NCBI GenBank assembly: GCA_902510815.1
Contig: CABXDI010000004.1
Location: forward strand, 1-59,756
Direction: 5' to 3'
From: an uncultured Verrucomicrobiota bacterium
Lineage (GTDB): Bacteria; Verrucomicrobiota; Verrucomicrobiia; Verrucomicrobiales; DEV007
Length of the DNA: 59,756 nt
In this document: positions 1-59,756 of the stretch, one piece after another
Layout of the letters: every line of letters starts with the position of its first letter
Position numbering within the stretch: position 1 is the first letter of the stretch
Position numbers and translations under genes: made by a program
The notes under the pieces: model-generated
Database searches by the model: none
What the model was told of the DNA's origin: nothing
The model's input: the letters and a program-made list of their open reading frames with translations, nothing else

Positions 1-160
1 TTTCCATAACAATTAAGGAACAACTAGTATGCCTTACAAAAACAGTCACAAGACCATTAGTGACACTACTCTTAGAAACGATAGAATTAACTTCTTCGGT
101 TATCTCGTAAGTACCTTTTCCACTGGTAGATATATTGAAACTATCAGTCAAAACATTCAT
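1..160 (-). CDS. YjbQ-family protein (UPF0047), N-terminal part, cut by window edge
   Basis: The gene starts with ATG at 160 and runs off the left end of the window, leaving 53 codons with no stop. The translation contains the segment TSGKGTYEITEEV and, near the edge, VRHTSCSLIVMEN. The HTSCSL signature is typical of the YjbQ/UPF0047 family, small single-domain proteins of about 130-140 residues; some members have been reported to have weak thiamine phosphate synthase activity, but the physiological role is unsettled. The start codon overlaps the stop of the upstream beta-propeller gene as ATGA (157-160), which supports translational coupling and the choice of start. The family call rests on half the protein. 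Confidence 0.8.
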   Translation of the reverse strand, partial: MNVLTDSFNISTSGKGTYEITEEVNSIVSKSSVTNGLVTVFVRHTSCSLIVME

Positions 161-1446
161 TCTGAAATACAATATAGATAATTATCAGATCGCAAAAATA
201 TTGCACCGTTACTCATTGCAGGCGTTCCATGAAACTGACTATTATCGCTTAATATCTTATTATGTGAGATAAGCTCAAATTTTTTATCAGCATTAAATAC
301 AAAAGCACCTCCTCTTCTGCTTACTACATAAATCTTACCCCCGGCACAAACGGCTCCAGCGTAAAAAGGCTTACCTTTCGATCCCTTACCTCTAGCATCC
401 AACCGTTCACGAAATAACATCTCACCCGATAAAGCATCAGCGCAACACGCATAGCCAGTATCACTGGCCCAATAAAGTCGTCCATCAACAAGAACAGGAG
501 TGGGAACATAAGAAGATTGATTATCTTCCCAAATCATCGCCTCTTCAGATAACTCCCCTTTTTGTTTATTAATCTTAATAGCACAACGTCGTAAACTAGG
601 ATATCCACCGAAAATATAAACTGTATCTTTTCCTATAACAGGACTGGGAGATACATTGCCAGTAATATTAGTTTTCGCAAACCACCTTAATTTACCTGTT
701 CCTGGATTCATACCCCATAGCTCCCCTGGCACTGGCAATACAAGGTCAAATCTACTCTCTTTTGATTGCATTATCACTGGAGTCGCATAAGCCATTTCAA
801 GACTGTCAGCTTTTGATTTCCACTTTTCTTCACCATTCTCAGGATCCAATCCATATAGAGCTAAAGATTCTTCTGCAGCGCTTACGATGAGTGTATTATT
901 AAAAAAAATAGGACTCGCAGCAGAACCCCATTTCCGACTAGTCGAACCAGTTCCAAGGTTCTTTTGCCAGAGTTTTTTTCCATCTAAACTATAAGAATGC
1001 ACTCCGCTCTTTCCAAGATAAACAAAAAGACTTTCAGCAGCCACTACCGGTGTATTTGATGCATATCCATGTTCGGTCAAAAACCCCCCGTAAGGATCCT
1101 CCGGCAACCGAGCATCTACATCATCTTTCCATATTATGGTTCCCTTTTTTTTATCTATACACAAAACATGCCTAATCAATTTAGAGGTATCTTGACTCCC
1201 TTCTTTAACTCCAGAAAAACTTGTTACAAAAACCCTATTACCAAAGATAACAGGACTTGAACTACCAGGGCCAGGTAATTTACATCTCCATAATATATTT
1301 TTCTTTTCATCCCAAGTAATAGGCACTGAATTTTCACCAATACCTTGGCCATTAGCTCCTCGAAAACGCATCCAGTTCTCAGCTGTAGCAATTGAAATCA
1401 TTTTAAAAATGAAAAATAAAATAATAATAATCTTAAGATTTTTCAT
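157..1446 (-). CDS. Secreted PQQ-like beta-propeller repeat protein
   Basis: A 429-residue protein with an N-terminal hydrophobic signal peptide (about residues 1-22, ending near IATA-EN). The mature part starts with WMRFRGANGQG, the usual opening of the PQQ-binding-like WD40/beta-propeller proteins abundant in Planctomycetes and Verrucomicrobia. Blade-like repeats recur through the chain, for example LWRCKLPGPGSSSPV, GYASNTPVVA, KWGSAASPIF and NVSPSPVIGKDTVY, each with the SSPV/TPV strand followed by a hydrophobic strand. It has no quinoprotein dehydrogenase domain or heme motif, so it is more likely a binding or scaffold protein of the periplasm than an alcohol dehydrogenase. A cytochrome c-like gene remnant lies directly upstream (1460-1546), and yjbQ overlaps its stop by 4 bp. 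Its substrate cannot be told from sequence. Confidence 0.85.
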   Translation of the reverse strand: MKNLKIIIILFFIFKMISIATAENWMRFRGANGQGIGENSVPITWDEKKNILWRCKLPGPGSSSPVIFGNRVFVTSFSGVKEGSQDTSKLIRHVLCIDKKKGTIIWKDDVDARLPEDPYGGFLTEHGYASNTPVVAAESLFVYLGKSGVHSYSLDGKKLWQKNLGTGSTSRKWGSAASPIFFNNTLIVSAAEESLALYGLDPENGEEKWKSKADSLEMAYATPVIMQSKESRFDLVLPVPGELWGMNPGTGKLRWFAKTNITGNVSPSPVIGKDTVYIFGGYPSLRRCAIKINKQKGELSEEAMIWEDNQSSYVPTPVLVDGRLYWASDTGYACCADALSGEMLFRERLDARGKGSKGKPFYAGAVCAGGKIYVVSRRGGAFVFNADKKFELISHNKILSDNSQFHGTPAMSNGAIFLRSDNYLYCISE

Positions 1447-1459
1447 GTTCTTATATTAA

Positions 1460-1546
1460 TTATTTATTCAATGGTTGAGAGTTATTTTTAGATTGTGGGT
1501 CTGTTAGCGTTTTTAAGAATGCTACAATAGATTTTTTATCTAATTA
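1460..1546 (-). pseudogene. Probable relic of a cytochrome c C-terminus
   Basis: On the minus strand an open stretch of 27 codons, bounded by in-frame stops (TAA at 1544-1546 and TAA at 1460-1462), translates to a peptide containing KKSIVAFLKTLTDP. The string IVAFLKTLTDP closely resembles the C-terminal helix of cytochrome c and di-heme cytochrome c peroxidase proteins, where [D/E]IVAFLKTLTD-type endings are common. There is no start codon, no CxxCH motif and no room for the rest of the domain: the end of the pseudopilin-like gene lies 3 bp away. It sits 13 bp ahead of the beta-propeller gene start, a class often found near c-type cytochromes. I read it as the leftover 3' end of a deleted gene; chance resemblance of a short peptide is possible. 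Confidence 0.45.
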
Positions 1547-1548
1547 AT

Positions 1549-2001
1549 TTATCGCTTTTGCCTCAAAGACTTTGAGTGCCAATAATCATCTTTCCCAAAT
1601 TTTTGGCCCTCAGCAAAGCTCTTATCAGGACCGCTGGACTGAATAGCGTATCCATCATTAGAAAAAAAATATCTATACTCTTTACCCCAAGGGTCTTCGT
1701 GACTCTCTACACCATTTAACACTGAAACAATAGAGTCAGGACCTGAAGATGGCCACGAACCATTTTCGGCGTAATAAGATTCGAGCGCTTTGCCAATTCT
1801 CGCCATCTGATTTTCAACTCGCTTAACCTCTTTTCTACCTGAGAAAAAAGGATATATGAAAATTGCAAAAATGAGAATCAATACGATACCTAAAGCAAGA
1901 CGATTTACTATAGAGTTAATTCCACTGATTAAATTTTTTATCACGACTGAAATTGTTCTAATTCGGCCGGATCGGTTTAACCTCAGCTTCTTCAGTTCCA
2001 A
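1549..2001 (-). CDS. GspG-like pseudopilin-domain protein without a prepilin leader
   Basis: 150 residues. A single hydrophobic segment (about residues 35-52, LALGIVLILIFAIFIYPFF) is followed by a helix containing VENQMARIGKALESYYAENGSWP and a C-terminal part with DPWGKEYRYFF and SSGPDKSF. That helix plus DPWGxxYxY plus SxGPDk arrangement is the type II secretion major pseudopilin (GspG) fold, including its calcium-loop region. The canonical GFTLIE prepilin cleavage site is absent, so it is unlikely to be processed as a normal pseudopilin. The annotated ATG overlaps the end of the upstream gene by 44 bp; an in-frame GTG at 1942-1944 (Val20) would leave a 13-bp gap and is an alternative start. 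It probably forms one transcript with the upstream secreted protein and may interact with it. Confidence 0.7.
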   Translation of the reverse strand: MELKKLRLNRSGRIRTISVVIKNLISGINSIVNRLALGIVLILIFAIFIYPFFSGRKEVKRVENQMARIGKALESYYAENGSWPSSGPDSIVSVLNGVESHEDPWGKEYRYFFSNDGYAIQSSGPDKSFAEGQKFGKDDYWHSKSLRQKR

Positions 2002-2728
2002 GACCTGAAGAATTTGACTGATTCGACTGTGAAGCTTCTCCGGTATTAGTTTTAGGACTTACCTGATTGTCACTCCCAGGAACAGACAAAGCTTCATCAT
2101 TAAGCTGATTTTTTTTGATCCCATCGAGCGCTGAATCAACAACTTTTATATAGCCTCTATCACCTCTATAATACCAAACAGTTCTAAATAGATTAGCATC
2201 ATAGGCTGACATGACAACTTGACCAAGAAGTATACCTTTACCTTTCATTGCAGATAAAACCCAAATAGGTTCATCACCAAATTCAAGACTTCTTAATTTA
2301 TAATCTACGTAATCAAAACCTATTTTTGCAGCGCGAGCTTCTTTTATAAGCACTTGAAATGCCTTTGTAGAATCAATCTTAATTTTATCTGAGGAAGCAA
2401 AACCTGTAGGCAAATTATTAGGATAAAATTTTGTGCTCTCGCCTTCATTAATTGTTTTATCGATACTGACACGCACACTTCTCAATCTGAGCTGACTTCT
2501 TTCATCATTCACAACTACAGTCCACTCCCTTGGTTGGCTCTGACCCCTAAATCCACGTATTTCAACTATCTTATCAGCAAAATACTGACCATATTGAGCT
2601 TGGATTTTTTGAAGTGCTTCATTCGCTGAAAGCCCAAGAGGGTCATCCTCCTGAGCGCTAGAAAATGTCAAAAATAAAGGGAAAATTAAAAGGAGTATCT
2701 GTTTCGGATAGATAGTTAGTATCTTCAT
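1958..2728 (-). CDS. Secreted protein of unknown function
   Basis: 256 residues with a clear Sec signal peptide (residues 1-25, cleavage probably after FSSA). The mature protein begins QEDDPLGLSANEALQ. I do not recognise a family. The central part alternates strands and helices (for example EWTVVVNDERSQLRLRSVRV and PIWVLSAMKGKGILLGQVVMSA), compatible with a small alpha/beta periplasmic domain. The C-terminal 45 residues are polar, low-complexity and Ser/Asn/Gln-rich (SQSNQSNSSGLGTEEAEVK), likely disordered. It is the first gene of a two-gene unit with the leaderless GspG-like protein, and is divergent from recD2. The EDDPLGL stretch resembles the DPFGL motifs in the tail of the protein encoded at 28786-29727. 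Existence of the gene is secure; function is unknown. Confidence 0.75.
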   Translation of the reverse strand: MKILTIYPKQILLLIFPLFLTFSSAQEDDPLGLSANEALQKIQAQYGQYFADKIVEIRGFRGQSQPREWTVVVNDERSQLRLRSVRVSIDKTINEGESTKFYPNNLPTGFASSDKIKIDSTKAFQVLIKEARAAKIGFDYVDYKLRSLEFGDEPIWVLSAMKGKGILLGQVVMSAYDANLFRTVWYYRGDRGYIKVVDSALDGIKKNQLNDEALSVPGSDNQVSPKTNTGEASQSNQSNSSGLGTEEAEVKPIRPN

Positions 2729-2787
2729 AATAATAAAAATACGGTGATTTAAATTAGAATCTTAGCACTTATTTAATAAAAAACGCC

Positions 2788-2807
2788 AAGATTTAAAATT
2801 AAATCTT
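2788..2807. promoter_or_regulatory. Inverted repeat in the recD2 divergent promoter region
   Basis: AAGATTTA and TAAATCTT form perfect 8-bp arms around a 4-bp AAAT spacer. The site is in the 98-bp gap between the divergent secreted-protein gene and recD2, 20 bp before the TTG start of recD2. It could be an operator or a short hairpin, but A/T-only arms are easy to get by chance in this base composition. Confidence 0.3.
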
Positions 2808-2826
2808 ATTAAAAAAGCTATCACTT

Positions 2827-5034
2827 TTGTATGAGGTCGGGCAAACTCATCTGAAAGTGCAGGAAAAAACTCTCAGTGGAACAATAGAAAGGGTCACCTT
2901 TCATAATGAAGAAAATGGCTATTGTGTACTAAGAGTCAGCATGAGCGATACTCGCAAGGCTCAGACAGTAGTCGGCAATTGCGCAGCTCCTAATGCGGGA
3001 GAAGAAATCGCAGCTCGAGGAGAGTGGATAAAAGATGATCAGTACGGTTCACAATTTAAAGCATCAGAAATAAGCACCTCTGAACCAGATAATCTTAAAG
3101 GTATTGAGCGTTACCTCGGCAGTGGTCTTATAGACGGCATAGGTCCAACCTACGCTAAAAAGTTGGTAAAGAAATTTGGTCCTGAAGTTTTTAACATTAT
3201 TGATGATCGCTCCAAGAGATTAGAAGAAGTAGAAGGCATCGGACCAAAAAGAAGGCAAGAGATAAAAAAATCTTGGGAAAAACAAAAATCCGTAAGAAGG
3301 ATTATGGTGTTTCTTCACCAGCACGGTATTAGTACAGCACGAGCTGTTCGAATTTACAAAACATACGGTGACGAAAGCATTAAGAAACTCAGGAATAATC
3401 CATATAGACTATCTCATGACTTACATGGAGTAGGATTTAAAACAGCAGATGCAATCGCATCAAAGTTAGGAATTAATTTTGATGACTTGTCAAGAATTGA
3501 AGCCGGCTTGCACTTTGCACTTCAAACAGCAACTGGTAATGGGCACTGCGCTTTACCTGAAATCGAACTCATTGAATCAGCCACTGAACTTTTAGGCGTC
3601 GATCAAATCAAAATAGAAGATTGCCTGAATAAAATAATCACCAAGAGAGAGGTAAGTAAAGATGAAATAAACTCAGTCCCTATGATATTTCCTCCACAAT
3701 TAATTGCATCTGAAAAAATAATATCAGAAAGAATCTTAAATCTAGCGTCAAGGAAACCAGATTATCCGAAATTTGAAATTGAAAAAGCATTATCCTGGTG
3801 CCAAAAAAAAATCGGCTATTCATTAGCTCAAGGTCAAAGGAAAGCCGTTGAATTAGCCCTAAGAGAAAGGGTCTTGATTATTACGGGTGGGCCTGGAGTC
3901 GGCAAAACAACAATACTTCGTAGTGTACTAATGATTTTAAGAGCTAAGAAAGTAGCTCCAATATTGTGCGCACCAACTGGAAGAGCAGCCAAGAGAATGT
4001 CCGAAAGCACAGGGCTAGAAGCTTCAACAATACATCGATTACTCGAATTTAAAGGTCACTCAGGCAAGTTTTCACATGATGAAAATAACCCCGTTGAAGG
4101 TGACCTTTTCATCGTGGATGAAGCATCCATGATTGATACCCAACTGATGTCTTCATTTCTCAGAGCGTTGCCAAAAAATGCTCATCTAATTTTAGTTGGT
4201 GACGTTGACCAATTACCTTCAGTCGGGCCTGGGAGTGTGCTCTCAGATATGATAAACAGTAACGAATTACCAGTAGCAAGGCTAAATGAAATATTCCGAC
4301 AATCCTCAGAGAGTCGAATTATAACCGCTGCACACGAGATCAACGAAGGAATACTCCCAATAGAATTGACCAAATCTGCCAAAAATGATCCTAAATCTGA
4401 TTTCTTTTTTATCAGTTCCGATGAACCTGAGAAAACATCCGAAACGATCGCAAATATTGTGAGTCGTAGGATTCCAGAAAATTTAGGTTTGGATCCAGTT
4501 AATGATATTCAAGTTATAACACCAATGCACAGAGGAAGCTTAGGCACCCAAGCGCTGAACAGAAAGCTTCAAGATTCATTAAATCCTGCAAACGAATCAA
4601 CATTTGAAATTGAAAGGTTTGGAGCTCGATACAGAGTAGGAGATAAGGTCATTCAAACAAGAAACAATTATGATAAAGAAACATTAAATGGAGACATCGG
4701 GAAAGTAATAGAAATATCTACAGACCCTGGAAAAATCATAATACAATTTAGTGGACAAAGAACTGTTTCTTACGAACCCGGTGAACTTGATGAAATTTCA
4801 CCAGCATTTGCCATTACAGTTCACAAGTCTCAAGGAAGTGAATTTCCTTGTGTTGTTATACCCGTTAGCACACAGCACTTTTTATTGCTTCAGAGAAATC
4901 TTCTATACACAGCTATAACCAGAGGAAGTAGAGTAGTAGTACTTGTAGGTCAAAAAAAAGCCGCCGCAATGGCTGTTAAGAATATAGATACGAAGGAACG
5001 CTACCGTGGGCTTTTACAAAGATTAATCCATTAA
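2827..5034 (+). CDS. recD2: RecD2-type ATP-dependent DNA helicase (SF1B)
   Basis: 735 residues, the usual length of stand-alone RecD2 (YrrC) helicases that act without RecBC, unwinding DNA 5'-3' in repair and fork maintenance. Domain order is typical: an N-terminal OB-like region (residues 10-85, with GTIERVTFHNEENGYCVLRV), tandem helix-hairpin-helix motifs (about 95-205, IGPTYAKKLVKKFG and VEGIGPKRRQEI), Walker A GGPGVGKTT at 354-362, Walker B IVDEASM with Asp431-Glu432, and the C-terminal UvrD-like motif AITVHKSQGSEFP near 660 followed by YTAITRG. The start is TTG at 2827; the next candidate is GTG at 2857. It lies divergent to the secreted-protein gene and converges within 2 bp on the SDR gene. 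Nothing looks degenerate. Confidence 0.95.
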   Translation: MYEVGQTHLKVQEKTLSGTIERVTFHNEENGYCVLRVSMSDTRKAQTVVGNCAAPNAGEEIAARGEWIKDDQYGSQFKASEISTSEPDNLKGIERYLGSGLIDGIGPTYAKKLVKKFGPEVFNIIDDRSKRLEEVEGIGPKRRQEIKKSWEKQKSVRRIMVFLHQHGISTARAVRIYKTYGDESIKKLRNNPYRLSHDLHGVGFKTADAIASKLGINFDDLSRIEAGLHFALQTATGNGHCALPEIELIESATELLGVDQIKIEDCLNKIITKREVSKDEINSVPMIFPPQLIASEKIISERILNLASRKPDYPKFEIEKALSWCQKKIGYSLAQGQRKAVELALRERVLIITGGPGVGKTTILRSVLMILRAKKVAPILCAPTGRAAKRMSESTGLEASTIHRLLEFKGHSGKFSHDENNPVEGDLFIVDEASMIDTQLMSSFLRALPKNAHLILVGDVDQLPSVGPGSVLSDMINSNELPVARLNEIFRQSSESRIITAAHEINEGILPIELTKSAKNDPKSDFFFISSDEPEKTSETIANIVSRRIPENLGLDPVNDIQVITPMHRGSLGTQALNRKLQDSLNPANESTFEIERFGARYRVGDKVIQTRNNYDKETLNGDIGKVIEISTDPGKIIIQFSGQRTVSYEPGELDEISPAFAITVHKSQGSEFPCVVIPVSTQHFLLLQRNLLYTAITRGSRVVVLVGQKKAAAMAVKNIDTKERYRGLLQRLIH

Positions 5035-5036
5035 AT

Positions 5037-5747
5037 TCAAAGCTGGTGAGTTTGTGGCTGGATAATCACATCTCCTGTAACGAGATGACAAGGACTCTCT
5101 ATAACATTTACAATTGATGAGGCAGCATAATTGACTGGTATCATTTTGTCGCGAACCACATTCATTTCTAATTTGTCCCAAAAAGGGGTATCGACACCTC
5201 CAAAATAAAAGTAAGTAAATTGAATACCCTTTGAACGATATTCAAGCTCCATTGATTTAAGAAAACCAATGGCACCAAACTTACTAGCACAATAGGCTGA
5301 AGCTCCGCTCATGGGAGCTCTTCCAAGAATTCCAGGAGTATAAATAAACCGCCCTCCACCAGATTTCGCCATAATTTCTCCGATTTTTTGAGCAATCAGG
5401 AAAGTTGCTCTCATGTTTGTATTAGTAACTTTCACAAAATCAAGATCCGTCATGTCTTTAACTTTTTTGATGAGACCCACTCCCGCGCAATGAACACAAA
5501 CATCAATATTTCCGAGCGATTCAATACTCGATTCAACAAGATTTGAAACAAAAGCTGACGATGTAAGATCACCTGCTAAAATCCCAGCAGAATCCTCTAT
5601 TTTATTTAAAGATAATTCATTTCTTCCAGTCAGAAAAACTGAGTGTTTTCGAGAGATTAGAGATTTTGCAACTTCTCTTCCTATTCCGCTTGAAGCACCA
5701 GTGATTAAAACCTTTTTGACGTCTGTTGCGTTATCTACGATGGACAT
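5037..5747 (-). CDS. SDR-family oxidoreductase
   Basis: 236 residues, a classical short-chain dehydrogenase/reductase. The N-terminal cofactor loop is ITGASSGIGREV (TGxxxGxG, residues about 15-26), followed by the acidic AGDLTS near residue 60, the structural CAG of the NAG motif (VCVHCAGVG, about 87), and the catalytic YxxxK as YCASK (about 152) with an upstream Ser. An Arg in ISRKHSVFLTGRNE suggests NADP preference, by inference only. The short C-terminus (FGGVDTPFWDKL) matches generic SDRs rather than FabG. Substrate is unknown. It is divergent from the SRPBCC gene with only 34 bp between start codons. Confidence 0.85.
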   Translation of the reverse strand: MSIVDNATDVKKVLITGASSGIGREVAKSLISRKHSVFLTGRNELSLNKIEDSAGILAGDLTSSAFVSNLVESSIESLGNIDVCVHCAGVGLIKKVKDMTDLDFVKVTNTNMRATFLIAQKIGEIMAKSGGGRFIYTPGILGRAPMSGASAYCASKFGAIGFLKSMELEYRSKGIQFTYFYFGGVDTPFWDKLEMNVVRDKMIPVNYAASSIVNVIESPCHLVTGDVIIQPQTHQL

Positions 5748-5781
5748 AATGTTTTTTAACGAACTTTAAAATTATTTAGAC

Positions 5782-6237
5782 TTGAAAATATTTACCCTAA
5801 AACAAACCCAAGAAATACCAGTCTCTTTGGAGGAGGCTTGGGATTTCTTTTCTAGGCCTCAAAACCTGAACGAAATCACACCACCAGATCTAGAATTTCG
5901 TATCACTTCAGGAAAACCCGAACCCATGCACGAAGGACAGATTATAACATACAAAATAAAGGTGGCTCCAATGATATGGAACAGTTGGGTTACTGAAATC
6001 AAGGCTGTCAAAACTGGAAAACAATTTATTGATGAACAACGAAGTGGACCTTACAAATTTTGGCATCACTTACACCAATTTGAATCAACAGATAACGGTA
6101 CACTTTTAAAAGACTTAGTAAATTACTCCCTTCCGTTCGGAATTTTAGGAAATGTCGCACACTCTTTGTATGTAAAAAATAAGTTGCAGAAGATATTCAA
6201 CTTTAGAAGACAAATTCTCTTAGAAAAATTCGGCTGA
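5782..6237 (+). CDS. SRPBCC-family (START-like/polyketide cyclase) protein
   Basis: 151 residues with the SRPBCC helix-grip pattern: an opening strand (FTLKQTQEIPVSLEEAWDFF), then SRPQNLNEITPPDLEF, a central strand-rich part with RSGPYKFWHHLHQFE, and a long C-terminal helix. The phrase RPQNLNEITPP followed by RSGPYKFWHH is typical of the ligand-binding subgroup often fused to, or encoded beside, nucleoside-diphosphate-sugar epimerases or SDR proteins; here the neighbour is a divergent SDR gene, which fits. The start must be TTG at 5782 because the first in-frame ATG lies about 48 codons in. Ligand unknown. Confidence 0.8.
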   Translation: MKIFTLKQTQEIPVSLEEAWDFFSRPQNLNEITPPDLEFRITSGKPEPMHEGQIITYKIKVAPMIWNSWVTEIKAVKTGKQFIDEQRSGPYKFWHHLHQFESTDNGTLLKDLVNYSLPFGILGNVAHSLYVKNKLQKIFNFRRQILLEKFG

Positions 6238-6241
6238 ATGT

Positions 6242-7045
6242 TTATTCAGAGATTGCATCCAACTCTTGAAACTTTTTAAGCCTCGATTTTAATGCCTTAA
6301 TTTCAATAGCTTGCGCACTTTCAGAGTGTAGCATTAAAAAGCTTTCAATGAGTTCCAAAGCTACATCAAATTGGGCTTGGTCTACTTTACGGTTAATCGC
6401 AGCAGTCAAGGCCTCAACACTGTCATCAGCTCTAAAATTAACATCATCAATGAAGACCTCCCCAGATCCTCCTTCGATAGCGCCAGTCACAAATCGAAAA
6501 AGTAATTTCACTGATCGAACATTATCCGGAATTTCAACATCAGGCACTACTATTTCTTGCCACTCACCGACTTTACCACTGAACTGCTTGAATCCTGTAC
6601 CTTCCATTTTTTGCTCATCTTCATTAAACCATTCAATAAAATATTGTTGAATGTAACCACCTGAACCTTTTTTCATTTGTTTAACAAAAAAAGTGAACTC
6701 ATAATTTAGAGCGCTCAAAAACTTACCGTTTACTGTTTTTATAATATGGGCTTCGCTAGGAGTTTTGCCTACATTTTGAAGATTAATGTATGCACTATAA
6801 GATCCCGAATTTGCATCAGAGCCTGATTTTATAGGTGGTTGACTACTGGTAAAAACCCAACCTTCCGCATCATCATTCTGACCTTCTTCAAAGCTAGAAT
6901 TATAAATTATTGAAGAAACCTTTGGGGTGCTTTTAGCAGTATTAAACTCGTCAGCTGAAAGCATTCCAAGAAATAATGAGCCCATCAATACAAATGAAAC
7001 ATTGAAAAAAATCCTCTTCATTGATTTATCATTTCGATTTATCAT
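6242..7045 (-). CDS. Secreted protein with a CBM4/9-like carbohydrate-binding domain
   Basis: 267 residues. A signal peptide (hydrophobic residues about 10-30, ending near MLSA-DE) is followed by a jelly-roll domain (about 45-210) with the hallmarks of the CBM4/9 class: IIYNSSFEEG at the start, GSYSAYINL, a conserved Trp in KVGEWQEIVVP, and the terminal GEVFIDDVNF strand that closes this fold. The last 55 residues form a helical segment (AINRKVDQAQFDVALELIESFL) resembling a single TPR-like hairpin. The start lies 12 bp after the stop of the 3428-residue CotH/lamin-tail gene, so the two are probably co-transcribed and may work together at the cell surface. Sugar specificity cannot be predicted. 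An alternative start is Met8. Confidence 0.7.
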   Translation of the reverse strand: MINRNDKSMKRIFFNVSFVLMGSLFLGMLSADEFNTAKSTPKVSSIIYNSSFEEGQNDDAEGWVFTSSQPPIKSGSDANSGSYSAYINLQNVGKTPSEAHIIKTVNGKFLSALNYEFTFFVKQMKKGSGGYIQQYFIEWFNEDEQKMEGTGFKQFSGKVGEWQEIVVPDVEIPDNVRSVKLLFRFVTGAIEGGSGEVFIDDVNFRADDSVEALTAAINRKVDQAQFDVALELIESFLMLHSESAQAIEIKALKSRLKKFQELDAISE

Positions 7046-7057
7046 AATTGAATCAAC

Positions 7058-10000
7058 TTAATCAACTGTTATTCTCATAAAACGGATTCTTGAACTATCA
7101 TTATCTTTAAAATCAAATTGTAAACCAGCTCTGACAGTTTGCATTATATCACCCTCTGAAATTACCTGATAAGTTACTTCGTCGGGAGCATACCTCCAAT
7201 TAGAAAGGTCATCTGAAATCTGAACTCTGACCTTATAATCACCTAATGATTTTAAAATTGTATATGTTAAAAATAGACCATCATCATCTCTTGTTGCCTT
7301 AGGAAACAAATTCTTCGGATCTTGATTCAGAGGATCTAGAGCAAAAATATATTCTAGAAGATTTGAAACTCCATCCTGGTCAGGGTCATCAATAACACTT
7401 GTTTGACCTTGAATTTCTCCACCAAATTGCTCTATAACCCATTTCCCGTAGCCATCATTAATTTTGGGGGTAAAGATACTCCAACTATCGTAAACTCCCC
7501 AACTCATTATTGAAGCAGAGGGATCAACTATAATAAGAGAAGAGCCTTGCCCATCCGTTTGAGGATACCAACTATCGTCGTATTCAAAATCAAGCACTCC
7601 AGCAGAAATTGAAGACAACTCTAGGCGAATTCTTTCACCACCATTATCAAGCTTACCACTGTATTCCCCTAATACATTAGTAATTTCAGCATTTTCAGAA
7701 AGAAAACTTTCAATATTTCTAACCACATAAACCGACTGACCTGGTTCAAGAGTCGATTCAGGGAATTCATAATTAATTCCTTCAACAAAGCGTAAATCAC
7801 CAAGAGGAATTATTTCATCTCCTATGTTCTCTAATTTAATGTATTCACCGTCTGTACCTGAAAGAGGATTATACATTATCTCAGTTATTCTAAGACTCTG
7901 GATTATCTTTTGTTCTTCAACTAGATCAGACTCATTGGAGTATCCTGGTGTAGGTAATTGAAAAGAAGTTAAAATATTATTACCATCACTAACTCTACCT
8001 CGAGATATATCATCTAATGAATTAGAATAATCAATTCGGTCAATTTCATTCAAGTCGACATCAAAAAGACCTATCTCATCCTGAATTTTGGAAAGAGAAA
8101 AGTTGAGATGTGGTGAACCTTGATTCAAATCATTGTCTGCAATATATTTGATGAACCCTTTCGCATCAATATAACTCAGTTGAGGAATAATATACTTTCT
8201 TGGAAAATTATTAGGGTCATCACTTAAAGACATTCCTCCAAGATGAACAGGATAATTATAATGATTATATAGCTCTAAAAAATCATTATCAAAAACAACA
8301 CCACTACTTGATAACCATTCATTAATTACTATACCCTCACTGGATGCAATCGGAAGCTTTGAACTATTAGCCGAACCTGGAGTAGGTAGCATTAAAGCAA
8401 ATTCACCATACCTTCCATACCTTCCAATAGACTTGTCTATGAGCTGACTGCCAAACTCAATACTATCAACTAATTTTCCTCCATTTTGAAGTGATTCAAA
8501 AAGAGAAATAAATTCGCCATCACGATCTAAACCAAAACCAGTATGCAGGCCAGAGGTACCATCTACATCATTAGCATATATAGTCAGAAATTCATTCGGA
8601 CCAATAACAGTTCCAGCTGGAAATTGAAAACCAGTACTGATATCATTATCTTGAGAAATAACCATGCCTGAAAGAACTCTTGGAGAATCACTATCATTCC
8701 ATAATTCGATGTAATCAGGAAAGGTTTCCTCGTGATTAAATGATCCTTGGTTGTCTGCAAGAATCTCGTTAATGACTAACTTAGAAGCACTTTTATCAAC
8801 AACCCACGTTTTTGACCTTGTCGCATTTTCCTGCCATTTTCCTGCAGAATTTTTACCTATCACTTCAACATAATGAGAACCCTCTGTTAATTGCTCAAGT
8901 TTTATTGGCTGATCAATTTCCACAGGCTCTGACCACTCTTGATTATCTAATCTCCAACGATACTCAGCAGTGAAAACAGCGTTATCTTGGATGCCTGAAA
9001 TACCAGGAATATAAACACTAATTTGTGCATTATCTTTCCGAGTTATTGCATTGGGCTCTCCACTAATTGCTGCACCATAAGAAACATTCCAACCCATATC
9101 AAGACCATTAACACCTGATCCAACAGCAGGTGATCCATTACTAACGGAAAAGTTTAAAGAGGCTAGATCATTAAACAAAGGTTCACTTGAAATATTCCCT
9201 TGGCCAAGGTTTGTATTTTCTTCAGGAAGAATGTTTTTTTCAGCAATTATCTCTGGATCATTTTCTTGCCCTTCTGAAAATTGATGCGCAAATAAAGGTG
9301 CATCTAAATCAAATATATTACCACGAACAGAGATCTTTCGACCTGGAACAACGCCACCTCTTAATGGCTCGTCAAAACTAATCGAAGCAACGCCAACACG
9401 CACAACAGTGTTATTTTCGAAAATAGCATCACTATTATTTTTAAGAAGTAATGCATGGTCAACATCATAGAAAAGATTCCTAATCACAGTGAGGTGAGCA
9501 TCATTATCGGTAGCAATAGCCGCCGCACTACTCTCTCTGTTTGGATCATCTTTATGGACATTAAAAAATTTATTTCCCTCGATATGTGCATCAATTCCAT
9601 CAAAATCCAAACAATCATCAGTACTACCAAAGAAAGTATTATTGATAACATAAATAATTGGTCCAGGTCTCCTGCCACCAGAAAAATCAATTATGTCATT
9701 GTAACCGGAAGATATACCAAAAGAATTTCCTGAAAGGTTAAAGAAATCATTACCATCAAGGTTTTCACCATGTATAGCCTCTTCGCCAGAGGTAGACGGA
9801 AAATTGCAATTAATTACATCTACTTGAGGATGGCTTAGTTCAAGTATTGTTTTGTCCGTCCCTGTCCAAGTTACTTCTTCTAGATGAAGTTTAGAACTCG
9901 ATATACTAATAGATTGGTCACCGCCATCAGATCTATTTTGTATGAAATTTGATAATTTATTATCTTGTAAAGTTTCTTCAAAATATATCCCTTCCCAACC

Positions 10001-13000
10001 TCTTGAGGAATTAGGTGCACTAGTAAATGTAATCGGGTTAAAATCCGCTCCTTCAGCTAATAGCCTCCCCTTTACGGTCATCCTTGAACCCTCTGAAAAA
10101 TAAACAGTCACACCCGGTTCAATCATTAAATTAAAACCCGAGGGAACTTCATAATTTCCATCAATAAGATATGGGCCACCTTCAAGACTCCAGATTGTAT
10201 CTCCTTCAATTGGCTGAGCAGGATTAATTTTTTCAGTATCATACCAAATTGGCACTAACTCAGAACCTATCACATTTCCTTTTGAGTCAACAGCTTCAAC
10301 CGTCACTTGGTTGACCCCAGGTGACATTAAAGGAACAGGGCCAAGTCCTAATAATTCTAAATCAAAACTAATATCTCGACTGCTAGGACTCCTTTGATGC
10401 ACTTCTACAGCAATAATATTATTTTCATTTTGTAAAGATTCTGGACTAATGTTGAAGCTTTGAAAAGTTGCGTTCCTTACAGTGTCAGTAGCCAAGCTTA
10501 AGTAATTTGCATCAAGCTCTAAATTCTCTCGAACCAACTCTTCACCATTTAGATAAACCGCTGCTCCGTCATCATAGAGCAATTCAAGTCGAAAACTAGC
10601 AAATCTATCAGCATCGATTACATCAAAACTCTTCCTAAAATAAGTAGTTATATGCTTATTATCCGGATCACCCCCAAAGGATAAAGTGGTCACTTCTCCT
10701 CTATCACCATAACCCATTTCAGTTCTGGCTATTTTCCAGCTAGAATCATCAAAGTCTGAATCGCGCCATAATATACCCTGATCAGTACCATCATCTAAAT
10801 ATTTCCATTCTGAACCAGCAGATAAAACCACCTGAGATTCTGCCAAATCTCCATCCCATATACCATCTCTCCTATTGAGCGGAACCGATACACCATTAAC
10901 TCTTATCTCGGCAGTAACCTCAGGATCAAAAGTTCCCTCCAAACCTGTTAGCCGCTGATCAGTCGTTCTTGCAAAACCATTCGAACTATTTAGTGAGCTC
11001 TGTGCAGAAAATTGCCCTGATATTTGAGAAAGAATGAATAATCTACGGTCATCCATAAAATCTATAATATCATCCGAAATGTCACTATCCTCGGGAAGCC
11101 AGTTTAAAGAATTTTTAACAATAGCATCAAATCTGTCCTTAGAAAAAACCGTTCTCAAAAGCTCATCAATATTTTTATAATAAAGTCTTAGAATCGTTGG
11201 CTCGTTAAAGAACTCATTCAACTGCGGCATCGTTTGACCTCCAAAATTTGTAATCGCTGGAAAAATTGAATCATCAGGATCCGTATCCGTATCTCCGAGT
11301 CCAAAAATTGTATCAAAATCATGAGGAATTAATTTAAAGCGCTCGTCTACCAAGCCTCTGTACAATTTATAATCATCATCAGTTCCATTAGATAGATTAG
11401 TTTCTCGGCTAAGAACAATAGTCATGAAGGCAAACCATCGAGTCCATTGCTCAACATCTATAACTTCAGAAACACCTTGAAAGTATTCATCACTAGAAGT
11501 GTTATTCATAACCCTCATGAAACGGTGTAAGTCAGACCAATCATCAAATGATTCATTCGATCCTTTTGACCAACCATCAGAACGATAACGATTAGAATCT
11601 GGCCCTAGGGTCTCAGTTGATCTAATAGACCATTTCACATCAGGCCTCGCCTTGGAATAAATATTACCTCCTGAATCATTTGGGTAATGGTCATCCGCCC
11701 ACTTACCATCGATAGCTTCAACATGAAGATACGAACCATATCGACGCTCATTATCATTATCATTTGCTCTATTGACACCATTGTACCTCAACTGAACTGG
11801 TCTCGCTGATGCCGCCTCAATTCCTGACAAATTCGCTAAACGAGACCCTAAAAGTTGAAGATAAATATATTGGCTATTTAAATTAATCTTGGTCGTTCCA
11901 TTCAAAGGATTATCACGTGGAATATTAAGGCGGTTGTTTCGTGGATTCCTCGTTCTACTTCCAGCCCCTCTAACTCTAACTCCACATTGGTATCGTATTT
12001 CGTAGCCTTCCCCCTGCCTTACTATTAAAGTTGCATTCTTCTGCGCATCACTAGAACTATTGAAATTCCGAAAACGAAAATCTCTATCCTCTTCAACTGT
12101 CATAACAAGTCTGTAAACCGGCTGTTCCCCCAAAAAGTTCTCATCATCGAATTGAAACAACGCATTGGCGCCTTTTTCATTTTCTCCAACATTTGGCCAT
12201 CTTCTAATAGAATCACCTGTGCCTGATGTAATGAAAAACTCAATCACTGTTTCATTATCTTGGGCCGGAACTACGGCACTAAAAATACTATCGTCTGATT
12301 TAAGGTCGCCATTAGCACCTTGATCTTCCATTATGGACTCAATAAAATCACCGGGGTCTGAAGTCGAAACTCTCCAATATAATTTAGCACCTAAACTCGA
12401 ATCTTTGGCTCCTTTTAGTTTAGTACTTACAACTACCTCTTGACCAGAACGCGGCACAGGAGGGTAATGTTTGACCTCCAAAATAAGAGGGGTATTTAGA
12501 GTTGATGGAATGTTATTTTTATCACCAGGGGTTGGGGAATTACTAGAAATCCAATTCTGTCCGTGCTTATTAGAAATATCAATGTTTGCCAATTGCAGTG
12601 ATGCTCCTTCACCATCAGTCGGTGTACTCCATTTCCACCCAGATTCATCTCTGAGCACACCAGAGTCGTCCTCTGGCACTCTAATAGCCCAATCACCTTG
12701 ATCAGAATATGTTACATCATCAACTTCATCACCAAGCGCATCTTTAATTCTTATCCTTTCTCCGCTATTACTTAATCGCCCTTGCCAAGGACCTATCAAA
12801 TTATCAACTGCACCGTAAACAGATACAAATTTTTCAGGATTTGCAGCGACCACGTAATACTCACCGGGAAGAATACTAACTTCTGGAAATTCAAAATTTA
12901 CCCCTGAACTAAATGTCCAACCCTGCATAGGCACAGGACCTGATCCTATATTGTGTAATTCAATGAATTCCTCAGATGGATCACCTGAAGAAGAATTATA

Positions 13001-16000
13001 CATAATCTCAGTGATAATAACTGTATTGTCCGGACCGCCGATTTCTAATTCCACAGTAGCAATATTAGAAACCTTACCATTAGCTATAGAATTGTATTTA
13101 AAGGAATCTTTTCCGGCAAAATTTTCTGCAGGAGTGTAATCAAAAGAGCCGTCAGCATTTAAGTTAAGTATGCCCTGCCCTAAATATTCAACTAAGTTCG
13201 CCTCAGCTAAATCACCTTCAATGTCTTGGTCATTTGTAAGAACTCCTTTGTCAGATGGAATACTAATAGATTGACCTATCAATACAAAAAAATCATCATC
13301 CTTAGCAACCGGAGCGTCATCTACATCAATAATATAAATCTGACATTGAACTGGTATTGAGTTTTGATAACCATCATGAAGGGCAAATTCAAAAACGTCA
13401 AATCCACTATAATTAGCCTCTGGAGCATATACAAAACTTCCATCATTGGAAAGTGAAAGCACTCCATGCTGAGGCTCACTAATAAGAACTACACTCAAAT
13501 CATCTTGCTCCTCGTCTATACTTTTAGAAATTAAACCAAATTCTACATCTCTCTCCAAAACGGAATCCTCATAAACTACATAACGTTTAATCTTTGCTAA
13601 TGGAGGAGCATTCACACGAATCGTAACTTTAGCAGGATCAGAGGTAAATTCACCGTCCGACACTTCATAATTGAAATTTACCAAACCAGAAAAATCTGGA
13701 TCAGGTGAAAAAATTAACTCACCATCTTCTTTTTCATTTAGCTGTCCTGATTCAGTTTCTGATAAAATTTTTACACTTAATTCATCTCCGTCTGGATCCA
13801 AATCATTTGAAATCAATTCTGCGATATTTATAGAAAATTCACTATCAGGCGGAGTTAAATAATAATCTTCGATTGCAACTGGGGGATCATTTACAGGTAA
13901 TACATTAATAGTTGCGATCACATAAGGTGCCTCACCTGATAAATCAGCAACACGATAAGTAAATTGATCCTGACCAGAAAAATTTTTATTTGGTATATAA
14001 ATAAAAGACCCATCTTCTGAGAAACTAAGCGAGCCGTTTTGTGGATCAGAATTTAAAATGGCGGAAATATCAACACCGTCCGGATCATAATCATTTTCAA
14101 GGACACCATCCCCAGCATCAACTTGAAGCAAAGTATCCTCTGAGGTCTGAAATTTCTCTCCAAAAGATATTGGCAGATCATTAGAGCCAGCTTCAACTAA
14201 TATAAAAACTTTACCATCGTCCGAATACTCACCATCTGATAAAGTGTATTCGAAAGTGTCATCTCCTTCATAATTTAAATTCGGTATATAGCTGAAGCTA
14301 CCATCTTCATTTAGTTCAAGTTTCCCATGTTCCGGTGGAACAAGTAAGGAGACTTTTAAGTCATCATTATCAGCGTCTACGTCATTACTCAAAATTGAAA
14401 CTCCTTTACTAAGGGTCGCAGTTAAACGCATATCAAACCCTAAATCAGAACTCGTGCTACTTGTTTGATGCACTTCGACTGCTACAAGGTTATCTCCATC
14501 AATTAGTACTGAGGGGTCGACATCAAACTCAAAGTAAGTCAACTCATCTGCTTCACCTACGACTTCTATAGAAACATCTTCGAAGCCTGCATCAGGAACT
14601 AAATTTGAACGAACCACCTCCTCACCATTAATGTAAACAGCAGCTCCATCATCTCTAAGCAAACCAATTTGTAGCGACTCAATCTTTTCCAGATCATCCA
14701 CTTCAAACCAGTGTCTAAAATAAGTAGTTATGTGTTTTTCATCATCGTTATCACCATAACTTATAATTGTTGAGACATTGTCATCTCCATAACCCAACTT
14801 GGCGCTTCCAACGCTCCATACATCATCATTATAATCAATCTCTTTCCATGCATTACCGAGATCTGAACCATTATCTGAATATAACCAATCGGATCCAGTA
14901 CTAACCAAATCAAAATTTGAAGATTTAAAATACCTTAACTCAAAGCTATCCATCGCCCAAGATGCATCATCTCCTCCTTGCCACCCCGGACCACTAGCAA
15001 ATATCTCAATAATTAAAGAGTCAGAACTATGAGGTATATCTTTTAAACTAGGCTCATTTCTTAAATCATATGCAGAATCTAGGAAATTGACACCAGAGGA
15101 AAATCCTAAGTCTAAATTTCTTGCTATCTCAACTCCATCAGATGGAATAAAACTCTGAGAATTCGGTAACCCACTATTGCTAAAAGTATGAGAAAAAACA
15201 GTAGAACCATCAACCGATATTGAAAAAATATCGCCTTCCCAAGAATCAATTATAGCAAGAACAAAACCCAATGAAATTCTATCATGGGGCGGAAGGTTTT
15301 CTATAGTTATGGTCGTTGATTCTGCAGGGTTCCCAGATGTGCTGTTTCTCAAAAACTGCCCCTCAAAACCATTAATTGAAGAAAATTGATCCGTCGATTC
15401 AATTTCAACATTACCTGAGAACTCAAAACCTACAACATTATCAAAATTTTCTTGTAGTATTAGTTTGGGAACTGAATTTGAAAACTGCGAAACTAGCAAA
15501 GTAGTATTTTCAGTAATCAAAAAGTTATCATCTAATGCGACTGGAGAATCATTAACAGGAGACACTTCAATTTTTACCTCTGAAGGCAATGAAAAGTCCT
15601 CACCATCTGAAGCTAAATAACTAAATGCATCAATACCGCTAAAGTTTTCTGCAGGAGTATAATTAAAGCTTCCGTCTGAATTAATAGTTACTGCCCCATT
15701 CGCAGGCTGCGTTCCTATAGAGTACTTTAAAGACTGACCTTCAACGTCAGAACCAGTCAGTTCAAGCGATGAACCCAATGCAATTTCCAAATTTTGATCT
15801 TCTATAATGGAAAATGAACGGTCCGCTATTTGAGGAAGATCATTAACCGATTCTACATTAATAGTCACTAAAGCTGGATCACTGCGCCCCGAGTTATCAA
15901 CTATACGGTAAGAGAACTCATCAACACCATAAAAATCTAGTTCTGGCAAATAGGTAAACGTCCCGTCGTCATTCATTGATAAGGTGCCATGGGAAGGATT

Positions 16001-17344
16001 ACTATCCACTTCAGCAACTGATGACGGGTTATCAAAGACATCATTTTCCAGCACCCCTGACCGTGATCCACCCCCAGAATAATTAATAACTATATCATCA
16101 AACCAAACGTCCGTAAGTTCATTGCCACTATTGGCTCTGTTATTATAAACCCCGAAATCAATGACATGATCTCCTGCGTCCAATGAAACCTTTGTGCTAA
16201 AAGTTTGCCATCCAGTATCGGACTGACCTTCTCCTGTAAGCCTATCAATTTCGTCACCTCCGTCACCAATAAAGTCACCATCAATAGCGAATATTACAGC
16301 CCCATATTCATCATCTTCATAATTCTCTGAAACGACTAGTCTGTATTTAAAAGAAATTTCCAACTCAGAGCTATCTTCTAGGAAAACATTTTTTCTCCAT
16401 GCACCTGCAGACGTAACAGGCCCAAAGAACCATCCTCCACCTACACGAATATATGCAGCATTTGTTCCGTCTACACCAACACCTTGTCCAATATTTCCAT
16501 TAGCATTGTTGGGCGCTGTCGTAGCAAAAGGACCATCAAATGGGTCGTCAACATAACCAAAAGAGTTTGACCCACCTCCACCGTTTAATAGGGGTGAAAT
16601 ATTTAAATCAAATCCAACATCACTACTAGTATTTCCTGCTTGGTGTAATTCTACCGCAATTTGATTATCTCCAACAATCAGCAAACCCTCTAAATCAACC
16701 CGTGCAGATATGTAATTAGCTTCATCATTTACTCCAGCAATCGCAGGAGTTAAAGTAGTAATGATTCCTTCTGGAATTGCTGGGGAACGGAAAACTTCTT
16801 CTTCATTAATGTAAACAATAATTCCATCGTCTGCCAAATAATTGATTTCCCAATCTGATAATCGCGCTTCCTTTTCATCCAGTGAAAACTGATTTCTAAA
16901 CAAGTAAGTTGTAACTAAGTTTTCTCCGTTGTCTGCCTCATCAATTCCAAAGAGTTCATTATCAAGACCAGGAAATGCATCAATAGTTCCTGACTGAATA
17001 GGGATGGGTGCAACAAACCATGGTCCTACATTTGAGGAATCAATATCAAAGTTAGGAGCAATCCAAATGTTGCCAGATGCATCAGTTGGATAATCCTCTG
17101 AATCCCCATTTTCATTTTCTAAGCGATCTAAAATTTGCCAATTATCTTTAATGAAACCTGGCGCACTTTCCTCATCGAAAGAAACCTGGAGAATAGGTCC
17201 AGTTCCTGTCTTTAGTTCAGAATCTTCTGATATCTGATAATTATCATCAACAGCCTCGGACTGAGCCCTCAGTAACTTAGAGGGATTAGCATAAAGTAAG
17301 AAAAAAATAACGGTTACTATAGGCTTATGATATTTATAGAGCAT
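7058..17344 (-). CDS. Giant secreted multidomain protein (cadherin-like, lamin-tail, CotH, beta-helix)
   Basis: 3428 residues with a signal peptide (1-28). In order: a jelly-roll-like module (about 145-252), a LamG/CBM-like stretch, two cadherin-like (Big_9 type) repeats (430-600, e.g. HGTLSMNDDGTFTYLP), a second jelly-roll segment (600-980), about five more cadherin-like repeats (980-1440), a lamin-tail domain (about 1441-1545, ITEIMYNSSSGDPSEEFIEL), a CotH kinase-like domain (about 1690-2130) with the DxD signature at Asp2009/Asp2011 (HDFDTIFG), a third jelly-roll (2171-2340), a right-handed parallel beta-helix (2370-2750), three further lamin-tail domains (2848-2968, 3000-3098, 3151-3235) and a C-terminal DPDQDGVSNLLEY segment (about 3318 on) that recurs at the end of Verrucomicrobia exported proteins. 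It has no obvious membrane anchor. Likely a surface or extracellular adhesin/scaffold; CotH domains elsewhere are atypical protein kinases, so phosphotransfer is possible but unproven. Confidence 0.9.
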   Translation of the reverse strand: MLYKYHKPIVTVIFFLLYANPSKLLRAQSEAVDDNYQISEDSELKTGTGPILQVSFDEESAPGFIKDNWQILDRLENENGDSEDYPTDASGNIWIAPNFDIDSSNVGPWFVAPIPIQSGTIDAFPGLDNELFGIDEADNGENLVTTYLFRNQFSLDEKEARLSDWEINYLADDGIIVYINEEEVFRSPAIPEGIITTLTPAIAGVNDEANYISARVDLEGLLIVGDNQIAVELHQAGNTSSDVGFDLNISPLLNGGGGSNSFGYVDDPFDGPFATTAPNNANGNIGQGVGVDGTNAAYIRVGGGWFFGPVTSAGAWRKNVFLEDSSELEISFKYRLVVSENYEDDEYGAVIFAIDGDFIGDGGDEIDRLTGEGQSDTGWQTFSTKVSLDAGDHVIDFGVYNNRANSGNELTDVWFDDIVINYSGGGSRSGVLENDVFDNPSSVAEVDSNPSHGTLSMNDDGTFTYLPELDFYGVDEFSYRIVDNSGRSDPALVTINVESVNDLPQIADRSFSIIEDQNLEIALGSSLELTGSDVEGQSLKYSIGTQPANGAVTINSDGSFNYTPAENFSGIDAFSYLASDGEDFSLPSEVKIEVSPVNDSPVALDDNFLITENTTLLVSQFSNSVPKLILQENFDNVVGFEFSGNVEIESTDQFSSINGFEGQFLRNSTSGNPAESTTITIENLPPHDRISLGFVLAIIDSWEGDIFSISVDGSTVFSHTFSNSGLPNSQSFIPSDGVEIARNLDLGFSSGVNFLDSAYDLRNEPSLKDIPHSSDSLIIEIFASGPGWQGGDDASWAMDSFELRYFKSSNFDLVSTGSDWLYSDNGSDLGNAWKEIDYNDDVWSVGSAKLGYGDDNVSTIISYGDNDDEKHITTYFRHWFEVDDLEKIESLQIGLLRDDGAAVYINGEEVVRSNLVPDAGFEDVSIEVVGEADELTYFEFDVDPSVLIDGDNLVAVEVHQTSSTSSDLGFDMRLTATLSKGVSILSNDVDADNDDLKVSLLVPPEHGKLELNEDGSFSYIPNLNYEGDDTFEYTLSDGEYSDDGKVFILVEAGSNDLPISFGEKFQTSEDTLLQVDAGDGVLENDYDPDGVDISAILNSDPQNGSLSFSEDGSFIYIPNKNFSGQDQFTYRVADLSGEAPYVIATINVLPVNDPPVAIEDYYLTPPDSEFSINIAELISNDLDPDGDELSVKILSETESGQLNEKEDGELIFSPDPDFSGLVNFNYEVSDGEFTSDPAKVTIRVNAPPLAKIKRYVVYEDSVLERDVEFGLISKSIDEEQDDLSVVLISEPQHGVLSLSNDGSFVYAPEANYSGFDVFEFALHDGYQNSIPVQCQIYIIDVDDAPVAKDDDFFVLIGQSISIPSDKGVLTNDQDIEGDLAEANLVEYLGQGILNLNADGSFDYTPAENFAGKDSFKYNSIANGKVSNIATVELEIGGPDNTVIITEIMYNSSSGDPSEEFIELHNIGSGPVPMQGWTFSSGVNFEFPEVSILPGEYYVVAANPEKFVSVYGAVDNLIGPWQGRLSNSGERIRIKDALGDEVDDVTYSDQGDWAIRVPEDDSGVLRDESGWKWSTPTDGEGASLQLANIDISNKHGQNWISSNSPTPGDKNNIPSTLNTPLILEVKHYPPVPRSGQEVVVSTKLKGAKDSSLGAKLYWRVSTSDPGDFIESIMEDQGANGDLKSDDSIFSAVVPAQDNETVIEFFITSGTGDSIRRWPNVGENEKGANALFQFDDENFLGEQPVYRLVMTVEEDRDFRFRNFNSSSDAQKNATLIVRQGEGYEIRYQCGVRVRGAGSRTRNPRNNRLNIPRDNPLNGTTKINLNSQYIYLQLLGSRLANLSGIEAASARPVQLRYNGVNRANDNDNERRYGSYLHVEAIDGKWADDHYPNDSGGNIYSKARPDVKWSIRSTETLGPDSNRYRSDGWSKGSNESFDDWSDLHRFMRVMNNTSSDEYFQGVSEVIDVEQWTRWFAFMTIVLSRETNLSNGTDDDYKLYRGLVDERFKLIPHDFDTIFGLGDTDTDPDDSIFPAITNFGGQTMPQLNEFFNEPTILRLYYKNIDELLRTVFSKDRFDAIVKNSLNWLPEDSDISDDIIDFMDDRRLFILSQISGQFSAQSSLNSSNGFARTTDQRLTGLEGTFDPEVTAEIRVNGVSVPLNRRDGIWDGDLAESQVVLSAGSEWKYLDDGTDQGILWRDSDFDDSSWKIARTEMGYGDRGEVTTLSFGGDPDNKHITTYFRKSFDVIDADRFASFRLELLYDDGAAVYLNGEELVRENLELDANYLSLATDTVRNATFQSFNISPESLQNENNIIAVEVHQRSPSSRDISFDLELLGLGPVPLMSPGVNQVTVEAVDSKGNVIGSELVPIWYDTEKINPAQPIEGDTIWSLEGGPYLIDGNYEVPSGFNLMIEPGVTVYFSEGSRMTVKGRLLAEGADFNPITFTSAPNSSRGWEGIYFEETLQDNKLSNFIQNRSDGGDQSISISSSKLHLEEVTWTGTDKTILELSHPQVDVINCNFPSTSGEEAIHGENLDGNDFFNLSGNSFGISSGYNDIIDFSGGRRPGPIIYVINNTFFGSTDDCLDFDGIDAHIEGNKFFNVHKDDPNRESSAAAIATDNDAHLTVIRNLFYDVDHALLLKNNSDAIFENNTVVRVGVASISFDEPLRGGVVPGRKISVRGNIFDLDAPLFAHQFSEGQENDPEIIAEKNILPEENTNLGQGNISSEPLFNDLASLNFSVSNGSPAVGSGVNGLDMGWNVSYGAAISGEPNAITRKDNAQISVYIPGISGIQDNAVFTAEYRWRLDNQEWSEPVEIDQPIKLEQLTEGSHYVEVIGKNSAGKWQENATRSKTWVVDKSASKLVINEILADNQGSFNHEETFPDYIELWNDSDSPRVLSGMVISQDNDISTGFQFPAGTVIGPNEFLTIYANDVDGTSGLHTGFGLDRDGEFISLFESLQNGGKLVDSIEFGSQLIDKSIGRYGRYGEFALMLPTPGSANSSKLPIASSEGIVINEWLSSSGVVFDNDFLELYNHYNYPVHLGGMSLSDDPNNFPRKYIIPQLSYIDAKGFIKYIADNDLNQGSPHLNFSLSKIQDEIGLFDVDLNEIDRIDYSNSLDDISRGRVSDGNNILTSFQLPTPGYSNESDLVEEQKIIQSLRITEIMYNPLSGTDGEYIKLENIGDEIIPLGDLRFVEGINYEFPESTLEPGQSVYVVRNIESFLSENAEITNVLGEYSGKLDNGGERIRLELSSISAGVLDFEYDDSWYPQTDGQGSSLIIVDPSASIMSWGVYDSWSIFTPKINDGYGKWVIEQFGGEIQGQTSVIDDPDQDGVSNLLEYIFALDPLNQDPKNLFPKATRDDDGLFLTYTILKSLGDYKVRVQISDDLSNWRYAPDEVTYQVISEGDIMQTVRAGLQFDFKDNDSSRIRFMRITVD
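10330..10830 (-). repeat. Third copy of the jelly-roll-like module in the giant protein
   Basis: Encodes residues around 2171-2340 with GSEWKYLDDGTDQG, HITTYFRKSF, DDGAAVYLNGEELVREN and AVEVHQRSPSS. It matches the copy at 14410-14910 nearly motif for motif, and short stretches are similar at DNA level, suggesting duplication inside the gene. Confidence 0.75.
14410..14910 (-). repeat. Second copy of the jelly-roll-like module in the giant protein
   Basis: Encodes residues around 811-980 with GSDWLYSDNGSDLG, HITTYFRHWFEV, DDGAAVYINGEEVVRSN and AVEVHQTSSTSSDLGFD. This motif series is usual in exported proteins that also carry lamin-tail and CotH domains; its ligand is unknown. Confidence 0.75.
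16580..16915 (-). repeat. First, shorter copy of the jelly-roll-like module in the giant protein
   Basis: Encodes residues around 144-255 with TTYLFRNQFSL, DDGIIVYINEEEVFRS and AVELHQAGNTSSDVGFD. It is more diverged than the other two copies and its leading Trp-containing part is replaced by a different segment. Confidence 0.65.
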
Positions 17345-17375
17345 CTCTGGAATATAAGAAGGTTTAGAAGGGTTT

Positions 17376-17407
17376 ATTATATTCCAACTATTTTATAAAA
17401 ATTTCAA
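17376..17407 (-). promoter_or_regulatory. Possible sigma-70-type promoter of the giant gene
   Basis: Read on the minus strand, a perfect TATAAT (17376-17381) lies 31 bp before the ATG, with TTGAAA (17402-17407) upstream. The spacer is 20 bp, longer than the optimum of 17, so this is a weak prediction in an A/T-rich gap. Confidence 0.25.
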
Positions 17408-17426
17408 TTCCGATAAATAGAAAAGA

Positions 17427-18467
17427 TCATTTATGAACAATTGATGAACGAGACTTAATGGCATCAATTGCCCATTGAGCATGCTCTCTAATCAGCTCAC
17501 TCTCTTCATTTAAAGCTTTTCTAAGATGAGGTATATCCTTTTCTTTACCTGAATTTCCTATCGCTATACAAACATTTCTAAGAAAACGCTCTCGGCCTAA
17601 CCTTTTAACAGGTGACTTCCGAAATAAATCCCTAAAATCTCTTTCATTTAACTCAAGAAAGTTAATCAAAGGCATGTCCACAAATTCTCTAACGGCAAAC
17701 TTAACCTCTTTTGAGGCATTAGCGAAACGGTTCCACGGGCACACTTCAAGGCAGTCATCACAACCAAACACCCTATCACCTATGGGTTCTCTAAATTCTA
17801 AGGGGATAGAACCTTTATGCTCAATAGTAAAATAAGAAATACACCTCCTGGGATCCATTATGTTGGGAGCCGTGATTGCATCTGTGGGACAGCAATCAAT
17901 ACATTTAGTGCATGACCCACACCTATTAGGCATAGGTTGATCAGGATTTAGATCCAAAGTTGTAACCAACTCAGCGAGAAAAAACCAAGTGCCTAATTTT
18001 GGATGAATTTGAACGGTGCTTTTACCATTCCAACCGACACCCGCGTCTGTAGCAAAATCTCTTTCAAGAATTGGTCCATAATCTACATAAAACCGTTGCT
18101 CACCTCCCAATTCCTCTAAAGCTTTTGCAAAATTCTTTAATTTTTTGTCTATAACATCATGATAATCATTTCCCCAAGCGTATTTTGCAAACCTACCAAT
18201 TCCAGATTTATTTGAAACACCTTTATCAATTGGAAAATAATTTAGAGCAAGAACAATAACTGTAGAGGCTCCTTGAAGTAGAAGACGAGGATCTTTTCTT
18301 CTCTCAGGGTTATTCTCCATCCATTCCATGTCTCCATTTTTATTTTCATCTAACCATTTTTGGAATTCTTGAGAATGTGATGCTTCCTTGGCTCTAGTAA
18401 ATTTACAATCATCAAAACCAAGATCTTGGGCAATTAACTTAACTTTCTCCTCAAGCATCATGGCCAT
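17427..18467 (-). CDS. queG: Epoxyqueuosine reductase QueG
   Basis: 346 residues. QueG performs the last step of queuosine biosynthesis, reducing epoxyqueuosine in tRNA with cobalamin and two [4Fe-4S] clusters. Both cluster motifs are intact: CGSCTKCIDCCPTDAI (about 178-193) and CDDCLEVCPWNRFA (about 235-248). The N-terminal part carries NPERRKDPRLLLQGASTVIVLALNYFP, and YGPILERDFATDAGVGWNGKS holds the catalytic-site Asp region. A short HEAT-like C-terminal repeat (IREHAQWAIDAI) matches the family. It starts 6 bp after the stop of aroK, so the two form an operon. The start MAMMLEEK offers several adjacent Mets; the exact one is uncertain. Confidence 0.95.
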   Translation of the reverse strand: MAMMLEEKVKLIAQDLGFDDCKFTRAKEASHSQEFQKWLDENKNGDMEWMENNPERRKDPRLLLQGASTVIVLALNYFPIDKGVSNKSGIGRFAKYAWGNDYHDVIDKKLKNFAKALEELGGEQRFYVDYGPILERDFATDAGVGWNGKSTVQIHPKLGTWFFLAELVTTLDLNPDQPMPNRCGSCTKCIDCCPTDAITAPNIMDPRRCISYFTIEHKGSIPLEFREPIGDRVFGCDDCLEVCPWNRFANASKEVKFAVREFVDMPLINFLELNERDFRDLFRKSPVKRLGRERFLRNVCIAIGNSGKEKDIPHLRKALNEESELIREHAQWAIDAIKSRSSIVHK

Positions 18468-18473
18468 ATAGAG

Positions 18474-19022
18474 TTAACCTCTTTTTGAGAACCATAGCCT
18501 TGCAGTCTCTGCGATACCAAAAGAAACTTCTTCGATACTTAGTCCGTCTGTAGGTATTCGCTCGTCAGAACATTCACTATAGTTTTTATGCCTTTGATCT
18601 AAAAGTTCTCGTATCGTCTTCCTAGGATCATCTGTTTGAAGTAAGGGCCTATCAGTATTTCTAGAAACTCTCTCAAGTATTGAATCCACACCAGCATCCA
18701 ACCAAAAAACAATTCCAATTTTCCGGAGAAATTCTATATTCTCATTACAACTCACAATTCCTCCTCCAGTAGAAATTACCATTCTTTCTCGTCCCTCAAG
18801 GTCACGTAAAACCTGAGATTCTAACTTTCTGAATTCACTCTCTCCTTCATCCGCAAATATTTCATTAATAGACTTTGAAGCACTTTTTTCTATTAATGCG
18901 TCAGTATCAATAAACTCAAAACCCAAATTCACAGCTAACCTACTAGCAATAGTTGTTTTACCGCTGCCCATAAAGCCTATGAGTGATATATTAATTGGGG
19001 TATGACGAAAATTCTCAATCAT
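18474..19022 (-). CDS. aroK: Shikimate kinase
   Basis: Phosphorylates shikimate at O3 in aromatic amino acid biosynthesis. The Walker A loop is GFMGSGKTT; the shikimate-binding region has FIDTDALIEKSA (DxD), FRKLESQVL (RxxE) and STGGGIV (GGG motif), and the LID Arg is in RNTDRPLL. The open frame extends to 19079, but I choose Met at 19020-19022 (MIENFRHTPINISLIGFMG): it gives a normal length of 182 residues, puts the P-loop close to the N-terminus as in other shikimate kinases, and leaves about 97 bp for promoters between it and the divergent sua5 gene. queG follows 6 bp downstream. Confidence 0.93.
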   Translation of the reverse strand: MIENFRHTPINISLIGFMGSGKTTIASRLAVNLGFEFIDTDALIEKSASKSINEIFADEGESEFRKLESQVLRDLEGRERMVISTGGGIVSCNENIEFLRKIGIVFWLDAGVDSILERVSRNTDRPLLQTDDPRKTIRELLDQRHKNYSECSDERIPTDGLSIEEVSFGIAETARLWFSKRG

Positions 19023-19119
19023 TTCTATTAATTTAGTGCCATAGACAAAACGTGCAACGAATCGCATAACATGCAACATTGACGAAAGCCTACGATTGAC
19101 GACTTTTAAAAGAAAACTA

Positions 19120-20163
19120 ATGGAAACTGTAATAATAGGAACGGGAAATCAGCAAGCAATAAGGGAATCTGTTGCTATAGCGGTAGACCACCTTGAAAAA
19201 GGATCTATCGTCGCTCTTCCTACAGAAACAGTTTACGGTTTAGCGGCAAATGCTTTAGATGCTAAAGCCTGCGCAAAGGTATTTGAGGCTAAAGAAAGAC
19301 CAAATTTTGACCCACTCATTGTACACGTATCTGGTGAAAAAATGCTAAACTCTGTGGCTGATATTCCTGAAGAAATTGAAGATACTCTATCAACCCTAAT
19401 TAATGAGTTTTGGCCAGGAGCTCTTACTTTCATTTTACCTAAAAAAGAAATTGTTCCCGAAATCGTTACTTCTGGATTAGACACGGTAGCCGTTAGGAGG
19501 TCAAAGAATCCAATCTTCGCAGAAATAATTAATACACTCGAATTGCCAATAGCGGCGCCAAGCGCTAATCGATTTGGAAGCATATCACCCACCTCGGCTA
19601 ATGCTGTTTTATGTGAACTTTCTGGTAAAATTCCATACATCATTGATGGCGGAGCATGTTCTGAGGGCGTAGAATCAACTATAATCAAAATAGAATCGGA
19701 GACAGGGAGGAAAAAACCAAATATTCAAATTCTGCGACCAGGTCCTGTAACTCCAGAGATGCTAAAAAAATTTGGCAAAATAGAAAAAAATCATAAATCA
19801 AAAACAAGTTCAAAAGAACTAACATCTCCAGGACAACTAGATTCTCACTACGCCCCAATAACACCTTTAAGAATAATCAATTCTCCGGATACCTTCACGC
19901 CAGAGCCATCAAAAACTTATGCATTACTTAGCTATCGAGGACAAAAAAAAGATGGTTATATAGAACTGTGTGAATGGAAACTAATCGAAACACTTAGTCC
20001 AGGTTCAGGAAAATTACCTGAAGCTGCAGTCAGATTCTTTTTCGCTCTAAGAAAACTAGATCAATTGGGTGTCGACGAAATTATTTCTGAACCCATTCCT
20101 GAGAGAGGTATAGGCATTGCCATCATGGACCGACTTAAAAGAGCAAGTCATCAATCCAGTTAA
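19120..20163 (+). CDS. sua5: L-threonylcarbamoyladenylate synthase (Sua5 type)
   Basis: Makes threonylcarbamoyl-AMP from threonine, bicarbonate and ATP for t6A37 modification of tRNAs. It is the long Sua5 type: an N-terminal YrdC domain (about 15-200) with ALPTETVYGLAANALD, KERPNFDPLIVHV, WPGALTFIL and AAPSANRFGSISPTSA, followed by a linker containing SPGQLDSHYAPITPL, the typical entry to the C-terminal Sua5 domain. The frame also opens at TTG 19096, but ATG at 19120 fits better because it leaves a usable divergent promoter region with aroK. murJ follows 19 bp downstream if its ATG at 20183 is used. Confidence 0.92.
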   Translation: METVIIGTGNQQAIRESVAIAVDHLEKGSIVALPTETVYGLAANALDAKACAKVFEAKERPNFDPLIVHVSGEKMLNSVADIPEEIEDTLSTLINEFWPGALTFILPKKEIVPEIVTSGLDTVAVRRSKNPIFAEIINTLELPIAAPSANRFGSISPTSANAVLCELSGKIPYIIDGGACSEGVESTIIKIESETGRKKPNIQILRPGPVTPEMLKKFGKIEKNHKSKTSSKELTSPGQLDSHYAPITPLRIINSPDTFTPEPSKTYALLSYRGQKKDGYIELCEWKLIETLSPGSGKLPEAAVRFFFALRKLDQLGVDEIISEPIPERGIGIAIMDRLKRASHQSS

Positions 20164-20182
20164 AAATTTAGGATTTTCTATA

Positions 20183-22045
20183 ATGTCACTCTTAAGATCA
20201 ATGGCAACAGTGAGCGGATTCACCGCTCTAAGTAGAATACTTGGATTCATTAGGGATATATGCATGGGATACTTTCTAGGGAGTGGTCATGCAGCAGATG
20301 CGTTTTTTGCCGCATTTAAATTTCCAAACATTTTTAGAAGAATTTTTGGAGAGGGTGCGTTTAACTCCGCTTTCGTTCCATTATTTGGCAAAGAATTAAC
20401 ATCCAAAGGAAAAAAAGAAGCAATACGTTTTGCTAGTCAAACTTTCTCTATTCTAACAATTGCTCTTCTTTTAATAACTATCATTGCCATTCCATTAATG
20501 AGCTGGATAACAATGGTACATGCACCAGGTTTCAAGGCAGCAAAAACTTTACAAGCTGATAAAAATTTCTCAGACAAGGCAATTCCCTTCAACATTAAAA
20601 TTAAAGGGTCAAAAGATATCTATTTTGTTATCAATGATAAGAGAAATGTAGAAATAAATAATTTAATTCTAACTCAAAAAAACCAGGAAAAATTAATCTT
20701 ATTTGATAAATTAAAATGGGTACAAGAAGAGGAAAGATGGATAAAAAAATTAACTTTACCTAAGGAGAAAAGCTTCACGCACATCAAGGGAAGCGCACTT
20801 ATAAAATCATCTGAAAATGTTAATCCAAATTTAAAAATTTACAGAAACCACCCAGACACATTTAGCCTCACTGTTACTCTCTCCAAAATTACATTCATTT
20901 ATCTGCTGTGCATGGCACTGGTTGCTCATCTTAGCGGAGTATTAAATACAGTGAAAATTTTTGGAATGCCGGCCGCGGCTCCTGTTCTACTGAATATGAC
21001 TTTCTTGGTAGGTTTACTTATTTTTTCTGGAGTTTCTGGGATAAAAGGTAACCCAGTAAAGTATGCAAACGTCGCAGCATGGTGTGTCTTTATTGCAGGG
21101 TTTTTACAATTAGGAGCTCTATATTTAACCTGTCTTAAAAAGGGGCTTCGTATAAAATTATGCAAACCAAAAATAAGCCCAAAAATTAAGAAACTTTTTC
21201 TTCTCATGGGTCCAGGGGTTTTGGCGGCAGGAATACAGCAAATCAATCTTCTTGTAGGAAGTGTAATAGCCTCTTTTAGAGAAGGTGCCATTTCCTACCT
21301 ATATTACTCCGAAAGAGTTTACCAGCTACCATTAGGAATGATAGGAGTTGGACTAGGTGTTATACTCTTACCAGAAGTCACAAGAAGATTAAGGGGAGGC
21401 GATGAAAAAGGAGCAGTTAAAAGTATGAATAGAGGAGTGGAACTTGCAATGCTTTTGACTATTCCCGCATCTATTGCACTCATTCTGATTCCATATCCAA
21501 TCATTTCCACTCTCTTCCAGCATGGGGCATTTACAAAGGAAGATGCGACATTGACGGCATTTTCTTTAGGTGGATTTGCATTAGGTATACCCGGATACGT
21601 ACTGGTTAAAGTCTTACAACCTGGATACTTTGCTAGAGAAAATACCAAAACTCCAATGCTTATCGCAGGAGCAACAGTTCTCGTGAACATCGTTTTTTCA
21701 CTTATTCTTTTTGGACCATTTGGTCACATTGGTATTGCAATCTCAACGAGTATAGCAGCTTGGGTCAATGTAACCCTACTAATGTACGGTTTGAAAAATT
21801 TCTGGAAACCTGACGCCAGATTAAAATCCCGGTTGCCTCGTATAGTCACAGCAAGCCTAATAATGGGACTATCACTATGGATTCTTAATAATATTATAGA
21901 AGAAATGTTTACTCAGGGCTTTTGGCTAAGAATAGCAGGTCTTCTTATATTAGTCGTCTCCGGCGCAGCGATTTATTTCTTGGCAGCCATTAAGTTGAAG
22001 GCCTCAAGTCTAAATGAGCTAAAAGAGGAATTTAAAAAATCATGA
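20183..22045 (+). CDS. murJ: Lipid II flippase MurJ with an extra periplasmic insertion
   Basis: MurJ moves the peptidoglycan precursor lipid II across the inner membrane. The N-terminus shows the family signatures SGFTALSRILGFIRD, ADAFFAAFKFPNIFRRIFGEGAFNSAFVPLF and later GVLNTVKIFGMPAAAPVLLN, with about 14 predicted membrane helices. The chain is 620 residues, against about 510 for E. coli MurJ. The excess is a polar, Lys-rich segment of about 100 residues (encoded around 20540-20860) between HAPGFKAAK and TLSKITFIYLL, the loop that in MurJ joins TM3 to TM4 on the periplasmic side. The frame is open from ATG 20117, but that overlaps sua5 by 47 bp; ATG 20183 (MSLLRSMATV) matches the usual family N-terminus. 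Confidence 0.93.
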   Translation: MSLLRSMATVSGFTALSRILGFIRDICMGYFLGSGHAADAFFAAFKFPNIFRRIFGEGAFNSAFVPLFGKELTSKGKKEAIRFASQTFSILTIALLLITIIAIPLMSWITMVHAPGFKAAKTLQADKNFSDKAIPFNIKIKGSKDIYFVINDKRNVEINNLILTQKNQEKLILFDKLKWVQEEERWIKKLTLPKEKSFTHIKGSALIKSSENVNPNLKIYRNHPDTFSLTVTLSKITFIYLLCMALVAHLSGVLNTVKIFGMPAAAPVLLNMTFLVGLLIFSGVSGIKGNPVKYANVAAWCVFIAGFLQLGALYLTCLKKGLRIKLCKPKISPKIKKLFLLMGPGVLAAGIQQINLLVGSVIASFREGAISYLYYSERVYQLPLGMIGVGLGVILLPEVTRRLRGGDEKGAVKSMNRGVELAMLLTIPASIALILIPYPIISTLFQHGAFTKEDATLTAFSLGGFALGIPGYVLVKVLQPGYFARENTKTPMLIAGATVLVNIVFSLILFGPFGHIGIAISTSIAAWVNVTLLMYGLKNFWKPDARLKSRLPRIVTASLIMGLSLWILNNIIEEMFTQGFWLRIAGLLILVVSGAAIYFLAAIKLKASSLNELKEEFKKS

Positions 22046-22074
22046 TTTTACCTGTTTTCCTTATAACTTTCAGC

Positions 22075-22104
22075 AAAGCAGGAATTAATCAGATTCCTCG
22101 CTTT
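22075..22104 (+). terminator. Stem-loop between murJ and panC
   Basis: AAAGC-AGGAAT (22075-22085) pairs with ATTCCT-GCTTT (22093-22104) around a 7-nt loop with one bulged C, giving an 11-bp stem. It is followed by ACTTTA rather than a run of T, so it is a weak intrinsic terminator or an attenuator-like leader hairpin. It ends 5 bp before ATG 22110 and 32 bp before GTG 22137. Confidence 0.45.
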
Positions 22105-22136
22105 ACTTTATGTTCACTTTTTATTTGGTTTATCGG

Positions 22137-22979
22137 GTGAGCTTAAAGGTCATTAAAACGATCAAAGAAATAACTAACTGGGAATTTCTACAACCAGTTA
22201 TACTCGTGCCAACGATGGGAGCTTTGCACGATGGGCATCGAAAGCTCATAAGAGAAGGTAATGCCATAAAAGGCAATAAAGGAACTCTAGTAGTTTCAAT
22301 ATATCTAAATCCCATTCAATTCAATGACCCTAAGGACTTAGATAAATACCCCCGAACACTAGATACAGACTATGAGACCTGTGAAGAAGAAGGAGTTGAT
22401 TTAATATTTGCGCCCTCAGATGTAGAAATGTATCCAAATCCATATTCCATTGGAGTAAGTGAAAACAATATTTCTCAGGAACTATGCGGCTCAAAACGAC
22501 CTGGGCATTTCGATGGGGTATGCACAGTTGTGACAAAGCTTTTTAATTTAATTAAACCCAAAATAGCCATATTCGGAAAAAAAGATTATCAACAGCTTTC
22601 CATCATCCGGCAGCTCATTATCGACTTGAATTATCCAATAGAAATTATAGCTATTGAAACTCAAAGAGATAAAAACGGCTTAGCGATGAGCTCAAGAAAC
22701 GAACAACTTAATGAAATAGAAAAAGAAAAAGCTTCGGTAATTTATAAGGCACTAGAGGCAATGGTAAATAGTGGAGAGTCGCAATCCAAACATCTTATAA
22801 AATTAGGTAAATCTATCATAGAGAAGGAGTCTCAAATAATTAAAATTGACTATATTGAAGTAGTAGACCGCTCCAATCTAAAAAAATTAAAAGTTATAGA
22901 TCGCCCTGCTTTGGCAGCGATTGCGGTTTTCATTGGAAAAACAAGATTAATTGATAACATTGAGATTGATTTTGAGTAA
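22137..22979 (+). CDS. panC: Pantothenate synthetase
   Basis: Condenses pantoate and beta-alanine with ATP in coenzyme A biosynthesis. Family motifs are complete: PTMGALHDGHRKLI (HxGH nucleotide-binding motif), SIYLNPIQFN, FDGVCTVVTKLFN, IFGKKDYQQL and the KMSKS-like AMSSRN. The frame opens at ATG 22110, but that codon abuts a strong stem-loop and would add a hydrophobic MFTFYLVYRV extension not usual in PanC; GTG at 22137 gives about 280 residues, the common length, so I prefer it. Without promoter data, read-through from murJ or an own promoter are both possible. Confidence 0.93.
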   Translation: MSLKVIKTIKEITNWEFLQPVILVPTMGALHDGHRKLIREGNAIKGNKGTLVVSIYLNPIQFNDPKDLDKYPRTLDTDYETCEEEGVDLIFAPSDVEMYPNPYSIGVSENNISQELCGSKRPGHFDGVCTVVTKLFNLIKPKIAIFGKKDYQQLSIIRQLIIDLNYPIEIIAIETQRDKNGLAMSSRNEQLNEIEKEKASVIYKALEAMVNSGESQSKHLIKLGKSIIEKESQIIKIDYIEVVDRSNLKKLKVIDRPALAAIAVFIGKTRLIDNIEIDFE

Positions 22980-23046
22980 TATTATTACCAATTAAATTAA
23001 ATAAATTCCGGCGACATTTTTTATAGCTAATCAATGAAACACTTTA

Positions 23047-24642
23047 ATGATCGAGTATGATTACGTAGTGGTAGGAACTGGAGTTTCTGGCTTAAGTCTC
23101 GCTTTGAGGGCAGCGAAGCATGGTAGAGTTGCAGTAATCACCAAACGAAAATCTGAAAATTCCAATACTTCTTGGGCTCAAGGTGGAATATGTTGTGTTG
23201 CCGATGAAGGAGATTCATTTGAATCACATATCGCCGATACGATTGGAGCTGGAGCTGGACTATGTGATAAAGAGGTAGTTCGAAAAATTGTCGAATCAGC
23301 ACCTGACGCTATAGAGGAAATGATAAATATTGGAGTAGAATTTGATAAGACTTCAACTGGAGAATTTGAGCTAGGAAAGGAAGGCGGACACTCCAAAAGG
23401 AGAATACTTCATTCAAAGGACACGACTGGAAAAGCGATATCAGAAAAATTAATTAGCTCTGCTAAAAAATCTGAAAAAATAGATATCTTTGAACATCATT
23501 TCGCAATCGATGTTATCACAAAAGAAAAACTAGGCATTAAAGGAAATAATGAGGTAGTCGGAATTTATGTGCTCGATGAATCTAAAGCTCAAATTCTAAC
23601 CTTCCGATCCAAAAACGTAATCCTTAGTACGGGAGGATGCGGCAAAGTCTACTTATACACAACAAATCCTAATATCGCCACAGGTGACGGTTTAGCCATG
23701 GCTTACAGAGCAGGTGCAGATATAGCAAATATGGAGTTTATCCAATTTCATCCCACTTGCTTATATCACCATGAACTAAAAAACTTTCTTATTTCGGAAG
23801 CAGTGAGAGGGGAAGGAGGAAAACTGATAGGTAGAAATGGTAAAGAGTTTATGTATGATTATGATCCACGTGGGTCTCTTGCCCCCAGAGATATAGTTGC
23901 TAGAGCAATTGATCATGAAATCAAAAAGACAGGTGAACCGTGCGTCTACGTGGACATAAGTCATAAATCTAGAGAGTATATTGCAGACCGTTTCCCCAAC
24001 ATTTATAAAACTTGCTTATCAGTAAACATTGATCCAGCCAGTGATCCTATCCCAGTTGTGCCTGCGGCTCATTATCAGTGTGGAGGAGTGAAAACAACTA
24101 TAGATGGGCAAACCTCGATAAAAGGTCTATATGCAATCGGAGAAGTAGCCTGCACAGGCCTTCATGGAGCAAATAGACTCGCCTCAAATTCTCTTCTAGA
24201 AGGTGCAGTCATGGCAGCTCACTCAGCAGAACATATGATCAACCGAAATAAGGAGGATAATAAAAATTCCGAGAATTTGCTGATTCCTGATTGGACTAGT
24301 GGAGAAGCCGAAGATGTAGACGAATTAGTTGTAATTTATCACAACTGGGATGAAATCAGGCGATTAATGTGGGATTACGTATCGATAGTTAGAACAAACA
24401 AAAGATTAAAAAGAGCAGCTACGAGGTTACAAAATTTAAGTAAAGAGGTACAAGAGTTTTACTGGAATTTTAAAATTTGCAGCGAGCTTTTAGAATTAAG
24501 AAATCTTGTTGAAACCGCTTCACTAATTGTTCAATGTGCACAAAGAAGAGAAGAAAGCCGAGGATTACATTACACTCTCGACTTTCCTAATATGGATGAT
24601 AGCGAAATTGCAAATGATACTGTGATAAATTTACAAAAGTAG
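23047..24642 (+). CDS. nadB: L-aspartate oxidase
   Basis: FAD-dependent oxidation of L-aspartate to iminoaspartate, first step of NAD synthesis. 531 residues, normal length. The N-terminal dinucleotide motif is VVGTGVSGLSLALRA, followed by SNTSWAQGGI. The succinate dehydrogenase/fumarate reductase fold is shown by EFIQFHPTCLY, EAVRGEGGKLI and the FAD-binding GEVACTGLHGANRLASNSLLEG; the C-terminal helical domain ends with RREESRGLHYTLDFP. The start is ATG 23047 directly before the FAD strand. nadA and nadC are not in the window. The gene converges on the MsbA-like gene. Confidence 0.95.
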   Translation: MIEYDYVVVGTGVSGLSLALRAAKHGRVAVITKRKSENSNTSWAQGGICCVADEGDSFESHIADTIGAGAGLCDKEVVRKIVESAPDAIEEMINIGVEFDKTSTGEFELGKEGGHSKRRILHSKDTTGKAISEKLISSAKKSEKIDIFEHHFAIDVITKEKLGIKGNNEVVGIYVLDESKAQILTFRSKNVILSTGGCGKVYLYTTNPNIATGDGLAMAYRAGADIANMEFIQFHPTCLYHHELKNFLISEAVRGEGGKLIGRNGKEFMYDYDPRGSLAPRDIVARAIDHEIKKTGEPCVYVDISHKSREYIADRFPNIYKTCLSVNIDPASDPIPVVPAAHYQCGGVKTTIDGQTSIKGLYAIGEVACTGLHGANRLASNSLLEGAVMAAHSAEHMINRNKEDNKNSENLLIPDWTSGEAEDVDELVVIYHNWDEIRRLMWDYVSIVRTNKRLKRAATRLQNLSKEVQEFYWNFKICSELLELRNLVETASLIVQCAQRREESRGLHYTLDFPNMDDSEIANDTVINLQK

Positions 24643-24651
24643 TATCAGACA

Positions 24652-24668
24652 ATCTATGGCTCATAGAT
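24652..24668. terminator. Small inverted repeat between convergent nadB and msbA-like genes
   Basis: ATCTATG and CATAGAT pair perfectly around a GCT loop, straddling the stop codon of the minus-strand gene. There is no T-run, so terminator function is doubtful. Confidence 0.2.
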
Positions 24669-26601
24669 CGTAATCATTAGAAGACTTCATACCTTGACCG
24701 AACTGCATATCATATAATTTTTTATAAACTAACGAATTCTTCAATAGCTCCTGATGTCCCCCAATAGCAGTCACTCTCCCATTTTCCATAACAACTATTT
24801 TATCAGCACTTAGAATTGTTGAGAGTCGATGTGCGATAGCAATCGTTGTCTTGCCACTTGAAAGCTTTTTAATAGCGTCTTGAATTACCTTCTCTGACCG
24901 AGAGTCAAGAGCCGAGGTAGCTTCATCTAACAAGAGAATTGGAGCATCTCTTAAGATTGCCCTCGCAATGCTAATTCTTTGCTTTTGTCCACCAGAGAGC
25001 TTATCACCTTTATCTCCTACGACACTTTGATAACCATTTGGTTGAGCCTCAATAAATTCATGAGCATGAGCCATTTTAGCTGCTTCAATAACATCTTCAT
25101 CAGCGGCATCCAATTTACCGTATCTAATATTTTCTAATATAGTATCATGAAAAAGAAATGTACTCTGATTAACAACTCCAATATTATCACGTAAAGAAGA
25201 CTGACTAATTTCTCGAATGTCCGTTCCGTCAATTTTTACGCTACCTTTAGTTGGATCATAAAAGCGCAAAATAAGTGAGAATAATGTACTTTTCCCAGCT
25301 CCACTCTCTCCAACTAATGCATAATTTTTACCAGACTCCACGGTAAAATTAATATCCTCAACGGCATATGATTCATCACCATAGGAATGACTGACTTCCT
25401 GAAAAAGTATCTCACCATTACATTCATTTATCTCTGTGGCTTTTTCTTGATCAATTACGGATGGAGTCCTATCCATCATCTTGAAGACTTTTGCCGTAGC
25501 GGCTAGAGATTTTTGAAGCAAAACCGAAATTCTACTCATCGTTTTCGCCGGAGGATAGAGAAGCACAAGACCAGCATTAAGAGCTAGGAACTTTCCGGGG
25601 CCACCTGAACCAGGAAAAAACGAACAATAGACAAGCGCAGCACCTACACCAAAAGATGCAACAACCTCAACAAGCGGACTAACAATCTCCATCGCTTTTC
25701 GCCAACGCATGATAAAGGTCATCATCTTTGAATTTGCTACCACAAACTTATCAACTTCGTGCTCCTCTCTTGAATGACTCTTAACGACCTGAATTCCAGA
25801 AATAGCTTCCTGCATTACTACCATCATTTTTTCAGCTTGCTCTTCCTCTTTACCTCCAGATTTTCTTACTTTTTTACTAGCAAGAATAACAGGCAAAATA
25901 CATAGCGGGAAAAGCACTAGAGCACAAAGAGCAAACTTCCAATCAATATAAAAAATCGCGGCAACAGCAGAAAAAATTGCTATGGGTTGCTTTACTATAT
26001 CACTAGATGCAGTCGTTAAAGTTTCCTGTGCAAGTCTAGTCTGATTGAAAACAGTTTGCATAATCTCACCCCCTTTCCTCTGATTGAAATAGTCAAGTGA
26101 TTGCCCCATTAACCTACGGTATAATTCTACTCTTATGTCACTAAGAATTCGTAAACTACACCACAACATATAATAAGCATTCAAATAACCACACAAACCT
26201 CGTGCCACCATGATAGTTGGTATTAGAAGGGCAACTAAAAGAATTTCGGTGTTAAATACAGATACGGATTCTGAGTTTTTCTGTAGTACCTCTTCAACTA
26301 TTTTGAAAGATTCCCTTGCCTGTTCAAAATCTTCACCTGTTACTTTAGATTTAATTTTTTCAAAATCATCTAGGCTTTTACTAGAACCAAATACCACATT
26401 GGTAACCCAGTTTATAACCAAAACCATTACCCCGTTTACAACTCCGTAGAGAGCACCAAATATAATACCAAATGCAAACCTCCATTTATATGGTTTGAGG
26501 TAACTCGCCAATCTTCTGTAAAGAACCATCATTGATCCTTTAGCCAAATCGGTCATTTCCTGATTTGATTTTTTATTCATGAACCTGGCCTTAATAGCCA
26601 A
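24661..26601 (-). CDS. MsbA-like ABC exporter (fused permease and ATPase)
   Basis: 646 residues. The N-terminal half (about 35-365) has six membrane helices of the type I ABC exporter; the C-terminal nucleotide-binding domain has Walker A VGESGAGKSTL, signature LSGGQKQRISIARAIL, Walker B ILLLDEATSALD and the H-loop IAHRLSTI. The closest functional guess is export of lipid A-core or another lipid (MsbA), but multidrug half-transporters look the same. It is longer than E. coli MsbA (582) mainly because of a polar segment of about 65 residues (NVVFGSSKSLDDFEK through KNSESVSVF) between the first two helices. Met8 is an alternative start. Confidence 0.88.
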   Translation of the reverse strand: MAIKARFMNKKSNQEMTDLAKGSMMVLYRRLASYLKPYKWRFAFGIIFGALYGVVNGVMVLVINWVTNVVFGSSKSLDDFEKIKSKVTGEDFEQARESFKIVEEVLQKNSESVSVFNTEILLVALLIPTIMVARGLCGYLNAYYMLWCSLRILSDIRVELYRRLMGQSLDYFNQRKGGEIMQTVFNQTRLAQETLTTASSDIVKQPIAIFSAVAAIFYIDWKFALCALVLFPLCILPVILASKKVRKSGGKEEEQAEKMMVVMQEAISGIQVVKSHSREEHEVDKFVVANSKMMTFIMRWRKAMEIVSPLVEVVASFGVGAALVYCSFFPGSGGPGKFLALNAGLVLLYPPAKTMSRISVLLQKSLAATAKVFKMMDRTPSVIDQEKATEINECNGEILFQEVSHSYGDESYAVEDINFTVESGKNYALVGESGAGKSTLFSLILRFYDPTKGSVKIDGTDIREISQSSLRDNIGVVNQSTFLFHDTILENIRYGKLDAADEDVIEAAKMAHAHEFIEAQPNGYQSVVGDKGDKLSGGQKQRISIARAILRDAPILLLDEATSALDSRSEKVIQDAIKKLSSGKTTIAIAHRLSTILSADKIVVMENGRVTAIGGHQELLKNSLVYKKLYDMQFGQGMKSSNDYDL

Positions 26602-26745
26602 TGCTTTGAACCGTTAGCACGTTTCTAGCCATTAGTCGATGGATCCAAAACATATACAATTTAAGAAATCCTAAACATCTATGGTGAGATTACATCAAGA
26701 CAAACCAATAAATCGGTATTATTTTAATATTTCTAACTTTATTAA

Positions 26746-27936
26746 ATGTTCTTGCAGAGCACATATATGAGAAAAATTTACAATCCTTTGAAAGTTCTAA
26801 AATCAATCTCAGCGATATTATTTTTGATTCATTTGAACATTCCGGCTCAAGCTCAAGAAATAGAAAAAGACACCATTTTTAATAGATGGGACAAAAACAA
26901 GGATGGAAAGTTACAACTCGAAGAGCTTCCGCCAAACGCTAGGCCTAATTTCAAAAAAGCCGACCAAAATAATGATGGGACTATTTCAAGAGAAGAAGAT
27001 AGAATATTTCGTTCAAAATTACGAAAAAATAGAGGGATAAATCGAAAAGAGAATCCTCAATTTAATAGGAATCTTATAAAAATTGAATCGAATATTTTTT
27101 ATACGAAAAATAAAAACCCGAGGCAAAGTCTTGATTTAATAATACCCATAAAAAGAGCAAGTCAAAAGCTACCTGTTATTGTTTATATCCACGGAGGAGC
27201 CTGGAAATCCGGTAATAAAGAGCAAGGGTTAAGACATCTAACTCCTTACGTTGAATCAGGTAAATATATAGGTGCAAGCATCGGCTACAGATTATCTTCA
27301 GAATCCAAATGGCCTAATCAAATTTATGATTGTAAAGCAGCTATAAGATGGATCAGAGGCAATGCCAAAAAATACAATATAGATGCCGACAAAATCGGAG
27401 CAATAGGACATTCTGCAGGGGGGCATCTCGTATCAATGTTAGGAACTAGCTCCAACATCAAAGCTCTAGAAGGATCTTTAGGCGATTACAAAAAACTCCT
27501 TAGTAATGTAAATTGTGTAGTGAATTTCTTTGGGCCATCCGCATTTCTTGAGATGTCAAAATTTCCAAGCAATATTGATCATGACTCTTCACAATCTCCT
27601 GAATCTCAACTAATTGGGGGAGCTCTAAATGAAAATAAAAAGAATGCAAAATTAGCTTCGCCTATTCATTATGTAAGTAAAGACGATGTTCCGTTTATGC
27701 ATATACATGGAACAAATGATCAACTCGTACCCTATAATCAATCTGTGATATTCAATAAAAAACTTTTACAAGCAGGGTGTGAGTCAGTTCTGATCACCGT
27801 TAAAGAAGGTGGCCACGGAGGTTTTAAAAATGAAAAAATAAAAATACTAACCAACAAATTCTTTGATAAACATCTTCGAAATTCTAATTTTGAAATTAAA
27901 GAACAAACAATTAAACAATTCAATTCCTCTGATTAG
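26746..27936 (+). CDS. Exported alpha/beta hydrolase with N-terminal EF-hand pair
   Basis: 396 residues. After a signal peptide (ending near PAQAQ) come two EF-hand loops, DKNKDGKLQLEE and DQNNDGTISREE, each with Asp/Asn at positions 1, 3, 5 and Glu at 12, so calcium binding is likely. The rest (about 120-380) is a BD-FAE-like esterase/lipase: oxyanion motif HGGAWKSGN, nucleophile elbow GHSAGG, acid in HGTNDQLVP and catalytic His in GGHGGF. Natural substrate is probably an acylated carbohydrate or small ester, by inference. A plainer paralogue without EF-hands lies at 36044-36859. Met8 (26767) is a more typical signal-peptide start than ATG 26746. Confidence 0.85.
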   Translation: MFLQSTYMRKIYNPLKVLKSISAILFLIHLNIPAQAQEIEKDTIFNRWDKNKDGKLQLEELPPNARPNFKKADQNNDGTISREEDRIFRSKLRKNRGINRKENPQFNRNLIKIESNIFYTKNKNPRQSLDLIIPIKRASQKLPVIVYIHGGAWKSGNKEQGLRHLTPYVESGKYIGASIGYRLSSESKWPNQIYDCKAAIRWIRGNAKKYNIDADKIGAIGHSAGGHLVSMLGTSSNIKALEGSLGDYKKLLSNVNCVVNFFGPSAFLEMSKFPSNIDHDSSQSPESQLIGGALNENKKNAKLASPIHYVSKDDVPFMHIHGTNDQLVPYNQSVIFNKKLLQAGCESVLITVKEGGHGGFKNEKIKILTNKFFDKHLRNSNFEIKEQTIKQFNSSD

Positions 27937-27951
27937 TTAATCTCTTTAAAA

Positions 27952-28530
27952 ATGCACAAAGGATCCAGAGCAAAAGGGAAACGCAAGCATTCTCATAGCA
28001 AAGACTACAACAAAGGCGGTAAAAGAAAAGCTTCCCGCGAAGATGAGCTTTTACCCATTTTAAAACTCAAAAATGATCCTATAATTTTAATTTTGGATCA
28101 TGTTCAAGATCCTCACAATTTAGGCGCATGTCTACGAACAGCTGATGGCGCGGGTTGCACCGCAGTAATTGCTCCTAAGGATCGTTCTTCTCCACTAAAT
28201 GAAACCGTAAGGAGAATTGCATGCGGCGCAGCAGAATCAATTCCATATGTTCAGGTCACTAACCTTGCAAGAACAATGAAAATTTTGAAAGATGAGGGAT
28301 TCTGGTTAGTGGGGACCTCAGATAATGCAGACCAATCAATTTATGAAATAGATTTGAAAGGAAAAGTTGGAATAATCATGGGGGCAGAAGGAAAAGGTTT
28401 ACGAAGATTAACCGAAGAGAAATGTGATTTCCTTGCCAAGCTACCAATGATGGGATCTGTGGAATGCCTCAATGTATCAGTTGCCACAGGAATTAGCCTA
28501 TATGAGGCACTAAGACAGAGAAATCTGTAA
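27952..28530 (+). CDS. SpoU/TrmH-family rRNA/tRNA 2'-O-methyltransferase (RlmB-like, short)
   Basis: 192 residues. The knotted SPOUT methyltransferase domain (about 40-192) has all three TrmH motifs: LDHVQDPHNLGACLRTADGAG with the catalytic NxGaxxRT, IIMGAEGKGL, and ECLNVSVATGISLYEALRQ. The pattern is closest to RlmB (Gm2251 of 23S rRNA). Unlike RlmB, which has an L30e-like RNA-binding domain of about 75 residues at the N-terminus, this protein has only a 40-residue strongly basic tail (KGSRAKGKRKHSHSKDY). The tail may substitute for RNA binding. It starts 15 bp after the esterase stop, so they may share a transcript. Confidence 0.85.
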   Translation: MHKGSRAKGKRKHSHSKDYNKGGKRKASREDELLPILKLKNDPIILILDHVQDPHNLGACLRTADGAGCTAVIAPKDRSSPLNETVRRIACGAAESIPYVQVTNLARTMKILKDEGFWLVGTSDNADQSIYEIDLKGKVGIIMGAEGKGLRRLTEEKCDFLAKLPMMGSVECLNVSVATGISLYEALRQRNL

Positions 28531-28760
28531 TTAAGTTCAAAGAATTTAGTCAAATTATACTAAATTTTTAGCAATTTTCACGTATCAAAATAAACATTAC
28601 TGCCTTACAATTAATGACTTATAATTAAACCATACTAAATAATCACTGCAATTGTCATATTTATTCAAAAAATAAAAAAGAATAGAAGTATTGTGATTTT
28701 AAGTTGTTTTTATGCGATAAAATAGGTATTACTACCTTTTAATAATTTATAAATCCCTGT

Positions 28761-28769
28761 CACCCCTCA
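28761..28769 (+). promoter_or_regulatory. CACCCCTCA leader element, copy 1
   Basis: CACCCCTCA lies 16 bp before the ATG of the first membrane coiled-coil gene, and the same 9-mer lies 15 bp before the ATG of its paralogue (29771-29779). A TATAAA precedes it, so it may be at or near the transcription start. Two copies are too few to prove a function. Confidence 0.3.
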
Positions 28770-28785
28770 GCAATCCAAAACCGCC

Positions 28786-29727
28786 ATGTGGAATACACTA
28801 ACTATCATCTCAATTTTATTAGTAATTGGAGCAGCCTCTATTCGCTTCGTAACGACCAAAAACTTAGAGCATGAAAGAGCGGCTCTACAACTTACAATAA
28901 CAAACGCCAAAGCCGCTGAAGATCGTCAAACAGATATTCAAGAGGCAAAAGCCACTACAGACACTCAGACTAAAGAAACCGATACTGCTGCTGCAACACA
29001 AGAGGGAGAAGAAGCGAAGAAAAAAAATGAGGAGACAGATAAGACTGCAAAAAAAGGAACGCTAGAAGGACAGCTCAAAGTAGCACAGCAAAAGTTAGAT
29101 AAACTCAACAAGGATCTAGCAGAGATCGGAGAGATTGAGGATCTTGTTGAAAAGAGCCAGAACCTTCAAGCTGAAATGGCGGCTGTTCAGCAAGAGATTG
29201 CAATTACAAAAGAAAATTATAAAAACGCGGTTTCTAAAAGAGAAGCGACTGACAGCACGATTGCAAATTTTCGCGATAAAGTTTCTCGCCAGCGTGCAGG
29301 GCAGATGGTTGAAGTTAACGCTAAAATTGCACAAACATTTGATAACTGGGGCTTTGTTGTAATTAACGCAGGTGGAAATCAAGGCATCAACGCAAGAGTA
29401 AAGCTTGATGTAAAGAGAGACGATAAAATCATTGGTAAACTTACCATAACCAATCTGGAGCCTAACGTTAGTGTTTGTGATGTCACTTCTTTAAATGATG
29501 GTGAAAAGATTGCTGTTGGCGACGCCGTAGTTCTCAGCGCTGAGAGTAAATGGGATCCTAACAAAAAACCTATTGTTGAAATAGTACCTGCTGCGGCAGC
29601 TCCCGCACCTGCTACAGAAAAACCTGCAGAAAAACCTGCAGAAGAAGACGATCCGTTTGGTCTTGGTGGTGATAAAGAACCAGAGCCTGAAGAACCTAAA
29701 GCTGAAGAAGATCCATTTGGTCTTTAA
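28786..29727 (+). CDS. Membrane-anchored coiled-coil protein with C-terminal beta-domain (paralogue 1)
   Basis: 313 residues; no named family recognised. An N-terminal hydrophobic segment (about 3-21) anchors it with the rest probably periplasmic. Residues about 25-175 are Ala/Lys/Glu-rich heptads (long coiled coil). Residues about 175-260 form a beta-rich domain with NWGFVVINAGGNQGINARVKL and KRDDKIIGKLTI, resembling small beta-barrels of the FlgT-C/MreC kind by pattern only. The acidic Pro-rich tail contains a near-perfect repeat AEKPAEKPAEE and two DPFGL motifs, the second at the very C-terminus. The next gene encodes a protein with the same layout, and a lipoprotein gene follows, suggesting an envelope-spanning complex. 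Confidence 0.75.
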   Translation: MWNTLTIISILLVIGAASIRFVTTKNLEHERAALQLTITNAKAAEDRQTDIQEAKATTDTQTKETDTAAATQEGEEAKKKNEETDKTAKKGTLEGQLKVAQQKLDKLNKDLAEIGEIEDLVEKSQNLQAEMAAVQQEIAITKENYKNAVSKREATDSTIANFRDKVSRQRAGQMVEVNAKIAQTFDNWGFVVINAGGNQGINARVKLDVKRDDKIIGKLTITNLEPNVSVCDVTSLNDGEKIAVGDAVVLSAESKWDPNKKPIVEIVPAAAAPAPATEKPAEKPAEEDDPFGLGGDKEPEPEEPKAEEDPFGL

Positions 29728-29770
29728 TAAGTTAAGATTTAATAAATCAAATAATCAATTTAGAATTAAA

Positions 29771-29779
29771 CACCCCTCA
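29771..29779 (+). promoter_or_regulatory. CACCCCTCA leader element, copy 2
   Basis: Identical 9-mer to 28761-28769 and at nearly the same distance (15 bp) from the ATG. A TAGAAT (29761-29766) sits just upstream and could be a -10 element, so the two paralogous genes may each have their own promoter. Confidence 0.3.
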
Positions 29780-29794
29780 AACTAAAATCATTTC

Positions 29795-30589
29795 ATGAAA
29801 ATTAAAATCCCACTGATCCTCGCTGCCTTAGCAATTATTGTTTCAGTCATCTTTGGCGTGCAAAACCGCGGTGAACTAAAATCAAACAGACTCGAGCGAA
29901 TAGGTCTTAATAATGAGATCAACACAACCCTAGGGGAAATAACTGATAATGATTTTCCTGCACTATATGCATCATATGATGCACTATATGTTCAAGAAAC
30001 CCGATTAGAAGATTCAAAGGCAAAGACTGCAGGTCATAATGTTAACATCGAAAGACTCGATAATGAGATCTCTGGTCTCAACACACAAAAAGCACCTATC
30101 GATAAGGAAATTGCCAAAGCTGAGAACGCAGTTAAAGAAATTAGCAAAAAATTTCCAGGAACAACATTACAAACTATTGCTCCTACCATCAAAAAATTAG
30201 AAAGTGATTTAGAAAGCGCAAGACAAGACCTTGCGACTAAAAAAGCCGAACTTGATGTAGTTAGTAAAAAAGTTGCTGCTAACGAGGTTAGAATTGAAAA
30301 AGCTGAGAAAGTTCAAGCCGACAGACTATCAAGTATTGAAAGAAACTCTTCCGAAGGTGTTATAACAGCAGTTAATGAAGACTGGGGATTTGTACTTGTT
30401 AACATTGGAAAAGATCAAGGAGTTCAAGGAGACTCAGAGCTCATCGTCAAACGTGACGGCATTAGAATCGGAAACCTAAATGTTGTTTCTATTCAGCCTG
30501 GAATCACTGTTGCTGACATCAATCAAAAAGGTCTCAGCGGATCAGTTGAGCCAGGCGACAGAGTGATCTTCCAAAATCTAGGCGAATAA
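29795..30589 (+). CDS. Membrane-anchored coiled-coil protein with C-terminal beta-domain (paralogue 2)
   Basis: 264 residues with the same plan as the preceding protein: an N-terminal membrane segment (about 5-22, PLILAALAIIVSVIFGV), a long coiled coil (about 25-180) and a C-terminal beta-domain. The beta-domain aligns with paralogue 1: EDWGFVLVNIGKDQGVQGDSEL against DNWGFVVINAGGNQGINARVKL, then KRDGIRIGNLNV against KRDDKIIGKLTI, then GDRVIF against GDAVVL. It lacks the acidic DPFGL tail. 67 bp separate it from paralogue 1 and 17 bp from the lipoprotein gene. Function unknown; the pair looks like an old tandem duplication that has specialised. Confidence 0.75.
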   Translation: MKIKIPLILAALAIIVSVIFGVQNRGELKSNRLERIGLNNEINTTLGEITDNDFPALYASYDALYVQETRLEDSKAKTAGHNVNIERLDNEISGLNTQKAPIDKEIAKAENAVKEISKKFPGTTLQTIAPTIKKLESDLESARQDLATKKAELDVVSKKVAANEVRIEKAEKVQADRLSSIERNSSEGVITAVNEDWGFVLVNIGKDQGVQGDSELIVKRDGIRIGNLNVVSIQPGITVADINQKGLSGSVEPGDRVIFQNLGE

Positions 30590-30606
30590 GATCTCTAAAT
30601 AATCTA

Positions 30607-30810
30607 ATGACCACAGAAAATATTTTCAGACTAATTATAAGTGCAGTTTCTGCAATTATATTGGTTATTAGTTTTGTTGGCTGCGAAGCCACTGAAGTCG
30701 GTAATTGGGATGGATCAGGAGTTGATAGCGGACTAAGTAATTTACCTCAAGCTCGACACGAAGCCTGGGAAAGCAATGCTAGATACGGAAATTTACCCCA
30801 ATCTCGATAG
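30607..30810 (+). CDS. Small putative lipoprotein
   Basis: 67 residues. A hydrophobic segment (about 8-25) ends in ISFVGC, a plausible though not perfect lipobox, so the mature lipoprotein would be about 42 residues starting at Cys26. The C-terminus carries a duplicated NLPQ[A/S]R motif (SNLPQARHEA and GNLPQSR at the end). I recognise no family. It is the last gene of the three-gene envelope operon, 17 bp after paralogue 2, and is followed by a strong hairpin terminator, which supports it being a real gene. Confidence 0.65.
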   Translation: MTTENIFRLIISAVSAIILVISFVGCEATEVGNWDGSGVDSGLSNLPQARHEAWESNARYGNLPQSR

Positions 30811-30831
30811 TAGCATCAGAAATTTATCTAC

Positions 30832-30863
30832 AAAAAAGCACACCATTATGGTGTGCTTTTTTT
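30832..30863. terminator. Strong bidirectional rho-independent terminator
   Basis: A perfect 13-bp stem (AAAAAAGCACACC with GGTGTGCTTTTTT) closes a 5-nt ATTAT loop and ends in a T-run on both strands. It lies between the plus-strand lipoprotein gene and minus-strand frr, so it can stop transcription from both sides. Confidence 0.9.
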
Positions 30864-30880
30864 GTTTATAATTTTAAAGC

Positions 30881-31447
30881 TTAGACAGTCATGATTTCTT
30901 TTTCTTTATTTTCAACATGTTGATCAATTTCTTTAACAAATTTATCAGTCAGTGACTGAACTTCTTTTTCCATATCCCTCTGATCGTCTTCAGTAATCGC
31001 ACTATCAGATTTAAGATTTTTAATTCCATCCATACCATTTTTGCGAGCGGACCTTACTCTAACTCTACCCTCTTCCGCCATCTGCTTAACCATCTTAACC
31101 AAATCTTTTCTTCTCTCTTCCGACAACTCAGGAATGGGTAACCGAATAGCTTTACCATCCACTGAGGGATTAATACCAAGTTTAGATTCCTTTAACCCTC
31201 GCTCAATATCCTGAACAGTAGATGGGTCAAACGGTGACACTAACAACATTCTTGGATCTGGAGAGGATATAACCGCAAGCTGTTTGAGCTTCATGTTGGA
31301 TCCATAAGATTGTACATGAATATCTATATTTTCCACTAACGCTGGAGAGGCCTTACCAGTTCTAATGCTAGAAAATTCGTGTAATGTGTACTCTACGGCT
31401 TTTTTCATAGCCTCTTCGGTTTCAGGTATCAAGGTTTCAGTATCCAT
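30881..31447 (-). CDS. frr: Ribosome recycling factor
   Basis: 188 residues, the normal RRF length. Splits post-termination ribosomes together with EF-G. Diagnostic segments are FSSIRTGKASPALVENI near the N-terminus, VSPFDPSTVQDIERGLKES, LGINPSVDGKAIRLPIP, LSEERRKDLVKMVKQMAEEGRVRVRSARKN, and a C-terminal long helix with DKFVKEIDQHVENKEKEI. It follows pyrH by 39 bp, the widely conserved pyrH-frr order, and ends at the bidirectional terminator, so it is the last gene of the operon that starts near miaB. Confidence 0.97.
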   Translation of the reverse strand: MDTETLIPETEEAMKKAVEYTLHEFSSIRTGKASPALVENIDIHVQSYGSNMKLKQLAVISSPDPRMLLVSPFDPSTVQDIERGLKESKLGINPSVDGKAIRLPIPELSEERRKDLVKMVKQMAEEGRVRVRSARKNGMDGIKNLKSDSAITEDDQRDMEKEVQSLTDKFVKEIDQHVENKEKEIMTV

Positions 31448-31486
31448 TTCTTTAAAGGTTAAGTATTTTTTATAAACTCTAATAAA

Positions 31487-32221
31487 TTACTCAGAATGTA
31501 CAAGTGTACCAATTGACTCGCCTATCAAAGCTTTGTGAATATTATCAGGGCCACTAATATCAAAGACGATGATCGGTTTTGAATTATCCATACACAAGCT
31601 AAATGCAGTGGAATCAAGAATCTTCAAACGTTTTTCCAGGCAATCCTGAAAAGTAACCGTCTCATACCTTTTAGCATTTTTGTTTTCATTGGGGTCAGAA
31701 TCATAAACTCCATCGACCTTCGTTGCTTTTAATATTGCGTCTGCACCAATCTCACTAGCTCTTAGAGCAGCAGTCGTATCAGTTGAAAAAAATGGATTGC
31801 CAGTTCCCGCCCCAAAAATGACAACCCTTCCGAGCTCAAGATGCCTCATTGCTTTTCTCCTAATAAATGGCTCTGCTACATTCTTCATTTCAATTGCAGT
31901 CTGAACTCTCGTTGGAACCTCCATATCTTCAAGCATGCTTTGAAGAGCCAACGAATTCATTACAGTTGCCAACATACCCATATAGTCAGCAGTTGCCCTT
32001 TCCATACCCCTATTACTAGCGCTTATTCCCCTCCAAAAGTTTCCTCCTCCAACAACAAGTCCAATTTCAATTCCTGCCTGATGAGCACGCTTAATTTGCT
32101 TTGCTACAGCTTCAACGATTTCAGGAGATATATTATCCTCGCTTCCAGGTTCCCTAAGCGCCTCTCCACTTAATTTTAGAATAACGCGTTTAAAATTATT
32201 TCTTTGATTTTGATCAGTCAT
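31487..32221 (-). CDS. pyrH: UMP kinase
   Basis: 244 residues, amino-acid-kinase fold. Converts UMP to UDP in pyrimidine biosynthesis. Motifs: [10 protein letters not shown] near the N-terminus, [10 protein letters not shown], the UMP-binding region [36 protein letters not shown] and [15 protein letters not shown]. Complete and ordinary. Neighbours fmt (60 bp upstream) and frr (39 bp downstream) lie on the same strand. The usual rpsB-tsf pair that often precedes pyrH is not here. Confidence 0.97.
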
Positions 32222-32280
32222 TAAAAATCTTTTCTAAGCAATTAGAAAACAATAGTATGAGCAAATTGGAAAGAATTTTA

Positions 32281-33225
32281 TTAATTTTTGATACCCAAAA
32301 AATCTCCTGTGTTGATTTCTTTTCCTGCTAAGTAAGACGATAGAGTCATTTTTTTTCTACCTGAAGGCTGTATTTCTGATATTTTTATTGAACCATCCCC
32401 ACAGCTTACAACTAGACCATCAGCATCAATAGAAATTATTTTTCCTGCTTTTTCATCATAATCCTGACCAACTAATGCCTTGGGAAAAATCTTCACCAAT
32501 TGACCATCTGGAAAGTAAGTAAATGTACCTGGCCAAGGACAAAATGCTCTAATCTTTCTTTCTATATACTCTGCAGGATTATTCCATTCAATTTCTCCCT
32601 CTGCTCGACACAATTTAGATACATGAGATGCTTTCGTATGATCCTGCTTTCTTCTAGGCGCTTCATTTCGTGATAATAATTTTAAAGAATCAATCAACAA
32701 TTCTGGTCCAAGCGATGCCAAACGATCATGCAAAGATCCTCCCGTTTCCTCTTTTTCAATCTCTATTTTTTTTGACTGTAAAATATCACCATCATCAAGT
32801 CCTTCTCCAATATACATTACCGTTATTCCAGTGAATCTTTCACCATTGAGTATAGCAGCTTGTATTGGGGCAGCTCCTCGATAATTAGGCAGTAATGATG
32901 CATGTAAATTTAGGCATGAAACCCTAGGAATACTGAGTACAGTTTTTGGTAAGATCTGGCCATAGGCAACGACTACTAATACATCAGGATCAGCCTTCCT
33001 TAAAATTTCTATAGCATATTGATCCTTAATCCTATCAGGTTGAAATACAGGAATTGAATGATCTTCAGCAAAAATCTTTATAGCGGAGGCTTTTAGTTCT
33101 CCCTTCCTTCCAAAGGGCCTATCCGGTTGAGTGAACACTGATAAAACCTCATAGTCCTTAGAATTATACAAGGCCTCTAGAGAATGAAGGCCAATGTCAC
33201 CAGTACCCAGAAAAACTATTTTCAC
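32281..33225 (-). CDS. fmt: Methionyl-tRNA formyltransferase
   Basis: 314 residues. Formylates initiator Met-tRNA using 10-formyl-THF. The N-terminal formyltransferase domain has FLGTGDIGLHSLEAL, VVVAYGQILPKTVL, the catalytic LNLHASLLPNYRGAAPIQAAILNGE (Asn and His of the active site) and ITVMYIGEGLDDGDIL with the catalytic Asp; the C-terminal OB-like domain follows from about residue 205 (IRAFCPWPGTFTYF). It starts 6 bp after adk stops. def, its common partner, is not in the window. Confidence 0.96.
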   Translation of the reverse strand: MKIVFLGTGDIGLHSLEALYNSKDYEVLSVFTQPDRPFGRKGELKASAIKIFAEDHSIPVFQPDRIKDQYAIEILRKADPDVLVVVAYGQILPKTVLSIPRVSCLNLHASLLPNYRGAAPIQAAILNGERFTGITVMYIGEGLDDGDILQSKKIEIEKEETGGSLHDRLASLGPELLIDSLKLLSRNEAPRRKQDHTKASHVSKLCRAEGEIEWNNPAEYIERKIRAFCPWPGTFTYFPDGQLVKIFPKALVGQDYDEKAGKIISIDADGLVVSCGDGSIKISEIQPSGRKKMTLSSYLAGKEINTGDFLGIKN

Positions 33226-33231
33226 TATAAA

Positions 33232-33873
33232 CTAATAAACTTCAACCGAGCTATCCTGCCAAACTTTTAAAGAAGTTACCGTATATATAATGTCTTGGAG
33301 GACCTTAATCGGAGTCTGCTGAGCATTTATATTAGTTAAAATTTCTGGCGAATAATGATCTAGTAATTGTTTAGTCTCATTTTCGTACTGCTTGATTCTA
33401 TTTTGTATTACATCGTCAGACGCATCATCCAATCTGTTTTCTTTGATTGAACGCTTTCTAATTCTTCGCATTAACTCATCTCGATCAGGGCATGAAAGAT
33501 GAAATACTTGAACAACATCGCAATGCTCATCGACAAGCTTCGCTTGTTCAACATTCCTTGGAATACCATCAAGAACAAGAAAATCAATATCAGGCTTGAA
33601 GGCATTAGAAGTCACTTTTGCTTCAACGGCTGCTCTCCAAAGTTTTACGGTTACATCATCTGGCACTAATTCCCCTTGACTTGAATATTTAACGAACTCT
33701 TGCCCTATATCAGTTCTAGTATCTAATGACCTAAATACTTCACCGCATGCACAATGATAGAAACGTGGAATCTTACCCAGTATCCTACCCTGAGTGCCTT
33801 TACCGCTTCCAGGCGCTCCAAAAATTAAAAATGTTTGATATTTGCCTGATTGAATTTCTGTTTCTGAAGACAT
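33232..33873 (-). CDS. adk: Adenylate kinase-family nucleoside monophosphate kinase (short LID)
   Basis: 213 residues. P-loop FGAPGSGKGTQ, NMP-binding segment ACGEVFRSLDTRTDIGQEF with GELVPDDVTVKLW, then VLDGIPRNVEQAKLVDE and the Arg-containing RRIRKRSIKENRLDDASDDVI. The LID is short and has no zinc cysteines, so it resembles short-form adenylate/UMP-CMP kinases more than E. coli Adk with its long LID. Substrate preference for AMP is the default assumption. It lies between a membrane-protein gene (53 bp upstream) and fmt (6 bp downstream). Confidence 0.85.
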   Translation of the reverse strand: MSSETEIQSGKYQTFLIFGAPGSGKGTQGRILGKIPRFYHCACGEVFRSLDTRTDIGQEFVKYSSQGELVPDDVTVKLWRAAVEAKVTSNAFKPDIDFLVLDGIPRNVEQAKLVDEHCDVVQVFHLSCPDRDELMRRIRKRSIKENRLDDASDDVIQNRIKQYENETKQLLDHYSPEILTNINAQQTPIKVLQDIIYTVTSLKVWQDSSVEVY

Positions 33874-33926
33874 AAAAATATTAAGTGTATTATTAATAAA
33901 TGAAATAATCCATAGAGAAAAAAATA

Positions 33927-34508
33927 CTAAAGATACTCAGATCCCCAAAATAATATTGCACTAGTAAGTACTAGTACACCATAAACTATTCCTGCAATAG
34001 AAAGGCACCTCCATCTAAATCTTGTTTTAGTTACAAAGGCAATGTGATCTCGCATAAGATAAGGCATTCCTATCCAAAAGAATGATAAGAAAATCCAAAT
34101 ATAACATATTATTGGAAGCAATAATCTGGATGCGGGTTCTTTAAGAAATGCAACGTCTAGGATCGGGCATACGAGTAGTAAAAGAAAAATACCTAAAGCT
34201 CTTACAGCTAAAAATTCATCAACCCAGATAATAAAGGCAACACATCCTATTATTATGCCCCAGCTAATTGGCACTTGCCACTTCTGGAATTCACCCAAGT
34301 CCACTTTACTAACTAACCAAAATGCCCAAATGCTGCTTATAATTATAAGCACTACTCCAATAGGTTTATTTCTTGGAAAATCTTTTAGCAAATTAATGAC
34401 TCTTTGTTCCTTAACTAGAGCGATAACATGACTGCAAATAAGATATAATCCTAATAAAACACCTACATTCTGTAAGCTTAAAAATTCGGTATATATTTGT
34501 CGGGTCAT
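33927..34508 (-). CDS. Integral membrane protein of unknown function
   Basis: 193 residues with about six hydrophobic segments (for example NVGVLLGLYLICSHVIAL, GVVLIIISSIWAFWLV, ALGIFLLLLVCPILDVAFL, YIWIFLSFFWIGMPYLM and AGIVYGVLVLTSAILFW). I recognise no family signature and no charged residues suggestive of a transporter pore. It starts 4 bp after miaB stops and so belongs to the miaB-adk-fmt-pyrH-frr transcription unit. Its presence in a translation/nucleotide operon gives no clear functional hint. Confidence 0.7.
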   Translation of the reverse strand: MTRQIYTEFLSLQNVGVLLGLYLICSHVIALVKEQRVINLLKDFPRNKPIGVVLIIISSIWAFWLVSKVDLGEFQKWQVPISWGIIIGCVAFIIWVDEFLAVRALGIFLLLLVCPILDVAFLKEPASRLLLPIICYIWIFLSFFWIGMPYLMRDHIAFVTKTRFRWRCLSIAGIVYGVLVLTSAILFWGSEYL

Positions 34509-34512
34509 ATTA

Positions 34513-35883
34513 TTAATCTAAAATTGGCACACCATATAATACATGGCCAGTAGTCCTATCAATTTCAACATCAAACAATTTACCTGTTAACCTGTTAGGA
34601 TTACCATCGAAAATTACAATTCTATTAGTTCTCGTCCGACCACTTAATCTGTCTTTCCTACGCTTACTTGGACCTTCACAAAGCACTTGTTGCCGAGTGC
34701 CCACAAGAGCTTGATTTTTCTCACTGCCAATTTGATCTATAAGACTTATTAGATCTTGATTTCTTTCCACTTTTACGTGTTCCGGCAGTTGTAGTGAATC
34801 ATCCATTTCAGCAGCTGGAGTACCTCTTCTCTTGGAATATCTAAAAACATATGCATTATCAAACCGCAGTTTTTCACAAAGAGCTCGAGTCTCAGCATAT
34901 TCAGCATCTCCTTCGCCTGGAAAACCAACAATAATGTCAGTAGATACAGCAATATCAGGTCGAACCTTCCTCATACGTTCTATTAATTCTACAAATTTTG
35001 CAGCCTTATATGGTCGGCGCATAGCTCTTAACACTTTATCTGAACCAGATTGAAGAGGGAAATGAACATGTTCAGCCAATTCTGGGATATACCCAAAAGC
35101 ATCAATTAGATCTTGCTTATAACCCACAGGATGAGGTGAAGTAAATCTTACACGTTCTATACCTTTGACTTTAGCAACACTTTCTAACAATTGAACAAAA
35201 GGACTCTTACCATCAACTACAGGAAATTCATGACGCCCATAAAGATTTACAATTTGCCCTAGTAAAGTCACTTCTCTTATGCCCGCATCAGCTAACTTCT
35301 TTACTTCATCTACAATTTCAATAATTGGTCTAGCCCTTTCTTTTCCCCTTGTATAAGGAACAATACAAAATGAGCACTTCATATTACAACCCTGCATTAT
35401 AGAAACAAAAGCTGTCACTGAACCATCATCAGCCGCACCATCTCTAATCATGTTCTGAGAATTCTCTTCCTCGTCAGTATCAACAATAGATGTTCTTAAA
35501 TCATCCATCCTTGCCTCAGTCCTTGCGCTAAATATTTCTTCTACGTATTCAGCCACCCTATGATATTTTTGAGTGCCTATTACCAAATCTGCTCCACGGC
35601 CTAAAAGTTCCTTTCCTCTACTCTGTGCCATACACCCCATGAAACCATATACTATGTGTGGACGTGTTTTCCTCAGATGCTGAATTGAACCCATTTTATT
35701 AAGAGCTTTCTGCTCAGCTTGATCGCGAACGGAACAAGTGTTTATTAAAATAACATCAGCTTCGGCCTGTTCATTTGTCATTAAATAACCCCTATCCTGC
35801 AGCATCTCTGCAACCTGTAATGAATCTCTTTCATTCATCTGGCATCCGTAGGTTTTTATATGAACTTTAGGCATAATGGCCAA
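34513..35883 (-). CDS. miaB: tRNA-2-methylthio-N6-dimethylallyladenosine synthase MiaB
   Basis: 456 residues, a radical-SAM methylthiotransferase that adds ms2 to i6A37 of tRNA. The N-terminal MTTase domain has IKTYGCQMNERDS, INTCSVRDQAEQKA and GFMGCMAQ (three auxiliary-cluster cysteines). The radical SAM motif is MQGCNMKCSFCIVPYTRGKE (CxxxCxxC). The C-terminal TRAM domain includes CEGPSKR and SGRTRTNRIVIF. It appears to be the first gene of the unit running to frr. The start ATG (35883) directly precedes PKVHIKTYGCQ. Confidence 0.96.
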   Translation of the reverse strand: MAIMPKVHIKTYGCQMNERDSLQVAEMLQDRGYLMTNEQAEADVILINTCSVRDQAEQKALNKMGSIQHLRKTRPHIVYGFMGCMAQSRGKELLGRGADLVIGTQKYHRVAEYVEEIFSARTEARMDDLRTSIVDTDEEENSQNMIRDGAADDGSVTAFVSIMQGCNMKCSFCIVPYTRGKERARPIIEIVDEVKKLADAGIREVTLLGQIVNLYGRHEFPVVDGKSPFVQLLESVAKVKGIERVRFTSPHPVGYKQDLIDAFGYIPELAEHVHFPLQSGSDKVLRAMRRPYKAAKFVELIERMRKVRPDIAVSTDIIVGFPGEGDAEYAETRALCEKLRFDNAYVFRYSKRRGTPAAEMDDSLQLPEHVKVERNQDLISLIDQIGSEKNQALVGTRQQVLCEGPSKRRKDRLSGRTRTNRIVIFDGNPNRLTGKLFDVEIDRTTGHVLYGVPILD

Positions 35884-36043
35884 AATAGGTATTTTTAAGA
35901 CTGAAAACTATAAACTGAGTGGAAATCTAAGAAAGTAGTTTAATTACTTATTGAATCAAAAAAATAAATCATTTTTTACGGTAAATATCAGGTAATTTAA
36001 TTTTTTAATTGCGAATTATATTAATAAAAAAGACCCTATTAAG

Positions 36044-36859
36044 ATGTTCCAACCTCTTTTCAAATTCTCTTTAATTTTAATTTGGTACGCTTGGTCATGT
36101 CAGCTCTCGTACTCTAATGAATATAAAATCGAAAAAGATATTTTTTACTACAATTCAGCCCCTAATCAATATGCTAAAGAACGCTGTAATCTAGATATAT
36201 ATTACCCGACAAAATCTACTAATTTTGCATCTCTTGTCTGGTTTCATGGAGGAGGACTCAGAGGGGGAGAAAAAAACATTCCAAAATCTCTTAAGGCAAA
36301 AGGAATGGCAATTATTGCAGTTAATTACAGATTGTTTCCTAAAGCAAAGTGCCCCGAATACATTGAAGATGGAGCTGCAGCAGTCGCATGGACATTTAAA
36401 AATATAGAAAAATACGGTGGATCATCAAAAAAAATATTTATTTCAGGCCATTCAGCAGGTGGTTATTTATCAAGTATGATAGGCTTAGATAAAATTTATT
36501 TGGAAAAACACGGGGTTAATGCCAACCAAATTGCTGGTCTAATACCACTCAGTGGTCATACGATTACGCATTTTACACCTAGAGAAGAAAAAAATATTTC
36601 TGACAAACAACCAATCATCGATAAATTTGCGCCTTTGTATCATGTTAGAAAAGATGCTCCACCTCTAATACTAATCACAGGTGATAAAGAATTAGAATTA
36701 TTGGGTAGATTCGAAGAAAACGCTTACCTGGCAAGAATGATGAAAGTTGTTAAACATTCTAAAACTGAATTATACGAATTGCAGGGATTAGATCATGGAG
36801 GAATGGTTGAACCTGGATTAAAAATTCTTTTGAATAGTGTAAAGAAAATTCTCAAGTAA
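36044..36859 (+). CDS. Exported alpha/beta hydrolase (esterase/lipase family)
   Basis: 271 residues. A signal peptide (about 1-23) precedes a hydrolase domain with RCNLDIYYP, oxyanion motif WFHGGGLRGGE, nucleophile elbow SGHSAGGYLSSM, an acidic region LILITGDKELE and catalytic His in GLDHGGMV. It is a shorter paralogue of the EF-hand esterase at 26746-27936 and of the same BD-FAE-like group. xerD starts 33 bp downstream, but a functional link is unlikely. Substrate unknown. Confidence 0.85.
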   Translation: MFQPLFKFSLILIWYAWSCQLSYSNEYKIEKDIFYYNSAPNQYAKERCNLDIYYPTKSTNFASLVWFHGGGLRGGEKNIPKSLKAKGMAIIAVNYRLFPKAKCPEYIEDGAAAVAWTFKNIEKYGGSSKKIFISGHSAGGYLSSMIGLDKIYLEKHGVNANQIAGLIPLSGHTITHFTPREEKNISDKQPIIDKFAPLYHVRKDAPPLILITGDKELELLGRFEENAYLARMMKVVKHSKTELYELQGLDHGGMVEPGLKILLNSVKKILK

Positions 36860-36892
36860 AGGAATAGAAACCATAACCGATTTTACCTAATC

Positions 36893-37801
36893 TTGAAATC
36901 AGAGGTCGAAATCAAAAAATCTATTGAGCAGTTTATTATTTTTCTTGCTACTGAACGTGGTCTTTCAATTAATTATCAGCTTTTGGTTAGAAGAAATTTA
37001 GAAAAATTTGCTAATTGGACAATTAAACAAAAAAATGTCCTAGAACTTAACAATATTACAACGCATGAAATTTCTAAATATCTTCAAACTCGCAAAAAAG
37101 ATGGACTCGCACCATCAAGTATTCGACAACACATTGTAAGTATAAAAATTTTCTTTAGATTTCTTAGTAAGAAAAAAATTATCTCTGAAGATGTTGCTGA
37201 GGGGCTATTTGCGCCTCGACCTGAAGCTTTACTTCCTAAGACAATCAATGAAAAAGAAGTTGAAAAACTTTTAGAATCAATCACAAGAAATGAACCCTTA
37301 GACATGAGAGATCGCGCTATGATAGAATTACTCTACTCTAGTGGATTAAGACTTGGAGAGATTATTGAAGCATTGCTAGAAAACCTTTATCTGGATGAAG
37401 GTCACATACGGGTTACAGGAAAAGGGAACAAAACAAGAATTATACCAATAGGAAAGAAAGCAATAGAAGAAATTAGTTACTACCTTGATAAAGGAAGAAA
37501 GAAATTAGTTAACTCTAAGAGCTCTAGCCATATTTTTCTATCTATTAGAGGCACAAAACTTAGCCCTTCCCGGATTTGGCAAATAGTAAGAGATCGATCC
37601 AAAAGAGCGAACCTAAAACAACCTATCCACCCTCATCAACTGCGGCACAGTTTTGCTACTCATTTGTTAAGCGGAGGTGCTGATTTAAGAATGATACAAG
37701 AAATGCTTGGCCATGCTGATATAAGCACTACGCAAGCTTACACTCACGTAGATGAAAAAGGTCTTAGAAAAATCCACAAAAAATATCATCCCCGTGGCTA
37801 G
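36893..37801 (+). CDS. xerD: Tyrosine recombinase XerC/XerD
   Basis: 302 residues, the normal length for chromosome-dimer-resolution recombinases. A SAM-like N-terminal domain (about 5-95, FIIFLATERGLSINY) precedes the catalytic domain with the Arg in YSSGLRLGEI, the active-site Lys region VTGKGNKTRIIPIG, HQLRHSFATHLLSGGADLRMIQEMLGHADISTTQ (His-x-x-Arg and His/Trp box) and the nucleophile in AYTHV. XerD is likelier than an integrase because it is alone, without flanking repeats or phage genes; XerC cannot be excluded. The start is TTG 36893. It converges on cutA with 4 bp between stops. Confidence 0.88.
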   Translation: MKSEVEIKKSIEQFIIFLATERGLSINYQLLVRRNLEKFANWTIKQKNVLELNNITTHEISKYLQTRKKDGLAPSSIRQHIVSIKIFFRFLSKKKIISEDVAEGLFAPRPEALLPKTINEKEVEKLLESITRNEPLDMRDRAMIELLYSSGLRLGEIIEALLENLYLDEGHIRVTGKGNKTRIIPIGKKAIEEISYYLDKGRKKLVNSKSSSHIFLSIRGTKLSPSRIWQIVRDRSKRANLKQPIHPHQLRHSFATHLLSGGADLRMIQEMLGHADISTTQAYTHVDEKGLRKIHKKYHPRG

Positions 37802-37805
37802 CCTT

Positions 37806-38135
37806 CTAAACAGAATTTGTTGATTTATCTATCCATTCTAAATACTTACTAGAAACACCTTCTGGCGCCAACACAATGAATTCAGGAATCTCGTAAGGGT
37901 GTGATATAGAAATTTCAGATTCTAATTTCTTAAGGGTTTCTTTTTTAGTCTTAAAAATACCCAAAATTTCACTCTCAGATTGTATTTTACCATTCCATTG
38001 ATAGATAGATTCAATTTTTGGTATCAAATTGACGCATGCTGCTAGTTGCTTTCTAATAATATTTGTGCCAATTTGTCGCGCTGAGACCATATCTGGGAAA
38101 GAGCATAGAACTATTTTTATATTTGGATCATTCAT
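37806..38135 (-). CDS. cutA: CutA-family (divalent cation tolerance) protein
   Basis: 109 residues. Trimeric PII-like protein of uncertain role, linked to copper tolerance in E. coli. Diagnostic segments: VLCSFPDMVSARQIGTNII, QLAACVNLIPKIESIYQWNGKI, and SHPYEIPEFIVL, the characteristic HPYexPE motif. Complete. The ATG lies 13 bp from the start of the histidine kinase gene on the other strand, so its promoter must lie within or very near that gene. Confidence 0.93.
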   Translation of the reverse strand: MNDPNIKIVLCSFPDMVSARQIGTNIIRKQLAACVNLIPKIESIYQWNGKIQSESEILGIFKTKKETLKKLESEISISHPYEIPEFIVLAPEGVSSKYLEWIDKSTNSV

Positions 38136-38148
38136 TTATCACATTCTG

Positions 38149-39324
38149 ATGAAATCTCGAATTGTAGACAAGCTGATAGAACGAGTGGATCAAGTAGGAT
38201 CTAATGAAGTACAGAATTTTTTAAATCGCTTAGCAGAGGAAAGCGATTTTTTTAAGAGTATTTTTGACGCCTTACAAGAAGGGGTCATTGTTGCGACTAA
38301 AGCTGGTCTAATACACTACATCAATATAGGTGCTTCAAGACTTTTCGGTATTGATAGTAAAAGTATAAAAGGCGAATACGTCGCAGATCACATACAAGGT
38401 CTAGAATGGGAGAATCTCACCACTGGTACCAATGACGCAATCTCAAGAGATCTTGAATTATTCTACCCCGAAAATAAGTACCTCAATTTTTATATTAAAC
38501 CCATAGTTCCTGGTTCTGAGGATACCGAACCTATATTCCTAATGCTGATTAGGGATATTACTGAATCTCGTAAGGGTGAGGAAGAAAAAATAGAATCTGA
38601 ACGTATAGGCGCTTTGACTATGCTAGCTGCTGGGGTTGCCCATGAAATTGGAAACCCACTCAACTCAATAAATATTCACTTACAACTATTAGAAAGAAAA
38701 CTCAAAAAGGCCGTTCCAGATCTATATGAGGCTGAATTAAGAGATCTTGTAGAAACTTCGACCGATGAAGTAAAGAGATTAGATCACATCGTTGATCAAT
38801 TCTTGAAAGCCATAAGACCATCGAAACCTCAGCTAGAACCTACAGATGTGAATGAACTACTCAAAGAGTCGATGCGATTTTTGGAACCAGAGATCAAAGA
38901 CAGAGGGCTTAATCTTACTCTAGAATTACGATCGGCTCTACCCGCTCTTGAACTTGATCCCGACCAGATAAAACAAGCATTTTATAATATAGTAAAAAAT
39001 GCAACTCAGGCTACAACGGAGGGAGGAATGATAACCATCAAAACAGATCTAACAGACAGTCATATTTTAGTCACATTCAATGATACAGGTGAGGGAATTT
39101 CTGCAGAAAACTTATCTAATGTTTTTCAACCATACTTTACTACAAAAAAATCAGGCACAGGACTTGGGCTACTTATTATAAGAAGAATCGTTAGAGAGCA
39201 TGGGGGTGATATTAAAATATCAAGCGAACTGGGCTCAGGAACATCATTATGCTTATCTTTACCTCGCCAACAAAGAAATGTTCGCTTTCTACCTTTGGAG
39301 GATAAGAATGAATCGGCTAAGTAA
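38149..39324 (+). CDS. Sensor histidine kinase, NtrB-like (PAS-HisKA-HATPase)
   Basis: 391 residues from ATG 38149. The open frame continues upstream to 38029, but that part only overlaps cutA antisense. Domains: PAS (about 35-125, ALQEGVIVATKAGLIHYIN), HisKA with phospho-acceptor His165 in AAGVAHEIGNPLNSI, then HATPase_c with N-box NIVKNATQA, DTGEGIS, FQPYFTTKKSGTGLGL. There is no transmembrane segment, so it senses a cytoplasmic signal, like NtrB. The response regulator gene follows 33 bp downstream, defining a cognate pair. The signal is unknown. Confidence 0.9.
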   Translation: MKSRIVDKLIERVDQVGSNEVQNFLNRLAEESDFFKSIFDALQEGVIVATKAGLIHYINIGASRLFGIDSKSIKGEYVADHIQGLEWENLTTGTNDAISRDLELFYPENKYLNFYIKPIVPGSEDTEPIFLMLIRDITESRKGEEEKIESERIGALTMLAAGVAHEIGNPLNSINIHLQLLERKLKKAVPDLYEAELRDLVETSTDEVKRLDHIVDQFLKAIRPSKPQLEPTDVNELLKESMRFLEPEIKDRGLNLTLELRSALPALELDPDQIKQAFYNIVKNATQATTEGGMITIKTDLTDSHILVTFNDTGEGISAENLSNVFQPYFTTKKSGTGLGLLIIRRIVREHGGDIKISSELGSGTSLCLSLPRQQRNVRFLPLEDKNESAK

Positions 39325-39357
39325 GTTCAAAATAAAATCCAATTAATCAGGTCATTA

Positions 39358-40710
39358 ATGAATACTATACTTATTGTTGACGACGAAAAAAACACTAGAG
39401 AAGGGCTCCGATTATCTCTCGAAGATGAATTTGATGTTTACGTATCCTCTAATATCAAAGGCGCTAAGGATGTCCTCGAAAATGAAAGTATCAATGTTTT
39501 AGTAACTGACTTGAGGTTAGGTTCAGAAGATGGAATGGAACTGATAGAATTATCATTAAAAATGCCTCAACCCCCAATAAGTATAATGATGACTGCATAC
39601 GGATCGGTTGATACTGCTGTCGAGGCCATGAAAAGAGGAGCTTATCACTTTGTGACAAAACCTTTAAACATTGATCAACTTGAAATTCTTATAAAAAGAG
39701 CCCTGAAAAATAGATCATTAAAAGAAGAAAACACTCAACTTAAAAAACAAGTTCAAAAAAAGTTTACTATTTCAAATATACTTGGACAATCGCCAGCAAT
39801 GCAACCAGTCTTTGAAACAATTGAACAGGTGGCAAACTCTAAAGCCACTGTATTAATTGACGGAGAAAATGGTACAGGAAAAGAGCTAGTAGCAAAAGCA
39901 ATACATAATCTGAGCGGCAGACCAAAATCTAAATTAATTACAGTTCACTGTGCAGCGCTGTCTCCACAGCTTCTCGAAAGTGAACTTTTTGGCCATGAGA
40001 AAGGAGCTTTTACGGGAGCAACCGAAAAAAGAATTGGTAGATTTGAACAAGCTGATGGAGGAACCCTTTTTTTAGATGAGATTGGTGAAGTTGACTCTTC
40101 CACCCAAGTTAAATTACTAAGAGTTTTAGGCGAAAGAACGATTGAAAGAGTCGGTGGAAATAAGACTATTAAAATTGACGTCAGGTTAGTAGCTGCAACC
40201 AACAAAAATATTCCAGAGTTAGTTTCGAAAGGTGATTTCCGTGAGGATTTATATTATCGATTAAATGTCGTCAAAATTACACTGCCGCCGCTAAGAAAGA
40301 GATCCGAAGACATTCCCCTACTTGCTAATGCGTTTCTCAAAGAATTCGCAAAGGAAAACAACAAACCTTTAAAAAATCTCTCCGCTGATGCAATGCGATC
40401 CTTAATAGCGCACAAGTGGCCTGGAAACGTGAGGGAACTTAGAACTGCTATTGAACATGGCGTTGTCATGAGCAATGGAGCAAAAATCACATTGCGCCAC
40501 TTGCCAGCTGCCCTATGTGGCGAAGATTCGATAGTTCTACAAAATTCCATAAAATCTAATGAAAAAGATTCTGAAAAATTCAATTTGGCCTCTATGGAAT
40601 CAAAATTGATAGCCAATGCCCTTATTCATACAAATGAAAACAGAACAGAAGCTGCTAAATTGCTTGGAATTAGCCGTAGAACCTTGCAAAGAAAACTAAA
40701 GGAATCTTGA
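39358..40710 (+). CDS. Sigma-54-dependent response regulator (NtrC family)
   Basis: 450 residues. Receiver domain 1-120 with Asp51 as phospho-acceptor (VLVTDLRLGSEDG) and the Lys in FVTKPLN; AAA+ domain about 140-375 with Walker A GENGTGKE (about 168), the sigma-54 contact loop GAFTGA at about 216, DGGTLFLDEIGEV and WPGNVREL; C-terminal Fis-type HTH (about 410-448, NRTEAAKLLGISRRTLQRKL). All catalytic features are intact, so it should activate sigma-54 promoters when phosphorylated by the upstream NtrB-like kinase. I found no convincing TGGCAC-N5-TTGC site nearby, so its targets are probably elsewhere. Confidence 0.95.
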   Translation: MNTILIVDDEKNTREGLRLSLEDEFDVYVSSNIKGAKDVLENESINVLVTDLRLGSEDGMELIELSLKMPQPPISIMMTAYGSVDTAVEAMKRGAYHFVTKPLNIDQLEILIKRALKNRSLKEENTQLKKQVQKKFTISNILGQSPAMQPVFETIEQVANSKATVLIDGENGTGKELVAKAIHNLSGRPKSKLITVHCAALSPQLLESELFGHEKGAFTGATEKRIGRFEQADGGTLFLDEIGEVDSSTQVKLLRVLGERTIERVGGNKTIKIDVRLVAATNKNIPELVSKGDFREDLYYRLNVVKITLPPLRKRSEDIPLLANAFLKEFAKENNKPLKNLSADAMRSLIAHKWPGNVRELRTAIEHGVVMSNGAKITLRHLPAALCGEDSIVLQNSIKSNEKDSEKFNLASMESKLIANALIHTNENRTEAAKLLGISRRTLQRKLKES

Positions 40711-40777
40711 TTAGTTGCTAACTTAAAAGGGAAATTTGATTTGAGTGCTTAGCATATAACCCATAACATACAAATTT

Positions 40778-42595
40778 ATGTCTTTAAGAAATTTCTTTTC
40801 TAATGATGGTGAAGAACTCAGTGGTGCCCTAATTCTTAGGCGCTTACTTTTTCTTCTCCTTCTTTTTGGTTTGATGTTGTTTTATCTAGGACCTGGATTT
40901 AAACAGCTCAGTTCGCCCAAAGGCATCGAACAAGCTCAAATTTCTAGAGAACTGGCGAGGACTGGCAGCTTTCAAACCAAAATGATCAGACCACTTTCAT
41001 TATATCAAGCTGACGAGCACTCTGAAGAATCAGATGGAGCGCATATAGTCGGCTTTAATGATACATATCATGCGCCATTAAATCCTCTTTTGAATTCAAT
41101 CATCATTAGATTTTTTAAAGGAAAAAATGATTTTGGTTGGGATAATAAATCCACGGTCTACTATTTGGACAGAGTAATAACTACAATATCTATTTTCTTC
41201 CTACTCGCCTCAATAGGAATAACATTCCTTTTTATTTCTAGGATCTTTGACACCAAGATAGGGGGTATAACTGCTCTTCTGATGCTACTTTGTGAATTGC
41301 TTTGGAGGTATTCACAAAGCGGCCTCCCTCAAATGTTAATGCTTTTCTTATTCACCCTTGGTTGTTATTTTGTTTATAGAGCAGTCGAAGCTCAATGCTT
41401 AGATAAAAAACCAGTAGCACTTTTAATGTTAGGGACTGTTTGTTTTGGATTACTCGCATTGAGTCACTGGATGGCAATCTGGCCATTTATGGGGTTGGTT
41501 ATTTTCTCATGTTTTTACTTTAAACCAAGAGGAGCTGTTGGATTAGGCATGCTTGTTATCTTCTTAATTATAATACTACCTTGGTGTATTAGAAATCTAT
41601 ATACTTCAGGGGATATATTAGGTTCAGCATATTACGGAATGTTTGGAGGGATGGGATCTGGAGAAGAAGAAATTTACAGAAGCTATAATCTAAATAAGGA
41701 TAACATTTTCCGTAAAGGTTTTGCATCCAAAGTTCTGACATCCTCTCTATATCAATTGAATGGAATATACTCCTTTCTCGGATCAATAGTAGCTGCTCCC
41801 CTTTTCTTTCTTGCCTTATTACACCCTTTTAAAAGACCTCAAATCGCAGCATTTAAATGGTTTATCTTAGCAATGTGGGTACCTGCTGTAATAGGAATGT
41901 CTCTTTTTGGAGTTTCCAATCAGAGCTTTGGTATTTCTGGACCAGATGCAAACCAAATCCACTTATTATTCATTCCTCTAATGACAGCGTATGGCTTAGC
42001 AATGCTTGCAATATTATGGAGTCGAATAGGGATCGGATCGAATATACCGGTCATTTCAGAAAATGGATATTTATGGATTGCGGTAGCTCTTAGTACTATT
42101 CCGATGGTGTTAAGCCTCTTACCAGGGATTACAAGAGGTATACAAACAAAAGAAAAAGCAACTAGAGGTGTTGTTATTTCATACTTCGGTAAACAAGTGG
42201 ACGAAACAGAAATTGTAATAACGGATTCACCATGGGAGGTTGCTTGGTATGGTGATCGAACATCACTATGGCTTCCTACCAAAAAAGCTGATTTAAGACA
42301 AATTATGGAGAGAACCAAAAATCATAAAAATCCTTTTTCTGGTATCCTTATAACACCACGATCAATGACTAAATCTTTACTTAATCTCACTTACAGAGAT
42401 GAAAAAGAATGGGCTCCCATAATCCTTGGCCAAACGATCGCATCTGCTGGCAGTGGAGAAAACCACATTCAACCAAAAACTTGGCTAGGAGATGGACTAA
42501 ATATCATCAAATCCTTTGAAGGCTTGCCCTTCAATAAAGTAGATCCTAATTTAACTTCAAGTGGATATTTCTTCTTTGTTGATCCTGAAAAATAA
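40778..42595 (+). CDS. GT-C-like membrane glycosyltransferase (ArnT/PMT-like)
   Basis: 605 residues with about 10 membrane helices followed by a soluble C-terminal part (about 430-605). Near the N-terminus, after TM1, GIEQAQISRELARTGSF resembles the E-x3-A-x2-A-R-E-x3-TG motif of ArnT/GT39-type lipid-linked sugar transferases; SHWMAIWPFMG and LPWCIRNLYTSGD follow. These enzymes move sugars from polyprenyl phosphates onto lipids or proteins on the periplasmic side. The family call is at fold level only. The gene is 67 bp after the NtrC-like regulator; regulation by it is possible but not shown. Confidence 0.65.
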   Translation: MSLRNFFSNDGEELSGALILRRLLFLLLLFGLMLFYLGPGFKQLSSPKGIEQAQISRELARTGSFQTKMIRPLSLYQADEHSEESDGAHIVGFNDTYHAPLNPLLNSIIIRFFKGKNDFGWDNKSTVYYLDRVITTISIFFLLASIGITFLFISRIFDTKIGGITALLMLLCELLWRYSQSGLPQMLMLFLFTLGCYFVYRAVEAQCLDKKPVALLMLGTVCFGLLALSHWMAIWPFMGLVIFSCFYFKPRGAVGLGMLVIFLIIILPWCIRNLYTSGDILGSAYYGMFGGMGSGEEEIYRSYNLNKDNIFRKGFASKVLTSSLYQLNGIYSFLGSIVAAPLFFLALLHPFKRPQIAAFKWFILAMWVPAVIGMSLFGVSNQSFGISGPDANQIHLLFIPLMTAYGLAMLAILWSRIGIGSNIPVISENGYLWIAVALSTIPMVLSLLPGITRGIQTKEKATRGVVISYFGKQVDETEIVITDSPWEVAWYGDRTSLWLPTKKADLRQIMERTKNHKNPFSGILITPRSMTKSLLNLTYRDEKEWAPIILGQTIASAGSGENHIQPKTWLGDGLNIIKSFEGLPFNKVDPNLTSSGYFFFVDPEK

Positions 42596-42676
42596 ATCTC
42601 TCATTCAACAATTTATCTCCTTAATAAATTTCTATTTTTAATCTAGGTTAAAAACTTTACGCTTTGATTTCTAACT

Positions 42677-42946
42677 ATGCCCACCAAAAAACAAAGTCAA
42701 AAAAATGAAAGCCTTAATTTTGAGGAAGCTATTGAAAGACTTGAAAATATTATTGAGAAAATGGAGGGTGAACGCATTCCTTTAGAAGAACTTCTAAAAG
42801 ATTATGAAGAGGGCACCAAACTGTTGAATGCATGTAAAGAGAAAATCAATGTTGCAAAAGAAAAGGTAGAAAAAATTAATAATAGTCTAAATGAAGATGA
42901 AGCTTCCCTTGATCCACTTGACGAAATCATTGACCAAGGCGAATAG
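42677..42946 (+). CDS. xseB: Exodeoxyribonuclease VII small subunit
   Basis: 89 residues. The core LNFEEAIERLENIIEKMEGERIPLEELLKDYEEG is the XseB signature (helical hairpin, FEEALxxLExIVxxLE pattern), and the rest is an acidic helix. XseB with XseA degrades single-stranded DNA. xseA is not in the window. dxs follows 47 bp downstream; xseB and dxs are neighbours in many bacteria, usually with ispA between them, which is absent here. Confidence 0.93.
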   Translation: MPTKKQSQKNESLNFEEAIERLENIIEKMEGERIPLEELLKDYEEGTKLLNACKEKINVAKEKVEKINNSLNEDEASLDPLDEIIDQGE

Positions 42947-42993
42947 AAATTTACGAGATCGCATTTTCCATACCAAAAAAATAAAATAAACAA

Positions 42994-44853
42994 GTGAAAT
43001 TATCTGAGATCAAAAGCCCCATAGACCTCAAAGCACTTCCTGAAGAGGACCTTGATGAATTAGCTGCACAGATTCGTAAGGATTTAATCGAGAGCCTTTC
43101 ACAAACAGGAGGCCACTTAGGGCCTAATTTAGGCGTAGTCGAATTAACAATTGCCTTACACCGTGTTTTTGAAACTCCAAAAGATAAATTCGTATTTGAT
43201 GTATCGCATCAGGGATACGTTCACAAAATGCTCACTGGTAGATGGAATAAGATTGATACCATTAGGCAATACAAAGGGCTAAACGGGTTTCTTCTAAGAA
43301 GTGAAAGCGAGCATGATTGTTATGGAGCTGGCCATGCAGGAACAGCACTTTCTGCAGCCCTAGGCATGGCCATGGCAAGTAAAATGAAAGGAAACGATGA
43401 ACGGGTTGTTGCTGTTGCAGGTGATGCTGCCTTTACATGTGGACCCACATATGAAGCTCTAAATAACGTAGGTAACCTTGAAGGTCCTTTTATCATTGTT
43501 CTTAATGATAATGAATGGTCGATTGATAAAAATGTTGGCGCTATAGCAAAATATTTTAACAAAATCACAACCAGCAAGACATACGCTGGCCTTCATGAAG
43601 CTGCTGCTAATTTTGTTTCTAAAACAATGGGAGAAGGAGTAAGCAGAATCGCCTCAAAGGTAGAAAAAGGAGCAAAAAATATGCTTGTTCCTAGTGTCTT
43701 ATTTGAAGAATTCGGATTACGTTATTATGGACCTATTGATGGACATGACTTGCCTCTACTAATAAAAACTTTTGAATTTCTTAAGGAACAAAAAGAGCCA
43801 GTAATCCTACATATTATCACCAAAAAAGGCCACGGCTATCAACCTGCAATAGACAAACCAGATAAATTTCATGGGTTAGGAAAATATAAGGTTGAAACTG
43901 GAGAGACTGATCCAGCATCATGTCCGACCTATTCTCAATTGTATGGAGAGCATTTAACAGAATTTGCTAAGAAAGATGAAAAAATAACTGCCATAACTGC
44001 TGCAATGCCTGGAGGAACTGGACTATCAGCATTCAGAGATTCACAAGAAGTTAAAGATAGGTATTTTGACGTAGGTATTGCTGAAGAACATGCTGCACTT
44101 TTTGCTTGTGGTTTAGCTACTCAAGGCTTCAAGCCTTTCCTAACAATTTATTCAACATTCATGCAAAGAGCATTTGATATGCTAATTCATGATATTGGAA
44201 TCCAAAACTTACCTGTACGTATTTGCATGGATCGAGCGGGACTCTCAGGCGATGATGGACCAACTCACCATGGACTGTTTGACATTGGTTATTTAAGACA
44301 TGTTCCAAATTTCATTTTCATGCAACCAAAAGATGAAGAAGAGTTTGTTGATATGTTATGGACAATGGCTAATCATGATTCAGGCCCCATTGCAGTTAGA
44401 TATCCTCGAGGTGCAGGCACAGGCGCAAAACCTAAAAAAATTCCTAATATCATTGATATTGGAAAAGCTGAAGTTCTAAAAGAAGGTGATGATGTAGGCC
44501 TTATTGGCTTAGGACATTTATTTGAAATGGCTGAACAGACCTGTTTGATGCTCGAAGAGCAGGGACATTCGGTAAGCCTCATAAATCCACGCTTTATTAA
44601 ACCAATCGACAGCTTAGCGATCAAGGAAATGGCTGAAAAAGTAAAAGTTATATGCACTTTTGAAGACCATGTTTTACATAACGGATTTGGTGCAGCAATA
44701 ATTGAGCTACTCCACGATGCTGGTATTAATACGCCGGTTGTAAGAATCGGATGGCCAGATGAGTTCATCGAGCATGGAAACATCCCAGCGCTTAGGGATA
44801 AACACGGCCTAACAGCCGCGAATGCCTTGAAAATGATAATGGCTAAGCTTTAA
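42994..44853 (+). CDS. dxs: 1-deoxy-D-xylulose-5-phosphate synthase
   Basis: 619 residues. Thiamine-diphosphate enzyme that condenses pyruvate and glyceraldehyde-3-phosphate in the MEP isoprenoid pathway. Seen: TGGHLGPNLGVVELTIALH, FDVSHQGYVHKMLTGR, SESEHDCYGAGHAGTALSAALG, the ThDP/Mg motif VAGDAAFTCGPTYEALNN with VLNDNEWSI, then the Pyr domain with DVGIAEEHAALFACGLA, DRAGLSGDDGPTHHG and RYPRGAG, and a C-terminal transketolase domain. The start is GTG 42994 (KLSEIKSPIDLKAL). The HGLFDIGYLRHVPN segment is normal for Dxs. Confidence 0.95.
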   Translation: MKLSEIKSPIDLKALPEEDLDELAAQIRKDLIESLSQTGGHLGPNLGVVELTIALHRVFETPKDKFVFDVSHQGYVHKMLTGRWNKIDTIRQYKGLNGFLLRSESEHDCYGAGHAGTALSAALGMAMASKMKGNDERVVAVAGDAAFTCGPTYEALNNVGNLEGPFIIVLNDNEWSIDKNVGAIAKYFNKITTSKTYAGLHEAAANFVSKTMGEGVSRIASKVEKGAKNMLVPSVLFEEFGLRYYGPIDGHDLPLLIKTFEFLKEQKEPVILHIITKKGHGYQPAIDKPDKFHGLGKYKVETGETDPASCPTYSQLYGEHLTEFAKKDEKITAITAAMPGGTGLSAFRDSQEVKDRYFDVGIAEEHAALFACGLATQGFKPFLTIYSTFMQRAFDMLIHDIGIQNLPVRICMDRAGLSGDDGPTHHGLFDIGYLRHVPNFIFMQPKDEEEFVDMLWTMANHDSGPIAVRYPRGAGTGAKPKKIPNIIDIGKAEVLKEGDDVGLIGLGHLFEMAEQTCLMLEEQGHSVSLINPRFIKPIDSLAIKEMAEKVKVICTFEDHVLHNGFGAAIIELLHDAGINTPVVRIGWPDEFIEHGNIPALRDKHGLTAANALKMIMAKL

Positions 44854-44892
44854 ATCTTAGTCGTTTTCATTTAAGTAATTTAAAGGATATCT

Positions 44893-45639
44893 CTAAGGAA
44901 GTACTCTAATTCTAATATTCTTAAATTCTACTGGTGCCCCTTCACTCTCAAGGCACAGATAACCTTGTGCAGGTTCGCAACCAGTCCCTCCAGAAACCTC
45001 TTCACCATTGACCCATAATCTCACTTCGCCATTAATAGCCCTAACATAATAATGATTCCATTCATTAGTACCCTTTGTAAGATTTTTTGAAGGAAAACTT
45101 CTTTTTCCATTTGGTGCAATAGGAGGAAAAGGTTTCATCTTGGCAGGACCAGTTGGAAAAACATCACCATGTGAAGTAAACCAGTCGGCCGGCTTATTAT
45201 ATTTCTTAGTATATTTTTCAGCATAACCGAGATCTAAAACCTGAACTTCTATGCCGTGTGGTAATCTACCTTTACCATTCTCCAAATTTTTAATAGATGC
45301 AGGACTCGCCCAAACGAAAACACCAGAATTACCTCCACTTTCTTTATGCATCCATTCACAGACAAGTTCAAAATTCTTAATTGGTTTCTTCATTCTAATG
45401 ACCCCAACTGGCTTACCTGTACAGAATGCGTGCCCTTTTTCCCAACGCCATGTTTTTTCAGTACAGTTTACATTTACAAAATCCTCCCCATTAAGCTCCC
45501 TCCAACCAAGGCCGTAACCCTTGATAGAAGCTTGCTTAAGAGAATCTTGTGACTCATTTTTTTTCTCATCAGCCGATAATCGACCTGAATATAATGTAGA
45601 AAAAATTAATATAATGACGGTTTTAGTTAGGCTATTCAT
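44893..45639 (-). CDS. Secreted DUF1080 protein (3-keto-disaccharide hydrolase family)
   Basis: 248 residues with a signal peptide (about 1-23, ending near GRLSA). The DUF1080 domain (about 45-248) shows GWRELNGEDFVN, WRWEKGHAFCTGKPVGVIRMK, FELVCEWMHKESGGNSGVFV, HGIEVQVLD, the late WNHYYVRAINGEVRLWVNGEEVSGG and YLCLESEGAPVEFKNIRIR. Members with known activity cleave 3-keto-glycosides; others are lectin-like. It is divergent from the sulfatase gene across a 132-bp region, suggesting joint control in polysaccharide use. Confidence 0.88.
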   Translation of the reverse strand: MNSLTKTVIILIFSTLYSGRLSADEKKNESQDSLKQASIKGYGLGWRELNGEDFVNVNCTEKTWRWEKGHAFCTGKPVGVIRMKKPIKNFELVCEWMHKESGGNSGVFVWASPASIKNLENGKGRLPHGIEVQVLDLGYAEKYTKKYNKPADWFTSHGDVFPTGPAKMKPFPPIAPNGKRSFPSKNLTKGTNEWNHYYVRAINGEVRLWVNGEEVSGGTGCEPAQGYLCLESEGAPVEFKNIRIRVLP

Positions 45640-45771
45640 AATTATTTTGATGCTGAATTAATTTTCCATAAATAACATTAGGAATTCGAGAATAAAATGA
45701 AATCTAAGAGGATTTATTGAACTACATAATAAAACCGATACTCTTAATCAATTCATTTACCCGACAATAGA

Positions 45772-47238
45772 ATGCATTTATATACTTTTATATTAAGGCC
45801 TATAAATTTAATCATATCCTTTATCTCGCTAATCTATTTAACGAGTTTATCTGTGGCATCAGAAAAGCCTAATATTCTCTTTATTTCCGTTGATGACCTT
45901 CGACCCGAACTGGGTTGCTATGGAGTTAATTATGCAAAGAGCCCAAATATTGATCAATTCGCAAAAACGGCAGTTACATTCCGTAATCACTATGTACAGA
46001 TTTCAACTTGCGGCGCTTCGCGTTATGCACTCTTAACCGGAAGATCTCCTATTAATTCTAAAGCCTTCAAAAATAACTCCTTTTATAGTGGAAAAACAGC
46101 AATTCAAAATAAACAGCTTCTTGGAGCACAGACAATGCCTGAACTCTTCAGAAGATCAGGATATAGAACAGTACTAATTGGAAAAATCTCTCATAGCCCG
46201 GACGGAAAAGTCTTTTCTTACAATGGTCAAGGTAATGGCAGGCAAGAAATGCCAGGTGCTTGGAATCGCCTAGCCACTCCTATGGGACAATGGAAAAGAG
46301 GCTGGGGTATTTTCTTTGCTTATTCCAATGGCAAACACCGCGAAGACGGTAAAGGTCACTTTGATTTAATGGAGTTTACTGCTGAAAAAGATGAAGATCT
46401 ACCTGATGGACTTTTAGCTGAAAGAGCTATTGCAGAATTAAATCAATTGAAAAATCAGCAAAAACCTTTTTTAATGGGTTTGGGTTTTTTCAAGCCCCAT
46501 CTTCCATTCGTAGCGACTAAAAAAGATTGGGAAGCTTTTGAAAATACAACTATTCCTATCCCCTTAAATAAAAGTTCTTTTGACTCACCTTACAAGCATG
46601 ACAGTGGAGAATTCTTTAAGTACTCGGCTCCATATAAGAAAAAAAGACCACTCAATGATCAGTCTTCTAACATTGCTAGACGTGCATACTTAGCGTGTGT
46701 CAGATACGTTGACAGACAAATTGGAAAAGTCTTAGTTCACCTTGAAAAGATAGGTCTTGCAAATAATACGATCGTTGTAATATGGGGAGATCATGGTTGG
46801 CACTTAGGTGACGCTCAACAGTGGGGAAAGCATACTCCATTCGAGATAGCCAATCGTAGTGTTCTTATGATAAGAGTTCCCGGTATTAATGGAGGATTCT
46901 CAACAAATGCACTGGTAGAAACACTAGATATCTATCCAACACTAATTGATTTATGTAAACCGAAATTCAGAATAACTCAATATCCGTTAGATGGTATATC
47001 TTTGGCTCCATTGTTAAGAAAAGAAAAGGAATCCGTACGAAAATATGCTACCAGCTACTGGAGAGATGCAATCAGTATACGCTCTCATTCACACCGCTTT
47101 ATTGCCAAAGTAAATAATAATAAAATTGTAGATAAAAAGCTTTATAACCTTACTAGAAGACTAGATAGCACTGAAAACGTTTTGTCTGATAATTTGGATA
47201 TTGAAAAGGAAATGGTTAACCAAATTTCAGAAAAATAG
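45772..47238 (+). CDS. Exported sulfatase (iduronate-2-sulfatase-like)
   Basis: 488 residues. A signal peptide (about 1-29) precedes KPNILFISVDDLRPELGCYG, the metal-binding N-terminal motif of type I sulfatases. The formylglycine site is Cys80 in STCGASRYALLTGRSP (CxAxR), so maturation by an FGE or anSME is required. Further metal and substrate segments are LGFFKPHLPF and VIWGDHGWHLGDAQQWGKHTPFE. The RPELGCYG plus FFKPHLPF plus HGWHLGD set points to the iduronate-2-sulfatase-like group (sulfated polysaccharide degradation). Sugar target unknown. Confidence 0.9.
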   Translation: MHLYTFILRPINLIISFISLIYLTSLSVASEKPNILFISVDDLRPELGCYGVNYAKSPNIDQFAKTAVTFRNHYVQISTCGASRYALLTGRSPINSKAFKNNSFYSGKTAIQNKQLLGAQTMPELFRRSGYRTVLIGKISHSPDGKVFSYNGQGNGRQEMPGAWNRLATPMGQWKRGWGIFFAYSNGKHREDGKGHFDLMEFTAEKDEDLPDGLLAERAIAELNQLKNQQKPFLMGLGFFKPHLPFVATKKDWEAFENTTIPIPLNKSSFDSPYKHDSGEFFKYSAPYKKKRPLNDQSSNIARRAYLACVRYVDRQIGKVLVHLEKIGLANNTIVVIWGDHGWHLGDAQQWGKHTPFEIANRSVLMIRVPGINGGFSTNALVETLDIYPTLIDLCKPKFRITQYPLDGISLAPLLRKEKESVRKYATSYWRDAISIRSHSHRFIAKVNNNKIVDKKLYNLTRRLDSTENVLSDNLDIEKEMVNQISEK

Positions 47239-47249
47239 ATTTGGTATTC

Positions 47250-47516
47250 TTAGGCGGCATTAGACTCAGAAGGTTTAAAAGTTAACCTGACACGCATCTT
47301 CTTCAAGTGAGGTCGATGATCAATTTGTGGTTCTTGAAAAAGGTAGAAACCCCGACCTTCAAAAAATAATATTCTTTTGCGACAGTCTTCTTTTATCAAC
47401 TCAATGTCAGAATCTTCACCATACCATTGAGTTTCGGCAAAAAGTAATCTTTTTGGATTACAAAACCTCCTAACTATTTCGTCCTGATAATTTTGAATTG
47501 ATGAAAATATAGACAT
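47250..47516 (-). CDS. Small conserved-looking protein of unknown function
   Basis: 88 residues, no signal peptide or membrane segment. It is rich in aromatic and charged residues (FAETQWYGEDSDIELIKEDCRKRILFF) and ends in KPSESNAA. I recognise no family. It begins 20 bp after the stop of the BaiN/YhiN-like flavoprotein gene and is therefore probably the last gene of that unit; it stops 11 bp from the converging sulfatase. Reasonable codon pattern and tight spacing suggest a real gene, but not certainly. Confidence 0.5.
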   Translation of the reverse strand: MSIFSSIQNYQDEIVRRFCNPKRLLFAETQWYGEDSDIELIKEDCRKRILFFEGRGFYLFQEPQIDHRPHLKKMRVRLTFKPSESNAA

Positions 47517-47536
47517 TATATAAATCTAATTAGAAT

Positions 47537-48796
47537 TTAGCTAAAGCATCTCAAAGCTATTTCTTCACCAGCTATTCTTCCTGTGGTCCAAGCGCTCTGA
47601 AAATTAAAGCCACCAGTTAGTCCGTCAATGTCCATCACTTCTCCAGCAAAAAATAAATTTTTTACCAATCGACTCTCCATCGTTCTAAGATCAATATCTC
47701 GAATTAGAACGCCTCCACAAGTTACAAACTCTTCCTTATTAAGACTTTTACCAGAAACTATAAATTCTTCTGAGCTAAGCAAATTGACAACTTTAACAGA
47801 AATATTTTTGGTCAATTCTGACCATGTTTGACCTTCTTCAATTCCAGCTTTCAATGCAATCCGAGTCCATAGCCTATTAGGTATTTCTTTTAATGGGCTC
47901 TTTTTTAGAATCTTTCTTACTCCGTTTTTATTTCTTTCAGACTCTATAATTTTTCGTAATTTTTGAAAATCCCAATGCTCTCCAAGCCAGTTCACTTGAA
48001 TCTTAAATTGATACTTAACTTGTTCTAATTTTCTAGCACCAAGGGCAGAAAGCTTTAAAATTACAGGGCCACTGAGCCCCCAATGCGTAATAAGTAAAGG
48101 TCCTGTACTTTTTATTCCGAATGCTTCGATACCAACGCAGGCATTAGATAAAGAAAGACCTGACAAATCAATTAATTTATCATCGTCTATTTCAAACGTG
48201 AATAAAGAAGGCACCGGAGAAGAGAACTCATGACCAACCGATTCAAGTAAATTCCTTGAACTAAATGACCTTATGCCTCCCGTAGCCAACAATAAATAAT
48301 CCACTAAAATAGGATCTATTTGTTTATTAACCCAAATTTTAAATAAACCATTATCTGACTTTTCTATCCGATTAACTCTACATTTGTTATTTAATCTAAT
48401 TTTTTTTTCTTTTGCAGCGTCAGTCAAACAATCTACAACGGTTTGTGAAGAATCTGAAACTGGGAAAATTCTACCATCCGATTCAGTCTTAAGCTCAACG
48501 CCATTTTCCTTAAACCACCACACCGTATCTTCTTGACTCCAACGAGACAAAGGGCCTAAAAGCTCACGCTTTCCGCGAGGGTAATGGCCAACAAAATTCA
48601 TTTTATCCTCCATTTCATGAGTAACGTTACACCTTCCTCCACCAGAAATTTTAACCTTGGTAAGAAAATGACTACCACTTTCAAGGATATCAATATCTGC
48701 CTTGCTCTTTACGAACTCAGCACATGCGATAGCACCAAAAAAACCCGCAGCCCCACCACCAATAATGATGATACGAGGAACTTCTTTAGAGGGCAT
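47537..48796 (-). CDS. HI0933/BaiN (YhiN)-family flavoprotein
   Basis: 419 residues. N-terminal FAD motif IIIGGGAAGFFGAIACAE, then VKISGGGRCNVTHE, the family hallmark, and later LLATGGIRSFSS; the C-terminal GEVMDIDGLTGGFNFQSAWTTGRIAGEE closes the FAD domain. The HI0933 group are NAD(P)/FAD-dependent oxidoreductases of mostly unknown physiological substrate (BaiN acts on bile acids in clostridia). The start codon overlaps the stop of the FKBP gene as TAATG, indicating translational coupling. Confidence 0.88.
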   Translation of the reverse strand: MPSKEVPRIIIIGGGAAGFFGAIACAEFVKSKADIDILESGSHFLTKVKISGGGRCNVTHEMEDKMNFVGHYPRGKRELLGPLSRWSQEDTVWWFKENGVELKTESDGRIFPVSDSSQTVVDCLTDAAKEKKIRLNNKCRVNRIEKSDNGLFKIWVNKQIDPILVDYLLLATGGIRSFSSRNLLESVGHEFSSPVPSLFTFEIDDDKLIDLSGLSLSNACVGIEAFGIKSTGPLLITHWGLSGPVILKLSALGARKLEQVKYQFKIQVNWLGEHWDFQKLRKIIESERNKNGVRKILKKSPLKEIPNRLWTRIALKAGIEEGQTWSELTKNISVKVVNLLSSEEFIVSGKSLNKEEFVTCGGVLIRDIDLRTMESRLVKNLFFAGEVMDIDGLTGGFNFQSAWTTGRIAGEEIALRCFS

Positions 48797-49152
48797 TAAA
48801 ATGAAATTAATTCAATCTCAAAATACAGCGTCGCCTTGGGAGGAATGACTCCGGGATAACCGGTCTCACCATATCCAAGATCATACGGTATCTTGAACTG
48901 ATATTTACTTCCAGGGTTCATTAATTGAAGGCCCTCTGTCCAACCAGGTATAACCCCCGAAAGAGGAAAAGTCGTTGGCTCTCCTCTATCATAAGAGCTA
49001 TCAAACTTCTCTCCATCTTCAAAGCATCCCATGTAGTGCACGGTAACAGTACTCGATGCATCTGGCTTTTCCCCTTTCCCATCCTGAAGGGATCGGTACT
49101 CAAGGCCACTATCTGTTTTAGTATAAGGTTGATCGGATTCTGTAAGAGCCAT
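48796..49152 (-). CDS. FKBP-type peptidyl-prolyl cis-trans isomerase
   Basis: 118 residues, a single FKBP domain without signal peptide, so cytoplasmic. Characteristic segments: SSTVTVHYMGCFEDGEKFDSS, GVIPGWTEGLQLMNPGSKYQF and the terminal PYDLGYGETGYPGVIPPKATLYFEIELI, with the aromatic active-site residues present. The region upstream contains an 8-bp inverted repeat (49188-49210). The flavoprotein gene overlaps its stop. Confidence 0.93.
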   Translation of the reverse strand: MALTESDQPYTKTDSGLEYRSLQDGKGEKPDASSTVTVHYMGCFEDGEKFDSSYDRGEPTTFPLSGVIPGWTEGLQLMNPGSKYQFKIPYDLGYGETGYPGVIPPKATLYFEIELISF

Positions 49153-49187
49153 AATAAGGATTTCGAATAAATTGTAGCTTTGTGCAA

Positions 49188-49210
49188 GTAGTAATTTAAT
49201 CGATTACTAC
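49188..49210. promoter_or_regulatory. Inverted repeat upstream of the FKBP-flavoprotein unit
   Basis: GTAGTAAT and ATTACTAC form perfect 8-bp arms around a 7-nt spacer, in the 95-bp gap between the ABC-F stop and the FKBP start (36 bp before its ATG). There is no T-run on either strand, so it looks more like an operator or weak hairpin than a terminator. Confidence 0.35.
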
Positions 49211-49247
49211 CATTAAATAGATTCAAATAAAGAGTAACTTGAATGAA

Positions 49248-50855
49248 TTAACTAGTGATAGCGGCTCTTGCATCAGTCAATCCTCCACTTTTCTCCAAAT
49301 AATAGTCATAGTCACCTGCATATTTAGTGAGATTACCATCCTTGATGTGCCAGACATTATTTCCTAGTTTTTTTATAAAATTCACATCATGAGAAATAAA
49401 CACTAATGAACCCCCATAATTCGAGAGCGCTATAATTAATGCATCAATCGAAATTAGATCTAAGTGTGTAGTTGGCTCATCCATAAGAAGCAAGTTCGGA
49501 GGGTTAAGCAAAAATTTGACCAAATTTAATCGACTCTTTTCCCCACCCGACAAAACTTTTGTCTTTTTAAATACATCCTCTTTTCTAAACAAAAATGAAC
49601 CTAATACCCCTCTACACTCATCCGAACTTAAATCAACTGCAGCATCGACGCATTCATCAAGGACGCTTTTTTCAGGATCTAAAGTCGAAGCTCGATGTTG
49701 GCTAAAGTAACCTATGCGGCAATTATGTCCCAAGTCTCTTTCCCCAGATTGAAAATCCAACTCACCTGCCATAATTTTAATTAATGTTGATTTACCAGCT
49801 CCATTTGGACCAACAAGTGCAATTCGATCACCTCGCTCGATATCAACATTAAGGTTGCTATAAATTATATTCTCACCATAAGCCATATTTACGCCCTTCA
49901 AACTTACTACTCTTTGACCGCTCCTCGTAGGCTGAGGAAACTGAATTTTAAATAGCTTCCGAGTTGGTTTTGGCTTCTCAAGTTTTTCCATTTTATCTAG
50001 CTGCCTTTGACGACTTTGTGCCTGAGCAGCCTTTGATGCAACAGATCGAAAACGATCAATAAATTCTTGATTCTTCTCAATTTCCTTTTGCTGATTTTTC
50101 CAAGCCTGTAACCGTTGTTCAAAACGCTTTTCTTTTTCTTTTTCGAATTCAGAATAGTTACCTTTATAACTTATCAAATTCTTATCTTCTATATCATAAA
50201 CAACTTTAACAAGATCATCCATAAAGGAACGGTCATGAGAGATAAGAAGAACAGCGCCAGTAAAGTTTGATAGATACTGCTGAAACCAAAGTAACGCTTC
50301 AAGATCTAGATGGTTAGTAGGTTCATCTAACATTAACAAATCAGGCTCCATAGCCAAAATTCTAGCCAAATGAGCGCGCATAACCCATCCACCGCTCATT
50401 TCTTTAGCTGCTCGATCAAAGTCTGATTCTTGGTACCCAAGACCTCTGAGCATTTTTTTCGATTTAGCCTCTAATCCAGGATCACTTAATGCATCAAATT
50501 TAGCTTGCGCCTCAAAATATTCAGCACATTCAATTTGGCCACTTCCTTCAAGTTTTTGTAATTTTTTTTCTATCGCCTCTAGCACACCAGCTTTACCAGT
50601 GGCAATCTCAAGAACCGTCTCACCTCCTATTGCTTCTCCTTCTTGAGGGAGAAACCCAAGAGTAGTCCATTCATCACGTTGAACTTCTCCAGAGTCAGCA
50701 CTATCACTGGAAAGTATAATATTAAAAAGAGTCGATTTACCAGCACCATTAGGACCAACAAGCGCAATGAAGTCAGAATAATTTACGGTGAAACTAGCAC
50801 CCTTAAAAAGAGTTCGACCTCCAACTGACTTAGAAATCTTACGAAGATTTAGCAT
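49248..50855 (-). CDS. ABC-F family ATPase (ribosome-associated type)
   Basis: 535 residues with two ABC domains and no membrane segments. Each carries Walker A VGPNGAGKSTL (about residue 37 and again near 350), signature (MSGGWVMRAHLARIL; LSGGEKSRLNLVKFLL) and Walker B (LLMLDEPTNHLDLEAL; LLLMDEPTTHLDLISI). The interdomain linker is long, basic and helical (KEKRFEQRLQAWKNQQKEIE), typical of ABC-F proteins that enter the ribosomal E site, such as EttA, Uup and YbiT. Assignment to a subfamily is not possible by eye. It starts 6 bp after the sulfatase stop. Confidence 0.92.
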   Translation of the reverse strand: MLNLRKISKSVGGRTLFKGASFTVNYSDFIALVGPNGAGKSTLFNIILSSDSADSGEVQRDEWTTLGFLPQEGEAIGGETVLEIATGKAGVLEAIEKKLQKLEGSGQIECAEYFEAQAKFDALSDPGLEAKSKKMLRGLGYQESDFDRAAKEMSGGWVMRAHLARILAMEPDLLMLDEPTNHLDLEALLWFQQYLSNFTGAVLLISHDRSFMDDLVKVVYDIEDKNLISYKGNYSEFEKEKEKRFEQRLQAWKNQQKEIEKNQEFIDRFRSVASKAAQAQSRQRQLDKMEKLEKPKPTRKLFKIQFPQPTRSGQRVVSLKGVNMAYGENIIYSNLNVDIERGDRIALVGPNGAGKSTLIKIMAGELDFQSGERDLGHNCRIGYFSQHRASTLDPEKSVLDECVDAAVDLSSDECRGVLGSFLFRKEDVFKKTKVLSGGEKSRLNLVKFLLNPPNLLLMDEPTTHLDLISIDALIIALSNYGGSLVFISHDVNFIKKLGNNVWHIKDGNLTKYAGDYDYYLEKSGGLTDARAAITS

Positions 50856-50861
50856 AATTTT

Positions 50862-52217
50862 TTATCTATTTATTGGCATAGCCGCCTGAGATTCTGACAG
50901 TAATGACTTTAATTTATTTTTGAGCCTTAAAGCCAATTTAGGCAACTCACCAGATAGATCATTATTCTCACCGATGTCTTCTTTGAGATTATAAAGTTCT
51001 ATACTATTGTTATCATAAAAATAGAGCAGCTTGTAATCCCCCTCACGAATTGCTGAACCGAGACGATTATCACGATGAAAAGCAAAATTTGGATAATGCC
51101 AAAAGATAGCTCTATCCTTCAATTTTTTTCCATCATTTAGAAGAGGTAATAGATTCTCCCCATCAATAGGGTAATTAACATCAGAACTCAGTCCTGATGC
51201 CTCTAGAATAGTTGGATATAAATCAGTCAGTATGACAGGCGTTTCATCTAATGTTTCAGGTTTAACTTTTCCTGGCCATCTAATGATAAGTGGCACCCTA
51301 ATCCCTCCCTCATAAAGGTGTCCTTTATCTGCTCTCAGCGGGCTCGCATCACCAACTCCTCCGAAAGGACCATTATCAGAGCTGAAAATAACTAGCGTTT
51401 CATCAGCTATTTTCAAATCATCTAATGAATTTAAAACTTTTCCAACAGCATTATCCATAGCCTCTATCATAGCCGCATACCGATAATCTCTATATCCACG
51501 CACTGGCAAATTCTTATATTTTTCTAATAAATCTGCAGGTGCTTCCATAGGCCAGTGAACCGTATAATTCCACAAAGCGACAAAAAATGGCTTCTTTTTC
51601 GATTGCTGCTCAGTGATGAATGCAATGGTTTCATCTGCCAAACGATCTGGTAGATACTCTCCTTTTTTTCTATTTGGTAAAAAATCAATTCTGTAAGGAT
51701 CAAAAAAAGTAGGAGGCCCCCCATAAGAACACCCCCCTATATTGACATCAAAACCTTGGTTAAGAGGATTATATTTTTCATTTTTTCCTGTGTAAAGATG
51801 CCATTTCCCAATAAACGCCGTAGCGTAACCTGCATCCTCCTTAAGCTTTTCTGCCAGCGTAATATACTTCAAAGGTAAATGATTAATCATTTTAGCCGGA
51901 AGAAGCCTTGAGCTTTTTGGAGTAAATCTGTCTTGATGCGGTAAATGATTCGTAATTTGAAGCCTAGCAGGAGATTGCCCTGTCATTATGGAAGCACGAG
52001 TCGGAGAGCAAACAGGAGCAGGAGCATATGCATCAGTGAAACGAATTCCATCTTTTGCAAGAGCATCAATATTTGGCGTATGAAGATTATCATTACCCTG
52101 GCACCCAAGATCCATCCACCCCATGTCATCAATAAGAACAAAGAGTATATTCGGTCTACTTAATGATATTGATGAAATGAATAATAAAAAAATAAATGTA
52201 CTAAGGATTAGCTTCAC
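50862..52217 (-). CDS. Exported sulfatase (arylsulfatase-like)
   Basis: 451 residues. A signal peptide (1-19, ending near SLS-RP) is followed by RPNILFVLIDDMGWMDLGCQG, the metal-binding motif, and the formylglycine site Cys70 in PVCSPTRASIMTGQSPAR (CxPxR). Substrate and metal segments: TAFIGKWHL, FFVALWNYTVHWP and FSSDNGPFGG. The order and DDMGW opening match the common arylsulfatase A-like type of marine PVC bacteria. It sits between tadA (56 bp upstream) and an ABC-F gene (6 bp downstream), an unusual place for a catabolic gene. Substrate unknown. Confidence 0.92.
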   Translation of the reverse strand: MKLILSTFIFLLFISSISLSRPNILFVLIDDMGWMDLGCQGNDNLHTPNIDALAKDGIRFTDAYAPAPVCSPTRASIMTGQSPARLQITNHLPHQDRFTPKSSRLLPAKMINHLPLKYITLAEKLKEDAGYATAFIGKWHLYTGKNEKYNPLNQGFDVNIGGCSYGGPPTFFDPYRIDFLPNRKKGEYLPDRLADETIAFITEQQSKKKPFFVALWNYTVHWPMEAPADLLEKYKNLPVRGYRDYRYAAMIEAMDNAVGKVLNSLDDLKIADETLVIFSSDNGPFGGVGDASPLRADKGHLYEGGIRVPLIIRWPGKVKPETLDETPVILTDLYPTILEASGLSSDVNYPIDGENLLPLLNDGKKLKDRAIFWHYPNFAFHRDNRLGSAIREGDYKLLYFYDNNSIELYNLKEDIGENNDLSGELPKLALRLKNKLKSLLSESQAAMPINR

Positions 52218-52273
52218 TGAGCTATCATACCATCTTTATGTTGATTTTCCAACAAGTCCCTTGAATACTTACC

Positions 52274-52795
52274 TCATAAATCATTTCCAGCATTCTTTTT
52301 ATATTTAGTTCGTGCAGATTGAAAAAAATCACGTAACAACTGAGATGTTTGCCCAGCAAGAACCTCTGACCTAATTTCTGTTTTATGATTTAATGTAGGT
52401 TGATTTAATAAGTTTATAAACCCACCTCCTGCAGCCCCATCTTTTGGTGAAGAGCACCCATATATAAGAGAACGAATTCGACAATGAATTATTCCTCCTG
52501 CACACATAGGACATGGTTCTTTTGTAACATATAAATCACATTCAGAAAGTCGCCAATCACCGATATATTCTTGGGCCGCAGTAAGCGCTAACATCTCTGC
52601 ATGAGCCGTAGCATCTTTTAATATTTCAACCTGATTATAACCACGACCAATAATAATTCCGTTTTGAACCACTATTGCCCCTACTGGAACTTCCTCAATT
52701 CTTAGAGCTTTTTTGGCTTCTTTAATTGCCTCAGCCATAAAATACTCATCGCTATTGAAGTCAATTGAAGTTTGATCTTGAGAAATATCACTCAT
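52274..52795 (-). CDS. tadA: tRNA-specific adenosine deaminase
   Basis: 173 residues. Deaminates A34 of tRNA-Arg(ACG) to inosine. The zinc site is HAEMLALTAA (His and catalytic Glu) and PCPMCAGGI (two Cys). The N-terminus has DEYFMAEAIKEAKKAL and EVPVGAIVV, both TadA-typical. The C-terminal FF..AR region (DFFQSARTKYKK) is present. tRNA specificity is inferred from full family resemblance rather than shown. Divergent from rpe across 68 bp. Confidence 0.94.
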   Translation of the reverse strand: MSDISQDQTSIDFNSDEYFMAEAIKEAKKALRIEEVPVGAIVVQNGIIIGRGYNQVEILKDATAHAEMLALTAAQEYIGDWRLSECDLYVTKEPCPMCAGGIIHCRIRSLIYGCSSPKDGAAGGGFINLLNQPTLNHKTEIRSEVLAGQTSQLLRDFFQSARTKYKKNAGNDL

Positions 52796-52863
52796 AATAA
52801 TTAAATAATATATAGTTTAAGAGCGACTTGCGTCACCACGAGGGTAGAAGATAGTAGCTAGAG

Positions 52864-53532
52864 ATGCTAAATTTCAACCAAAGGATTATTGCCCCTTCTC
52901 TACTCGCAGCTGATTGGAGCAAACTTGCTGATGAATGTCAACTAGCGATGAATTCTGGCGCAGACTGGCTACATCTAGACGTAATGGATGGACATTTTGT
53001 TAATAATATTTCGTTTGGCCCAAAATTTGTGAATCATGTCCGCCAAATAGTTCCTAATGCTTTTTTGGATACTCACCTAATGATAGAACGACCAGATAGA
53101 TACATTCATCAATTTATTGAGTCTGGATCAAATAATATCACTATACACGTCGAGCCTAATTACAAAATAGAACAAACAATTTCAGAAATAAAAAAATCAG
53201 GTGTCACCGCAGGTATTGCTATAAATCCAGAAACCCCTATCGATATGGTTCGGCCGTATCTCAATCAAATTGACATACTACTTGTAATGACTGTCAAACC
53301 TGGATTTGGAGGACAAGAATTTATGACTCAAGAAACAATGCCTAAAGTGAAAGAGGCTAGAGAAATCAGAGAGCGAAATGATTTAAGTTTTCACATTCAG
53401 GTAGATGGAGGAATATGTTCTAAAACAGCAAAAATATCAGTAGACCATGGTGCTAATGTATTGGTAGCAGGAACTAGCACTTTTAAAGCGCAAAACATGA
53501 AGTCAGCCATTGATGAAATGCGAAAAGCCTAA
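52864..53532 (+). CDS. rpe: Ribulose-phosphate 3-epimerase
   Basis: 222 residues, TIM-barrel epimerase of the pentose phosphate pathway. Motifs: IIAPSLLAADWSKL, DWLHLDVMDGHFVNNISFGP, DTHLMIERPDRYI, ITIHVEP, LVMTVKPGFGGQEF and QVDGGICSKTA, covering all catalytic Asp/His residues. Complete and ordinary. It converges with the bifunctional-nuclease-family gene at a 10-bp gap. Confidence 0.96.
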   Translation: MLNFNQRIIAPSLLAADWSKLADECQLAMNSGADWLHLDVMDGHFVNNISFGPKFVNHVRQIVPNAFLDTHLMIERPDRYIHQFIESGSNNITIHVEPNYKIEQTISEIKKSGVTAGIAINPETPIDMVRPYLNQIDILLVMTVKPGFGGQEFMTQETMPKVKEAREIRERNDLSFHIQVDGGICSKTAKISVDHGANVLVAGTSTFKAQNMKSAIDEMRKA

Positions 53533-53542
53533 TGCAAGCGAA

Positions 53543-54040
53543 TCAAACAATTAGATCATCCAATCCATTTTTTTGTATAAAATCACCAGAATTAACACGC
53601 TTAAACACCTCTGTCACATCATCAGATTTATCTAAAACAGAGTTCGCTACATATACTGGCACCTTAGACTGAACAGCTAAGGCAATACAATCACTAGATC
53701 TTGCGTCAATCTCAAGAATCTTTTTTTCTTCAAGTTCATTTTCAACCTTAATGATTAGCCTGCCATAATATACCTCATCTTTGAAATCATTTATAACTAC
53801 CCTCTGAACTTTTGCTCCAAGGGCTTCAAGAACGTGACCAAAAAGATCATGAGTTTGAGGCCGCTCCAAAGGTAAGTCCTTCATAAGCATCGTAATCGCA
53901 TTCCCAACCATTTGATCTATATAAATTACGAACACCTTATCTTCATTACCAAGAAAAACAGCGCAACCACCGTTTGTTGGCAAAGTTCCCTTAATATCAA
54001 CTTCGACTACTTCGCTATTCATTATTTCAATATTAAGCAC
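53543..54040 (-). CDS. Bifunctional nuclease (BFN/DUF151) family protein
   Basis: 165 residues. The DUF151 core is visible: VFVIYIDQMVGNAI, THDLFGHVLEALGAKVQRVVIND, VYYGRLIIKVENE and DARSSDCIALAVQSKVPVYV, the last being the family hallmark (DARpSDAIALAlr). DUF151 proteins have reported nuclease activity in plants, but the bacterial role is poorly known. It is the last gene of a pabB - gamma-carbonic anhydrase - DUF151 set on the minus strand (42 bp after the carbonic anhydrase gene). Confidence 0.9.
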   Translation of the reverse strand: MLNIEIMNSEVVEVDIKGTLPTNGGCAVFLGNEDKVFVIYIDQMVGNAITMLMKDLPLERPQTHDLFGHVLEALGAKVQRVVINDFKDEVYYGRLIIKVENELEEKKILEIDARSSDCIALAVQSKVPVYVANSVLDKSDDVTEVFKRVNSGDFIQKNGLDDLIV

Positions 54041-54082
54041 AAAGTGAATGCCCTCTACTATACTAATTCACTAAAATTAATA

Positions 54083-54601
54083 TCACAGAATTTCTTTCTT
54101 AATATATTTCCGCGATAATTGTACATAATTTTCTGCCCATTTTTTTAAGGATCTTTGTTCATCATTGCTCAACTTTCTAACCACCTTAGCTGGCGACCCT
54201 AAAACCAAAGAACCTGGTGGGACTACAGTATTCATTGTCACTAATGCACCTGCACCAATTATAGACCTAGCTCCCACTCTTGCGCCATCCATAATGATAG
54301 CCCCCATTCCTACTAAAACTTCATCATCTATTGTGCATGCGTGAAGAATCGCCTTATGTCCAACTGTAACATACTGACCTACATGTGTTCCTTGCTCACA
54401 TTCGAGGTGAATGACGCTGCCATCCTGTACATTAGATCTAGGACCAATCACAATTTCTTGTATATCTGCTCTAAGAATTGCACCATACCAAACACTAGCC
54501 TCTTCACCAATAGTGACAGCTCCAATCATGTCTGCACTCTTAGCAATAAAAGCACTAGAATGTATTATTGGTGACCTACTAAGAAAATCTTTTCTATTCA
54601 T
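54083..54601 (-). CDS. Gamma-carbonic anhydrase-family (LbH hexapeptide) protein
   Basis: 172 residues of left-handed beta-helix hexapeptide repeats (IGEEASVWYGAILRAD, IGPRSNVQDGSVIHLE and so on). The metal-binding His triplet is likely in IHLECEQGTHVG, TVGHKAILHACTI, and the family motif GMGAIIMDGARVG and GAGALVTMNTVVPPG follow. The YrdA/PaaY/CaiE group binds zinc or iron; carbonic anhydrase activity is variable. It is 25 bp after pabB. Confidence 0.9.
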   Translation of the reverse strand: MNRKDFLSRSPIIHSSAFIAKSADMIGAVTIGEEASVWYGAILRADIQEIVIGPRSNVQDGSVIHLECEQGTHVGQYVTVGHKAILHACTIDDEVLVGMGAIIMDGARVGARSIIGAGALVTMNTVVPPGSLVLGSPAKVVRKLSNDEQRSLKKWAENYVQLSRKYIKKEIL

Positions 54602-54626
54602 AAAAAATAAAATAATATCTATAATA

Positions 54627-55916
54627 CTAAAAACTCATAGCTGCTTGGAAAAAACCTGACGCTTTTTGAAGTGTCTCCTGATACTCTAATTGTGGATCAG
54701 AATCTGCAACGATACCGGCTCCAGCATGAAGAAAGAGCTTACCTGATCTAAGATAAGCGGTTCTAATCCCAATACTAAATTGACTTTCGCCATTCACTCC
54801 AAGATACCCTATAGCACCTGTATAGATATCTCTGGGTAAAGTTTCAAGTTCATCAATAATTTGAAGAGCACGACTCTTTGGAGCACCGCTGATGGAGCCT
54901 CCCGGAAAACATGAAATGAGAGCACTTAAATGATCAATAGTCGGCTTTAAGCGCCCCTCAATGGTACTAACTAAGTGGAACACCTGTGCATATTTCTCTA
55001 ACTTAAGTAACTCAGAAACACGAACTGTTCCAAATTCACAAACTTTTCCGAGATCATTTCTTTCAAGGTCTGTAATCATGATAAGCTCTGAAATTTCTTT
55101 AGGAGAAGTTATCAACTCAGCAGCCGAACGCTCATCATCGCCTGGATCATTGAACCTCGGACGAGTTCCTTTAATGGGTCTAGTTGAAATTCCTGGTCCA
55201 CTCATTGATAAAAAACACTCAGGAGAAGAAGATATAATTGTTTCTCCAGCAAACTCATGAAATACAGAATAAGGAGCAGGCGAGCACTCTCTTAGAGCCT
55301 TAAAAAAATCAAATGGATCTTTATTTTCTGGCCATTCAGCTTCGAATCTTTGAGATAAATTCACCTGATAGATATCCCCCGATGCAATATATTCTTTTGC
55401 CTTCTCAACCATCAAACAAAATGCTTCTTCTCCCATACCTCCACAAAATTTAAGACTATTTATCGTTGTAACGTTAGTTGGATGAGAACTAATAAAATTA
55501 GATAAACCGCCAATATCTATCCATTCGTTACGTTCATGTAGATACACCAAAAGTTTGGAATAATCTCCAAATTTATATTTACCATTAAATCCAATGTGCC
55601 CAAAAAGGCCGCCAATAGGAAATCCGCAATCAACGTGTTGGCGAAAATTTCCAACCTCATCATAATAATCTCTTAACTGATTATTATGGTCAACGATATG
55701 CCCACGAAAGACTTGATCTGGCATGGCTCCAATAATTGATAAGGTATCCTTGAAAGAACACTCATCGGATCGATTAACTGTATCAAAAAAAAGAAACCCA
55801 GGTAAGTGCCGCAAACTTTGAGCCACCTCAATTGGAGACAACTTAATATCCACGCTACGTGGTATTAGTATATTTTCCCTAGTTTTACGTATACTCATAA
55901 AATGAACACCAAACAC
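54627..55916 (-). CDS. pabB: Aminodeoxychorismate synthase component I
   Basis: 429 residues of the chorismate-utilising enzyme family. The active-site Lys is in RPIKGTRPR, the PIKGT form seen in PabB (TrpE has PIAGT), which favours folate (4-amino-4-deoxychorismate) synthesis over tryptophan. Other motifs: ERNDLGKVC, VFHLVSTIEG, CFPGGSISGAPKSRALQIIDE, YTGAIGYLG and HAGAGIVADSDPQLEYQET. pabA and pabC are not adjacent. The start is one of two Mets (M1 or M7). It is the first gene of its minus-strand unit. Confidence 0.9.
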   Translation of the reverse strand: MFGVHFMSIRKTRENILIPRSVDIKLSPIEVAQSLRHLPGFLFFDTVNRSDECSFKDTLSIIGAMPDQVFRGHIVDHNNQLRDYYDEVGNFRQHVDCGFPIGGLFGHIGFNGKYKFGDYSKLLVYLHERNEWIDIGGLSNFISSHPTNVTTINSLKFCGGMGEEAFCLMVEKAKEYIASGDIYQVNLSQRFEAEWPENKDPFDFFKALRECSPAPYSVFHEFAGETIISSSPECFLSMSGPGISTRPIKGTRPRFNDPGDDERSAAELITSPKEISELIMITDLERNDLGKVCEFGTVRVSELLKLEKYAQVFHLVSTIEGRLKPTIDHLSALISCFPGGSISGAPKSRALQIIDELETLPRDIYTGAIGYLGVNGESQFSIGIRTAYLRSGKLFLHAGAGIVADSDPQLEYQETLQKASGFFQAAMSF

Positions 55917-55991
55917 TCTATTTTGATGATTTTCTACTTAGTTATGCAATGATTTCGATTAATGTAATAATAGTTTATATTACTAAGTTTA

Positions 55992-57086
55992 ATGAAACCC
56001 TCAAAAATAAGAGCATTAGTATTAGATAATTTCGTTTATAAAACAACGATTCTGTTACTAGGGTTCTGGGTAATAATTCTGACAAATAAAAAAAGGCCTA
56101 TACTGAAGAATGCAGGTGACCCTCCAAAAACTATAATTATTGAACCTATCAAAAATTCAAAAGAAACTTTTAATCCTGAAAAGGAAATTAAGAAACAGGG
56201 TAATAAATCATTAAGTACAGAAGAAAAAGAAAGAGAACTTATTTCAAAGGTCCTCACAAATTCATTTAAAGATTCCAAAAAGAAAAACAGTAAAACCATC
56301 ATTGAAGAACCCATAATCCAAAATTCCACAAAAATTGTAGATGAAGAAGCAAACAAACTTTTAGAAGTAATTGAAATTGGAAGAACACTAAGGGAAAACG
56401 GAAAAACTCTTGAATCATTAAAAGCTTTTAGGGAAGCAAAAAATCTTTTTCCAAATAAATTGATTCTCATGTGGGAACTTCATCTAACCTATGAAGCAAT
56501 GTCTCTTCATGAAAAATCTAGAAACGAATTAAATAATATACTCGCCATTGGTAAAGGTGAGAGAGGCGAATACTGGGAAATGGCTGAATTAAAAGTAATG
56601 GTAGATGATGGAAGGAAAATACAAAAAATAGGACAGCGATTGTTATTTGGAAAAGTAATAGAATCGTCTCCAATCAATCAAGAGAAGGGTGAAACTATAT
56701 TAATAAAAATGGAAATAATTTCTAAATTAAAGGATTCAATTGACGTTAAAGACATCACTCTAATATTAGAATTTTATGATATTGTTAACGATTCTGAAGT
56801 TCAGCCAACATTGTCTGATCAGCCAAGTGCAACTTGGAAAACAAGCCCAGTTAATTGGGAATCAGCAAACACAGAAATTGTTGAGTGGAAATATTATTTA
56901 CCGAATGTTTCAATGGCTGAGAAAAAAATACACGAAAAAAGAAAATACTATGGTTTTGTTGCAAGATTATACTACAAAGATTTGCTTCAGGACATTTATG
57001 CCAAACCAAGAATTTTATTAGAACCAAAACAATCTTTAAATAGATCATTTATTGATAGCTCTTTATTTCCTCCTGAAAACAACTAA
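55992..57086 (+). CDS. Membrane-anchored TPR-like protein of unknown function
   Basis: 364 residues. A hydrophobic segment (about 18-31, TTILLLGFWVIIL) is followed by a Lys/Glu-rich, probably disordered stretch (to about 115) and a helical hairpin with TPR spacing (about 120-190, LLEVIEIGRTLRENGKTLESL then AFREAKNLFPNKLILMWELH). The last part (about 210-345) is beta-rich (ETILIKMEIISKLKD, DITLILEFYD, EWKYYLPNVS) and matches no family I know. It overlaps the next gene by 35 bp, which indicates joint translation with the pseudokinase-FGE fusion. Topology suggests the bulk is periplasmic, though cytoplasmic location is possible. Confidence 0.7.
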   Translation: MKPSKIRALVLDNFVYKTTILLLGFWVIILTNKKRPILKNAGDPPKTIIIEPIKNSKETFNPEKEIKKQGNKSLSTEEKERELISKVLTNSFKDSKKKNSKTIIEEPIIQNSTKIVDEEANKLLEVIEIGRTLRENGKTLESLKAFREAKNLFPNKLILMWELHLTYEAMSLHEKSRNELNNILAIGKGERGEYWEMAELKVMVDDGRKIQKIGQRLLFGKVIESSPINQEKGETILIKMEIISKLKDSIDVKDITLILEFYDIVNDSEVQPTLSDQPSATWKTSPVNWESANTEIVEWKYYLPNVSMAEKKIHEKRKYYGFVARLYYKDLLQDIYAKPRILLEPKQSLNRSFIDSSLFPPENN

Positions 57087-58854
57087 TCTAATTATTAATG
57101 CAATTGATCACCAGACAGAAGTTATTGATGCCATTTGTGAAAAGTTTAGTAATTCAAAAAATCTCTTATTTCCAAAGATCGAATCTTCAGAAAGAAAAAA
57201 TTGGGTGCGAAAAAATATTGCTATAATTTTTGACGATCATGAAAATTCTATAGAAATGAATTCATCACCAGAGCATATTTCAGATGACTTAGAGGATGAA
57301 AATGTTCCACTCGCCAATATTCTGACAGCGCAGGGAAAAAAAATTGGTGATTACGAATTAACCCGATTTTTAAAATCAGAAAACGAGACTGAAATTCATG
57401 TAGCATTACAAATTTCAATTAATAGAAAAGTATCGTTAACTCTTTTAAAGCGCCACTTAACTCAATCCACAACATCTATAGAAAATTTTCGTGAAACGGT
57501 ACGTGCAAAAGCAAAAGTCTCTCATCCAAATATTGCTGCAGTTTATGAAGGCCATGAAGATGATGGGTATTTATTCTACACAAGCGAACTCATGAATGGG
57601 CAGAGTCTAGAAAACGCAATAGATTACGGTATAAAGTTCAACCAAGGACAAATTATTAGCCTTCTGAAAGTTATAGCAGACACACAAATATACCTAAAAA
57701 GCAATCAAATACCTCATACTCCACTTCAGGCATCAGATATTTATATCAATTCAGATGGAACAACTCGAATTGCTAACACTGCGACTAAAAATCACAGAAA
57801 CATTCAATACGATAAGTTAAACATCAAATACCTAATTAAATCTACTAAACATCTAGTCGAAAAAAATATAGATCCTAAGATTTCATCTTTTTTAAATAGC
57901 CTTTTAAACAGCACCGATACATTAACATGGGAAAGGTTTGCAGAAAAAATATCAAGTTACGAAAATCAGATCTCAAACACTATTGAAAATAGTTCTGTAG
58001 AACCAGAAAAGAAAACCGTCCATTTTTTTCTGGCTTTAGGTTCCTTTGTTCTAATTATCACCACTTTAGGAATATTATTAAATGTTGATCGGGATAAATC
58101 AGAAATATTTACAAATACAAATCAAGATCTAATGATTAGAATTGATGGTGGAGAATTCATTTATCAAAATGGAGAAATTAAAATACTTCCTACTTTTTGG
58201 ATTGATAAATATGAAACCACTATCTCTGAGTACAAAACCTTTCTAGATGCTATTAAACTTGATGACATTGGTAAATATAAGCATCCTGAACAACCTGTAG
58301 AAAAAATTAGTCATAAACCAAAATATTGGGACCAATATTTCAAAGCCGCAAAACTTGGCGGTACATTCTCTGGTCATCATATTTCACTAAATTCACCAGT
58401 AATTTATGTAGATTGGTGGGACGCATACGCATATGCAAGGTGGAAAGGCCGAAGACTCCCTACTGAAGAAGAATGGGAAAAATCAGGGAGAGGCAAAACT
58501 GGTAACCTTTATACGTGGGGAAATGATTCTCCTAAAGATTCTAAAAAATCTATAAACAATAATTTTACAAAATGGATAGATGTTCATTTAATTCATCGTG
58601 ATCTTACAAAAGACGGAATCGCTGGACTCATGAGCAATGTATCTGAGTGGACTATAACCTTGGAAGAAGACCCAGAAATTATTGGTAATTCAGTTCCTGT
58701 AATTCGTGGCGGAAATTTTAAATCAAGCAAACAGGATCCGAACCAATTGTTAGACCGAAAAGCCGTTGAAAATAGGAGTTTTAAATCAGAGTTAATTGGT
58801 TTTAGAACGTTAACTGATATCAAGCCTCGATTTAAATTTGATATTTCTAAATAA
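57052..58854 (+). CDS. Pseudokinase fused by a TM helix to a cysteine-less FGE/SUMF1-like domain
   Basis: 600 residues from TTG 57052; the true start may be an internal non-ATG codon, since no ATG comes before residue 68. An unassigned acidic N-terminus (1-95) precedes a Ser/Thr kinase fold (about 98-310) with its landmarks altered: the Gly loop is FLKSENETE, the beta3 Lys position is Thr130 (VSLTLL instead of VALKVL), the HRD motif is HTP (222-224) and the DFG is NTA (242-244). A TM segment (323-345) leads to a formylglycine-generating-enzyme-like domain (about 360-600) with DGGEFIYQNG, RRLPTEEEWEKSGRG, SNVSEW, RGGNF (552-556) and GFRTL. The conserved catalytic Cys pair after RGG is missing; no Cys occurs in the domain. 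Likely a structural or sensing protein rather than an enzyme. Confidence 0.8.
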   Translation: MIALYFLLKTTNLIINAIDHQTEVIDAICEKFSNSKNLLFPKIESSERKNWVRKNIAIIFDDHENSIEMNSSPEHISDDLEDENVPLANILTAQGKKIGDYELTRFLKSENETEIHVALQISINRKVSLTLLKRHLTQSTTSIENFRETVRAKAKVSHPNIAAVYEGHEDDGYLFYTSELMNGQSLENAIDYGIKFNQGQIISLLKVIADTQIYLKSNQIPHTPLQASDIYINSDGTTRIANTATKNHRNIQYDKLNIKYLIKSTKHLVEKNIDPKISSFLNSLLNSTDTLTWERFAEKISSYENQISNTIENSSVEPEKKTVHFFLALGSFVLIITTLGILLNVDRDKSEIFTNTNQDLMIRIDGGEFIYQNGEIKILPTFWIDKYETTISEYKTFLDAIKLDDIGKYKHPEQPVEKISHKPKYWDQYFKAAKLGGTFSGHHISLNSPVIYVDWWDAYAYARWKGRRLPTEEEWEKSGRGKTGNLYTWGNDSPKDSKKSINNNFTKWIDVHLIHRDLTKDGIAGLMSNVSEWTITLEEDPEIIGNSVPVIRGGNFKSSKQDPNQLLDRKAVENRSFKSELIGFRTLTDIKPRFKFDISK

Positions 58855-58885
58855 AAAGCCGGCACCCAAAATGGATACCGGCTTT
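58855..58885 (+). terminator. Hairpin terminator after the pseudokinase-FGE gene
   Basis: AAAGCCGG (58855-58862) pairs with CCGGCTTT (58878-58885) around a 15-nt loop with a minor CC/GG inner pair. It begins at the base after the stop codon. The short T-run (TTTATAAATT) is moderate, but the stem is G/C-rich and it may also serve the converging pilin gene. Confidence 0.7.
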
Positions 58886-58912
58886 ATAAATTATTTAGAT
58901 TAAACTAAAAGC

Positions 58913-59563
58913 TTAGTTACCTCTCTGAGGATTAACCATTTGAACTTTACCTTGGTAGTCGAACAAATCAATATTTCTTCCACCCATATCTTTCATAGCT
59001 TTACCGCTTAAATCTAATTTAACAATTTCTGCATCACCAGTTCCATAGATAATCACGGCTGTTTTACCCTCCCAAATTCCACCTAATTCAGATTTTTCTT
59101 GAGCATACTGTCCAACCGTAGAAGAAAAACCAGAAGCTAACATCGGATAACGTGGTTCAAATCTAGAACTTTTATTGACCGCATAGTGATTTGCACCTGG
59201 CTCAAGAGCAATACCCTGAGGTGTACTTCTCTCGTGAAAATTATCACCACCAGTTTTTGTTTGTCCATTCCCATGCCATGCACAACCCGCCACATAAAAT
59301 GGTTTTTCAGAATCCATTTCAACAGCAACCTCAGCTAGGATATCATTTGCATTATCTCCAGTTGGAAGGAAGCCATCTTCTCCGTAGAGAGCATAAACGC
59401 CTTTATAAATACCTGAAACTTGCTGCATCGATTTATTAACTTTTGCCTTTTGCTGAATTGAAGAAAAGACTGGAACTGACACACTTGCCAAAATTGCAAT
59501 AATTGTTATTACCACGAGCAATTCGATTAGAGTGAAACCTTTTTGATTGAATTGGGTTTTCAT
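58913..59563 (-). CDS. Type II secretion/type IV pilin-like protein (prepilin-type cleavage site)
   Basis: 216 residues. The N-terminus MKTQFNQKGFTLIELLVV contains a textbook class III leader (cleavage after Gly9 of KG|FTLIE) with Glu5 of the mature chain, followed by the pilin helix. The remaining about 180 residues (GCAWHGNGQTKTGGDNF, PQGIALEPGANHYAV, KTAVIIYGTGDAEIV) are the soluble head of DUF1559/H-X9-DG-like pseudopilins that are multiplied in PVC genomes. The head shows no pilin disulfide pattern. No secretion-machinery gene is near; it is convergent to the pseudokinase-FGE gene and is transcribed from beyond the window edge or its own promoter at 59564-59610. Confidence 0.88.
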   Translation of the reverse strand: MKTQFNQKGFTLIELLVVITIIAILASVSVPVFSSIQQKAKVNKSMQQVSGIYKGVYALYGEDGFLPTGDNANDILAEVAVEMDSEKPFYVAGCAWHGNGQTKTGGDNFHERSTPQGIALEPGANHYAVNKSSRFEPRYPMLASGFSSTVGQYAQEKSELGGIWEGKTAVIIYGTGDAEIVKLDLSGKAMKDMGGRNIDLFDYQGKVQMVNPQRGN

Positions 59564-59675
59564 ATTTTAATTTCTTGGGGTTAATTAATGGTCAAATCCC
59601 CCCTGAACTTATCTAGTTAATAATATAAAATAGGAGGGCTTTCTTTTTATTATTCTACCAGCTAGATCAAACCAT

Positions 59676-59756
59676 TCAAGGTCTTTTGGCATAACCTTCG
59701 ATTTGCCAAACCCAACTATTAATAAATTCGCTTTTAAGGCTCTCTTGACTTAAACA
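59676..59756 (-). CDS. Possible C-terminus of a gene entering from the right edge
   Basis: One minus-strand frame is open from the window edge to a TGA at 59676-59678 (26 codons, ending NSWVWQIEGYAKRP). The other two frames on this strand stop at once. A short ATG-started frame (59609-59692, MPKDLEWFDLAG) overlaps it. Either may be the end of a real gene or noise; too little sequence is visible. Confidence 0.2.
   Translation of the reverse strand, partial: CLSQESLKSEFINSWVWQIEGYAKRP

Follow-up and report, generated by a model that had tools for sequence, protein, structure and literature searches.

Two adjacent genes, B and C, constitute a module that, judging from profile searches, is phylum-wide in the sampled Verrucomicrobiota, a wider distribution than the initial annotation had supposed, and that probably links or builds layers of the cell envelope. 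B is predicted to be a membrane-anchored stalk ending in a small beta-barrel, and C is a small lipoprotein with a conserved tail. On phylogenetic grounds B plus C is the ancestral unit and the preceding gene, A, is an order-level duplicate that arose by one tandem duplication. The component types (stalk, barrel, lipoprotein) are known; their combination and phylum-wide spread appear to be undescribed. The joining of membranes and wall has been little studied in Verrucomicrobiota, a phylum that includes the gut bacterium Akkermansia, and the tail motif of C together with the B-C pairing provides a clear target for direct testing. According to PMC12283558, V. spinosum, in which 100 essential proteins are of unknown function, has been mapped for essential genes by transposon insertion and is open to targeted mutagenesis. 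In the window, by which we mean the whole 59,756-nucleotide stretch of DNA analyzed, the features of the locus are as follows:

28,786-29,727, + strand: gene A (313 aa), encoding an N-terminal membrane helix, a helical stalk, a beta-barrel domain and an acidic, proline-rich tail (ORF; alignment of 23 relatives; single clade in the tree)
29,314-29,547, + strand: beta-barrel domain of A (profile A4, E 8.0e-26)
29,572-29,724, + strand: tail of A, with two DPFG motifs at 29,650-29,661 and 29,710-29,721 (sequence; alignment of relatives)
29,795-30,589, + strand: gene B (264 aa), encoding a membrane helix, a two-part helical stalk with a hinge and a beta-barrel domain (ORF; alignment; AlphaFold2 model)
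30,335-30,580, + strand: beta-barrel domain of B, with a predicted FlgT_C/F1-N-barrel-like fold (profile A4; model of the domain alone, pTM 0.76; fold searches)
30,607-30,810, + strand: gene C (67 aa), encoding a small lipoprotein (ORF; profile A5, E 7.2e-16; 49-sequence alignment)
30,682-30,684, + strand: codon of the lipobox cysteine C26 (invariant in 49/49 aligned C proteins)
30,736-30,771, + strand: conserved tail motif of C, SNLPQARHEAWE, with the phylum consensus S-x-x-P-W-N-x-P-x-x-W-E (one proline, P47, invariant; W54 and E55 each in at least 90% of the 49 sequences)
30,832-30,862, + strand: intrinsic terminator ending the unit (terminator scan; 14 pairs, then T-rich DNA)

The paralogy of A and B and their shared motifs [N/D]WGFV-[V/I]N-G--QG and KRD--IG-L, both proposed in the initial annotation, are borne out by the alignments and by a search of B against its own genome in which A came out as the second-best match (E 5.7e-12). 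Both proteins begin with a hydrophobic helix (Kyte-Doolittle 19-residue maximum of 2.15 for A and 2.55 for B, at residue 5 in each), and these membrane helices, together with the lipobox of C, support the envelope topology that had been ascribed to all three proteins. A maximum-likelihood tree with 66 sequences and a midpoint root resolves A (22 sequences), B (21) and the single-copy proteins (23) as one group each and unites A and B with support of 100/99, the long branches A_L103 and S_L118 being less surely placed; one tandem duplication in an ancestor of the order would thus explain the pair. The closest named relatives are Verrucomicrobiales, B being 87% identical in AH-601-G14 and NAT181. 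DPFG motifs in the tail of A number two here and several more in some relatives, and are absent from others; possibly, these repeats constitute a second docking peptide. A third barrel paralog, D, is found away from the A-B locus in many genomes (e.g., L120-L125, L131 and L135), mostly with a shorter stalk of about 100-160 residues and, in some cases, apparently with a signal peptide and no membrane anchor.

An AlphaFold2 model of B built from 24 sequences (pLDDT 86) consists of a helix spanning residues 4-119, a break at residues 120-127 around the conserved G122, a second helix at residues 128-185 and strands at residues 187-259; its pTM of only 0.39 makes it unreliable as to how stalk and barrel lie relative to each other. 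Where a long single coil had been proposed for both A and B, the model thus retains a long helical stalk for B but divides it into two helices. The barrel, a domain of about 80 residues that was also modelled alone, is predicted to adopt an FlgT_C/F1-N-barrel-like fold. Its best structural match is FlgT (PDB 3w1e), with Foldseek E values of 2.5e-4 for the whole of B and 7.4e-4 for the domain alone and a VIA Z of 10.6-11.3 over 76-82 residues. The N-terminal barrels of F1/V-ATPases follow within one Z unit of FlgT, and MreC lower; since the F1-ATPase barrels score nearly as well as FlgT, the fold alone is not specific.

PMC7693769 describes FlgT as a ring protein in the periplasm, at the base of the Vibrio flagellum. 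B resembles it in barrel fold and periplasmic location but lacks its N and middle domains and has instead a membrane helix and stalk. At the sequence level, the barrel of B scores 14.2 bits (E 0.062) against FlgT_C (PF16538), below the cut-off of 27 bits; the same model reaches 7 of 22 barrel domains at E ≤ 1, the best (E 0.0082) being below threshold, and in a genome search its above-cut-off matches lie at other places while B itself is hit below threshold in two cases (G231 and G210). The earlier mention of FlgT was thus apt as to structure, but the sequence stays short of the family cut-off. Searches of A, B and C against Pfam, NCBIfam and PHROGs returned coiled-coil and signal-peptide noise and FlgT_C and MreC matches below cut-off, in support of the view that no described family fits, and searches of PDB sequences with two barrel profiles yielded nothing significant. 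No publication on this module was found in the open-access literature, supplements excluded, although it may be in print.

In 121 of 129 B-type proteins, the stalk between membrane helix and barrel has a median length of 161 residues, with 153 and 178 as the limits of the 10-90% range; the remaining eight read 292-315 residues, that of L136 perhaps because of a wrong start. We rejected this constancy as proof of a spacer or ruler, MreC stalks being equally constant in a control set of 19 class genomes (median 90, cv 0.046, versus a cv of 0.073 for B). Stalks of about 292-315 residues, nearly twice 161 and as if doubled, are found in the deep lineages L129, L132, L133, L134, L139, L171 and L177.

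All genome surveys of A, B and C covered Verrucomicrobiota genomes. Within the family of the window, B was found at E ≤ 0.01 in 69 of 74 genomes and in 41 of the 41 that are at least 90% complete, and in most genomes of the family the second match of the search, directly upstream, was A. A barrel profile built from 22 domains of this same family (A4; E ≤ 1e-3) gave matches in 140 of the 141 order genomes, in 210 of the 237 class genomes and in 143 of the 240 genomes sampled from the phylum. A wider profile (A7; 49 domains; E ≤ 0.01), applied to the same samples as the profile of C, matched 132/141 class and 140/174 phylum genomes. The profile of C (A5), searched against whole genomes, was derived from 49 C proteins picked for their position after B, which favors copies so placed; at E ≤ 0.01 it matched 139/141 class and 171/174 phylum genomes. 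Because this model is short and the matches weaker than 1e-4 (nine in the class and twelve in the phylum, by eye) may cover the lipobox only, the safe counts are the lower ones obtained at E ≤ 1e-4, namely 130/141 and 159/174. The presence of C in almost every sampled member of the phylum, genomes of 0.9 Mb included, makes it likely that this protein, for which there is no family name, has a basic function.

C lies directly 3' of B or, in other orders, of the single barrel protein. Of the 130 genomes of the class in which C was matched at E ≤ 1e-4, a scripted comparison of coordinates puts C downstream of the barrel, in the same orientation and at a distance of -13 to 568 bp (median, 41 bp), in 114, and four further adjacent pairs recognized by eye (G289, G270, G274 and G123) raise the count to at least 118. 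The other 12 comprise one unlinked case (G248, with B and C on separate contigs), ten genomes with no or a weak barrel match, among which G278 likely has a diverged B, and G276, which was left out. Pairing extends outside the class to L126-L129, L138, L168, L169, L171-L176, L178 and L179. In 15 genomes devoid of an A4 match, a count that leaves out five further genomes already having one, a diverged membrane-helix/stalk/barrel protein directly precedes C in five according to the profile and in a sixth by eye, and no barrel protein precedes it in nine. As far as gene order is a guide, C predicts B, and a check for scattering of the genes among relatives came out negative.

The lipobox of C (FVG-C26) implies a mature protein of 42 residues. 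In part of family f2 (L084-L099) the tail is altered, PWNKP being kept and WE lost. Aspartate occupies position +2 after the lipobox cysteine in 3 of 118 C proteins, a signal for the inner membrane in enterobacteria that may not hold in this phylum. Some relatives (L040, at 6881-7259; L084; L086) carry a tandem pair of C-like lipoproteins after B, the second with a weaker motif.

C is also kept where B is missing. All nine class genomes without an A7 barrel match retain it. In the two 0.9-Mb genomes (L180 and L181) the order is argH, perR, C, glycosyltransferase, ruvC and lipB (names assigned by eye) with B missing, an arrangement resembling the surroundings of B-C in L109 and L115. B is absent from several f17 genomes too, and C comes there after a gene for glucose-6-phosphate isomerase. 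Altogether, C without B at the usual place was seen in L180, L181, L182-L184, L190, L193 and L194. Retention of C where B has been lost argues for a role of C that does not need B, and such independence makes a second partner likely, be it an outer-membrane machine or the wall.

A mechanism can be proposed on these grounds. B, and its duplicate A, would be anchored in the inner membrane, from which a hinged helical stalk would extend into the periplasm and present the small FlgT_C-like barrel at its tip. C would undergo export and lipidation and most likely end up in the outer membrane, where its short flexible linker would carry the conserved tail so as to dock on the barrel or on an adjacent outer-membrane machine. 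The two membranes could thereby be kept or drawn together across the cell wall. We consider a trans-envelope link of this kind, in which the barrel of an inner-membrane stalk meets the tail of an outer-membrane lipoprotein, to be quite possible, if somewhat short of probable. In its favor we counted the adjacency of B and C, the 3 of 118 C proteins with aspartate at +2, the stalk length, the role of FlgT in a periplasmic ring and the M23 peptidase gene found upstream in 7 of 38 loci. Against a simple tether we counted the unlinked genes of G248, the equally constant length of MreC stalks and, as the strongest objection and the one that set our estimate, the retention of C without B. Other proteins carry a Pal/OmpA domain (PF00691) in 57 of 57 class genomes, indicating that a tether already exists. 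The suggestion in the initial annotation that the locus tethers the inner and outer membranes or peptidoglycan is no more than a proposal, given this finding and the survival of C without B. The more specific proposal that C is a phylum-defining outer-membrane lipoprotein with a PWN-WE docking tail, B its inner-membrane stalk and A an addition by duplication in one order, together making up an undescribed membrane coupling beside Pal, OmpA, Lpp and OmpM, is tentative and, in our estimation, doubtful.

C may alternatively assist an outer-membrane assembly machine (the LPS translocon or Bam) as an LptM-like accessory peptide, lipid-anchored and with a brief conserved segment that would plug into a barrel protein, B serving as a dispensable link to the inner membrane. 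That C outlives B suggests that its essential partner may be other than B, and C, as LptM is described in PMC10567701, is a short lipoprotein with one conserved peptide. The likeness to LptM (YifL), a small outer-membrane lipoprotein of E. coli with a very short mature form, appears confined in sequence to the lipobox region: the LptM model NF047847 weakly matches 4 of 49 C proteins (best E 0.0016), probably via the signal peptide, no LptM family match was obtained for C of the window, and LptM is conserved at its mature start whereas C is conserved at its tail. Of 126 loci, 5 have a glycosyltransferase-9-like gene after C in the same orientation, as do both 0.9-Mb genomes, and GT9 is a family of the LPS heptosyltransferase type, but this association with C is local. 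As C is paired with B, and as that adjacency would go unexplained if B were unimportant, we regard this alternative as unlikely. Regulation of peptidoglycan hydrolysis, with A and B gating a LytM/M23 peptidase in the manner of the hinged coiled-coil protein EnvC and C marking the outer-membrane side, would accommodate the helix-hinge-helix predicted for B and the upstream gene already mentioned, which encodes a membrane-anchored M23 peptidase with HxxxD and HxH (by eye) in 7 of the 38 loci with enough DNA, six of them in the family of the window and one in another order (L108). Considering that there is no M23 match in the other 31 loci or in the window's own neighbourhood, and that the LytM domain of EnvC does not resemble the B barrel, such a function is quite improbable.

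The third candidate is a morphogenesis scaffold, A and B being MreC-like proteins that either belong to the MreC family or replace it. They share with MreC the succession of membrane helix, coil and C-terminal beta domain; MreC (2j5u) ranks 27th (E 0.03) in the fold search with the barrel, 3 of 42 B proteins are hit by PF04085 (best E 0.0012), and eight of eight genomes sampled from genus g19 (G074, G081, G085, G087, G090, G093, G096 and G099) have an A-B barrel pair and no MreC match. A separate true MreC is nevertheless above cut-off in 47 of 57 genomes, including that of the window (G000:C41, E 2.4e-28), PF04085 does not appear among the matches listed for either A or B in the window, and B has one small barrel of about 80 residues, as opposed to a 147-position MreC core, and no adjoining mreB. 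B as MreC itself was rejected, the genome having its own MreC elsewhere and B falling short of the PF04085 core; the broader scaffold reading is very unlikely. 

C was also compared with lipoproteins known or proposed to join envelope layers. It gave no Pfam match at E ≤ 10, and PF00691 was absent among the matches listed for A and B. The Braun lipoprotein Lpp is likewise small and attaches covalently to the wall by its C-terminal lysine, whereas C of the window ends in QSR and, among the listed C proteins, only L149, L160 and L161 end in lysine. A lipoprotein of Methylacidiphilum (WP_009060351/MFUM_0397) with a C-terminal part restricted to Verrucomicrobiota has been proposed to link outer membrane and peptidoglycan (PMC10260701). 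As presented in that article, it has 139 residues, another signal peptide and a location beside amylase and galT genes, not B; its identity with C was rejected on this gene context.

The three genes and the closing terminator lie where the initial annotation had placed them, as confirmed by the ORFs and a terminator scan. All three are on the + strand with intergenic gaps of 67 bp (A-B) and 17 bp (B-C), and this spacing, together with their conservation, is suggestive of a single transcript. The window contains 8 terminator-like sites, compared to 1.7 +/- 1.3 in shuffled sequences, and the one at 30,832-30,862 has the longest stem. Comparison with L034 yielded a dN/dS of 0.07 for B, dS being saturated for A and C. 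By eye, the neighbours of the locus include a gene resembling rRNA methyltransferases and genes of the frr/pyrH type; across relatives, neighbouring genes are mostly housekeeping or lineage-specific and give little clue to function, in a comparison where some of the largest ORFs called at G+C-rich loci lie antisense and are spurious, for which reason cluster 14 was left out. Elsewhere in the window, positions 7058-17344 of the - strand hold an ORF of 3428 residues in which cadherin-like stretches and further repeats can be made out by eye, probably encoding a giant surface protein.

Follow-up and report, generated by a model that had tools for sequence, protein, structure and literature searches.

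The locus and reading frame of c0

The stretch of DNA analysed here, referred to as the window, comprises 59,756 nucleotides from an uncultured Verrucomicrobiota bacterium. Below, c0 denotes the pseudokinase–FGE gene, c1 the partner gene located 5′ of it, and c6 a gene for a secreted protein that is often found next. The features at the locus are the following.

55992..57086, + strand: partner gene c1, 364 residues, directly upstream of c0 (from a profile and adjacency counts)
57052..58854, + strand: c0 open reading frame as first called, 600 residues from a TTG; true start uncertain
57087..57216, + strand: residual part of an N-terminal receiver (REC)-like domain, from comparison with relatives; the preceding segment is missing relative to the nearest congener
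57334..57975, + strand: pseudokinase domain (residues 95–308), substituted at the β3 Lys, the catalytic Asp and the DFG Asp and without a Gly loop
57775..57777, + strand: codon of Asn242, in place of the DFG Asp
58018..58083, + strand: transmembrane helix (residues 323–344), from the structure model and comparison of members
58129..58830, + strand: FGE-fold domain (SUMF1-like, C-type-lectin fold), predicted to be periplasmic, catalytic Cys pair absent
58855..58885, − strand: 14-bp terminator-type hairpin between c0 and a convergent pilin-like gene (one found, against 1.3 from shuffled sequences)

The preliminary description, made from the window alone, began c0 at TTG 57052. The frame does exist on the plus strand, but this start is doubtful, as the TTG falls within c1, whose open reading frame ends at 57086. 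Nucleotide alignment with the nearest congener (locus L022 of genome G002, 68% amino acid identity) reveals that 151 nucleotides are absent from the window, from the c1 stop to the third receiver strand, with the junction at about 57085–57087. The missing segment corresponds to the c0 ATG and the first ∼48 receiver codons (β1-α1-β2), and it is this loss of the start codon and half of the receiver, by deletion or assembly error, that renders the TTG unreliable. Alternative in-frame starts are GTG 57205 and ATG 57256. The gap represents either a true N-terminal deletion of the species or a misassembly in a metagenome-assembled genome that is 54% complete; the pseudokinase, transmembrane and FGE parts are untouched by it.

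In the relatives, c0 begins just past the stop of the preceding gene with a receiver-like domain, which in one of them (L038) is a clear match to Response_reg (Pfam E-value 5.7e-11). The architecture of the family is receiver–pseudokinase–transmembrane helix–FGE fold, of which the last three parts had been recognized while the receiver, its half-deletion and the loss of the start in the window had been overlooked. The phospho-Asp position, read by eye, is occupied by N, S, T or E in the receivers of the relatives, the domain of the window being half-deleted. Where retained, the receiver appears to be mostly Asp-less, and one whole family has lost it.

An AlphaFold2 model of c0, built with 36 natural relatives, predicts that both domains fold confidently, with pLDDT mostly >90 for residues 95–308 and 360–590. 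Structural comparison by VIA gave Z-scores of ∼20 for the kinase half against the active Ser/Thr kinases PknB and PknA, and of 20–24 for the FGE half against FGE, SUMF2, EgtB and PorK. The two domains are parted by a single predicted hydrophobic helix (FFLALGSFVLIITTLGILL), found at the same place in 47 of 48 family members, consistent with the membrane-spanning topology proposed earlier.

The pseudokinase and FGE-fold domains

Residues 124–241 of c0 match Pkinase (PF00069) with a Pfam E-value of 3.8e-8 (33.5 bits, cut-off 31.7). Alignment with ∼50 relatives places Thr130 at β3, HTP (222–224) at HRD and NTA (242–244) at DFG, in agreement with the preliminary description, as is the absence of the Gly loop (DYELTRFLKSENETEIH). 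The β3 Lys, HRD Asp and DFG Asp expected of an active Ser/Thr kinase are therefore T130, P224 and N242 in the window, whose lineage also lacks the catalytic-loop Asn. Among 48 aligned family members every one has Asn for the DFG Asp (48/48), 47 have another residue for the catalytic Asp and six retain the β3 Lys. The 20 members sampled from the class's other families have all lost both the catalytic Asp and the DFG Asp (the latter to Asn in 18 and Gly in 2); the β3 Lys is retained in 11 of them and a Gly loop is recognizable in several. Both Asp losses are common to homologues from other orders of the class. No shifted catalytic residues were found in these 48 + 20 aligned members, the sole exception being L011, which has an Asp at the HRD position but is without the other two catalytic residues. 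GLW at the place of HRD, by which the GLW pseudokinases are recognized, occurs in none of the relatives examined, and the window has HTP. On the simplest order of events suggested by these alignments, loss of the two Asp residues preceded the radiation of the class, and decay of the ATP pocket followed in certain lineages, including that of the window; members from other families that keep the Lys or the Gly loop might still bind nucleotide.

In a maximum-likelihood tree rooted by midpoint only, 43 kinase domains of the family are separated by a branch of support 100/99 from the phylum's active kinases, of which 30 were included. Together with the profile searches, this indicates that the inactive forms make up one separate clade conserved across related genomes. 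The genome of the window also encodes an intact-looking kinase–transmembrane–FGE fusion (L102, 152–2782, on contig C45 of G000), which resembles c0 in general order and differs from it by its GxGxxG, AVK, HRDxxxxN (HRDIKPSN) and DIG motifs. Its FGE part lacks the Cys pair, and its kinase, one of the 30 in the tree, clusters with the active kinases, far from the c0 family, so that dead and live architectures coexist in one genome. A plasmid search for active full-length relatives returned no match spanning 80% of the query, the matches being to the FGE half only.

The C-terminal domain (residues 376–586) matches FGE-sulfatase above the cut-off, with a Pfam E-value of 8.7e-28, and shares the fold of canonical FGE (SUMF1; Z ∼22), but lacks its Cys pair. 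That the domain is free of cysteine holds for the window copy, which has none, but not for the relatives, which mostly have 1–3 and never the catalytic pair; the pair after RGGxW/F is missing from the alignment of the whole family. A role for c0 as sulfatase maturase was rejected, as it had been in the preliminary description, given the canonical Cys-pair FGE encoded separately in congeners: three relatives, two of them congeners, have a separate protein with RGGSFLC[SN]EGYC, and the true FGE of the genus, likewise a separate protein, carries RGGSFLCSEGYC (cf. L170–L172). In the incomplete genome of the window only three FGE-sulfatase matches were found, none of them with the Cys pair.

Two further observations concern FGE domains and their substrates. 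The window contains a sulfatase with a CSPTR motif (50862–52217) that would require formylglycine maturation; a Cys-pair FGE for it was found in congeners and not in the incomplete window genome. Locus L099 (G000, contig C9) combines a CxxCH haem-type motif with an FGE domain lacking the Cys pair.

It had been proposed that both enzymes of c0 have decayed while their folds persist. This is borne out for the kinase half, and for the persistence of both folds. Decay of an FGE is unsupported: many FGE folds lack the Cys pair, and in other families such folds are already non-enzymatic (PorK, PMC12421860). FGE-like would seem a better name for this half than decayed FGE.

Conservation and partner genes

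Of 143 genomes of the order Verrucomicrobiales, profile searches found c0 in 132 (E ≤ 1e-60) and c1 in 142. The two lie side by side on the same strand, c1 directly upstream, in 125/132, and the seven exceptions include at least two contig ends. Inspection of five genomes with no c0 hit at this threshold revealed a weaker c0 beside c1 in three; the other two, G391 and G399, have c1 with no c0 beside it, which suggests that c0 is dispensable in some genomes. In G391 (L103, 4402–7133) c1 is directly followed by c6 and amiC, a natural loss of c0 from a cluster otherwise kept. One genus, probably Akkermansia, has several small genomes (L104, L105, L106, L107 and L113) in which the FGE domain of c0 is degenerate or shortened, and c1 and c6 remain. 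Across a sample of the class, c0 is present in 121 of 286 genomes, many families outside Verrucomicrobiales among them. This distribution indicates that c0 is no isolated fusion in decay and belongs to an ancient protein family of the class Verrucomicrobiae.

The c1 product is predicted to consist of an N-terminal transmembrane helix, a long low-confidence linker, TPR-like helices and a C-terminal Ig-like β-sandwich. It matches no Pfam family above the cut-off, and its fold gave no Foldseek match under an E-value of 0.001; the VIA Z-scores of its parts (∼11 for TPR, ∼7 for Ig-like) may reflect only a common arrangement. Nor does the secreted c6 protein match Pfam. The preliminary description overlooked a conserved cluster around c0. 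In several families the recurrent order is pabB (on the opposite strand), c1, c0, c6, Amidase_3 (AmiC-type) and a YjeF/Nnr-like gene, and parts of the c1-c0-c6-amiC-nnr arrangement are also seen in further orders of the class. In the genus of the window, c6-amiC-nnr is intact as a separate cluster at another locus. Pfam identified the amidase; the names pabB, YjeF/Nnr, ThiL, TsaE and TsaB were assigned by inspecting the sequences by eye.

Possible roles of the c0 protein

The residues, the fold, the clade and the fixed gene partner lead us to favour, with some confidence, a reading of c0 as a non-catalytic transmembrane scaffold or receptor of a class-wide receiver–pseudokinase–transmembrane–FGE family, its periplasmic FGE fold binding an envelope partner. 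The predicted topology would have the cytoplasmic pseudokinase present a protein-binding surface, while the FGE-fold domain would engage a partner in the envelope, most likely the c1 product with its transmembrane, TPR and Ig-like parts and, in many genomes, also the c6 secreted protein. The protein probably serves the cell envelope as a scaffold or sensor. A link to the maintenance of peptidoglycan and the envelope may be drawn from the ancestral neighbourhood of the N-acetylmuramoyl-L-alanine amidase gene and by analogy with MviN.

Among known systems, the MviN pseudokinase of Mycobacterium tuberculosis (ActPs3) resembles c0 as a cytoplasmic pseudokinase within a membrane protein in which three motifs are degraded (PMC12599244). 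Its VALT at β3 is comparable to VSLT in c0 of the window, and the bulky aromatic residues filling its nucleotide pocket (PMC12599244) recall the aromatics at the floor of the adenine pocket in c0. In both proteins a transmembrane region follows the pseudokinase, the extracytoplasmic domain of MviN being of carbohydrate-binding type (PMC12599244). Loss of all three motifs and a transmembrane segment C-terminal to the pseudokinase, two of the features by which ActPs3 is recognized (PMC12599244), are both seen in c0. ActPs3 is further marked by an actinobacterial lineage and a constraint pattern of its own, and the genomes with c0 are Verrucomicrobiae. However, MviN is multi-pass and indispensable for peptidoglycan synthesis, and is a non-catalytic regulator of cell-wall metabolism (PMC12599244), whereas c0 has a single transmembrane helix, an FGE-type outer domain and a receiver in front, and belongs to another phylum. 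EssB/YukC of the T7SSb is likewise a membrane-anchored pseudokinase with degraded catalytic motifs and Gly loop, which serves as scaffold of a membrane complex (PMC12599244); it is confined to Firmicutes and has no FGE domain, while c0 has no type VII secretion context. The FGE half finds its counterpart in PorK/GldK of the type IX secretion system, an FGE fold without the two catalytic Cys residues (Z 20.2), whose groove in PorK has been repurposed as a structural hub for docking a partner protein (PMC12421860); there PorN fills the groove. PorK/GldK differs in being an outer-membrane-associated ring protein of Bacteroidota without a kinase domain. Verrucomicrobia and FGE domains go unmentioned in a recent review that lists seven bacterial pseudokinase families (PMC12599244), and nothing specific to the FGE–kinase family was found in the literature.

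Alternatively, the FGE half may be mainly a sensor of a ligand, such as a glycan or peptidoglycan fragment, that signals to the pseudokinase, as opposed to a structural hub. In favour of this, the C-type-lectin fold includes the FGE domain as a subtype (PMC10907252), the topology is like that of PASTA-type kinases with an outer sensor, and the order REC–pseudokinase–transmembrane–FGE is receptor-like. However, a conserved ligand pocket was not identified, no output domain is known, and the near-constant neighbour c1 favours a protein partner, and we regard this alternative as credible though rather unlikely.

It is improbable that the window copy is the decaying pseudogene of a formerly active kinase–FGE fusion. 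Relative to the nearest congener it lacks the start codon and roughly half of the receiver, and the kinase triad and FGE Cys pair are absent; yet no stop interrupts the remaining frame, both domains retain the residues invariant in the family, inactive orthologues are maintained throughout the class, and the deletion may itself be a misassembly. Over 203 codons compared with the nearest congener, dN is ∼0.20 and dS 0.81–1.37 (dN/dS ∼0.15–0.25), which, with the wide conservation, indicates that this copy is under purifying selection and no decaying relic. For the family, recent pseudogene formation, which the preliminary description had named as the finding that would overturn it, was rejected given a frame conserved class-wide, even though the window copy does carry the N-terminal deletion.

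We likewise consider it improbable that the kinase fold has a non-canonical activity (cf. AMPylation by SelO) with Asn242 standing in for Asp. The invariance of this Asn and the persistence of the β3 Lys and Gly loop in roughly half of the members sampled from other families of the class would be consistent with such an activity. In the lineage of the window, however, the Lys, the Gly loop, the catalytic Asp and the catalytic-loop Asn are all gone, and the floor of the adenine pocket (the position of PKA Leu173) is filled by Phe, Tyr or Trp in 40/48 members, compared with 1/30 active kinases. That the FGE half is an enzyme of another chemistry, an EgtB- or SenA-like sulfoxide or selenoxide synthase, is most improbable: although both are among the best NCBIfam and structural matches, the scores are 61.5 and 52.1 against curated cut-offs of 360 and 420, and the match is limited to the FGE-like part of the profile and does not extend over its full length.

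A more speculative reading, to which we attach a low probability, is that c1, c0 and c6 form an envelope complex specific to the class Verrucomicrobiae that controls septal or peptidoglycan remodelling through a wholly non-catalytic c0. The adjacent AmiC-type amidase would then be an example of a controlled target, and the DFG Asp of c0 would have been replaced before the class radiated.

The c0 family is large, ancient and near-universal in the order, which appears to hold the gut genus Akkermansia and Verrucomicrobium spinosum, and its partner gene c1 is even more widespread. It unites in a single membrane protein two 'dead enzyme' folds known as scaffolds, the pseudokinase and the Cys-less FGE. 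Genetic tools and a saturated transposon library are available for V. spinosum (PMC12283558), making the function of c0 directly testable.
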